From positions 1 to 39,657 of the forward strand of contig CAIKNE010000110.1 in NCBI GenBank assembly GCA_903828695.1: a DNA stretch of 39,657 nt, in the 5' to 3' direction. How positions within the stretch are numbered: position 1 is the stretch's first letter; the number at the start of each line of letters is the position of its first letter. The notes under the pieces are model-generated. The model was given only the letters and a program-made list of their open reading frames with translations, made no database searches and was not told where the DNA came from. The position numbers were made by a program, and so were the translations under genes. The DNA comes from an uncultured Burkholderiales bacterium (lineage in GTDB: Bacteria; Pseudomonadota; Gammaproteobacteria; Burkholderiales; Burkholderiaceae_C). Positions 1 to 39,657 of the stretch are shown piece by piece.

Positions 1-1013
1 GCCCCCCTAGTCGCGGGGCTTGCCATTTTGGAGGCAAGACTGGGTTGACTCGCCTCTAAAATATTAAATCCACAAAAGAAGAGGAACAGTAAGAATTCAA
101 GTGTGTATAGACCGGGGGTTGCAAGGGACTGAGAATACCAACCCAACTCAACAAGAGCAACCAGAGCAATAGACCCCAGGAATAGAGGCTTTAGCTTACC
201 GCGCCTCTCCATCGGAAAGAGTGTTCCCCCCATCACCACGAAGGACAAAAGCACTGCTGGCAAATAAACCCAACCGTGATGGGCGGGACTGATGCCGGAG
301 GAAACAAGCATAGCTGGGATAGAGGCCCAGTTGGCGAGCTGGACTGCATATAAAACAAAGACACCTACATTTAGCCTTAAAAGATCAGTCTGTAGGAGTG
401 TGGCTCTTAGGCTCAACTCCTCCCCTGTAGAGGCCCTCAAGTGACTGTGTAACTGGGGCTCTGCAGGTGTCCACCACGCTACAGCTGCCATTCCAATTAA
501 ACCCAGCACTGCAGTCACTGCGAATACACCTGATAAGCCGCCCCACTGAGATAACACAGGCCCAATAACAAGGGAGAGCGCAAACATGAGGCCAATGCTT
601 GCACCGATCAAGGCCATACCAAAGGTCCTCACATGGTCCCTCGTCTGGTCAGCCAAGAGTGCAGTGACTGCGGCTGATACAGCGCCGCATCCTTGTAAAG
701 CCCTACCCCACGCGAGTGCGTCCACGCTCGTTGCAACTGCGCCCAACACGCTGCCCACTACGAATAAAAATAGTCCGAACTGAATAACCCGCTTACGCCC
801 AAAGCGGTCTGCAGCTAAACCGAAGGGTATTTGCAAAACGGCTTGAACTAGTCCGTAAATACCCATTGCCATACCGACCTTGGTCGGATCGTCCCCACCC
901 ACGTAGTGCTGGGCTTCCAGCACGAAAATGGGTAAGACCATGAACAGGCCCAGCATGCGCAGCGCGTACACAAAGGCCAAAGACCAACTTGCGCTTTTCT
1001 CGCCAGGTGTCAT
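1..1013 (-). CDS. MFS transporter, YajR-like (3' end cut by the window edge)
   Basis: A membrane permease of the major facilitator superfamily, reading off the left edge, so only the first 337 codons are present. The start at 1013 gives MTPGEKSASWSLAFVYALRMLGLF, matching how YajR-like efflux-type permeases begin. Successive hydrophobic segments are separated by the conserved MFS loop GLAADRFGRKR after the second helix, and the GRALQGCGAVSAAVTALLAD helix follows. No strong ribosome site precedes it, and the frame stays open for some distance upstream, so the start rests on family resemblance. The substrate cannot be read from the sequence. The strand, continuous frame and family are clear. Confidence 0.85.
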   Translation of the reverse strand, partial: MTPGEKSASWSLAFVYALRMLGLFMVLPIFVLEAQHYVGGDDPTKVGMAMGIYGLVQAVLQIPFGLAADRFGRKRVIQFGLFLFVVGSVLGAVATSVDALAWGRALQGCGAVSAAVTALLADQTRDHVRTFGMALIGASIGLMFALSLVIGPVLSQWGGLSGVFAVTAVLGLIGMAAVAWWTPAEPQLHSHLRASTGEELSLRATLLQTDLLRLNVGVFVLYAVQLANWASIPAMLVSSGISPAHHGWVYLPAVLLSFVVMGGTLFPMERRGKLKPLFLGSIALVALVELGWYSQSLATPGLYTLEFLLFLFFCGFNILEASQPSLASKMASPATRG

Positions 1014-1072
1014 CTTTAACGCGAGATTGGCTTCAACGGCTGATATGTCAACGGGCAGGGGATCAGATTGCC

Positions 1073-1120
1073 GTTCAGAATGCAGTTCAGAATGCAGTTG
1101 AGTATGCGGTTGAATATGCG
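1073..1120. repeat. 12-bp tandem repeat, 4 copies
   Basis: Four consecutive 12-bp units, two of GTTCAGAATGCA, then GTTGAGTATGCG and GTTGAATATGCG. They lie just upstream of the MFS gene start. The units are graded in similarity, which looks like replication slippage followed by point mutation. Confidence 0.85.
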
Positions 1121-1400
1121 AAGAGTGAGAATTGGTACTCAAGGAGAGGCTTTACTAAAATAATTTGGAAGAATGTGTAAAGGAAGTCTTATGGGATTTT
1201 TATGAATAGAGTTTCTTTGCTTGCATCTTCTAACCAGAGCGCATTTGCATGCAACCTAGAACAAAGAACATCCAACATAACATCCAGGGATTGACAAGAG
1301 TCCATTAGAATTGGCCAGAGCACAAGAGCATTGACAAGTTCACGCACTCTGCTATTGTCTCTGATTCTGTGAAAATCTAAATCTTTAAGGTGTGTACAAG
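1121..1400. other. Non-coding gap between divergent genes
   Basis: This stretch separates the minus-strand MFS gene from the plus-strand NnrU gene. It should contain both promoters, but I cannot pick out a convincing -35/-10 pair. No convincing ORF or RNA is seen in it. Confidence 0.4.
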
Positions 1401-2093
1401 ATGGAAATGATGATTTTAGGGCTTATTTTATTTCTAGGCAGTCACAGCGTAGGCATATTCGCACCTCTTTGGCGCGAGAAAACGGTGGGTAAGATTGGAC
1501 TGAACCCCTACAAAGGCATCACCTCGCTTGTTGCGCTCGCTGGTATTATTCTCATCGTCAAAGGACACGACAACGCCCTGGACTCACTAACATGGGGGTG
1601 GGCCCCGCCGCTCTTTACCAAGCATCTCACGGTCCTGTTGATGCTTTTTGCTTTGATCATGCTGGTGAGCTCCTTTGTCCCTAATAACCACATCAAAGCC
1701 AAACTGAAGCATCCTATGATTTTGGGTGTAAAAATTTGGGCCTTCTCTCACCTGATCTGTAACGGCGAGGGTGCCAACGTGGTCTTGTTTGGCAGCTTTC
1801 TCGTATGGGCTGTGCTTGATTTTAGGTCGGTAAGACAAAAAGACCGTCTTGCATCCCAAGCTGACACCGTTAACCATTCTCCAGGCGTTGCAGATCAGAC
1901 CATCAACAGCGCACCAATTCCACAGCCTTCCACCTTCAACACGCTCCTTTGCATTGTCCTTGGCGCCTTGATTTGGTTGGCATTGGTGGCTTACCTGCAC
2001 AATCTACTGTTCGGTGTCTATCCTATTCTTATACCAGGGGTCATTGGTCCTAATTTGGCGCCCGCAGCAGCTGCAGTTGTAATGCCCACCTAG
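1401..2093 (+). CDS. NnrU family membrane protein
   Basis: A 230-residue integral membrane protein of the NnrU family, first known as a gene linked to nitrite/nitric oxide reductase expression in denitrifiers and related to membrane haem-type proteins. The N-terminal helix with LGSHSVGIFAPLWRE and the later segment KHPMILGVKIWAFSHLICNGEGANVVLFGSFLVWA are typical, including the conserved His and Asn-Gly residues. Roughly six hydrophobic segments are visible, with a polar stretch near residues 145-170. I chose ATG at 1401 because AAGG lies 10 bases upstream; an in-frame GTG at 1392 is too close to that site. Two strong terminators follow. No other denitrification gene is nearby, so the physiological role here is open. 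Confidence 0.85.
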   Translation: MEMMILGLILFLGSHSVGIFAPLWREKTVGKIGLNPYKGITSLVALAGIILIVKGHDNALDSLTWGWAPPLFTKHLTVLLMLFALIMLVSSFVPNNHIKAKLKHPMILGVKIWAFSHLICNGEGANVVLFGSFLVWAVLDFRSVRQKDRLASQADTVNHSPGVADQTINSAPIPQPSTFNTLLCIVLGALIWLALVAYLHNLLFGVYPILIPGVIGPNLAPAAAAVVMPT

Positions 2094-2100
2094 GTATCAG

Positions 2101-2132
2101 GCAGGGTCAAATTGGCAGGGTCAAATTGGCAG
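2101..2132. repeat. 14-bp tandem duplication
   Basis: Two perfect copies of GCAGGGTCAAATTG (2101-2114 and 2115-2128), followed by the start of a third (GCAG). They lie between the NnrU stop codon and its terminator. Confidence 0.85.
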
Positions 2133-2167
2133 ACCCAAGTTCCAAGAACTTGGGTCTTCGCTTTTTC
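2131..2167 (+). terminator. Rho-independent terminator after the NnrU gene
   Basis: A perfect 11-bp stem, AGACCCAAGTT (2131-2141) with AACTTGGGTCT (2147-2157), closes a 5-base loop. It is followed by TCGCTTTTTC. Confidence 0.85.
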
Positions 2168-2177
2168 GAGGGCTAAT

Positions 2178-2222
2178 AAAAATCCCCCGCAATCTTTTAA
2201 TTAAATTGCGGGGGATTTTTTT
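2178..2222. terminator. Bidirectional terminator between convergent genes
   Basis: A 13-bp perfect stem, AATCCCCCGCAAT (2181-2193) with ATTGCGGGGGATT (2205-2217). It is flanked by an A run on the left and a T run on the right, so it can stop transcription both from the NnrU side and from the minus-strand hydrolase gene. Confidence 0.9.
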
Positions 2223-2287
2223 AATCAATAGGCTTGGTTAAGCGCCCCTAATCTTTAAGAGCGCACCAAGCACTTATCAGCTTCAAA

Positions 2288-3163
2288 TCAAAAGGACAAT
2301 GTCTGGCCTTCAGTCATAGGAACCACTTCCGTTGCACTGCCTTGCATAGCGGCCTGAAACTGAGCCAGCGTGCCCGTCGCTAAAGGATTAGAGTTGTAGT
2401 GCATGGGTATAACGCGTTTGGGGTTGATCCACGTTTTGATAGCGTAAGCTGCATCCTCTGGATCCATCGTGAAGTTACCACCAATGGGCATCAACACCAA
2501 ATCGGGTTTGTAGCGTTCAGCAATAAACTTCATGTCACCAAATAAACCGGTGTCACCCATGTGCCAGATCTTAAAGCCGTTTTCCAGCTCAATGATGTAT
2601 CCCATTGCCTCACCAGCAGGGTGCGATTCGTTCTTACCAGTCGCTGGGTTTTTCCAAACAATCAAGGATGAGTGTTCAGCCTGCACTGCGGTCACTTTAA
2701 TGCCAGGATAGGGTTTTACACTTCCAGACTTGTTAAAGCGGTGACCCAAATTCGCGGGAATAATCCCAAGAGTTGTAAGCGGTGTCACCATGTCAGCGGG
2801 ACCATACAAAACTGTATTGTTCAACTTAGCAATATCAGGTGCGTCACCCAAATGGTCCACGTGAGCGTGAGTCACGAGCAACAAATCTACTTTACCAAGC
2901 GCACTTAGGTCGCTTTTATAGGGTTGGGGGGTTTTGGGACCCGCAGTGATCCAAGGGTCAATCACAATAATTTTTCCACCCGGTGACTTGATCCTAAAAC
3001 CAGCTTGACCCAGCCACAAAAGCTCAGTCTTACCAAGAGCGGGGGCTGGTGCACTGGCAGCGCCCATTTGAGAAGCGTTATCAGCTGCGGGCGTTGCACA
3101 CCCTATCAACCAGACCGATAAAAGTCCAACGCTGATAAATTTAATTCGAGATAGATAATTCAC
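2288..3163 (-). CDS. Metallo-beta-lactamase-fold hydrolase lipoprotein (UPF0173-like)
   Basis: A 291-residue predicted zinc hydrolase. Residues 1-22 form a lipoprotein signal ending in the lipobox LIGC (Cys22), so the mature protein is probably lipid-anchored and exported. The metal motif is HAHVDH at 99-104 (HxHxDH), and later metal ligands are expected in the ALQAEHSS-like, HMGDTGLF and PMHYNS segments. The overall order matches the UPF0173/L-ascorbate-6-phosphate-lactonase-like branch of the fold, whose substrate is generally unknown. The start is a GTG at 3163 with AAAGGA six bases upstream. It converges on the NnrU gene across the shared terminator. Confidence 0.87.
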   Translation of the reverse strand: MNYLSRIKFISVGLLSVWLIGCATPAADNASQMGAASAPAPALGKTELLWLGQAGFRIKSPGGKIIVIDPWITAGPKTPQPYKSDLSALGKVDLLLVTHAHVDHLGDAPDIAKLNNTVLYGPADMVTPLTTLGIIPANLGHRFNKSGSVKPYPGIKVTAVQAEHSSLIVWKNPATGKNESHPAGEAMGYIIELENGFKIWHMGDTGLFGDMKFIAERYKPDLVLMPIGGNFTMDPEDAAYAIKTWINPKRVIPMHYNSNPLATGTLAQFQAAMQGSATEVVPMTEGQTLSF

Positions 3164-3369
3164 AAGTATCCTTTCTAAAGATAATTAATCCAAATTGACT
3201 GATCTAAGAGTTGTTGGGCGCAGGTTTAGGTCTTTGACTCTTAATCTCACCCTCTATGGTAACGATTAATTTTGTAAAAGCCTGCGCAAGGGATAACCCC
3301 CAGAAAAACATCGCCCTCTCCAAAACAGAAACTGGACTCAAGACTACTATTGTTTTAAAAAAAGCTTAA

Positions 3370-3966
3370 GTGGCTCTAAAATACTGTGGTGTTCATCTCC
3401 GAACTTTAGGGACTCCAGCTTTGTTTCATCCTGCGTCGCAGCCCCAACGCGTTTTATCAACTGGCATCCAGAGCTTTTGGGTTCTGTGCTTTGTGCTTGT
3501 TTTATCAGCCTGTACCTCAAGTCCCATAAGGACGGGGACTTACTACCCAACACCCAGTAATTCCAACAACGTTGAGATCCCGAACACGCTTTCTCCTGAA
3601 AAAGCGCAAGGGCTCGCCGTATATGCCCTAGGCCTGGTTGGTACTCCTTACAAATGGGGCGGCAACACGCCCGATTCAGGCTTTGACTGCAGTGGCTTGA
3701 TAGCCTATGTTTACCAGTCTCAGACAGGTGTCAAGTCCCCCCGCACTGTTGCGGGTCTCAAGAGCTGGGGGCATGAGGTGAGCCGCCAACAACTGCGAAC
3801 GGGAGACATACTGCTATTTGGTCCCCCCAAAGAGCCCAGCCACGCCGGCATCTATGTGGGTGAGGACAGGTTTGTGCACGCACCGTCAACAGGGGGCACG
3901 GTGCGTTTGAATAAACTAACGACTGCGTATTGGAAGGAAAAAGAGCTCAGTATCCGCAGGCCCTAA
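3370..3966 (+). CDS. NlpC/P60 family cell-wall hydrolase lipoprotein
   Basis: A predicted peptidoglycan endopeptidase of the NlpC/P60 (cysteine peptidase, Spr/MepS-like) family. The C-terminal domain from about residue 80 contains the catalytic Cys107 in FDCSGL, His158 in SHAGIYVG and a second His170 in FVHAPSTGG. The N-terminus has a hydrophobic stretch ending in a lipobox LSAC at residues 45-48, so it is probably outer-membrane or periplasm anchored. The open frame begins with a GTG at 3370, giving an unusually long polar stretch before the signal sequence; a TTG at 3421 is an alternative start. Function is well supported; the exact start is not. Confidence 0.87.
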   Translation: MALKYCGVHLRTLGTPALFHPASQPQRVLSTGIQSFWVLCFVLVLSACTSSPIRTGTYYPTPSNSNNVEIPNTLSPEKAQGLAVYALGLVGTPYKWGGNTPDSGFDCSGLIAYVYQSQTGVKSPRTVAGLKSWGHEVSRQQLRTGDILLFGPPKEPSHAGIYVGEDRFVHAPSTGGTVRLNKLTTAYWKEKELSIRRP

Positions 3967-4000
3967 TGGGCTGAGTGGTGAAGTCTTGACTCTGATAAAG

Positions 4001-4028
4001 GGCCTATGGCCTATGGCCTATGGCCTAT
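4001..4028. repeat. 7-bp tandem repeat, 4 copies
   Basis: Four perfect GGCCTAT units directly follow the NlpC/P60 gene, with a partial degenerate fifth (AGCCTGG). Confidence 0.9.
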
Positions 4029-4574
4029 AGCCTGGGCTTGTGGCTCACCCCTTCAACTAAACATCATTGTTAAATAGGCCGCATCGTCCAACAAATTCAA
4101 CGTTAAATAGGCGCTGAGCTTGTAGAGAAGATAGAGTAATTTCTCAGTCAGATCTGAATTGTTCACAATTGACGGTTTGCCTAAACGAATTCTTTAAATT
4201 GATATTTGAATGCTAATGAATTGGGTATTGGAGTTGTTTACAGCCCAGTACCGACTCGTTTAATTTTAACAAATGTCCTGACTTCAGTCTAGCAATAATC
4301 ACTCTAGCTGCGGGCGGGGAGCTCACAAAAGTCTACAGTCAATAGCCGATACCAGATAGTCGGTAGCCGATGCGCACCCGAGTGGCCCCCTCTGGGTCAC
4401 TCCTGCATCTGGTTGCCTTGAGTATTGGCATAAGCTAATCAAATATTAATAATTAGAAACTGGCCCAATTGTGATACCGTATAGCAAATTCATTGCATTC
4501 CAAGCCCTTCACCCAACTTTGTAATCTCGCTCACTCAGAGATTACTTAGATCAGACAGCAAAGAGAACCTACAA
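4029..4574. other. Gene-free stretch upstream of sorA
   Basis: About 550 bases with no convincing ORF. It holds a short inverted repeat, AATTGT-TC-ACAATT (4157-4170), that could be an operator half-site pair. It also has two similar copies of GTTAAATAGGC near 4069 and 4101, and a repeated ATAGCCGAT/GTAGCCGAT motif near 4342-4372. The sorA promoter should lie in the AT-rich part after about 4415. I cannot fix it with confidence. Confidence 0.4.
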
Positions 4575-5840
4575 ATGAACCAGATCGATCAGACGACAAA
4601 CACAGCTCACCCGCTTCGTAGGGGCCTGCTCAAGGGCGGAGTCGGGCTAGGGTTAGGACTTGGGCTCGGCTTGAATACTAGTGGCTCAAGCTCCCAAGCA
4701 AATGCTGGACAAAGGACGCAATTGCCTTTTGCCTACGGGGAACGAGAGCTGGCCTCCTTTCCTGAGAAAAAACCAATGATTGTGCTGACCTCTCGGCCCG
4801 TTCAACTTGAAACACCCTTTGAATATTTTGATAACAAAATCATCACCCCAAATGATGAATTTTTTGTTCGCTACCATTTGGCCAATATTCCAAAAATTAT
4901 TGACGCCAAGCGCTTTACCCTGAGAGTTGGAGGAAATGTCTCAAATCCCCTGGAACTCACACTACGCGATTTGAAGACCCGATTTACACCACAAAAATTG
5001 GTCGCTGTGAATCAATGTTCGGGCAACAGCCGAGGGTTCTTTGAGCCGCGAGTTACAGGCGGACAACTCGGTAACGGCGCGATGGGTAACGCTCAGTGGG
5101 TGGGCGTTGCATTAAAAGACATCCTTAACCTTGCCAACCCAGGCCAAGGTGCACGACAGGTTAGTTTTAACGGCTTAGACACCCCCGTACTGCAAAGTGA
5201 GGCGGACTTTGTCAAAGCCCTCAACATTGACCACGCACTCTCCATTGACTCCAATGTGATGGTTGCTTATGAGATGAACGGATCTGAGCTCCCCTATCTC
5301 AATGGATTCCCCTTAAAACTCATTGTTCCTGGGTATTACGGCACATACTGGGTCAAGCACTTAAGTGAGATCAATGTTATTGACACAGAGTACAACGGGT
5401 TTTGGATGAACCCGGCTTACCGCATACCAGACAACGATTGCAGTTGCGTTGCCCCGGGCACAGCTCCTACCAAAACGGTACCGATCAACAAATTCACTAT
5501 CCGCTCCTTCATCACAAACCTCCAAAATGCAAGCACCGTCTTGGCAAATCAAAGCACCGTGGTGAGAGGTATCGCATTTGACTCTGGGCTTGGAATCTGC
5601 AAAGTCTTGTTCTCAAGCGATGATGGGCAAACTTGGACTGAAACAAAGCTTGGCAACGATCTAGGGCGATATTCATTCAGAGGCTGGAGCACCCAGTTCA
5701 CAGCAGCCACAAAGGGTGAGTTAAAACTGCGGGTTAAAGCCATCAACAGAGCCGGTGAGGAGCAGCCGATGAACGCTAAGTGGATGCCTGCGGGCTATAT
5801 GCGCAATGTGGTTGAAACAGTAACAGTAAGCTCTGTTTAA
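4575..5840 (+). CDS. sorA: Sulfite dehydrogenase, molybdopterin subunit (SorA-type)
   Basis: A 421-residue molybdenum enzyme of the sulfite oxidase family that oxidises sulfite to sulfate in the periplasm and passes electrons to a c-type cytochrome. The N-terminus carries HPLRRGLLKGG, a twin-arginine-like signal, then a curious GLGLGLGLGL run. The Mo-binding domain shows AVNQCSGNSRGFFEP with the molybdenum-ligating Cys at about 148 and GGQLGNGAMGNAQWVGV, the signature of the SorA subgroup. The C-terminal third (about 300-420) is the Mo-co dimerisation domain (VVRGIAFDSG, SSDDGQTWTE). AAGAGA precedes the ATG. The cytochrome gene lies directly downstream. Only the native electron acceptor is inferred. 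Confidence 0.88.
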   Translation: MNQIDQTTNTAHPLRRGLLKGGVGLGLGLGLGLNTSGSSSQANAGQRTQLPFAYGERELASFPEKKPMIVLTSRPVQLETPFEYFDNKIITPNDEFFVRYHLANIPKIIDAKRFTLRVGGNVSNPLELTLRDLKTRFTPQKLVAVNQCSGNSRGFFEPRVTGGQLGNGAMGNAQWVGVALKDILNLANPGQGARQVSFNGLDTPVLQSEADFVKALNIDHALSIDSNVMVAYEMNGSELPYLNGFPLKLIVPGYYGTYWVKHLSEINVIDTEYNGFWMNPAYRIPDNDCSCVAPGTAPTKTVPINKFTIRSFITNLQNASTVLANQSTVVRGIAFDSGLGICKVLFSSDDGQTWTETKLGNDLGRYSFRGWSTQFTAATKGELKLRVKAINRAGEEQPMNAKWMPAGYMRNVVETVTVSSV

Positions 5841-5977
5841 AGAAAAAGTATGTGTCTAGGTTTGAGCTAATTTTTAAATTAAAAATGAAACAAAGCTCAT
5901 CAAAACAACTGCTACAAAATTTACATTCCAACACTCTTAGAAATTCAAAACCGAATAGCCTTATGCAAAATCAAACC

Positions 5978-6349
5978 ATGGTTACGAAGAACATCAAAAA
6001 CTTCCAAGCACGCAGCTCTCGCTTGGTATTTGTAAAAGCATCGCTGGTCAGTGCTCTCCTCGTTTCGCCGTGGGTGAGCGCCCCACTCATTGCAAAAACC
6101 TTCGACCAGCCCGCTGACTCAGTTCAGTGGAGAGCTTCTGAGTTCGCGGGTTACTCACTGGCCCTACAAAAATGCACAACCTGTCACTCTGCTCACTACG
6201 CGGAGTACCAACCCCCAAGCGCAGGCGCAGCGTATTGGAAGGCTCAGGTGCTTAGGATGAAAAACGTCTTCAAAGCACCCCTTACGGATGAGGAGGCGCA
6301 GACCGTTGTTGAATATCTATCGCAAAACTACGGGTCCGCGCGAAAGTGA
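5978..6349 (+). CDS. sorB: c-type cytochrome, probable SorB subunit of sulfite dehydrogenase
   Basis: A small mono-haem cytochrome c with the haem-attachment site CTTCH (residues 66-70 from this start). A conserved methionine is expected further on (LRMKNVF), and the C-terminal helix VVEYLSQNYG is typical. It follows sorA at short distance, as in known sorAB operons, so it should accept electrons from the molybdenum subunit in the periplasm. The frame is open from a GTG at 5852 with further starts at 5885 and 5963. None has a clear ribosome site. I prefer 5978 because it leaves a signal-peptide-like N-terminus (basic region, then FVKASLVSALLVSPWVSAPLIA). The start is uncertain; the haem protein is not. 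Confidence 0.83.
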   Translation: MVTKNIKNFQARSSRLVFVKASLVSALLVSPWVSAPLIAKTFDQPADSVQWRASEFAGYSLALQKCTTCHSAHYAEYQPPSAGAAYWKAQVLRMKNVFKAPLTDEEAQTVVEYLSQNYGSARK

Positions 6350-6367
6350 ATAAGAGGCTAAAGCAGA

Positions 6368-6407
6368 GCTTGTAGAAGCTTGTAGAAACTTGATGGAGCT
6401 TGGATGA
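6368..6407. repeat. 10-bp degenerate tandem repeat, 4 copies
   Basis: GCTTGTAGAA occurs twice perfectly, then ACTTGATGGA and GCTTGGATGA. It lies in the short gap between the convergent sorB and FAD oxidoreductase genes. Confidence 0.75.
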
Positions 6408-6447
6408 CTTCGTAAAGCTCCTGCTCACCTCTAGTTAAACACGTGGT

Positions 6448-9400
6448 TCAAGCCATTAAGTGATTACTCAGCAGCTTTGCCACATGAAGAGCGCTTCGCT
6501 CCAAATTGTCCTCGATTTGATGGCGACAACTCGTACCTCCTGCAATCACAATACAGTCAGGATCCTCTCGCAAGGCGGGCAGGAGCTTTAGTTCAGCCAT
6601 CTTGATGGAGACATCAAAGTGCTCTTTTTCGTACCCAAAACTACCCGCCATCCCGCAGCAACTGCTCTCAATTAGTTTAGCCTCAGCGCCGGGCAGCAAC
6701 GCAACCGCTTGCACGACCGAGTCCATCAAATCAAAAGCTTTTTGATGACAGTGTCCGTGGATTTTGAGAGCGCTTTGAGCAGGTTTCAGTTTAGATTTCA
6801 AAAGCTGTAAATGCCCGCTACGACTCTCTCGCGCCAAGAACTCATCAAAGAGCATCGTCACCTTGGAGACGCGCTGCGCGCGCTCGCCAAGGCCCATCAC
6901 CAAAGCCTCATCCCTGAGCGTGAGAAGACAACTCGGCTCAAGCCCCACAACTGGGATACCCTTATCTGCAAAGGCGTGCACATGATCCAACAAGCGAGTG
7001 AGCGACGCGCGTGCCTGATCGATCATCCCTACGGACAAATAGGTACGACCACAGCAAAGATGCTCACCCGAGTCCTCATGGGTCAACACATGCACTCTAT
7101 ACCCAGCAGCGTTCAATACCCTCAGAGCCGCCCTTGCGTTCTCGCCCCCGCTCTCGAAAAATCCATTAAACGTATCTACGAATAAAACCACCGAACGGCT
7201 CGTATCAGTGCTTCTTAAGAGCTCCTCTTTGCTGAGGGTCTCATACCCACTATTGAAGAAATGTTTAGAACTCCAAGTCGGCAAAGTTCTCTTGGCTGCG
7301 AACCCAAGTAGCGATTCACTGAGCTTGGATACCAGCTTACTTTTATTTCGCAAATTGAGCACAGGCGCCAAAAGACTTGCGATCCTTGCATACTGAGGTA
7401 AATAGCCTATTAAATAATCCCGGGCGCTAAACCCATACTTTTTCTTATAGTGATAGGCCGTCTCAATTTTCATGCGTGCCATATCCACACCGGTTGGGCA
7501 CTCGCGTTTACAGCCTTTACAGCCCACACAAAGATCAAAGGCCTCCTTGACCAAGGGACTTGTCAAGCCCTCAGCGCCGAGTTGTCCTGAGAGCGCGAGC
7601 CTAAGCGTATTGGCTCGCCCCCTTGTTAGGTGTTGCTCATCTAGGGTGGCCCTGTAGCTTGGGCACATGGTGCCCGCATCAAACTTTCTACAGTGCCCAT
7701 TGTTATTGCACATCTCTACAGCCTTGGCCATCCCAAGGGCTGCATCCGCGCCCGTTCCAGGCGCTGAGATTTGTTCACTTACGGGGTCATTTTGAACATC
7801 CCACGCACTCCAGTCTAGAGCCGTCTTAAGCGGTATGACCTTGTAGGTGGGGGGGTAGCGCAAAATACTTTGATCGTCCATTTTGGGAGGATCAATGATC
7901 CGAGCAGGACTGAGTAAATTGAGGGGATCTAAATAATGCTTGATGGACCTAAAGGCACTGTATATCTGGTCACCAAATTGCCACTGAATCCACTCCCCCC
8001 TACAAAGCCCGTCCCCGTGCTCACCGCTGTAAGCGCCCCTAAATTTGGCAACCAGACTTGCAGCTTCCTCGGCTATGGCCCGCATCTTCACGCCTCCTTC
8101 GCGGCGCATATCCAAGATGGGGCGGACATGCAGAGTGCCAACCGAGGCGTGAGCGTACCAAGTCCCGTGAGTACCGTTTTTCTTAAACACTTCAGTGAGC
8201 GCGTCCGTGTACTCTGCAAGTGACTCCAGCGGGACAGCGCAGTCCTCAATAAAGCTGACGGGTTTACCGTCCCCTTTGAGGCTCATCATGATGTTCAGAC
8301 CAGCTTTGCGAACTTCCCATAAATTTTTCTGAGCGCCCGCGTCCACCATCTCCACCACGCTGTTGGGGAGTCCTAAGTCACCCATTAACTCAACTAACTC
8401 GCGCAACTTCGCGAGCAACTCGGGCTGAGACTCTCCACTGAACTCAACCAACAAAACCGCAGCCGGTTGGCCGTTGTTGATATGCGGGGACAGGGCGGTG
8501 CGGATGGTCGGTGCAAAGGCTGGGTTTTGCAGACTCAACTCGATCATGGTTCGGTCCACCAACTCGACTGCACTTAAAAGTGGTCCACCCATTTTGACAA
8601 TATGTTGGGGGGCGTCCATGGCTGCGTAAAAGGTGGGGAAATTCACCACCCCAAGCACCTTGGTTTGGGGGACTTTAGACAGTCGCAGTTTAAGGGACTG
8701 CGTGAGTCCAAGTGTTCCCTCACTGCCAATCATTAAATGAGAGAGATTGACACTTGCATCAGTTGTGTAGGGCAACTCACTTTGAGGGTGAAAGATGTCT
8801 AAGTTGTAGCCCGCAACACGTCTGAGCACTTTGGGCCAACGCGCCATTATTTCAGGCTCAAGCCGAGTAGCCAGTCCTTTGACGAACTCACCAATTTGCC
8901 TTGCTCGTCCGCTAGATTGCGCAAAATCTCCAAGCTCCACGGACTCACCACTGCTGAACAATACACTTACGCCCTCCACGTTGTGCACCATGTTGCCGTA
9001 GGCCAAGCTTCGGCTACCGCAGGAGTTGTTACCGGCCATACCGCCCAAAGTTGCCTGCGCACTTGTTGAGACATCAACCGGATACCAAAGCCCGTGGGGT
9101 TTTAGCGTTGCATTCAAATGATCGAGAACGACACCGGGCTGAACATCTACGGTTTGACGCAGTACATCAATGTTGCTGACTTTGTTGATGTATTTGGAAT
9201 AATCGATCACCAGACCCACACCTACGGTTTGGCCGCATTGACTGGTACCCCCACCCCTTGGGACTATGGGGACCTGCAGGTCTCTACAAATATCCAGTGC
9301 AGCACGCACATCATCTAGCGTTTTGGGGACCAACACGCCTACAGGCATCACCTGATAGATGGAGGCATCTGTTGAATAGCGCCCTTTATCGGCGGCACTC

Positions 9401-9537
9401 CAAAGAACCTCTCCCTGAGTATCGGCGCGTAATCGTCGCCCCAGCAATTGAGCCACATCGTGATCGGGGGCGTTTAAGCCAAAGTTGGGGGAGTCGCTTT
9501 GAGTGCCCAGTTGTTGAGCTGAGAGAGGCGCGTTCAT
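6448..9537 (-). CDS. FAD-linked 2-hydroxyacid dehydrogenase fused to an Fe-S/CCG module (YdiJ-like architecture)
   Basis: A 1,029-residue flavoprotein joining, in one chain, functions that GlcD and GlcF split between two subunits. The FAD-binding PCMH domain has PRGGGTSQCGQ at 93-103, followed by the FAD-oxidase C-terminal domain. Two iron-sulfur cysteine clusters come next (CNNNGHC...MCPS around 609-625 and CVGCKGCKRECP around 669-681), then two CCG domains (CCGRT near 827, CCGMAGSFGYE near 959). The length and order match E. coli YdiJ (about 1,018 residues), a D-2-hydroxyglutarate dehydrogenase. D-lactate or glycolate are other possible substrates. Electrons presumably go to the quinone pool. 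A glyoxylate aminotransferase nearby fits 2-hydroxyacid/glyoxylate chemistry, but the substrate is inference. Confidence 0.88.
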   Translation of the reverse strand: MNAPLSAQQLGTQSDSPNFGLNAPDHDVAQLLGRRLRADTQGEVLWSAADKGRYSTDASIYQVMPVGVLVPKTLDDVRAALDICRDLQVPIVPRGGGTSQCGQTVGVGLVIDYSKYINKVSNIDVLRQTVDVQPGVVLDHLNATLKPHGLWYPVDVSTSAQATLGGMAGNNSCGSRSLAYGNMVHNVEGVSVLFSSGESVELGDFAQSSGRARQIGEFVKGLATRLEPEIMARWPKVLRRVAGYNLDIFHPQSELPYTTDASVNLSHLMIGSEGTLGLTQSLKLRLSKVPQTKVLGVVNFPTFYAAMDAPQHIVKMGGPLLSAVELVDRTMIELSLQNPAFAPTIRTALSPHINNGQPAAVLLVEFSGESQPELLAKLRELVELMGDLGLPNSVVEMVDAGAQKNLWEVRKAGLNIMMSLKGDGKPVSFIEDCAVPLESLAEYTDALTEVFKKNGTHGTWYAHASVGTLHVRPILDMRREGGVKMRAIAEEAASLVAKFRGAYSGEHGDGLCRGEWIQWQFGDQIYSAFRSIKHYLDPLNLLSPARIIDPPKMDDQSILRYPPTYKVIPLKTALDWSAWDVQNDPVSEQISAPGTGADAALGMAKAVEMCNNNGHCRKFDAGTMCPSYRATLDEQHLTRGRANTLRLALSGQLGAEGLTSPLVKEAFDLCVGCKGCKRECPTGVDMARMKIETAYHYKKKYGFSARDYLIGYLPQYARIASLLAPVLNLRNKSKLVSKLSESLLGFAAKRTLPTWSSKHFFNSGYETLSKEELLRSTDTSRSVVLFVDTFNGFFESGGENARAALRVLNAAGYRVHVLTHEDSGEHLCCGRTYLSVGMIDQARASLTRLLDHVHAFADKGIPVVGLEPSCLLTLRDEALVMGLGERAQRVSKVTMLFDEFLARESRSGHLQLLKSKLKPAQSALKIHGHCHQKAFDLMDSVVQAVALLPGAEAKLIESSCCGMAGSFGYEKEHFDVSIKMAELKLLPALREDPDCIVIAGGTSCRHQIEDNLERSALHVAKLLSNHLMA

Positions 9538-9605
9538 AAATGTTGTGGATGCTTTTAGAGTGAGATAAAGTTCGTTTGAAAATGGGTTGAGGTTTATTTT
9601 TAAAC

Positions 9606-9893
9606 CTACGATGCATGAGTCCTTGCGACCCAGTAAATTGCCCCTTGGGGTCCATATTTTTCTGAATGCGGGGTGTGCGCTTCAAGGCGAAATGTGTCGC
9701 CTACCCCCAGGTGCTCAGTCTTTGCGTCCACTGTAAGCCACATCTCACCGGCTACGATTAATGCCTCAGCTTTGAAGGGGTGCGTGTGCTCCACCACCAC
9801 TTGGTTGGGAGTCCACTCCCTCACCAAGACCTCTGAGCATCCCTTTGCAGTGGAGGCGGACTTGAACTCTTCGAAACTGGGGAGTAGGCTCAT
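9606..9893 (-). CDS. Small cupin-domain protein
   Basis: A 95-residue single-domain cupin. The core shows VVVEHTHPFKAEALIVAGEMWLTVD with the first metal-binding His pair and Glu, then GDTFRLEAHTPHSEKYG supplying the second motif, ending in a beta strand YWVARTH. Proteins this small and plain serve as metal-dependent isomerases or ligand sensors, so no function can be assigned. I start at the ATG at 9893 because GGAA lies upstream; the same frame could begin at a TTG at 9920. It lies 68 bases upstream of the FAD/Fe-S oxidoreductase on the same strand and may be co-transcribed with it. Confidence 0.78.
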   Translation of the reverse strand: MSLLPSFEEFKSASTAKGCSEVLVREWTPNQVVVEHTHPFKAEALIVAGEMWLTVDAKTEHLGVGDTFRLEAHTPHSEKYGPQGAIYWVARTHAS

Positions 9894-10046
9894 AAATGGT
9901 GTTCCGTGATGTATTTTCAAACGATGTGTTGATAGGTCAATTTAAAGCACTTGTCTCCAATACCGGGCGTCAGGCATTTGTGGTTGGTTTTTTATGGATC
10001 AAGCACATCTATCGTTGTTAAGCTATATGAAACATCATCTTCGAGC

Positions 10047-10082
10047 ATAGGCATAGACGTAGATATAGACGTAGACATAGAC
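10047..10082. repeat. 6/12-bp tandem repeat
   Basis: Six hexamers in a row, ATAGGC, ATAGAC, GTAGAT, ATAGAC, GTAGAC, ATAGAC. The last five alternate ATAGAC and GTAGAY, giving a 12-bp higher-order period. Confidence 0.85.
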
Positions 10083-10632
10083 AACCCCTTATGCGGTGAC
10101 CTGTATTTCATGAACATCTTGGCACTTTAGCAACTGTCCTCACCCTTAACCGGGTCCAGCACATCAAAGCGTCCATAGAACTTTAACGATCCGTTGACCC
10201 CTTGAAGCTCTCAACGCTCTTGCTCGTGAATCAGTATAGATTAAAGATTTCCCCTTTGATTCTATTGCAACTCTAATGCGTTCACCACAAGAGGGGATTG
10301 AACGAAATCAACAACAAATTTTGGATAGTTTGATATTTAAGGTCGAACTAGCGGGTCATGTTCCAATGGCTGCTAGGACCGATAAATAAAGATATCGCTG
10401 CCATTTGCATACCTGACCTTTGAAATGTAGCCCAAACTGGCGACGTCGATAATGATTTTTGCTAAAGCGCGTCATATCGGCTACGCAGTGATATCTATTG
10501 GCAAGGATAGCGGGCTTTTATATTTTTGTCCGAATTGTTGAAAGGACTCTTTTTTTGCAACTATCTTGTCCTTGCTGCTGAGACATTTTGCAAGCCTAAC
10601 CCTATCCACAATGTCGATTCCCGTCTGCATTG

Positions 10633-10661
10633 TTCTTGGCATTCTTGGCATTCTTGGCATT
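10633..10661. repeat. 9-bp tandem repeat, 3 copies
   Basis: Three perfect TTCTTGGCA units (10633, 10642, 10651), then a partial TT. Confidence 0.85.
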
Positions 10662-10854
10662 CGAGAGATGGCAATCCGTTATATCCGTTATCTGTGAATG
10701 TTGACTTCAATATCTGTTCACTTTCAGGTGGGTGTTCTCCCCCCTCCTGGTATGCCCGCATGAATGGCTTGGGGCAGCTATGTAATAATGTTTAGCTACT
10801 TTTAAGAGCCAATAGTTTCTTATCATTGCCACCGAACTTGACCGTTTTTTTACT

Positions 10855-12093
10855 ATGCTAAACCTCGATTTCCACCCCACTGGCCGTCATTTCCTTCAAA
10901 TTCCTGGGCCGTCCCCCGTACCCGAGCGTATTCTTCGCGCCATGAGTTTGCCAACCATCGATCACCGAGGCCCAGAGTTTGGTCATCTTGGCTTAAAAGT
11001 ACTCCAAGATATTCAAAAGATCTTTCAAACCACCCAACCCGTTGTCATCTACCCCGCGTCCGGTACTGGAGCCTGGGAGGCGGCACTTTGTAATGTGCTA
11101 AGTCCAGGAGATGAGGTGCTCATGTATGAGACGGGCCACTTTGCAGCGCTGTGGCACAAGATGGCATCTAAACTGGGTATCAAAACCCGCGTCATCTCCC
11201 TTGAAGGAACCACGGATGGGATTCCCAACGCTTGGAGACACGGCGTACAAGTTGACCTCATTGCCAAGCACCTCAAAGAGGATACGGGACACGCCATCAA
11301 GGCCGTATGCGTCGTGCACAACGAAACATCAACGGGTGTTACGAGTGATATTCACGCAGTCCGGCGCACCATTGACATGCTAAAACACCCCGCTCTTTTG
11401 ATGGTGGACACGATCTCTGGATTGGCTTGTGCCCAGTACAAACACGATGAATGGGGAGTGGATGTCTCCATCAGCGGCTCACAAAAGGGGTTGATGCTCC
11501 CACCCGGCATCAGCTTTAATGCAGTCTCCCCCAAAGCGCTTGAGGCCAGTAAAGTCGCAAAGCTTCCAAAAGCATTTTGGGCCTGGGACGAGATCATTGA
11601 GATGAATAAAACAGGCTACTGGCCCTACACCCCGAACACTCACCTGCTGTACGCACTGAGTGAGGCGTGTGACATGATCTTAGACCCCCATAGCCAAGGC
11701 ATAGAGGGCGCATTCAAGCGCCACCAAAGGAGTGCTGCTGGCGTGCGGGCTGCGGTGAACGCGTGGGGGCTTCCCATCCAGTGTGCAGATGAGGCGGTTT
11801 ACTCGCCCGTCTTGACTGGCGTAATACTGCCCAAAGAGTTTGATGCGGACGCGGTACGTAAGACAATTTACGAGCGATTTGACTGCTCACTTGGCACTGG
11901 ACTGGGCAAGATCAAAGGCAGAATGTTCCGAATAGGGCACCTCGGGGACACCAACGATTTGACCTTAATGGGCACCCTTGCAGGTTGTGAGATGGGACTT
12001 AAGGCCTGCGGCATTACTTTGAAATCCAGCGGCGTGCTAGCAGCGATGGATTATTTTTCTGCAAATCCTGTCCCCAAACCAACTCCAAAGTAA
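10855..12093 (+). CDS. Serine/alanine--glyoxylate aminotransferase (class V, SgaA/AGXT-like)
   Basis: A 412-residue pyridoxal-phosphate enzyme of aminotransferase class V that transfers an amino group from serine or alanine to glyoxylate, making glycine. The N-terminus has LQIPGPSPVPERILRAM and IDHRGPEFG, both typical of this family. The nucleotide-like cofactor pocket YPASGTGAWEAAL follows, then the aspartate in LLMVDTISGLA, and the cofactor lysine at about 211 in SGSQKGLMLPPG. The C-terminal domain has GKIKGRMFRIGHLGDTND. The start ATG at 10855 has no strong ribosome site. The upstream FAD-linked dehydrogenase could supply a 2-oxoacid such as glyoxylate. The choice between serine and alanine as donor cannot be made here. 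The transposon ends 33 bases downstream of its stop. Confidence 0.9.
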   Translation: MLNLDFHPTGRHFLQIPGPSPVPERILRAMSLPTIDHRGPEFGHLGLKVLQDIQKIFQTTQPVVIYPASGTGAWEAALCNVLSPGDEVLMYETGHFAALWHKMASKLGIKTRVISLEGTTDGIPNAWRHGVQVDLIAKHLKEDTGHAIKAVCVVHNETSTGVTSDIHAVRRTIDMLKHPALLMVDTISGLACAQYKHDEWGVDVSISGSQKGLMLPPGISFNAVSPKALEASKVAKLPKAFWAWDEIIEMNKTGYWPYTPNTHLLYALSEACDMILDPHSQGIEGAFKRHQRSAAGVRAAVNAWGLPIQCADEAVYSPVLTGVILPKEFDADAVRKTIYERFDCSLGTGLGKIKGRMFRIGHLGDTNDLTLMGTLAGCEMGLKACGITLKSSGVLAAMDYFSANPVPKPTPK

Positions 12094-12118
12094 ATAGCCC
12101 CCTCGGCTCAGGACGCTA

Positions 12119-12126
12119 AAAATTTC
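12119..12126. repeat. Left 8-bp target-site duplication
   Basis: AAAATTTC lies immediately outside the left inverted repeat. It is identical, in direct orientation, to 15221-15228. Eight bases is the usual duplication length for the ISL3 family. Confidence 0.95.
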
Positions 12127-12149
12127 GGGTATCCGTAATCGGTTGTTGA
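12127..12149 (+). repeat. Left terminal inverted repeat of the ISL3 element
   Basis: Twenty-three bases starting GGGTATCCGTAATCGG, an exact reverse complement of 15198-15220. Confidence 0.95.
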
Positions 12150-12201
12150 CTTGGACAGTTTTTCATTGTTTGGTTTGCTGTTCATAAAATGCATTTCGTT
12201 G

Positions 12202-12230
12202 TTGACAGCCAGCGTCAGTTTGTGTAGCAT
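12202..12230 (+). promoter_or_regulatory. Probable sigma-70 promoter of the passenger/transposase operon
   Basis: TTGACA (12202-12207), a 17-base spacer, then TAGCAT (12225-12230), 25 bases before the DUF4160 start. The -35 box is perfect and the spacing is optimal. It is the only strong promoter-like pair I see in the element, so it may serve all four genes. Confidence 0.65.
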
Positions 12231-12254
12231 TACTTCGTAATTCACTGTTTATTT

Positions 12255-12515
12255 ATGCCAACCATCAGCACTTTTTATGGCATCCTGATTCGGATGTACT
12301 TCAACGATCATGCCCCTGCACACTTTCATGTGCAGTATGCAGAATACAAGGCCACGGTTGATATCCAATTGCTATCTATCTCAAGTGGCGAGCTTCCTCG
12401 TTGAGCGCAAGAACTTGTTCTCGATTGGGCTGAACTGCATCAACAAGAGCTGCTAGAAGACTGGCGTCTATGCATGGAAAAACAGCAGCCAAAACCGATT
12501 GCTCCTTTAAAGTGA
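12255..12515 (+). pseudogene. DUF4160 protein, interrupted by an in-frame TGA
   Basis: The reading frame gives MPTISTFYGILIRMYFND, then HAPAHFHVQYAEYKATVDI, the clear signature of the DUF4160 family, normally about 80-90 residues. After ELPR a TGA at 12402-12404 (codon 50) interrupts it. The same frame continues with AQELVLDWAELHQQELLEDW, the expected C-terminal half of the family, and stops at 12513-12515 after 86 codons. A single substitution therefore separates this from a full gene. DUF4160 genes are often paired with DUF2442 genes, as here; the pair has been suspected of toxin-antitoxin-like behaviour, which is inference. A sequencing error cannot be excluded. Confidence 0.85.
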
Positions 12516-12523
12516 GGTCGAAT

Positions 12524-12778
12524 ATGGAATGGGACGTTATAGAAGTTAAGGCTGTTGCACCATTGGCCCTTAGGGTTCAATTTGCAGACGGCACCGTGGG
12601 CAAGGTTCAGTTTGAAACAAGTCACTTGACAGGCGTATTTGCAGCCTTAAAAGACCCCGTTATTTTTCAGCAAGCGCACATCGATGACGGCGCCGTTACA
12701 TGGCCTGGAGACTTGGATCTAGCGCCTGATGCCATGTATCAAGCGATCAAGTCTCAAGGTGAATGGGTATTGCGTTGA
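12524..12778 (+). CDS. DUF2442 domain protein
   Basis: An intact 84-residue protein of the DUF2442 family. The core is VKAVAPLALRVQFADGTVGKVQFE, followed by LKDPVIFQQAHIDDGAVTWPGDLDLAPDAMY, where the W-P-G-D-L-D-L-AP motif is diagnostic. The start at 12524 is preceded by GAGG with good spacing, overlapping the end of the DUF4160 frame. An earlier ATG at 12470 lies inside DUF4160 and adds residues foreign to the family. DUF2442 proteins are small partners of DUF4160 proteins; neither has a firm biochemical role. It is separated from the next gene by a single base, so translation is probably coupled. Confidence 0.88.
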   Translation: MEWDVIEVKAVAPLALRVQFADGTVGKVQFETSHLTGVFAALKDPVIFQQAHIDDGAVTWPGDLDLAPDAMYQAIKSQGEWVLR

Positions 12779-12779
12779 G

Positions 12780-13808
12780 ATGCCGATACCCCAAATCAAC
12801 GAATCTTCTGTTTGCCGTCCAAAGGACTTGCTAACAGCTTTTTCAAAATCGCATGACGGGCTTTGGAAATTTATGGACGAGGCTAGATCTAGCTGGAAAT
12901 AGCAACATGATGTTCCAGCTTGGTCATTCTCACCGCAGATATGTGATGCCGGTGCTTTTTTCAAATTTACAAGGTTAGAAGACAAGCCATTACTTGTCGC
13001 AGCTCACTTCCTTTATTCATGGCGGGCGACACAGGGCATTTACAGATTAGATACTGATCTATTCAAAGCCCTTCAGGGAACAGAACTTAGCGGTGCGGTT
13101 CCATGCGAAGTACTTAAAAAAATTCCGGAATGGTGTCTGTACGTTGAAACCCCAATGATTCCATATGTTTCAGCTTCAGGCTCTGCAGAGATAGCGCACG
13201 GATTTTTTGTGTTGTTAGAGCCTGATCGTGAGACCGGAGAACCATGGGTGTCGTTTTTCATTGATGGCAAGTACGGGTATGAGATGGCCACAATGAAACT
13301 TATCGATGAGAAGACTATTGATGAATGCATTTTGGAAACGATAAAAGTCGTTTCGCAACGAAACCCAAATCACTATGGGCTTGACTCTCACAACGCGGCG
13401 AAGAGTATGGCAGACCTGCTTTCCCCATTTTTAAACATTGTCTTATTCATCTGTTCGCAAGCAAGTGAGATTGGTTGCGGTGAAAAAAAACCTTCATTGC
13501 CAGCAGAGAAAAGAACCAAGCGGGGAATTCGTGTTTTCCCGCCTGATGCTCCCATGAGTTGGGATGTTGGATTTCGAATTGGTGCCGCATTAAGGTTGGC
13601 TCAGTCATCACCAGATCAAAAAGGAGAACTTGGTGGCTCTGGTGTTAGACCACACATTCGGCGTGCGCACTGGCATGGGTTCTGGCACGGTCCTCGTGAA
13701 GGTACGCGGTCTTTCAAACTTAAATGGATTCCTCCTATTCCAGTTAAGGTGGACGACTTAGATGCAATACCTGCTGCAATCAGAAAAGTAGAGGCATTAG
13801 TCGTCTAG
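12780..13808 (+). pseudogene. AcrVA2-like (anti-CRISPR/Cas12a inhibitor family) gene with an in-frame TAG
   Basis: A 342-codon frame, close to the 322 residues of Moraxella bovoculi AcrVA2. Segments I recognise from that family are SWRATQGIYRLDTDLF (AcrVA2 has AWRNTLGIYQLDEEI), IPEWCLYVET near residues 116-124 (LPDWCVYVD), and near the C-terminus RPHIRRAHWHGFWHG at 290-304 (RPHIRRGHWHGYWQG), then a basic strand FKLKWIPP. AcrVA2 inhibits type V-A immunity by lowering Cas12a production through its mRNA. A TAG at 12900-12902 (codon 41) breaks the frame. The next start codon is an ATG at 13155 (codon 126), so only a 217-residue C-terminal part could be made without readthrough. Assignment is by remembered similarity, not a search. 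Confidence 0.78.
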
Positions 13809-13810
13809 AA

Positions 13811-15190
13811 ATGCCTACCAATATTTTGAATCTTTCGCGGCTCAATGTTGAACGCGTGGAAGATGACGAACACGATTACCACATCTATGCGAATTCAGTC
13901 GTCAATCCAACTACGTGCCCCAGTTGCCAAAGCGCTCGTCTAGTTGGTTTTGGGCGCAACCAGCAGTTAATCAAAGATTTACCAATGCACAGCAAGCGTG
14001 TTGGCATTTATTTCGATACCCGTCGATACCGTTGCAACGAGTGCAATCGTACCTTTCTTGAGCAACATCCAGACTTTCATCCTGACCGTGCCATGACTTT
14101 GCGGTTAGTCAATTGGATTGGGCAGCAAAGCTTGCACCGTACCTTTTCCAGTTTGGCAGAAGAAACGGGCGTGGTTGAAGGAACTATTCGCAACATCTTT
14201 CGAAATCATGTCAATGAGCTTGAGGCTCAATTTCGGTTTGAGGCACCTAAGTGGATGGGCATTGATGAAATTCACCTGATCCGCCCTCGATGCGTCATCA
14301 GCAACATCCAGAACAACACCATCGTGCACATGCTGGTGAACCGTAACAAAGACACGGTGATCAATTACTTGTCCAACTTGGCTGGACGCCATGAAGTTCA
14401 GTACGTGGCCATGGACATGTGGGCACCTTATCGTGACGCTGTTCAAGCCGTGATGCCCAACGCCAAAATTGTGATCGACAAGTTCCATGTCGTCAGAATG
14501 GCCAACGATGCCCTAGAGCGCGTCAGAAAGGGCTTGCGTGAGCAATTGACGACGAAGCAACGCAGAGGCCTTATGCATGACCGATTCGTGCTTTTGAAGC
14601 GCGAGCGTGATTTGAATGACCGTGAGCGCCTATTGCTGGATGGTTGGACGGCCAACTACCCCGACTTGGGCGTGGCTTACAGGCTCAAAGAAGACTTCTA
14701 CGGCATCTACGAGAAGGCAGATTCACCTCAAGAAGCGATGAAGGCATACGAGGCTTGGAGTCGGGCGGTGGCCCCACAAGTCAGGGATGCCTATTCTGAT
14801 CTGATCCGCGCTTGGTCAAACTGGCAGTCTTGGATCATCAACTACTTCGAGCATCCAGTCACCAATGCCTACACGGAGAGTTTGAACAACTTAATTCGGG
14901 TCATGAATCGCCTTGGCCGTGGGTACAGTTTTGAAGCGCTGCGAGCCAAGATTTTGTTCACGGAAGGGGCGCATCGAAAAACCAGAGCAAGGCCCAAGTT
15001 TGAACGTAGACGTGAGCCCGCTGACATGGGTTATGGCGTACCGAAGAACGGTGTGGGTTTTTACTTGCCGCCTGGACACATGGGCAAGATGGTTGATTTT
15101 GGCCACCAACATGAAACGCAAGGTGCTGAAATCAACTTCGGTGCTCACATACCAACACTAATTGAGATGATCGAGTCAGGTCGGCTTTAG
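13811..15190 (+). CDS. tnpA: ISL3-family transposase
   Basis: An intact 459-residue DDE transposase. The N-terminal zinc ribbon has CPSC (36-39) and CNEC (75-78), typical of ISL3/IS204/IS1001 transposases. A helix-turn-helix region follows (SLAEETGVVEGTIRNIF). The catalytic residues are probably Asp152 in MGIDEIHL, Asp202 in VAMDMWAPY and Glu356 in NAYTESLNNLIR. Its ATG lies two bases after the stop of the AcrVA2-like gene and has only a weak, distant GAGG upstream, so expression may rely on translational coupling. All motifs are present and the ends of the element are intact, so it could be active. Confidence 0.95.
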   Translation: MPTNILNLSRLNVERVEDDEHDYHIYANSVVNPTTCPSCQSARLVGFGRNQQLIKDLPMHSKRVGIYFDTRRYRCNECNRTFLEQHPDFHPDRAMTLRLVNWIGQQSLHRTFSSLAEETGVVEGTIRNIFRNHVNELEAQFRFEAPKWMGIDEIHLIRPRCVISNIQNNTIVHMLVNRNKDTVINYLSNLAGRHEVQYVAMDMWAPYRDAVQAVMPNAKIVIDKFHVVRMANDALERVRKGLREQLTTKQRRGLMHDRFVLLKRERDLNDRERLLLDGWTANYPDLGVAYRLKEDFYGIYEKADSPQEAMKAYEAWSRAVAPQVRDAYSDLIRAWSNWQSWIINYFEHPVTNAYTESLNNLIRVMNRLGRGYSFEALRAKILFTEGAHRKTRARPKFERRREPADMGYGVPKNGVGFYLPPGHMGKMVDFGHQHETQGAEINFGAHIPTLIEMIESGRL

Positions 15191-15197
15191 GCACTGA

Positions 15198-15220
15198 TCA
15201 ACAACCGATTACGGATACCC
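15198..15220 (-). repeat. Right terminal inverted repeat of the ISL3 element
   Basis: Exact reverse complement of 12127-12149, ending GGATACCC at the element boundary. Confidence 0.95.
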
Positions 15221-15228
15221 AAAATTTC
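15221..15228. repeat. Right 8-bp target-site duplication
   Basis: AAAATTTC, identical to 12119-12126. Confidence 0.95.
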
Positions 15229-15239
15229 ATCGCCTTGTT

Positions 15240-16367
15240 TTAGTACTTGGAGGCGCTAGAACCAGTCTTTGGATCGAGCGCGGCGAGTGGTTTTCTCGCC
15301 CACACACGGTCTAAGGCGTTGGCAAGCCAAGTCACCAGTGGTCTCTCCAAATATTTGTAGACCAACAACGAGAAGACAAAACTGATCGACCAACCCAGTG
15401 CAATAAAAATCCAAGCACTGAGCTCACTTTGTAACGCATATTTGTACCAAACTCCACTTAAAACAATAAGTACCGCAAAGTGATTTAAAAAGAGCGCATA
15501 AGAAGAATCGCTCAAAAGGTGTAGGTACTTTGAGCGGGCTTTAAGGCTACCCGATGGGTTTAGCTTTGTCGCCAGATACAAACTAAGCGCTGTTGCAATT
15601 GCAATCGCGACACGCGCTCTGGGCGCGTAAATAAAAGCACCTACAGCCATCGCCAAGGTAAACACAAAAACCTTTAAGGCACGCGGCTGTTGTGTGGACC
15701 AAAAGGCAAGCATTCCCAAGCCGTAAGCACCGTAGAAGTAAACCGCATAATCATCCCAATCCGGGTTCAGGTTAAAGAACCACAAGGACGCAGTGCTGAG
15801 TAAGCTGATGAGCGTCAAATGCCCTGCAAGGTAATACTTACCTCGCAGAGTGTTTGCAAGCCAAATCAAAAAGACGGTGGCCATAAAGAGTTGCAAATCA
15901 ATTGCCACGTACCAAACCCCAACCGTTAACGCATCGATTTGGAGTACGTTTTGCACCATCAATAGATGTCCAAAGAATTTAACCCAACTTGGCTCGGCGG
16001 GCAGCCAACTCTCTAGGCCTAACGCGGCCGCAGCGCCCTCTATGTGACTGCGCATGAGCCAGGCCGCAAGCACCGTGATCACCAGCGCAATGAAGTACGA
16101 GGGCAATAATCTAAAGTACCTGCGCACGATTAGGGGCAGTGGAGATATCTTTTCTTGCCTTGCAAAGGACCTTGCAACCAAATAGCCAGAGGTGACCAAG
16201 AAGACCTGCACAACCATACGCGCATCTTCAAAGAGAACGTTGATAAGACCGCTCCAAGTCATACTTAAAACGTCAGCCATGGGGCTGTAAGCTGCGAAGT
16301 GGTGCAACACAATCAGTTGAGCGGCAATCGCTTTGAATGCGTCGACCGTTAGGGAACGTGTTCTCAA
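15240..16367 (-). CDS. Acyltransferase 3 family membrane protein (OafA/YrhL-like)
   Basis: A 375-residue integral membrane acyltransferase of the type that O-acylates cell-surface sugars. The N-terminus shows LTVDAFKAIAAQLIVLHHFAAY with the essential His pair, then VQVFLVTSGYLVARSFARQ and VRRYFRLLPSYFIALV, all hallmarks of the family. About ten hydrophobic segments follow, with the late SYALFLNHFAVLI and KYLERPLVTW motifs. The start is a TTG at 16367 with GAGGGG a few bases upstream. It converges on the aminotransferase gene across the transposon. The acceptor sugar is unknown, and no surface-polysaccharide genes are adjacent. Confidence 0.9.
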   Translation of the reverse strand: MRTRSLTVDAFKAIAAQLIVLHHFAAYSPMADVLSMTWSGLINVLFEDARMVVQVFLVTSGYLVARSFARQEKISPLPLIVRRYFRLLPSYFIALVITVLAAWLMRSHIEGAAAALGLESWLPAEPSWVKFFGHLLMVQNVLQIDALTVGVWYVAIDLQLFMATVFLIWLANTLRGKYYLAGHLTLISLLSTASLWFFNLNPDWDDYAVYFYGAYGLGMLAFWSTQQPRALKVFVFTLAMAVGAFIYAPRARVAIAIATALSLYLATKLNPSGSLKARSKYLHLLSDSSYALFLNHFAVLIVLSGVWYKYALQSELSAWIFIALGWSISFVFSLLVYKYLERPLVTWLANALDRVWARKPLAALDPKTGSSASKY

Positions 16368-16567
16368 ACTAAACCCCTCTTGAGGGGAAATACACGGGAG
16401 ACTTGAATTGACTTCTTCAATGAATTTAATGGCCCAAATGGGTTCAATTGTTTTAATGCGCTAGAGGTGTGAATACAATGAAGGGGAACTCGGTTCTGCC
16501 TGAAATTAAAATCAAAGCTCTTGAAAGCATTTAACTGCGAACACCCTAATAGGGTTTTAGATCCACT

Positions 16568-17380
16568 TTGCAAAGTACCTCCCAACCGCCCCTTGCTTGG
16601 ATACAAGCGCACGAGCCACTGCCCAACCCGTCTAGTGCGTGGGGTCAGGGTAGCCGTGCTCCGGGCCTGCTCGCAGCCGGCGAGGACTTGAGCACTGAGC
16701 GACTTAGGGAAGCTTACAGCAAAGGCATTTTCCCCTGGTATAGCGCCTCCCAACCCGTGTTGTGGTGGAGCACAGATCCCAGAATGGTCCTGAAGGTGGA
16801 TCAATTTCGTATTCATCATTCGTTTAAGAAAACCTTATCTGCTTTTATCAAGAATCCGAGTTGCGAAATTCGCATGGATTCGGCCTTCTCAAAAGTCATT
16901 CAAAATTGCGCCCTCAGGCCACCTAAAATTCAAAGCGCAAGCCGCCTTGAACATTCACAGCCATCAAACCAAGGGCACCCAGAACCCGAAGAGCTTTCAG
17001 GGACTTGGATACTTCCGCAGATTCAAACCACTTACTGCGCTGCCAACAGGGAGGGTTTTGCCCACAGCGTGGAGACCTGGATTGACGGCGTTTTGGTAGG
17101 AGGACTTTACTGCGTATCGCTTGGTAAAGCGGTTTACGGGGAGTCGATGTTTAGCCTTCAAAAGGACACATCGAAGATTGCCCTAGCAGCGCTGGTTGCA
17201 TTTTGCAAAACTCACCAGATTGTAATGATAGATTGCCAGCAAAACACCAGTCATTTAGCCTCTTTAGGCGCGCGTGAGATGCCACGATCTGAATTTATAG
17301 AGTCGATCAAGATCACACAAACACAAGTGTCCCCGACTTGGACATTTAAACCCGAATTTTGGAGGCAATTATCGGTTTAA
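16568..17380 (+). CDS. aat: Leucyl/phenylalanyl-tRNA--protein transferase
   Basis: Transfers Leu or Phe from tRNA to proteins with N-terminal Arg or Lys, marking them for ClpS/ClpAP. The family signature is complete: APGLLAAGEDLSTERLREAYSKGIFPWY, WWSTDPRMVL, then TWILPQIQTTYCAANREGFAHSVETW and VYGESMFSLQKDTSKIAL. There is an extra polar insert of about 25 residues near 115-140 before TWI, longer than usual. The only upstream start is a TTG at 16568, after an in-frame stop at 16550. The cytosolic partner bpt follows 63 bases later on the same strand. Confidence 0.93.
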   Translation: MQSTSQPPLAWIQAHEPLPNPSSAWGQGSRAPGLLAAGEDLSTERLREAYSKGIFPWYSASQPVLWWSTDPRMVLKVDQFRIHHSFKKTLSAFIKNPSCEIRMDSAFSKVIQNCALRPPKIQSASRLEHSQPSNQGHPEPEELSGTWILPQIQTTYCAANREGFAHSVETWIDGVLVGGLYCVSLGKAVYGESMFSLQKDTSKIALAALVAFCKTHQIVMIDCQQNTSHLASLGAREMPRSEFIESIKITQTQVSPTWTFKPEFWRQLSV

Positions 17381-17443
17381 ATTATTGTTGTAAATTTTTT
17401 TCTACATCTGAAAAAACTGAATGATTTGAATTAAACTTTTTCT

Positions 17444-18172
17444 GTGACTGATCTCAAGGACCTTCCCCTCCAAGCTTTGCAGTTTTATGCAACAGCCCCT
17501 TATCCCTGCAGCTATTTAGAGGATCGTCAGGCGCGCTCGCAAGTTGCAACGCCAAGCCACCTGATCCAAAGCGACGCCTACTCTGAGCTCGTCACCCAAG
17601 GCTTCAGGCGCAGTGGACTCTTCACCTACCGTCCCTACTGCGATGGCTGCAAGGCCTGTGTCCCGCTCAGAGTACTCGTGAACGAATTTGCACCCAACCG
17701 CAGTCAAAGAAGGGCCTACAAGGCTAACCAAAGCCTTCAGACCCGTATCACCACACTGGGATTCAAAGAGGAGCACTACGAGCTCTATCTTCGCTACCAA
17801 ATGGCCAGACACAGTGGGGGCGGAATGGACCAAGACAGCGTGGACCAGTACTCACAGTTTTTGCTCCAAAGCAGGGTCAACTCCAGACTGGTGGAGTTCA
17901 GGACACCGGGAACCCAGACCAACCTGGGAGAGCTCAAAATGGTTGCGATCCTAGATCTGCTAAACGACGGCATCTCTGCTGTCTACACTTTTTACGAGCC
18001 ACAGGCGTCCACCAGTTACGGCGCGTACAGTGTGATGTGGCAAATCGAGCAAGCCAAACGCCTGGGACTCTCCCACGTTTATTTAGGCTACTGGATCGAG
18101 CAAAGCGAGAAAATGAACTACAAATCGCTCTATAAACCCCATCAAATGTTGATCGACGGAAAATGGACGTGA
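17444..18172 (+). CDS. bpt: Aspartate/glutamate leucyltransferase (bacterial Ate1-type N-end rule enzyme)
   Basis: A 242-residue cytosolic enzyme attaching Leu to proteins that begin with Asp or Glu. Visible features are [15 protein letters not shown] near the N-terminus, the cysteine cluster [15 protein letters not shown] (Cys66, 69, 72), QRRAYKAN, and the GNAT-like C-terminal half with [18 protein letters not shown] and LGYWI. The length fits the family. The start is GTG at 17444. It is paired with aat, so the two make a compact N-degron module, as in many Burkholderiales. Confidence 0.93.
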
Positions 18173-18252
18173 AATTAAGGGTTTCACTCTAATTTTTTAA
18201 TTCCCTCGAGTACAGACCCAACTTTAGATTTTTCACAAGGTAAAATCTCCTG

Positions 18253-19059
18253 ATGTCTACAAGCTCCAAACCCCTCAAACCTGAGTCGACGCTAAGCGGT
18301 GAGCCAACCATACAAGTCATTGAGCGCATGTTTACCCTGCTCGATGTTTTGGCTCAAAGCGAGGATGCAGTGTCTCTTAAAGAGATCAGCGAAAAAACGG
18401 GACTACATCCATCCACTGCGCACAGGATCTTGAACGACTTGGCCTGTGGGAGACTGGTGGAGCGCCCACAAGCAGGGAGTTACAGACTGGGACTCAGACT
18501 GTTAGAGCTGGGCAATTCAGTTAAGGCAAGACTGAATGTGCGTGACTCAGCGCTCCCGCTCATGCGCGAGCTTCACAAACAGATTCAACAACCCGTTAAC
18601 CTAAGCGTGCGCCAAGGCGATGAGATTGTCTATATTGAGCGCGCTTACAGTGAGCGCTCTGGCATGCAGGTCGTCAGAGCTATTGGTGGTCGAGCGCCGC
18701 TTCACTTGACCTCGGTTGGCAAGCTCTTCCTCGCCGCAGACGAGAGTGCAGGCGTTCATGCTTATGCAACTCGTACGGGTCTTAGAGGAAATAATAAAAA
18801 TAGTATTACCCAGCTGACAAGACTTGAGCAAGAGCTGAGCAAATGTAGAGCCAGTGGGATGGCTAGAGATAACGAGGAGTTGGAGCTGGGTGTGCGCTGT
18901 ATGGCTGCTGGCATCTACAACGATCAGGGCAAACTCATAGCGGGTTTATCTATTTCATCCCCCGCGGACCGTTTAAGTGAAGATTGGGTCAAAAGACTTC
19001 AATCCACAGCTGAGGAGATATCTACCTCTCTTGGATTTAGAAAAATAGCAGGTTTTTGA
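18253..19059 (+). CDS. IclR-family transcriptional regulator
   Basis: A 268-residue DNA-binding regulator. A winged helix-turn-helix occupies about residues 22-80 (VLAQSEDAVSLKEISEKTGLHPSTAHRIL), followed by the IclR effector domain from about 95 to 265 with AIGGRAPLHLTSVGKLFLA and GMARDNEELELGVRCMAAGIYND. Members sense small acids or aromatic compounds and usually control a neighbouring catabolic gene set. None is adjacent here, so the target is unknown. The preceding gene bpt is on the same strand with an 80-base gap. Confidence 0.92.
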   Translation: MSTSSKPLKPESTLSGEPTIQVIERMFTLLDVLAQSEDAVSLKEISEKTGLHPSTAHRILNDLACGRLVERPQAGSYRLGLRLLELGNSVKARLNVRDSALPLMRELHKQIQQPVNLSVRQGDEIVYIERAYSERSGMQVVRAIGGRAPLHLTSVGKLFLAADESAGVHAYATRTGLRGNNKNSITQLTRLEQELSKCRASGMARDNEELELGVRCMAAGIYNDQGKLIAGLSISSPADRLSEDWVKRLQSTAEEISTSLGFRKIAGF

Positions 19060-19113
19060 GTTGAAATTTTTCGTATAGAAGAGGTGGTGTTTTGGCTTAC
19101 GAAATAAGACAAA

Positions 19114-19144
19114 ATATAAAAAGAGTGCTGATAAATGCGCTCTT
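19114..19144 (-). terminator. Terminator of the PBP7-like gene
   Basis: On the minus strand, AAGAGCGC and GCACTCTT form an 8-bp stem with one G-T pair and an 8-base loop, followed by a T-rich run. It lies 15 bases after the stop codon of the endopeptidase gene. Confidence 0.7.
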
Positions 19145-19159
19145 GCTCTGAAATTTAAC

Positions 19160-20131
19160 TTAGGTGGGCGTTCTCAAGGCACCACGGCGTGTCTCGTTCT
19201 CGATCCATCGACGAACACGTTCTGCATCGGCAATACGGCTGAATTTACCAGCCGAATCCAAAAACACCATGATCAACTTGCGACCAGCGATCTTTGCTTG
19301 CATCACCAAACACTGACCTGCCTCGGAGATGTAGCCAGTCTTTTGCAACCCAATATCCCAGTTTGGACTGCTCACCAAATGGTTCGTTGTTCTGAACTCC
19401 ATCCTGCGACGTCCCACCTCAACCGAGTAACTACCGTTCGTCGTCAGTTGACGAAGCAAAGGGTCGTTATAAGCATAGCCAACCAATGTTGCCAAATCTT
19501 TAGCACTGGATTGATTGCGCGGTGACAGACCCGTTGGCTCAGCATAACGTGTGTCTTTCATTCCAATAGAGGAAGCTTTAGCGTTCATCAAGGAAACAAA
19601 AGCCTCGAGTCCACCAGGGAATGTACGACCGAGCGCGTGCGCTGCTCTATTTTCACTGGACATCAACGCAAGCTGCAAGAGCTCACCGCGTGTCAACGTT
19701 GCCCCAACAGCCAGCCTAGAGTGACTACCCTTCTCCGTATCAATCTCATCCTCAGTAATGGTGATAGGCTCATCCATATTGAGTTTGGCTTCGCTGATGA
19801 GAACACCGGTCATGAGCTTTGTAATTGATGCGATGGGCAACACAGCCTCATCATTTTTACTGAGTAAAACTTCGTTCGTATCTTGATCAATAACATAAGC
19901 AACGCTTGATTTCAATGCGAGCTCGTCTCTTGTAATATGAAGACCGGCGACCTCTCCAAAGGAGGGACGACTGGGCACAAACCGTACAAGGGATCTGTGA
20001 AAAGGCCTTCCTTTGTGACTCGCGTGATGAACCACTGGAGCAGTTGATCCATCAGCATCGCCCGACCAAACGGACGTAAGTGAAAGGCTGGAAATCGCTA
20101 CAACGAGGGCTTGAATGAACAGACGTTTCAA
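19160..20131 (-). CDS. pbpG: D-alanyl-D-alanine endopeptidase (PBP7-like)
   Basis: A 323-residue periplasmic penicillin-binding protein that cleaves peptidoglycan cross-links. The signal peptide covers about residues 1-23. The three active-site motifs are SITK (102-105), SEN (159-161) and KTG (264-266). The region SSVAYVIDQDTNEVLLSKNDEAVLPIASITKLMTG is typical of the PbpG/S11 group, as is GSHSRLAVGATLTRGELLQLALM. The start is a TTG at 20131 with AGAGG about nine bases upstream. It appears to be a single-gene unit with its own terminator. Confidence 0.92.
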   Translation of the reverse strand: MKRLFIQALVVAISSLSLTSVWSGDADGSTAPVVHHASHKGRPFHRSLVRFVPSRPSFGEVAGLHITRDELALKSSVAYVIDQDTNEVLLSKNDEAVLPIASITKLMTGVLISEAKLNMDEPITITEDEIDTEKGSHSRLAVGATLTRGELLQLALMSSENRAAHALGRTFPGGLEAFVSLMNAKASSIGMKDTRYAEPTGLSPRNQSSAKDLATLVGYAYNDPLLRQLTTNGSYSVEVGRRRMEFRTTNHLVSSPNWDIGLQKTGYISEAGQCLVMQAKIAGRKLIMVFLDSAGKFSRIADAERVRRWIENETRRGALRTPT

Positions 20132-20429
20132 AGGAAGTACCTCTTAGGTAATAAGATTCAAAGCGTATTGTATGATATTTGGAAATCAATAGCAAGATCA
20201 ATCGGTTACGAAGAATTCTTGAGAATCCAGTATTTCTCGCAGAATTCTCAACCGAAAAACCCAAGTTCAGGGCTAGATTGAGTCGAAATAGCCTAAGTCT
20301 TTGATTTTAATGGAGATATTTAAACCGTATCCTTAACCCAGTCAACACCCGGGTGTGGGACGAACCCCACACCTGAGCTCACTGAACAGGCTATTTAACC
20401 CAAAATATTAATTATTATGGATTAACTGT
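20132..20429. other. Gap between pbpG and leuA with a large inverted repeat
   Basis: About 300 bases. It contains an inverted repeat, GGTGTGGG (20352-20359) with CCCACACC (20366-20373). It lies some 55 bases downstream of the leuA stop and is probably the end of the leuA transcript, but there is no T run on either strand. The remaining sequence should hold the pbpG promoter. Confidence 0.5.
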
Positions 20430-21968
20430 CTAACCCTGCGCCATCACTCGGTCCGATTGGCTTCTGAGTTTGTTCAGGGCGCTCAAATATGCCTTTGCTG
20501 AGGCGACCACGATATCTGGGTCAGAGCCAACGCCGTTCACAATTCGGCCGCTGTTTTGAAGTCTTACGGTCACCTCGCCCTGACTCTCTGTGGAGCCGCT
20601 GATCGCGTTCACGGAATAAAGCACCATCTCTGCACCGCTTTTCACGTGTTTCTCGATTGCTTTGAGGGAGGCATCAACGGGGCCGTTGCCATCCGAGTCA
20701 GAGTGAACCTCCAAGCCGTTAACGTTGAAGACGATGCTTGCATGGGGTCTCTCCCCCGTCTCACTGCGTTGACTCAGTGAGACAAAGTTAAAGGTATCTT
20801 TCTCATGGGAGAGGTTCTCCTCACTCACGAGCGCCAAAATATCCTCATCAAAGATCTCACTCTTGCGGTCTGCGAGTTCTTTGAATTTGGCAAAGGCGCT
20901 GTTAATCTCGCCTTCGCTCTCGAGCTCAACACCCAAGTCAGCCAAGCGCTGCTTGAATGCATTGCGACCACTGAGTTTGCCGAGCACAATTTTGTTGGCA
21001 CTCCAACCAACATCCTGAGCGCGCATGATCTCATACGTATCCCTGGCCTTGAGGACACCGTCTTGGTGAATACCGGATGCGTGTGCAAAAGCGTTTGCAC
21101 CGACGACAGCCTTGTTGGGTTGAACTACAAAGCCAGTTGTTTGGGAGACCATGCGACTTGCGGCCAAGATTTGTTGTGTATCCACGCCAACCGTTAACCC
21201 AAAGTAATCAGAGCGCGTTTTAATAGCCATCACGACCTCCTCCAACGCGCAGTTGCCTGCCCGCTCACCGAGACCGTTGATCGTGCACTCGATCTGCCTT
21301 GCACCACCTATTTTGATGCCTGCAAGCGAGTTGGCAACCGCCATCCCCAAGTCGTTGTGACAGTGCACGGACCAAATAGCTTTGTCGCTGTTTGGAATTC
21401 TCGTGCGAAGTGTTTTGATGAACTCACCGTAAAGCTCCGGTATCGCATAACCCACAGTATCGGGGACATTAATAGTCGTTGCGCCCTCCTTAATTACAGC
21501 CTCCAGAATTCGACATAAGAAATCCATATCACTTCTGTAGCCGTCCTCGGGACTGAACTCGATGTCACCGACTAAGTTTCTGGCGAAACGCACGGACTGC
21601 ACAGCTTGCTCGAACACTTGGTCGGGTGTCATTCTGAGTTTTTTCTCCATATGAAGTGGAGAGGTCGCAATAAAGGTGTGGATACGAGAGCTCTTAGCTC
21701 CCGCTAACGCCTCAGCTGCCCGGGAGATATCGCGGTCGTTTGCGCGCGAGAGCGAACACACTGTTGAGTCTTTAATGGTATCCGCAATGGCCTTTACCGC
21801 CTCAAAATCCCCCTGTGAACTGGCCGCAAAACCAGCCTCAATCACATCCACTTTAAGGCGCTCTAATTGACGCGCAATTCTTAATTTTTCCTCCCTCGTC
21901 ATCGAGGCACCGGGAGACTGCTCACCGTCACGTAAAGTGGTATCAAATATGATTAATTTTTCAGCCAT
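20430..21968 (-). CDS. leuA: 2-isopropylmalate synthase
   Basis: First committed enzyme of leucine synthesis; it condenses acetyl-CoA with 2-oxoisovalerate. The protein has 512 residues, the usual length of the long form. The HMGL-like domain begins [16 protein letters not shown] and contains [17 protein letters not shown] and [12 protein letters not shown]. The C-terminal regulatory dimer domain (from about 370) ends [10 protein letters not shown]-like and should bind leucine for feedback inhibition. I start at ATG 21968, which has GGGAGA upstream; the frame is open 28 codons further but that part is leader RNA. A leucine-rich leader peptide and terminator lie upstream, so transcription is probably attenuated by leucine. 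Confidence 0.95.
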
Positions 21969-22050
21969 TTCAAAATCTCCCGAAATAAATGCAAACAAAA
22001 TAAACAAACCCATGAACTTGAAATTTCGCCCCTTAAACCTGATCCCATGC

Positions 22051-22085
22051 AAAAGGGCCCGTTGCTGTTGCAGACGGGCCCTTTT
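22051..22085 (-). terminator. Attenuator hairpin upstream of leuA
   Basis: Perfect 12-bp arms AAAAGGGCCCGT (22051-22062) and its complement at 22074-22085 close an 11-base loop. On the minus strand the stem ends in TTTT. It lies 18 bases after the leader peptide stop and about 80 bases before leuA, the expected place for an attenuator. Confidence 0.85.
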
Positions 22086-22103
22086 GTTGGATAGTCTTAC
22101 GCG

Positions 22104-22157
22104 CTACTCAACCCGCCCTAAATGACGAAGTAGTAGTAGTGCCAGAGAAATATTCAT
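22104..22157 (-). CDS. leuL: leu operon leader peptide
   Basis: A 17-residue ORF, MNISLALLLLRHLGRVE, too short to be picked up by length-based gene finding. Six of residues 5-13 are leucine, three of them encoded by consecutive CTA codons, which are uncommon in such genomes. A ribosome slowed here by a shortage of charged Leu-tRNA would change the folding of the following hairpin and let transcription continue into leuA. This is the classic design of amino acid operon leaders. The peptide itself probably has no other function. Confidence 0.82.
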   Translation of the reverse strand: MNISLALLLLRHLGRVE

Positions 22158-22326
22158 AAGTTCACTTTACCACACAAACCGCAGCAGAACTGACTAACAA
22201 ATCCTTAGTCTACGCTAGAAGTCTCATTATTACAACACCTGAGCCCGACGCAGGCACTTAGGCACTTAGTCAGTGCCCTGTAACGCTTAGTGTGCCCAAG
22301 GCTTTAAACCCACTCACCTTGATCAC

Positions 22327-23166
22327 CTATTGGTGCAGACCTTCCTCATCGGGTTCTTCAGTGGACAGGCTAATAAGCGAGGTTTGCTCGCCCTTGTATT
22401 TACGCCAAATATAGACCCCGTAGCCACTCGCACCGTAGCAAATAAAGAGTGCAAATAAAGCGGTTGGAGGATTGATGTTGATCACGGCAATGATCAACGC
22501 AATCAACACAATTCCAGTGAAGGGGACACTCTTCCTCATCTGAAAATCTTTAAAGCTGTAAAAAGGCACGTTTGTCACCATCGTAAGACCCGCGTAAAGA
22601 CTCAGTCCAAACACCCACCACGACAGACTCGCACCTGGGTACTCAGTCTCTACTGCCCACCAAATAAAGCCCATCACAAGCGCGGCGGCAGCGGGACTGG
22701 GCAGCCCCTGAAAGTAACGCTTATCAACAACCGAGGTATTCACGTTAAAGCGAGCCAAGCGAAGTGCGGCACACGCACAGTAAACAAAGGCGGCGAACCA
22801 TCCCCAACGACCCAACCCCTTAAGAGCCCATTCATAGGATATCAGCGCTGGTGCTGCTCCAAATGAGACCATATCAGCCAACGAGTCCATTTGCTCACCA
22901 AATGCACTTTGCGTATTCGTCATGCGCGCAACACGACCATCCAAACTATCCAAAACCATTGCGCAAAAGATGCCAATAGCTGCTTTGTCAAACACACCGT
23001 TCATCGCCATCACGATCGAATAAAAGCCCCCAAAGAGGGCTGCAAGTGTGAACAGATTGGGAAGTACATAAATCCCCTTCATGGGGGGTTTGCGCCGCGA
23101 GTGCTCACCCATACCGCCGTCCACAAAAGCAGATGGATCAGAATCGTGTGATTTATGATGGTCCAT
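22327..23166 (-). CDS. pssA: CDP-diacylglycerol--serine O-phosphatidyltransferase
   Basis: Makes phosphatidylserine from CDP-diacylglycerol and serine in the inner membrane. The CDP-alcohol phosphatidyltransferase motif is complete: D76-G-x2-A-R81, x8, G90-x3-D94-x3-D98 (DGRVAR and GEQMDSLAD). About eight hydrophobic segments surround it, making it the membrane-embedded type II enzyme (279 residues). I start at ATG 23166; an in-frame TTG three codons earlier is possible. It lies 12 bases after psd, whose product converts its lipid product to phosphatidylethanolamine. Confidence 0.94.
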   Translation of the reverse strand: MDHHKSHDSDPSAFVDGGMGEHSRRKPPMKGIYVLPNLFTLAALFGGFYSIVMAMNGVFDKAAIGIFCAMVLDSLDGRVARMTNTQSAFGEQMDSLADMVSFGAAPALISYEWALKGLGRWGWFAAFVYCACAALRLARFNVNTSVVDKRYFQGLPSPAAAALVMGFIWWAVETEYPGASLSWWVFGLSLYAGLTMVTNVPFYSFKDFQMRKSVPFTGIVLIALIIAVININPPTALFALFICYGASGYGVYIWRKYKGEQTSLISLSTEEPDEEGLHQ

Positions 23167-23178
23167 GGATATCAATCG

Positions 23179-23826
23179 TTACAAAGTCGCTAAAACAGTC
23201 GAGGTCGCAGACACTTTATCACCTGGGGCAACAAGAGGCGTAGCGCTCAAAGGGAGATAAACGTCAACCCTTGATCCGAACCTGATGAATCCGTAGCGTT
23301 GGCCCTTGTGCAAAGTCTCCCCTGCATGGACGTAACAAAGAATGCGCCTGGCAATCAAGCCGGCGACTTGAACGAGTGTGACCGTTTGTGCTTGCCCAGC
23401 GATAACTGTGTCAATCACAACCGCATTGCGCTCGTTTTCTGAGGAAGCTTTGTCTAGGTCTGCGTTCACAAAAAGACCGGGAAAGTATTGAACGTCCCGG
23501 ATGGTGCCGTCCACGCTTGAGCGGTTGCTGTGAACGTTAAAGACGTTCATGAAAACGCTGATGAGAAGTGCCTCACGCCCTGCGTAAGGATCCAAACAGC
23601 GCTCCACTTTTACGATGCGCCCATCTGCGGGAGAGAGCACACCGTTCTCCAGTTCAGGCACCTCGCGAGCGGGATCCCTGAAAAACTGAACAACAAAGAG
23701 CGTAATGATCCACAAGGGGATGCTGACGCCGAACCCTATGAATATCCATGCCCCTAAAGAGACTAAGAAACTAGCGGCTATAAAAGGCCAACCTTCTCGG
23801 GCCAACAATGGGTGTGGATAGTTCAT
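23179..23826 (-). CDS. psd: Phosphatidylserine decarboxylase proenzyme (short type)
   Basis: Decarboxylates phosphatidylserine to phosphatidylethanolamine. It is a 215-residue short form, with N-terminal hydrophobic segments (about 14-47), [38 protein letters not shown] and the self-cleavage site FGSRVD, where the bond before Ser185 is broken to create the pyruvoyl group. The family order is intact. It lies between ilvC and pssA on the same strand, a Burkholderiales arrangement that mixes lipid and branched-chain amino acid genes. Confidence 0.94.
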
Positions 23827-23849
23827 AGAGTTCTGTTTAAGCTAAATTA

Positions 23850-24890
<1,041 letters not shown>

Positions 24891-25014
24891 TTAATTCAAA
24901 CTTTCCAAAATCATTGAGTTTTAATGCTTGAACGATCAATCCCTCTCAAGCAACCTCAAATCCGTATACCTTCAAAATATCAAGATAGGTGTCCAAATAA
25001 ACTCAAACACAACC

Positions 25015-25506
25015 TCAAACTCTCAGTATTCTTTCTCCGCGCCCGATCCCGCAAGCACCCGTGCGCACCGTCTCCAGTATTGCGTTTTTATCAATCGCCT
25101 CCAAAAATGCATCATTTTTGGTGTGATCCCCTGTTAGCTCTAAGGTGTAGCTTTTCTCGGTGACATCGATGATTCGCCCCCTGAAGATATCAGCCATACG
25201 CTTCATCTCTTCACGCTCTTTACCAACGGCCCTGACTTTGACCAACATGAGCTCGCGCTCCGTGTAGGGGCCCTCAGTCAAATCAACTACCTTGACCACC
25301 TCAATCAGACGGTTGAGGTGTTTGGTAATTTGCTCAATCACGTCGTCTGAACCAGTGGTTTGAATGGTCATGCGCGACAAACTGGAGTCCTCGGTTGGAG
25401 CAACGGTTAAGGATTCAATGTTGTAGCCCCTGGCCGAGAAAAGTCCGACCACCCGGGACAATGCACCCGGCTCGTTCTCGATTAATACTGCGATGATGTG
25501 TTTCAT
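25015..25506 (-). CDS. ilvH: Acetolactate synthase small (regulatory) subunit
   Basis: Binds and activates the large subunit and carries valine feedback inhibition. The N-terminal ACT domain is clear (HIIAVLIENEPGALSRVVGLFSARGYNIESLTVAPTEDSSLSRMTI), and the C-terminal half has RELMLVKVRA and the ELTGDHTKNDAFLEAI segment. Length 163 residues is usual. GAGG lies nine bases before the ATG. It is 123 bases downstream of ilvI. Confidence 0.95.
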   Translation of the reverse strand: MKHIIAVLIENEPGALSRVVGLFSARGYNIESLTVAPTEDSSLSRMTIQTTGSDDVIEQITKHLNRLIEVVKVVDLTEGPYTERELMLVKVRAVGKEREEMKRMADIFRGRIIDVTEKSYTLELTGDHTKNDAFLEAIDKNAILETVRTGACGIGRGERILRV

Positions 25507-25629
25507 ATTGCGTGTCCTCTTCTCGCTACCCTCCCCCTCAAGCGGTAACCTGAGGGCTTGGCAGACAATAGATTCTTGCCTTGTTTAATTAATAATTTTG
25601 GATTCTGCTTGGTGTAGGTCAACTCGACC

Positions 25630-27456
25630 TCAAAGGTCTTCACTTCCTAAGAGCATCTCAGTAATTCCCTTGCCAGCTTGCACCATTGGGAAAACGTTCT
25701 CAGTCTGATCTGTTCTGAAGTCCAAGAATACTGTACGGTCCTTCAAGCGTCTGGCCTCTCTGATAGCACCTTCGACGTCTTGTGGTTTTTCTATAAGCAT
25801 ACCCACATGACCATAAGCCTCTGCCAACTTCACAAAGTCAGGCAGAGCGTCCATGTAACTGTGACTGTAGCGCCCCGAGTACTCAATCTCCTGCCACTGA
25901 CGAACCATCCCTAAATAGCGATTGTTAAGTGCCATGATGATGATAGGCGTGTTGTACTGTTTGCAAGTCGAGAGCTCTTGAATGCACATTTGCACCGAGC
26001 CCTCGCCCGTGATACAAAACACTTCGCTCTGCGGTTTTGCCAATTTAACACCCATTGCGTAAGGGATGCCAACGCCCATAGTGCCTAGTCCACCTGAGTT
26101 GATCCAACGTCTGGGCTCATTGAACTTGAAATACTGAGCAGCCCACATTTGGTGCTGCCCCACATCAGAGGTCACGTAAACGTCGTCGTCCTTGGCCATG
26201 TTCCACAGTGTTTCCACAACGAACTGCGGCTTGATGACTTGACTGTTGTGTCTGTCATAGCTTAGACAATCTCTTTTGCGCCACTCGTTCACCGTGTTCC
26301 ACCACTGGGCAAGGGCGTGCTGATCAGGGCGAGATGGGCTCTCTTTTAGCATGAAGAGCATTTCATTCAAAACGTCTTTGACATCGCCAACAATGGGGAT
26401 ATCTACCTTCACGCGCTTAGAAATACTGGAGGGGTCGATATCAATGTGAATGATCTTGCGCTCGTTTTGGGCAAAATGTTTGGGGTTACCAATCACACGG
26501 TCGTCAAACCTGGCGCCTACAGCCAACAAAACATCGCAGTTTTGCATAGCATTGTTGGCCTCTATCGTGCCGTGCATCCCGAGCATCCCAAGAAACTTGG
26601 GATCAGATGAGGGATAAGCACCCAGTCCCATCAGCGTACTGGTGCAAGGCGCACCCAACAAATCAACCAGTGCTCTGAGCTCGTGAGAAGCCTCGCTCAT
26701 CAAAACACCACCGCCCGTATAAATGTAGGGACGCTTGGCATTCAAGAGCAGTTGTAAGGCCTTCCTGATTTGCCCCCCGTGCCCCTTAAGAACGGGGTTG
26801 TAAGAGCGCATGTGCACTGACTCTGGATAGCCGTGATAAGTTGTTTTTTTGAACGAAATGTCCTTAGGAATATCCACAACCACGGGGCCAGGACGACCGC
26901 TCCTCGCGATATGAAAGGCTTTCTTCATGATCAAAGCCAAATCGTCTACGTCTTTAACCAAGAAATTATGCTTAACAATGGGACGTGTTATGCCAACAGT
27001 GTCACACTCTTGGAAGGCATCCAGTCCAATGGCGGGGGTGGGAACTTGCCCGGTAATGATGACCATGGGAATGCTGTCCATGTAGGCGGTCGCAATTCCA
27101 GTCACGGCGTTGGTAACCCCTGGTCCTGAGGTGACGAGGGCCACACCCACATCCCCGGTTGCTCGGGCGTACCCGTCGGCTGCGTGCACTGCAGCCTGCT
27201 CGTGTCTGACCAACACGTGCTGAATCGTGTCTTGCTTGTACAAGGCATCGTAAATGTAGAGAACTGCACCGCCTGGATATCCCCACAGATATTTAACGTT
27301 TTCCGCTTGCAGGGATTTAACCAAAATCTCTGAGCCGTTCAATTGCAAAGCATTTGAATTTGCGGCCTTGTCCGAGGCGGGCTTGGGGGTACTTGAAGTT
27401 GCTTTGGAGTGGGCAGCGCTTGTGCCAGCATCTGCATCTGCATGATTGGTTTGCAT
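25630..27456 (-). CDS. ilvI: Acetolactate synthase large (catalytic) subunit
   Basis: Thiamine-diphosphate and FAD enzyme that makes acetolactate or acetohydroxybutyrate. Visible motifs are YPGGAVLYIYDAL, the catalytic Glu86 in RHEQAAVHAADGYARATG, the FAD-region MLGMHGTIEANNA, and the diphosphate-binding GEGSVQMCIQELSTCKQYNTPIIIMALNN. The N-terminus has a roughly 38-residue Ala/Ser/Thr-rich extension before the usual start of the fold, so translation might begin later than the ATG at 27456. First gene of ilvI-ilvH-ilvC. Confidence 0.95.
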   Translation of the reverse strand: MQTNHADADAGTSAAHSKATSSTPKPASDKAANSNALQLNGSEILVKSLQAENVKYLWGYPGGAVLYIYDALYKQDTIQHVLVRHEQAAVHAADGYARATGDVGVALVTSGPGVTNAVTGIATAYMDSIPMVIITGQVPTPAIGLDAFQECDTVGITRPIVKHNFLVKDVDDLALIMKKAFHIARSGRPGPVVVDIPKDISFKKTTYHGYPESVHMRSYNPVLKGHGGQIRKALQLLLNAKRPYIYTGGGVLMSEASHELRALVDLLGAPCTSTLMGLGAYPSSDPKFLGMLGMHGTIEANNAMQNCDVLLAVGARFDDRVIGNPKHFAQNERKIIHIDIDPSSISKRVKVDIPIVGDVKDVLNEMLFMLKESPSRPDQHALAQWWNTVNEWRKRDCLSYDRHNSQVIKPQFVVETLWNMAKDDDVYVTSDVGQHQMWAAQYFKFNEPRRWINSGGLGTMGVGIPYAMGVKLAKPQSEVFCITGEGSVQMCIQELSTCKQYNTPIIIMALNNRYLGMVRQWQEIEYSGRYSHSYMDALPDFVKLAEAYGHVGMLIEKPQDVEGAIREARRLKDRTVFLDFRTDQTENVFPMVQAGKGITEMLLGSEDL

Positions 27457-27761
27457 CTTTAACTTTAACCTTTGTGAATTTCGGGGACGAAAAACCTTCG
27501 GTGCCCTTTAACGCTCTCTTTTGGAGACGCCGCAGAACTTAGGACCTGTTGCCACAGATGCAGATCGCATCAAACCCAGATCCGTTTACCTTGAGTGTGA
27601 ATAGCCCTCTATTATTACATTTTTATGCTTGGACGGCTGAAAATTAGCTATTTTTCTCAGCAGTTTTCTCAGTAGTGCGATAATACCCATCGAGACAACG
27701 GTACCCAAAGCAATCCAAATGGTCCCGATAAACAACAAAATAACCACTTAAAGAGCGAGAC
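27457..27761. other. Divergent control region between ilvI and the sigma factor gene
   Basis: About 300 bases that should carry the promoters of both the ilv operon and the sigma factor operon. I see no clear attenuator hairpin or leucine/valine/isoleucine-rich leader here, unlike the leuA region. No gene is supported. Confidence 0.4.
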
Positions 27762-28328
27762 TTGGCAAGCGATAAAGAATTATCAGACTTCTTGGTCGGT
27801 GTTGAAAAAAGAGCTTTTAAACGCACCTTTTTCAACGTCAGAGACGAAGAAGCCGCGCTTGATATTGTGCAAGACAGCATGATGAAGTTGGCGGAGAACT
27901 ACGGAGACAAGCCCAGTGCAGAGTTGCCCATGCTTTTTCACCGAATTCTCTCCAACACCACTTTGGATTGGTTCAGGAGAAAGAAGACCCGCAACGCCCT
28001 TTTCACCAATTTCGGCGATTTTGAGTCCAATGAAACCGATGAGGACTTCAATCTGCTCGACAACCTCACTTCTGTTGACGAGCTAGAGCACTCAAACAGT
28101 GCGGAAAACGTCTTCAAAAGTAATGAAATAGCTAAAGAAATCGAAAAAGAAATTGAAAACTTACCAACACGTCAACGAGAAGCCTTCCTACTGCGTTATT
28201 GGGAGGAGCTGGACGTTTCCGAGACTGCTGCGGCAATGGGGTGTACGGAGGGAAGTGTAAAGACGCACTGCTCTCGCGCTGTGCATGCTTTAATGTTAGC
28301 CCTAAGGGCAAAGGGGATTGAGCCATGA
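27762..28328 (+). CDS. ECF-type RNA polymerase sigma factor
   Basis: A 188-residue sigma-70 family protein. Region 2 covers roughly residues 12-75 (RDEEAALDIVQDSMMKLAE and LFHRILSNTTLDWFRRKK), and region 4 lies at about 130-182 (LPTRQREAFLLRYWEELDVSETAAAMGCTEGSVKTH). The start is a TTG at 27762, fitting the MASDKELSDFL N-terminus common to this group in Burkholderiales. Its stop overlaps the start of the next gene (ATGA), so the two are translationally coupled; the next protein is membrane-bound and might act as the anti-sigma factor. Target genes are not apparent. Confidence 0.9.
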   Translation: MASDKELSDFLVGVEKRAFKRTFFNVRDEEAALDIVQDSMMKLAENYGDKPSAELPMLFHRILSNTTLDWFRRKKTRNALFTNFGDFESNETDEDFNLLDNLTSVDELEHSNSAENVFKSNEIAKEIEKEIENLPTRQREAFLLRYWEELDVSETAAAMGCTEGSVKTHCSRAVHALMLALRAKGIEP

Positions 28329-28837
28329 AGGTACAAATGACAGAACTAAACCGCTCCCAATTATTAATGGATCAATTTGGTCGGCGCTTGGCGTCTCGCC
28401 TGGACTCGTCTGCACAACTAATCTCTCACGACATCGGTGAGCGTTTGCGCGTGGCGCGGATGCAGGCTATTGCTGCCAAGAAGGCTCCTGCATGGGAAAC
28501 CTTGACCGCCGGGGGAATCCAAGCCCAGGGGAATTTGGCAAGTTTGCACTTTGATTACAAAGAAGGTAATTTGTGGAACAAATTTGCGTCCTTTCTCCCC
28601 CTCGCTGCGCTCGTCGTTGGAGTATTTGTGCTCTTTAACTTTAACGATCACCAAATTACAACTGAGTTGGCTGAGGTGGACGCTAAACTCCTGCTTGACG
28701 ATCTGCCACCCACGGCCTACACAGATCCAGGCTTTTTGAAATTCCTGCAACTGAGCACCGCCTCCTCCAACGATTCAGAGTCGCCTTTATCGAGCGAATC
28801 CAGCGATGATCAGCCTAGCGACTCAAGCACAAAGTAA
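28325..28837 (+). CDS. DUF3619 membrane protein, possible anti-sigma partner
   Basis: A 170-residue protein with a cytosolic N-terminal half (LMDQFGRRLASRLDSSAQLISHDIGERLRVARMQAI), one membrane helix near residues 95-112 (FLPLAALVVGVFVLFNF) and a periplasmic tail containing LLLDDLPPTAYTDPGFLKFL. This layout is that of DUF3619 proteins, which accompany an ECF sigma factor in Burkholderiales. The ATGA overlap with the sigma gene and the single-helix topology suggest an anti-sigma role; that role is inference. The last 25 residues are Ser/Asp-rich and probably unstructured. Confidence 0.85.
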   Translation: MKVQMTELNRSQLLMDQFGRRLASRLDSSAQLISHDIGERLRVARMQAIAAKKAPAWETLTAGGIQAQGNLASLHFDYKEGNLWNKFASFLPLAALVVGVFVLFNFNDHQITTELAEVDAKLLLDDLPPTAYTDPGFLKFLQLSTASSNDSESPLSSESSDDQPSDSSTK

Positions 28838-28851
28838 CAGGCTCTTCTAAA

Positions 28852-29556
28852 TTGCTCGCTCAAGTCACTCATCTTCTCGGTGCCGCACTACTGATCACCT
28901 CGGTAGGAAGTGAGTTGAGTGCGTATGCCCAAACCCCTCAAGAGCAAGCGCAGTCCAATCAAATCGTTGGAGTAACACTGCTCACATCACCAGACAACCC
29001 ACCGAGCAAAGCAAGTAATAATCAAAACAAACTTGAGAGTCTCCCTACGTGGCGTGATTTAGAGCCAGACCAAAAAATTGCACTTGCACCACTACAAAAG
29101 CTGTGGCCCAAGATGAGCGAATTCCAAAAACAAAAATGGTTGGTTATCTCTAAAAACTTTTTGACCATGGGCACTGATGAACAAAGTCGCCTCCAAAGTA
29201 GGATGAACGACTGGGTATCACTGTCTAACCAAGAACGTGCTGTAGCAAGACTGAACTTTGCAGAGGTAAATAAATTAAGCGATGATCAAAAAAGAGTTAA
29301 ATGGGAGGCTTACCAAGCCTTGGAGCCTGACGCTAAGCAAAAACTGTTAGACGCAACTCAGCCCTTACCCAAAGGGGCTGCAATCGCTGTGCGCCCAACC
29401 AACAAATCTTTGCTGACCATTACACCTGGTAACTCAACAAGCCACGCGTCCGCTAATTTGCCTAGGATTGATGTTTCACAAATATCTCCAAAAACTCTTC
29501 TTGCGCTCCCCAAACCGACCCACACAGACAAACTAGCACCTAAGAGTGCAAAGTAA
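28852..29556 (+). CDS. DUF3106 exported protein
   Basis: A 234-residue protein with a signal peptide (about 1-26, ending AYAQ) and a DUF3106 core of repeated short helices: TWRDLEPDQKIALAPL, WPKMSEFQKQKWL, MNDWVSLSNQERAVARLNF and LSDDQKRVKWEAYQAL. Each repeat has a conserved Trp or Leu and the pattern of a small periplasmic regulatory domain. The C-terminal 60 residues are low complexity. It starts with a TTG at 28852, 14 bases after the previous gene, and overlaps the next gene by one base. Function unknown; a link to the sigma factor is suggested by position. Confidence 0.85.
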   Translation: MLAQVTHLLGAALLITSVGSELSAYAQTPQEQAQSNQIVGVTLLTSPDNPPSKASNNQNKLESLPTWRDLEPDQKIALAPLQKLWPKMSEFQKQKWLVISKNFLTMGTDEQSRLQSRMNDWVSLSNQERAVARLNFAEVNKLSDDQKRVKWEAYQALEPDAKQKLLDATQPLPKGAAIAVRPTNKSLLTITPGNSTSHASANLPRIDVSQISPKTLLALPKPTHTDKLAPKSAK

Positions 29557-30095
29557 TGTCAATCCAAGCTGTTGGCCCTGTGCCCTCTTGCGAAGATCAG
29601 CACGACCTCGCTCCCCAAGAGTCCTTAGTCCCTAGCCTTAAAAGACGCATGGCGTGTTGGATATATGAAGGTGTTTTGCTATTTGGTGTTGTCTTTATAG
29701 CGGGCTATTTATTCAGCACCCTTAGTCAAACCCGCAACGCGATGGATAACAGACATGCGTTGCAAGCCTTTATCTTTTTGGTCTTTGGTCTTTACTTCAC
29801 TTGGTTTTGGAGAAAAGGTCAGACCCTAGCCATGAAGACTTGGAAAATTCGAATCACCAATCTAAGTGGCGGTCCCATCTCGCAATCGCAGGCAGTATTT
29901 CGGTATGTGCTGTGTTGGATCTGGTTTGTTCCACCTCTGGCAATCAGTAACTTAATGGAGTTGCACGGCCTGAACTCGCTGGGGATCTTGATGATCTGGG
30001 TATTGGCCTGGGCGCTTAGCTCAAAATGCAACCCCACCAAGCAGTTTTGGCAGGATTGTTGGGCAAACACTCAACTCACTATCTTAGAACTTTAA
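29556..30095 (+). CDS. RDD family membrane protein
   Basis: A 179-residue membrane protein of the RDD family. It has SLKRRMACWIYEGVLLFGVVFIAGY (first helix, where the typical Arg-Asp-Asp is altered to Arg...Tyr-Glu), a second helix near 68-86, then KGQTLAMKTWKIRI and a pair of helices around 115-155. RDD proteins are mostly uncharacterised, some proposed to be transporters. Last gene of the sigma factor operon; its ATG shares a base with the stop of the previous gene (TAATG). Confidence 0.87.
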   Translation: MSIQAVGPVPSCEDQHDLAPQESLVPSLKRRMACWIYEGVLLFGVVFIAGYLFSTLSQTRNAMDNRHALQAFIFLVFGLYFTWFWRKGQTLAMKTWKIRITNLSGGPISQSQAVFRYVLCWIWFVPPLAISNLMELHGLNSLGILMIWVLAWALSSKCNPTKQFWQDCWANTQLTILEL

Positions 30096-30097
30096 AC

Positions 30098-30118
30098 GGA
30101 TTGGATCCGATCCAATCC
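30098..30118. repeat. Perfect 21-bp palindrome after the RDD gene
   Basis: GGATTGGATC (30098-30107) and GATCCAATCC (30109-30118) flank one C. There is no T run after it, so it is either a terminator without a U tract or a protein-binding site. It begins three bases after the RDD stop codon. Confidence 0.75.
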
Positions 30119-30254
30119 TCAACCAATAATCGATTGCATTGTAAAAGGCTTCATTATCTAAGGTTGAATTAAAAACAATGACCAGCCCCAATAAAACAGT
30201 AGTAACGTCTGTCTGGTACATAAGACATTTCTATCTCTATCGTTTAATACTTAT

Positions 30255-30851
30255 ATGATGTCCAAATTCTCTTTATGCGTTTACTGCGGCTCCCGAATGG
30301 GCCTTGACCCTGCGTTCGCTCAAAGCGCGGTAGATGTTGGCCACTGGATTGGAGAACAAGGGGGACAATTAGTCTACGGGGGCGGCAACAACGGCTTAAT
30401 GGGCTTAGTCGCCAAATCCGCGCAGCAAGCCGGTGCACGTGTCATCGGCGTTATTCCCCAATCCATGGTCGTTCGCGAGTGGGCAAGAAAAGAGTGCGAT
30501 GAGCTGATCGTTGTTGAAACCATGCACGACCGCAAAAGAATCATGGCCGAACAGGCAAACGCTTTTTTAGCGCTTCCAGGGGGCATCGGAACATTTGAGG
30601 AATTCTTTGAAGCGTGGACCTGGAAACAACTGGGTTATCACAACAAGCCCATAGGGATTTTGAATATTCACGGTTACTTTGACTCACTCATCGCTTTTTT
30701 ACACAACAGCGTCAAGAGTGAGTTCATGGTAGGTCCCCAAATGGGGTTAATCAATATCGGCACACATACACCGACTTTGTTGGAGGATTTGCAAGCTCAA
30801 CATCTTGCACTGACCCACTCAAACGATTTGACAAACTATAAAAACATTTAA
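30255..30851 (+). CDS. LOG family (TIGR00730) nucleotide 5'-monophosphate phosphoribohydrolase
   Basis: A 198-residue Rossmann-fold enzyme. The diagnostic motifs are YGGGNNGLMG (41-50) and PGGIGTFEEF (108-117), with HDRK between them. LOG enzymes split the base from nucleotide monophosphates and can activate cytokinins. In bacteria without plant hosts the natural substrate is probably a purine or pyrimidine nucleotide. The start could equally be ATG 30258, which follows directly. Confidence 0.92.
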   Translation: MMSKFSLCVYCGSRMGLDPAFAQSAVDVGHWIGEQGGQLVYGGGNNGLMGLVAKSAQQAGARVIGVIPQSMVVREWARKECDELIVVETMHDRKRIMAEQANAFLALPGGIGTFEEFFEAWTWKQLGYHNKPIGILNIHGYFDSLIAFLHNSVKSEFMVGPQMGLINIGTHTPTLLEDLQAQHLALTHSNDLTNYKNI

Positions 30852-30886
30852 GACCTAGACCGCTTGGATTCAAAGTCCTCTAGATC

Positions 30887-31633
30887 ATGGACTCACTAAA
30901 CGATTCCCTTCCCTATGCTTACGCAGTTGTTTGCAGTGTGGGCTTTTTCGCAGGCGTCTTAGGAGGCGTCATCGGATTTGGAACAACCATTATTTTGATG
31001 CCCCTGCTGGTGCATTTTTTTGGCCCCCTGCACGCAGTGCCAATTGTGGCGTTGGTTGCCATCATGGCCAATGTTTCTAGAGTTGTCCTTTGGTACCCAT
31101 CCATTGAATGGAGAGTTTGTGCGGTTTACAACTCTGCCGCAGTCCCCTGCGTCATCTTGGGTGCCAATACTTTGGTCATACTCAGCACAAAGTGGATTGA
31201 TTGGATCCTGGGTAGTTTCCTTCTTTTAATGATTCCCATCCGAAGAAAACTCAGACAGATGAATTTCAAACTAAAGCTTTGGGAGATGGCACTCGTCGGC
31301 GCAGTGATTGGTTACTTGACCGGAGTGGTTGCATCAACTGGTGCTATCAATACCCCGTTCTTTTTGGCATACGGACTCGTAAAAGGCGCGTTTATTGGCA
31401 CCGAAGCTGCGAGCTCACTCTTTATGTTCATTGCCAAGGGGATCGCCTTTCATCAACTCGGCGTGATTAACTCAGAGGTGATTCAACAAGGTCTCATCAT
31501 TGGCTCATTTGTCCTGATCGGGTCTGGCTTTTCTAAGAAGCTTGTGCTGAATTTAAGCGAACAAGTGTTCCTCTATCTCATGGAGGGCGTGATGCTGATA
31601 TCAGGCCTGTCCATACTTGCCATGGCTTGGTAA
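30887..31633 (+). CDS. TSUP (TauE/SafE) family membrane permease
   Basis: A 248-residue membrane protein with about eight hydrophobic segments. The first repeat has GFFAGVLGGVIGFGTTIILMPLLVHFFGPLHAVPIVALVAIMANVSR and the second has VGAVIGYLTGVVASTGAINTPFFLAYGLVKGAFIGTEAA, the duplicated half-domain pattern of the family. Members export sulfite, sulfoacetate or similar organosulfur anions. A sulfite dehydrogenase is encoded in the same window but 25 kb away, so a link is only conjecture. It converges with thiD. Confidence 0.9.
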   Translation: MDSLNDSLPYAYAVVCSVGFFAGVLGGVIGFGTTIILMPLLVHFFGPLHAVPIVALVAIMANVSRVVLWYPSIEWRVCAVYNSAAVPCVILGANTLVILSTKWIDWILGSFLLLMIPIRRKLRQMNFKLKLWEMALVGAVIGYLTGVVASTGAINTPFFLAYGLVKGAFIGTEAASSLFMFIAKGIAFHQLGVINSEVIQQGLIIGSFVLIGSGFSKKLVLNLSEQVFLYLMEGVMLISGLSILAMAW

Positions 31634-31662
31634 GCTGGGTCGGTTTGAAGTCTCTGTTCGGC

Positions 31663-32628
31663 TCACATTAACTGAGTGGCAATGGGTGCAAAGCCATGAT
31701 TCAAGGGTCCCGCCCCGTTAAACCGCTGCTTGGCTCCAGCCTCAATTGCTTTTAACAAAAACACTCGTCCCGCTTGCACTGCATCGCGCAATTCCAACCC
31801 GGTTGCTAAATATGAGGCGACGGCGCTGGATAAAGTGCAACCCGTTCCGTGCAGATTTGGGCTCTCCAACCGAGGAGACTCTAGCAGCAAGGGCGCGAGG
31901 CTCCTGTCCATAAATACATCGGTAACTTTTGAACTAGCCTCAGTTGTGGTCCTGCGCTCCTGGCGCCCTGCACCTGTCGTCTCATCTGAGAAACCCTCCT
32001 CGAGGTGTCCGCCTTTGATCAATACGGCGTTAGCGCCTAGATCAATGAACGAGGCTGCAACCTCTTGCATATCTGCAGTGTTCACAACGTCTCTTCCTAA
32101 CAAGTAGGAAGCCTCTATCAAATTGGGCGTAAAAAGAGATGACTCACGCATCAATGCGATCACCCCCTCAGTTAAGGCTGCCTGAGACTGGATAGACAGC
32201 TCAGCTTGAGCACCATGAGAAGACACAAGAGAGGCACCACTGCTCGACATCATGACCGGATCAAACACAACGTGCTCCACAGGGTAGTGCTTGAGAAGTT
32301 CGGTGATTAAAGCCAAATTCTCTAAGCTTGCAAACATTCCCACTTTGACGCTGTCTACAGCCATATCGTCTAAGACGGACTTGATTTGTAGCTCTAAAAA
32401 CCGACTTGAAACGGGCTCAACGGCTTGTACCCCTAGTGTGTTTTGTGCGGTGAGTGCAGTGATCGCTGTGCTCGCGTAGCACCCCAGCGCGGATATCGTC
32501 TTAATATCTGCCTGTATTCCTGCCCCGCCCCCACTGTCAGAGCCGGCGATGCTCAACACACTGGGATAGCGCAAAGGTTGCGTATTTACAGGGGTGGATT
32601 TTGCAGATTGACGGGACATAGTGCTCAT
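31663..32628 (-). CDS. thiD: Hydroxymethylpyrimidine/phosphomethylpyrimidine kinase
   Basis: Phosphorylates HMP and then HMP-phosphate to supply the pyrimidine half of thiamine. Motifs are SIAGSDSGGGAGIQADIKTISALGCYASTAITALTAQNT (about 25-64), VKVGMFAS, VFDPVMMSSSG, LFTPNLIEASYLLG and LHGTGCTLSSAVASYLATG. The 321 residues are longer than usual because of a polar insert around residues 210-235 (ETTGAGRQERRTTTEA). ATG 32628 is used; a second ATG three codons on (32619) has a better-spaced AGTAGG. Divergent from thiO. Confidence 0.94.
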   Translation of the reverse strand: MSTMSRQSAKSTPVNTQPLRYPSVLSIAGSDSGGGAGIQADIKTISALGCYASTAITALTAQNTLGVQAVEPVSSRFLELQIKSVLDDMAVDSVKVGMFASLENLALITELLKHYPVEHVVFDPVMMSSSGASLVSSHGAQAELSIQSQAALTEGVIALMRESSLFTPNLIEASYLLGRDVVNTADMQEVAASFIDLGANAVLIKGGHLEEGFSDETTGAGRQERRTTTEASSKVTDVFMDRSLAPLLLESPRLESPNLHGTGCTLSSAVASYLATGLELRDAVQAGRVFLLKAIEAGAKQRFNGAGPLNHGFAPIATQLM

Positions 32629-32773
32629 GCCTACTATTATGCTGGATTGGGCGTTGAATTAGAATGGACCTGTAATCGCAAATTGATCAACAGCCTTTGT
32701 TGCTCAAAGCGGATACATTTAGCAGGTTACTGAGACCGGCTACGTATGTCCCCCCCCTTATTTTCAAACTCAA

Positions 32774-33886
32774 GTGACCACTCCACCCCTCGCCGTCCAA
32801 GTCCGCAGCACCGTTCTGGGGGCGGGTCTTTTGGGACGCCTCTTGGCGCATGAGCTCGTGTCCTTGGGTCACCACGTTGACATTTACGACAAAGGTGGAC
32901 CCGAGGGTACAGAGTCCGCCGCTAGAGCTGCCGCAGCCATGCTAGCCCCCCTTGCAGAGTCTGTCATCACCGAGCCTAGTGTTGTGAGGATGGGCCACTA
33001 CGGGCTCACGCGTTGGCCCCAAATTATTCAAACTTTGAACCAACCTGTTTTTTTTCAACAAAACGGAACCCTCATTCTTTGGCACAGACAAGACGCGCAT
33101 GAGGCCAAACGCTTCAGCAGTGCCCTACATAGAAATCACGCGCTGATGCGTTATTTAGGGGCGCCAGAGGAATTAACGAGCGCAGGACTTCAAGCGCTAG
33201 AACCAGGTCTGCAGGGGAACTTCCAACAAGGTATTTACCTCCCCGGCGAGGGACAACTGGACAACCGACAACTCTTGGCTGCACTCCACTCCACTCTCGT
33301 GCAGCGCGGCGTTAACTTTCACTGGAACACACCCAAATCCCTAGAGGACTTTGGGACCCTTGATTCCTTGGGCTCCTCAGATTCGGACAACTGGCTCTTT
33401 GATTGCAGAGGTCTGGGGGCCAAACCCTCATGGACGGGCATTAGAGGTGTCAGGGGAGAGGTCATTAGACTCTACGCCCCCGAGGTCACACTCAGCAGGC
33501 CAATGAGACTCATTCATCCAAGGTATCCGCTCTACATTGCTCCTAAAGAAGATCATGTATTTGTGATCGGTGCAACCGAGATCGAGTCCGAGGACCTATC
33601 AAACGCGAGTGTGAGATCAACTCTAGAGCTCCTAAGCGCTGCCTACACCGTTCACTCTGGGTTTGCTGAGGCACGCATACTTGAGATCTCGACCCAGGCG
33701 CGACCCACACTGCAAGACAACCTACCCGCCATTCAACAACTTGGTCCCAAAACACTTCAAATCAACGGTCTATACCGGCACGGTTTTTTAATCTCCCCCG
33801 CCGTCGTTGACGCGGCCCTGGACTTTGTGCGAACCGCCAGTCACGACAAAGCAGATGCCTTTGGGGTATCCTTTACAAAGCCTTGA
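32774..33886 (+). CDS. thiO: Glycine oxidase ThiO (FAD-dependent)
   Basis: Oxidises glycine to the imine needed for thiazole synthesis. The FAD-binding motif VLGAGLLGRLLAHELVSLGHHVDIYDKG (from about residue 14) is followed by ESAARAAAAMLAPLAES, the ThiO signature. The DAO-type fold continues with GQLDNRQLLAAL and ends with INGLYRHGFLISPAVVDAAL. The start is a GTG at 32774 with no clear ribosome site. It heads the thiO-thiS-thiG-thiE cluster. No thiC or TPP riboswitch is visible in the window. Confidence 0.9.
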   Translation: MTTPPLAVQVRSTVLGAGLLGRLLAHELVSLGHHVDIYDKGGPEGTESAARAAAAMLAPLAESVITEPSVVRMGHYGLTRWPQIIQTLNQPVFFQQNGTLILWHRQDAHEAKRFSSALHRNHALMRYLGAPEELTSAGLQALEPGLQGNFQQGIYLPGEGQLDNRQLLAALHSTLVQRGVNFHWNTPKSLEDFGTLDSLGSSDSDNWLFDCRGLGAKPSWTGIRGVRGEVIRLYAPEVTLSRPMRLIHPRYPLYIAPKEDHVFVIGATEIESEDLSNASVRSTLELLSAAYTVHSGFAEARILEISTQARPTLQDNLPAIQQLGPKTLQINGLYRHGFLISPAVVDAALDFVRTASHDKADAFGVSFTKP

Positions 33887-33902
33887 CGCTGGCTCCAACA
33901 TT

Positions 33903-33922
33903 CACCTCACCTCACCTCACCT
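33903..33922. repeat. 5-bp tandem repeat, 4 copies
   Basis: CACCT four times in the 78-base gap between thiO and thiS. Confidence 0.85.
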
Positions 33923-33964
33923 CAGCCCACCCCCCTCGTCCCATAAAGCCCTGAAGCTTGCAAA

Positions 33965-34177
33965 ATGAATCCCGCCATCATTAAAGTCAAAATCAATCAA
34001 ACAGAATTCGAGCTCCAGGGAAACGCCTCCTTGGAGGACGCTGCAAGGGTTTACGGGGCAACACCGCCCTTTGCGGCGGCGGTGAACACCGAGTTTGTGC
34101 CCAAATCTGATTACAAGGAAAAACGACTGCAAAGTGGCGATGAAATCGAGCTGATCTCCCCCATTACAGGAGGATAA
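33965..34177 (+). CDS. thiS: Sulfur carrier protein ThiS
   Basis: A 70-residue ubiquitin-like carrier that delivers sulfur as a C-terminal thiocarboxylate. It ends in the required Gly-Gly (SPITGG). The core contains KVKINQTEFELQGNASLEDA and FAAAVNTEFVPKSDY, typical for the family, which usually has 65-70 residues. It lies between thiO and thiG. Confidence 0.92.
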   Translation: MNPAIIKVKINQTEFELQGNASLEDAARVYGATPPFAAAVNTEFVPKSDYKEKRLQSGDEIELISPITGG

Positions 34178-34251
34178 TTAGAATGAGCTTACTGATTCAA
34201 GTCATCCCCTTTTGACAGCCCTGCGCTTTGCGCTACACCTTAGAACTGCCC

Positions 34252-35070
34252 ATGAATGCCCCTCACAAAACAGTAAAAGAACCCCTAGATTCAGGACTTA
34301 CTCTATACGGGGAGACCTTCAAATCTAGACTCTTACTGGGCACATCGCGCTACCCCTCCCCTGAGGTTCTCGCACAAGCTGTTGAGGTCTCCAGTCCCGG
34401 CATGCTAACCGCTTCACTGAGACGTCAATCCAGCGATAAAGAGGGCTCCAAGAGTTTTTGGGAATTACTCCAAAAAATAAATGTGCCGATCCTCCCCAAC
34501 ACTGCAGGTTGCCACAGCAAGGAGGAGGTCATTGCAACAGCCCAAATGGCACGCGAGATATTCGAAACCCATTGGATCAAGTTGGAACTGATTGGGGATG
34601 ATTACACGCTGCAACCGGACACCGTCAATTTAGTGAGCACAGCGCAGGCCTTGATTGCCCTTGGCTTTAAAGTTCTACCCTACACCACAGACGACTTGGT
34701 ACTTTGCCAAAAGCTGGTTGACGTGGGCTGTCAGGCAGTCATGCCGTGGGCTGCGCCGATCGGAACCGGCAAAGGCCCCATCAACCCTTACGCGCTTGAA
34801 ACACTCAGGGAAAGAATCAAAGTACCTATGATCATTGATGCAGGACTGGGACTTCCCTCCCACGCCTGTCGGGTGATGGAGTGGGGATACGACGGAGTGC
34901 TTCTTAATACGGCCGTGGCACTCGCTCATGACCCTGTATCCATGGCCAGAGCATTTCAAAATGCGGTAAGCGCTGGGCGCGGCGCATACCTCTCGGGGGC
35001 GATGCAACCCCAGGAGCACGCACAGCCCAGTACGCCTGTACTGGGGACCCCGTTTTGGCACCACGCTTAA
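34252..35070 (+). CDS. thiG: Thiazole synthase
   Basis: Builds the thiazole phosphate from DXP, dehydroglycine and ThiS-thiocarboxylate. The TIM-barrel motifs are LYGETFKSRLLLGTSRYPS, LPNTAGCHSKEEVI, the Schiff-base lysine at about 110 in WIKLELIGDD, VMPWAAPIGTGKG and VLLNTAVALAHDP. I use ATG 34252 (272 residues); an in-frame TTG at 34228 adds eight residues unlike the family. The C-terminal 20 residues run past the usual end. Confidence 0.94.
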   Translation: MNAPHKTVKEPLDSGLTLYGETFKSRLLLGTSRYPSPEVLAQAVEVSSPGMLTASLRRQSSDKEGSKSFWELLQKINVPILPNTAGCHSKEEVIATAQMAREIFETHWIKLELIGDDYTLQPDTVNLVSTAQALIALGFKVLPYTTDDLVLCQKLVDVGCQAVMPWAAPIGTGKGPINPYALETLRERIKVPMIIDAGLGLPSHACRVMEWGYDGVLLNTAVALAHDPVSMARAFQNAVSAGRGAYLSGAMQPQEHAQPSTPVLGTPFWHHA

Positions 35071-35098
35071 ATATGCTGATCCACACAGGCTCATCCGT

Positions 35099-36082
35099 AT
35101 GAATAGCCCAGCAGAGGCACTCGTCGTTGAGAAAGAAATTCTCACGCACCACGCGGCCCTCAAAACCCAGGCTGTGCAGGGCGCAGCGCCCGCTTTCTGC
35201 GCCCACCCTAGTAACCTAGAACATTTTAAAAACACCACCGGCATTCAACTCCTAGACCCGGTACCTAAGGAATACCTATCCATTTTTGAAGGGGCTAGAC
35301 AGGCATGTGCAAAACTTGAATTCGTTGACCTAGATTCTTTGATTCTTGCAGGCGCGTGGGTCAGGCAAACTATGCGGTTGGGGCAATTTATAGCAAGCCA
35401 ATGGCCAAGCCAACGGGTTGACTTTGGTTTGAAGTCTCACACGGATCACTCAGGTTTTGCGTCCTGCCCGCAAAAGCTAGGTCTGTACGCCGTGCTTGCA
35501 AACGCAGCCTTTGTTTCGCGAATGGCTCGGGTGGGTGTGCCCACCTTGCAGCTAAGATTCAAATCAGATGATGTATACCTCATTGAAAAAGAAATAGAAC
35601 ACTGCGTTCAGGCCTGCACCGGCCTTGCATCAAAACTCTTTATCAACGATCACTGGAAACTCGCGATCAAACACGGCGCCTACGGTGTTCATCTGGGTCA
35701 AGAGGATGTGGGCGCATTAAGCCGTGAGGACTGGGCGCAAATCAAAGTCAGCGGACTTAGACTCGGTATCAGCACACACGGCTACTCAGAGATGATTCGC
35801 GCAGATGCATTACAACCCAGTTACATCGCTATGGGAGCTGTTTTCCCAACCACTTTGAAGAAGATGCAAACGCCTCCTCAAGGGCTCGCCAGACTCAAGC
35901 AGTATGCGACCCTCATGAGGGACTATCCGCTGGTTGCCATAGGCGGGATTACAGGGGGCGATTTTGCAAGTGTTTTAGAGACCGGTGTTGGCTCTATCGC
36001 TGTCGTCAGAGAGATTGTGCAAGCCACAAACCCTGAGGAGAAGGCACGCTTGCTGTGCAACCTCCTCAACCCAGAGCCTTGA
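35099..36082 (+). CDS. thiE: Thiamine-phosphate synthase with an N-terminal extension
   Basis: Joins the pyrimidine and thiazole halves of thiamine. The ThiE barrel occupies about residues 115-325: LGLYAVLANAAFV, TLQLRFK, KLFINDHWKLAIKHGAYGVHLGQEDV, LGISTHGYSEM, YIAMGAVFPTTLKKM and VAIGGITGGDFASVLETGVGSIAVV. The first 110 or so residues are not part of the ~210-residue core and resemble nothing I can name. Longer ThiE proteins occur in Burkholderiales, so this may be a lineage trait. Last gene of the operon. Confidence 0.9.
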   Translation: MNSPAEALVVEKEILTHHAALKTQAVQGAAPAFCAHPSNLEHFKNTTGIQLLDPVPKEYLSIFEGARQACAKLEFVDLDSLILAGAWVRQTMRLGQFIASQWPSQRVDFGLKSHTDHSGFASCPQKLGLYAVLANAAFVSRMARVGVPTLQLRFKSDDVYLIEKEIEHCVQACTGLASKLFINDHWKLAIKHGAYGVHLGQEDVGALSREDWAQIKVSGLRLGISTHGYSEMIRADALQPSYIAMGAVFPTTLKKMQTPPQGLARLKQYATLMRDYPLVAIGGITGGDFASVLETGVGSIAVVREIVQATNPEEKARLLCNLLNPEP

Positions 36083-36338
36083 GTCGCAAACGGCAATACC
36101 TACCCCCAAAGCGCTAGTGCAAATGCATAGCTGTTGGAGTGGAATACTCTTAATATGAGCAACGCACCTTCAGTCCCCAAGCTGAGCGACTGTCCAACTC
36201 TCAACCCGTCCCGCCCTTGTAACTTTGACAAAAAACAAGTAACCTTCAGTTGATAGGTAGATCCGCGCGCTTAAGTTGGTTAGCGCATCTTTGTTTTAAA
36301 ACTTGAGCTGTTACGATGAATTTTTAATCTGGATTCAT

Positions 36339-37304
36339 ATGCCGCGCGTCAATAAAAAGGGAGTGCCAACTTCTGGCATTCGGTTGGCTGGGTTAAACCG
36401 AGTATCCAAGAAATCTTTAAGCGAGTCGGTGGCCCCAAGAAAAACAAAAGTTACTCAAAGAACATGGAACGACGCAGTATCGTTATGGCTAGAAGAAACA
36501 AGTACCAAAGCCACGCACGAGGAGGACAAAAAGAAATTAGAGTGGCTCCAACCCTTTCTTGCAAGCACGTTGCTCACTGACATTGACTCCCAAGTGATCA
36601 CAGAGATACGCTCTGCAAGCTCCAAAGTGCTGACCCGAAATGGGCTTGGGCGAACGCAGTCAACCACCAACCGTTATTTGGCGCTTGTCAGATCCATTTT
36701 GATCAAGGCCAAGGATGAGTGGGAATGGTTAGAGCGAGTCCCCAAAATCAAACTCTTCAAAGAGCCCCCTGGGCGCGTGCGGTTTCTCAGTCCAGATGAG
36801 GCTAAGAGGCTACTAGGGGAGCTCCCCGAGCATTTGTTAGCAGTCATTCGATTTGACTTGGCAACGGGCCTCAGACTCAGCAATGTCGCAAAACTAAAGT
36901 GGTCAGATATTGATTTTGCGCATCAGCATGCTTGGGTCGGGGCAAGTGACTCTAAGTCTAGGAAATCGATTGCTGTTGACCTCAACAGTGATGCTATTGC
37001 AGCCTTGAGGGGGGAATTAGGCAAACACCCGGAGCGCGTATTTACTTACAAAGGAAAACCACTCGACAACTTGAACACCCGGGCCTGGCGTAACGCACTT
37101 GAGCGCGCAGGTATCAAAGACTTCAGGTTCCATGATCTTAGACACACATGGGCCTCCTGGCACCGCCAAAACGGGACCCCGGCTCATGAGCTTCAGGTGA
37201 TGGGGGGGTGGAGCTCGTCGGTCATGGTTGAGCGCTATGCACACTTAGGTAAAGACGTCATCGCTGGGGCAGCTAGAAGGATCGAATCGATTATTCCAAA
37301 ATAA
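36339..37304 (+). CDS. Tyrosine recombinase / phage-type integrase
   Basis: A 321-residue site-specific recombinase. A SAM-like core-binding domain occupies about residues 30-150. In the catalytic domain the first Arg is in ATGLRLSNVAKLKWSDI, the Lys is probably in SDSKSRKSIAVDL, HDLRHTWASWH carries the His-x-x-Arg, and MGGWSSSVMVERYAHLG carries the Trp and the nucleophilic Tyr. All key residues are present, so it may be functional. I start at ATG 36339, from which the basic PRVNKKG terminus begins; the frame is open to 36303. No attachment site or excisionase is visible, so it is probably a remnant of an integrated element. Confidence 0.92.
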   Translation: MPRVNKKGVPTSGIRLAGLNRVSKKSLSESVAPRKTKVTQRTWNDAVSLWLEETSTKATHEEDKKKLEWLQPFLASTLLTDIDSQVITEIRSASSKVLTRNGLGRTQSTTNRYLALVRSILIKAKDEWEWLERVPKIKLFKEPPGRVRFLSPDEAKRLLGELPEHLLAVIRFDLATGLRLSNVAKLKWSDIDFAHQHAWVGASDSKSRKSIAVDLNSDAIAALRGELGKHPERVFTYKGKPLDNLNTRAWRNALERAGIKDFRFHDLRHTWASWHRQNGTPAHELQVMGGWSSSVMVERYAHLGKDVIAGAARRIESIIPK

Positions 37305-37326
37305 CAATTGAATTCCTTAAAGTCTA

Positions 37327-37533
37327 ATGAAGCAAAATCAACTTACTTGCAAAATATACCCATTAGATGTCCGCGCCTTTGATGATGCAAATGATTTAGG
37401 CCCCCATGATTCCAAATGGATGAGCGGTGAGCGTGTCAAGGCTGATATTTGTAATGACAACAAACCCATGGTCGCACGTCATAGGGGGGGGTTGCACGGT
37501 CATACGCGGATTTATATTCAATTGAGGTTTTGA
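37327..37533 (+). CDS. Small unknown ORF after the integrase
   Basis: A 68-residue open frame, MKQNQLTCKIYPLDVRAFDDANDLG at the start and GLHGHTRIYIQLRF at the end, 22 bases after the integrase stop. I do not recognise it. Its acidic and basic residues are mixed as in a real protein and it has a proper ATG, but there is no strong ribosome site. Its place beside the integrase suggests element cargo. Confidence 0.4.
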   Translation: MKQNQLTCKIYPLDVRAFDDANDLGPHDSKWMSGERVKADICNDNKPMVARHRGGLHGHTRIYIQLRF

Positions 37534-37837
37534 GCTTGTTGCACAAAGCGCAAGTTGTTCTCGTAGAAAAAGATGGGAACTGTCAAAGTCATGGGTGGTT
37601 CTTATGGCGCTGGTGCGAAACTTTAAAGGTGCTTGTGAGGGTCAAACAAATCAAAGCACCTAGCAATGCACATTTCAATGCACATTTCAAAGCACATATT
37701 GCTCAGCTCAAAACATGATTTGCAGACGGCGAAGGAAAGGCTTATCCTGGCTTGCGAGGATACCTACTTGGAATTTATTGCTCCTGAGGTTAAGGCGTGA
37801 AAGTCACCGTACGAAATGCTCACGGGCGCGGACCTAA
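37530..37837. other. Weak short ORFs and a gap before gdhA
   Basis: An overlapping 62-residue frame (37530-37718) and a 44-residue ATG frame (37666-37800, ending KERLILACEDTYLEFIAPEVKA) lie here. The second looks faintly protein-like at its C-terminus. Both overlap a tandem repeat, so neither is called as a gene. Confidence 0.35.
37665..37700. repeat. 12-bp tandem repeat, 3 copies
   Basis: AATGCACATTTC twice perfectly, then AAAGCACATATT. Confidence 0.85.
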
Positions 37838-39112
37838 CTAGGGATAAAGCCCCCTCATCTCCCTGGCCGTTAATATTCGTTCACACCCAACAATAAAAGT
37901 CGCAGTCCGGTAGGAAACGTTATGCGTATTAGCAACATCAACGATGACCTTAAAAGCATCAATCATGATCTTATCCAGGCGTTGATTGATTTCGTCCTCT
38001 GTCCAAAAGAAACTGGAGAAGTCTTGGACCCACTCAAAATAGCTCACCGTAACGCCACCTGCGTTTGCTATAACGTCAGGAACAACGGTTACTCCCTTAT
38101 CCCTCAATATATCGTCAGCTTGGGGGGTTGTTGGGCCGTTGGCACCTTCAACAATTAATTTGGCTTGAATAGAGTTGGCGTTGTCTTTTGTGATTTGAGA
38201 CTCCAAAGCAGCAGGAACCAAAATATCGCACGGGATAGCCCAAAAATCGCTAGCGCTGAGCGGTTCACCCGCAAACCCCTTGATTTCACGCGCAAGGGAC
38301 ACGTGCTTGAGTAGTTCAGGAACATTAAATCCAATCGGGTTATATAGGCTACATGAGTGATCTTGCACAGCAACAACCTTTGCCCCAGCTTGAGCGAACA
38401 AACGTGCCGCCTCCCAGCCCACATTGCCAAGCCCTTGAATGGCAACTCTGGCCTCAGATATATCGAAACCAGCGTTGGCGTAAGCCTCGCAGGCAATGAC
38501 GAAAACACCCCTACCCGTCGCGTCACTCCTGCCTAAACTCCCTCCAAGAGAGATGGGCTTACCCGTCACAACGCCGGTTGTGGTGTGAGCCTGATTCACA
38601 GAGTATGTATCCATCATCCACGCCATAATCTGCCCGTTGGTGTTGACGTCGGGTGCGGGAATATCTTTTTGTGGCCCAATCATCATGTTGATCTCACTGG
38701 TAAAGCGACGCGTCATCCGCTCCAACTCACCCCTTGACAACGTTTTGGGATCTACGCGTATTCCTCCCTTTGCACCGCCAAACGGGACATTCACCACAGC
38801 AGTTTTAATGGACATCCATGCAGACAAAGCCATCACCTCAGATAGCGTTACCCCGGGGTGGTAGCGAATACCGCCCTTTCCAGGTCCTCGTGCCAGGTTG
38901 TGGTGCACGCGGTAGCCCTCAAAGTGGGCAATGGCTCCGCTATCGAGTTCAATGGGGACATCGACAATTAAAGAGCGTTTGGGTCTTTTGAGCGTCTCGA
39001 CCCAGCGGGACAAATGCCCAAGATAAGGGGTCACACGGTCAACCTGCTCAAGGTAAGTCCCCCACGCCCCCAAGTTACTCGGATCAAGGTAGGAGGCGAC
39101 TGTATGATTCAT
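37838..39112 (-). CDS. gdhA: Glutamate dehydrogenase (Glu/Leu/Phe/Val family)
   Basis: A 424-residue dehydrogenase interconverting glutamate and 2-oxoglutarate with ammonia. The substrate domain has [16 protein letters not shown] (about 74-88) and [14 protein letters not shown] with the catalytic Lys near 115; the dinucleotide-binding domain has [21 protein letters not shown]. ATGs at 39112 and 39148 are both in frame. I prefer 39112 because AAAGGAC stands at good distance before it and [17 protein letters not shown] resembles the family start. Coenzyme preference (NAD or NADP) is not certain. A divergent small gene lies upstream. Confidence 0.93.
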
Positions 39113-39361
39113 GACATGTCCTTTGGGTCCGGTATGTGTGTTCGGCATGTGTGTTTAATTAATACTCAAGCTACAAAAAGTAGCGCATTGATAATTTAGA
39201 CAGTAATGTAGTACTTAATTCAAGAAAAGTGGTAGTCACTTTATTGATTTCAATCAACCTTGCTTTAATTAGTGAACAAGCCCTATTGCCCAGATGACCC
39301 TGCCTGAACCTTATCCAATAAGATAGGTACCTAGCTTCAAAAACACTCAGATTGACAATGT

Positions 39362-39562
39362 ATGTTGAAATATTTCAGGTTTTTCCACACTTCTCTGGCC
39401 TTGGTTATGGCGTGCAGCTTGGGTGTTTCAGCTTTTGCACAACAAGAGGACTCTGAGGAGAGAGCCCCCTCACCCAATTCCTGGGCAACTGCAAAACCGC
39501 TCAAAAACGGGGGGTTCTTTGAGCAAAATTTTCGCGCATCCCCCGACTACAGCGAAGCTTAG
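39362..39562 (+). CDS. Small secreted protein of unknown function
   Basis: A 66-residue ORF beginning MLKYFRFFHTSLALVMACSLGVSAFAQQ: two basic residues, a hydrophobic core and an AFAQ signal-peptidase site near residue 27. The mature part of about 40 residues is polar, with no cysteine pairs. I recognise no family. It is divergent from gdhA and has no clear ribosome site, so it is only moderately supported. Confidence 0.5.
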   Translation: MLKYFRFFHTSLALVMACSLGVSAFAQQEDSEERAPSPNSWATAKPLKNGGFFEQNFRASPDYSEA

Positions 39563-39603
39563 TCGCGGGTCAAGCGAAAGGAGCCGAAGGCGACATGCGT
39601 CAC

Positions 39604-39657
39604 CTACGGAGGCGATTCTTGATCCTGGATATACGCAACGAGCTGCTCGATGCTCGC
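39604..39657 (-). CDS. C-terminal end of a gene running off the right edge
   Basis: Reading inward from the edge gives ASIEQLVAYIQDQESPP and a TAG stop. The tail resembles the last helix of a c-type cytochrome (LVAYI), but this is too short to be sure. Confidence 0.45.
   Translation of the reverse strand, partial: ASIEQLVAYIQDQESPP

Follow-up and report, generated by a model that had tools for sequence, protein, structure and literature searches.

For AcrVA2 of Moraxella (PDB 7ci1, 7ci2), the reported mode of action is recognition of the N-terminal peptide of nascent Cas12a, which sets off the degradation of the Cas12a mRNA by a machinery that a 2026 review calls unknown (PMC13131331). According to a meeting report, AcrVA2 also lowers tagged Cas9 and Cas12f (PMC12908700), so that a peptide tag seems to suffice. 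On the basis of homology to AcrVA2, a gene of a Shewanella phage has been named a putative anti-CRISPR (PMC10846135) and genes of huge phages possible anti-CRISPRs (PMC7162821). FinQ, which was sequenced in 1989 according to a reference in PMC8744291, is described as a fertility inhibitor of IncI1 plasmids that ends tra transcription at several sites in a Rho-independent manner (PMC8744291), and an earlier survey of its plasmid homologues exists (PMC5696584). The literature searched yielded no paper linking FinQ with AcrVA2 or with anti-CRISPRs, and none combining the topics of anti-CRISPR, fertility inhibition and nascent peptides; bioRxiv lay outside the scope of this search, so the relation may be known elsewhere.

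Two other kinds of described systems concern the surroundings of the gene discussed here. Among ISL3 elements, ISPst2 is reported to have ends of the form GGGTATCCG..., 8-bp direct repeats and two passenger genes besides the transposase (PMC6305408), and ISPpu12a, of the same family, to carry a CZC module (PMC4447125). The toxin-antitoxin pair DhiTA (DUF4160/DUF2442, toxin gene first) has been reported to be functional in Dickeya and E. coli (PMC8198452). The window, that is, the whole stretch analysed in this work, is a contig of 39,657 bases from an uncultured Burkholderiales bacterium, and it holds relatives of these systems in a single transposon.

The AcrVA2-like frame and the element that carries it

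The frame (12780-13808) consists of 343 codons and contains stops only at codons 41 and 343. Since each of the other five frames carries 9 to 21 stops between positions 12903 and 13805, the openness of this stretch is not due to chance, and its translation (P0001, 301 aa) was used as the query for the homology searches. A first-pass annotation of the window had pointed to a resemblance to AcrVA2, had noticed the stop at codon 41 and had placed the gene between the perfect ends of an ISL3 transposon, before the transposase; all of these statements were borne out. Among the PDB chains, P0001 matches AcrVA2 (7ci1, 7ci2) in two collinear stretches with an E value of 2.5e-19 (72.7 bits), the following hit having an E value of only 0.065. 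The three segments singled out by that annotation are present in the frame (GIYRLD at 13035-13052, EWCLYV at 13128-13145 and RPHIRRAHWHGFWHG at 13647-13691), and their AcrVA2 counterparts in the PDB alignment (GIYQLD, DWCVYV and RPHIRRGHWHGYWQG) are similar, not identical. P0001 also matches PHROG 6160, a group of unknown function (E 1e-54), and no significant model in Pfam, PADLOC or NCBIfam (one chance hit, E 0.21).

The structure prediction proposed in the same annotation leads to the same protein. An AlphaFold model of P0001, built from 76 aligned family members and without the first 41 codons, reached a mean pLDDT of 85.9 and a pTM of 0.84, and in a structure search all its matches below E 0.05 were to AcrVA2 chains (E 7e-15 to 6e-14, TM 0.60-0.62), the next hit being at 0.057. 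As the sequence match and the match of the predicted fold agree, the membership of the window protein in the AcrVA2 sequence and fold family, over most of the part that is kept, can be regarded as settled.

The gene lies within an ISL3 element that spans positions 12127-15220 (Table 1). Both features by which the ISL3 family was judged are present, the transposase scoring well above the curated cut-off of 180 bits and the inverted ends being accompanied by an 8-bp target duplication. All the genes are on one strand with gaps of a few bases, in the order DUF4160, DUF2442, AcrVA2-like gene and transposase, and the transposase starts two bases past the stop codon of the AcrVA2-like gene. The joined flanks of the element were searched in 84 genomes of the genus, four of which, the host's own included, matched at all; in one relative (G349) the two flanks adjoin at 86% identity in a locus devoid of the element, with 33 bases, the target octamer among them, absent around the join.

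Table 1. Coordinates of the ISL3 element and its genes in the window
Feature	Position	Strand	Remarks
Target site duplication AAAATTTC, left copy	12119..12126	.	Sequence comparison
Left terminal inverted repeat, GGGTATCCGTAATCGGTTGTTGA	12127..12149	+	23/23 bases same as right end
Promoter-like site (10/12), inside left end	12202..12230	+	Weak evidence
DUF4160 (DhiT-type toxin) gene	12255..12515	+	One in-frame stop at 12402-12404
DUF2442 (DhiA-type antitoxin) gene, open	12524..12778	+	PF10387, E 6e-12
FinQ/AcrVA2-family gene	12780..13808	+	In-frame stop at 12900-12902 (codon 41), otherwise open
ISL3-family transposase, open, 459 aa	13811..15190	+	NF033550, 280.8 bits; PF01610, E 7e-63
Right terminal inverted repeat	15198..15220	-	23/23 bases same as left end
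Target site duplication AAAATTTC, right copy	15221..15228	.	Sequence comparison

ISL3 elements that combine passenger genes with such ends were already known, ISPst2 and ISPpu12 among them; those elements carry a permease with a regulator, or metal resistance, whereas this one carries a toxin-antitoxin pair and a FinQ/AcrVA2-family gene. The pair shows the domain combination of DhiTA with the toxin gene in first position. Unlike in DhiTA, the toxin frame contains a stop (PF13711 is matched at E 8e-12 before it and, collinearly but under the cut-off, at E 0.0025 after it), and the DUF2442 protein, for which ATG 12470 would be a longer alternative start, remains far below the cut-off of the DhiA equivalog model (E 3e-4, 21.1 bits versus 200). 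The promoter-like site is the only one found in 12050-15300, versus 4.1 expected in shuffled sequences.

A family including both AcrVA2 and FinQ

A tblastn search with P0001 matched 553 of 72,556 plasmid records, 516 of which are typed as conjugative, mainly from Escherichia (309) and Salmonella (146). FinQ is the annotation of 32 of the 40 plasmid rows sampled at even steps, but of only 9 of the 30 best-scoring ones, the nearest rows being proteins without a name from Pectobacterium, Polaromonas, Thioflavicoccus and others. The alignments with the FinQ rows listed cover 81-87% of the window protein, although at an identity of about 26-32%, and the FinQ of E. coli itself matches AcrVA2 in the PDB with an E value of 5.3e-12. 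While FinQ adjoins transfer genes in the record examined, the window gene belongs to a transposon.

Relatives were also retrieved from 83 of 50,697 phage records, including large Erwinia and Klebsiella phages as well as Moraxella, Pasteurella and Lactobacillus phages, from GTDB genomes (89, with 78 loci kept) and from viral contigs (108, with 80 loci kept), the latter by an alignment-based scan, a single-protein scan having given none. In the host's own family, 11 of 299 genomes gave a match. An open frame of 230-480 aa is present in 145 of the 158 relatives that were fetched.

A tree of 149 rows was constructed by a quick method that left 58 of its 146 inner branches open and that includes some long branches; homologues from Moraxella phages and genomes stand in for the PDB AcrVA2, which is absent from it. 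Moraxella, Acinetobacter, Shewanella and viral sequences form one clade (support 100), and FinQ sequences another (support 100), placed far from it. The window row belongs to neither; it is grouped, with weak support, with rows from Variovorax, Burkholderia, Chelatococcus and viruses, no starred group setting its own place, and its top identity to the other 148 rows is 41%. Taken together, the sequence comparisons and the predicted fold show that one protein family holds both AcrVA2 and FinQ, the window gene being a decayed member of it. This suggests a widespread family used by mobile elements against their competitors. If the family is indeed one, what is learned about FinQ sheds light on AcrVA2 and vice versa: FinQ could be tested for silencing in response to a nascent peptide, and the many relatives whose targets are unknown would become accessible as well.

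The relatives also bear on the idea that the window gene might still yield an active product. The first in-frame start after the inner stop, ATG 13155, leaves 217 aa that would retain the conserved C-terminal region, and the FinQ annotated on one IncI plasmid, with 259 aa, is likewise short. The latter, however, reflects a start called too late, as its open frame runs upstream to 364 codons; moreover, the 217-aa protein would be without the conserved segments GIYRLD and EWCLYV, and its length falls below the range observed in nearly all fetched relatives. That such a protein is made and active appears, on this evidence, extremely improbable. As for the IncI plasmid (L036:3734-4828), the part of the frame that extends upstream of the annotated FinQ start shows similarity to the family.

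A different question is whether the target of the family is Cas12a; the first-pass annotation had proposed, as one of two possibilities, that such a gene helps an element to avoid CRISPR targeting. The draft genome of the host, 97.95% complete, gave no match to Cas12a and none to Cas1, the Cas1 control being positive in 9 of 14 genomes. The Cas12a search was extended to the source genomes of 38 among the 78 genome loci (L129, a 39th, was left out), and Moraxella lacunata alone gave a match, 37 of the 38 giving none; the Moraxella result implies that the search works. Even considering that draft genomes can miss genes, this pattern argues against a common targeting of Cas12a across the family. 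A true anti-Cas12a protein, letting the transposon or its replicon escape CRISPR-Cas12a, would agree with the AcrVA2 homology in sequence and fold. Nevertheless, in the quick tree the supported clade that holds the Moraxella, Acinetobacter and Shewanella homologues does not include the window protein, the family is far wider than that clade, neither Cas12a nor Cas1 was matched in the host draft, and the reported targets of FinQ, another member of the family, are conjugation genes (PMC8744291). We consequently rejected an anti-Cas12a function as the main reading and judge it very improbable; the alternative mentioned in the same annotation, i.e., another role in hosts devoid of Cas12a, fits better. 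Of that earlier interpretation, the homology and the carriage were supported and the CRISPR evasion was not, while the relation to FinQ and the cargo type of the element group (see below) were absent from it. We would also warn against naming AcrVA2-like genes anti-CRISPR on the basis of homology alone.

A same-strand open frame lies close upstream in 105 of the 145 relatives; 90 of these frames were scanned (15 were dropped, partly as near-copies), and a fixed upstream partner was rejected, no family occurring in more than three of the 90. In the Pasteurella phage CFP3 (L046:2387-2812), a regulator similar to Aca2/YdiL precedes the AcrVA2-like gene in an acr-aca layout; neighbours of this type are rare, with one more among the scanned frames. 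On the Thioflavicoccus plasmid pTHIMO01 (L040:2436-5912), the family gene follows closely behind the annotated PglZ and BrxL genes (BREX).

Cargo, decay and movement of the related elements

The cargo of related elements was analysed in 36 stretches picked by transposase similarity (the window, 12 loci from viral or plasmid records and 23 genome stretches), 35 of which contain the transposase at E 1e-20. Both ends and a perfect 8-bp duplication were recognised in 17, corresponding to 16 elements as L249 repeats L221; the independent elements are fewer, because one and the same cargo occurs at two sites in L212 and L222, and L215 resembles L216. From the left end up to the transposase, 65 open frames were counted in all, of which 40 were compared with Pfam and 10 of these also with PADLOC. 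Conflict or addiction genes over curated cut-offs occur in 10 of the 16 delimited elements, a proportion to be read without a background rate: a nucleotidyltransferase with HepT or HEPN in L217, L219, L246, L247 and L254, AbiEii in L220, Fic in L256, restriction genes in L221 and L259 and, as the tenth element, the toxin-antitoxin pair of the window. L212 and L222 have a Fic match just under the cut-off, and the remaining four elements embed no known family (L214), YopX (L215 and L216) or, in the relic L264, no frame of 50 aa. Not counted here are L258 (DUF5397 and a Cas2-type match under the cut-off) and L260 (metal transporters), which have matching ends and no perfect duplication, L213 and L253, where ends without a duplication were found, and 15 more stretches with no ends or, in L248, with a contig-edge artefact.

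Two of the delimited elements carry restriction systems, each with a perfect target duplication: a type IIG restriction enzyme-methyltransferase in L221 (1341-6437; PADLOC E 3e-238) and a BsuBI/PstI-type restriction-modification pair in L259 (7394-11404). The passages on ISL3 elements that we consulted in the literature describe no cargo of these kinds, neither toxin-antitoxin nor restriction nor anti-CRISPR genes.

These comparisons also concern the possibility that the protein limits the production of the element's own transposase, an idea to which the position of the gene, right before the transposase and in the same orientation, lends itself. However, the other elements of the group hold unrelated genes in that place, and none of the other 158 genome and viral loci has an ISL3 transposase beside the AcrVA2-like gene (within flanks of at most 6 kb and 4 kb). 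A self-regulatory role thus seems improbable, and a recurrent pairing of the two genes was likewise rejected. What the window does illustrate is that a FinQ/AcrVA2-family gene can ride a transposon together with toxin-antitoxin genes.

The cargo of the window element looks decayed, with one in-frame stop each in the DUF4160 and the AcrVA2-like gene, while the DUF2442 gene and the transposase are open; the AcrVA2-like gene in this window is probably dead. Another species of the genus (G326) harbors, at a different site (L022), a 912-bp copy of the element that is bordered on both sides by its own 8-bp duplication, GAAATTTT, and whose two main kept parts are 91% and 95% identical to the window element. 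The deletion between these parts, which also cut the transposase, removed the AcrVA2-like gene except for its first and last bases. Because the internally deleted copy keeps these remnants, it is strongly indicated that the gene moved with the element, which would very probably have contained it already when the two copies diverged. Related relics that lack the gene were found at C66 and C134 of the host's own genome and in G346; these relics (L265, L264 and L267) are 81-85% identical where they align, and the deletions of L265 and L267 span the place of the gene.

On the whole, we are inclined to regard the locus as a dead FinQ/AcrVA2-family silencer of a rival's mRNA, which, together with a DhiTA-type pair, occupies the space from the left end to the transposase in an ISL3 transposon, an explanation that we consider fairly probable. 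A simpler view is that the gene was picked up by chance, never had a selected function in the element and is decaying as a passenger. The stops in two of the three cargo genes, the loss of the gene in L022 and the deletions in L265 and L267 are in agreement with this view; on the other hand, the gene was carried by two copies at different sites in two species, and the leaning of the group's cargo toward conflict genes, for which no background rate is at hand, is not predicted by chance pick-up. We consider this view unlikely, though not to be dismissed lightly, as an account of how the gene came to be there; of the copy as it now stands, it gives the same picture as the explanation in terms of a dead silencer. 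The gene copy itself is ordinary wreckage, and the interest lies in the family link and in the cargo pattern.

The target duplications of the window and of L022 (AAAATTTC and GAAATTTT) are mutual reverse complements, and those of L256 and L217 are CAAATTTC and GGAATTTC, respectively. Together they hint at a target preference; a preference for AT-rich targets has been reported for ISL3 elements (PMC10886379).

Conserved residues and a possible mode of action

Two alignments of the family were available, one (A1) of 19 rows obtained by tblastn without selection for any motif and the other (A2) of loci fetched by the motif H-RR-H-H. Since the invariance of that motif in A2 is partly due to construction, we relied on A1, in which four positions are invariant (H251, R253, G263 and W275) and three more (R254, H256 and H258) reach 95%. 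The conserved residues cluster in the C-terminal part, and this distribution may be taken to fit a shared effector region joined to a variable recognition part. The pocket residues that PMC10846135 names for peptide docking seem, on an assumed residue numbering, not to be conserved in A1.

From these data we infer that the intact protein might have been a factor in conflicts between mobile elements, silencing the mRNA of a rival. We consider the mechanism reported for AcrVA2 to be the most likely one: a single target protein would be recognised on the ribosome by the variable body, which binds its N-terminal peptide while still nascent, and arrest and the loss of the mRNA would be due to the conserved C-terminal region (H-x-RR-x-H-x-H ... 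W). The termination by FinQ at several sites of the F tra operon might be a transcriptional view of this event, and only the Moraxella branch might have Cas12a as its target. Since mRNA is commonly lost when its translation stops, one mechanism could give the phenotypes of both AcrVA2 and FinQ, although the reported Rho-independence of FinQ does not by itself point to translation.

A broader generalisation can be put forward only tentatively, and we hold it to be rather doubtful as a whole: AcrVA2 and FinQ would be two branches of a single bacterial family whose members silence co-translationally, each with a specificity for the initial residues of one protein of a rival, and which is found in phages, in conjugative plasmids and in one transposon at least, and the ISL3 subgroup would represent a small carrier of conflict modules (toxin-antitoxin, restriction and silencers).

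Lastly, outside the element, the window contains at 16568-18172 two adjoining frames that may encode N-end-rule enzymes, as they resemble leucyl/phenylalanyl-tRNA and arginyl-tRNA protein transferases.
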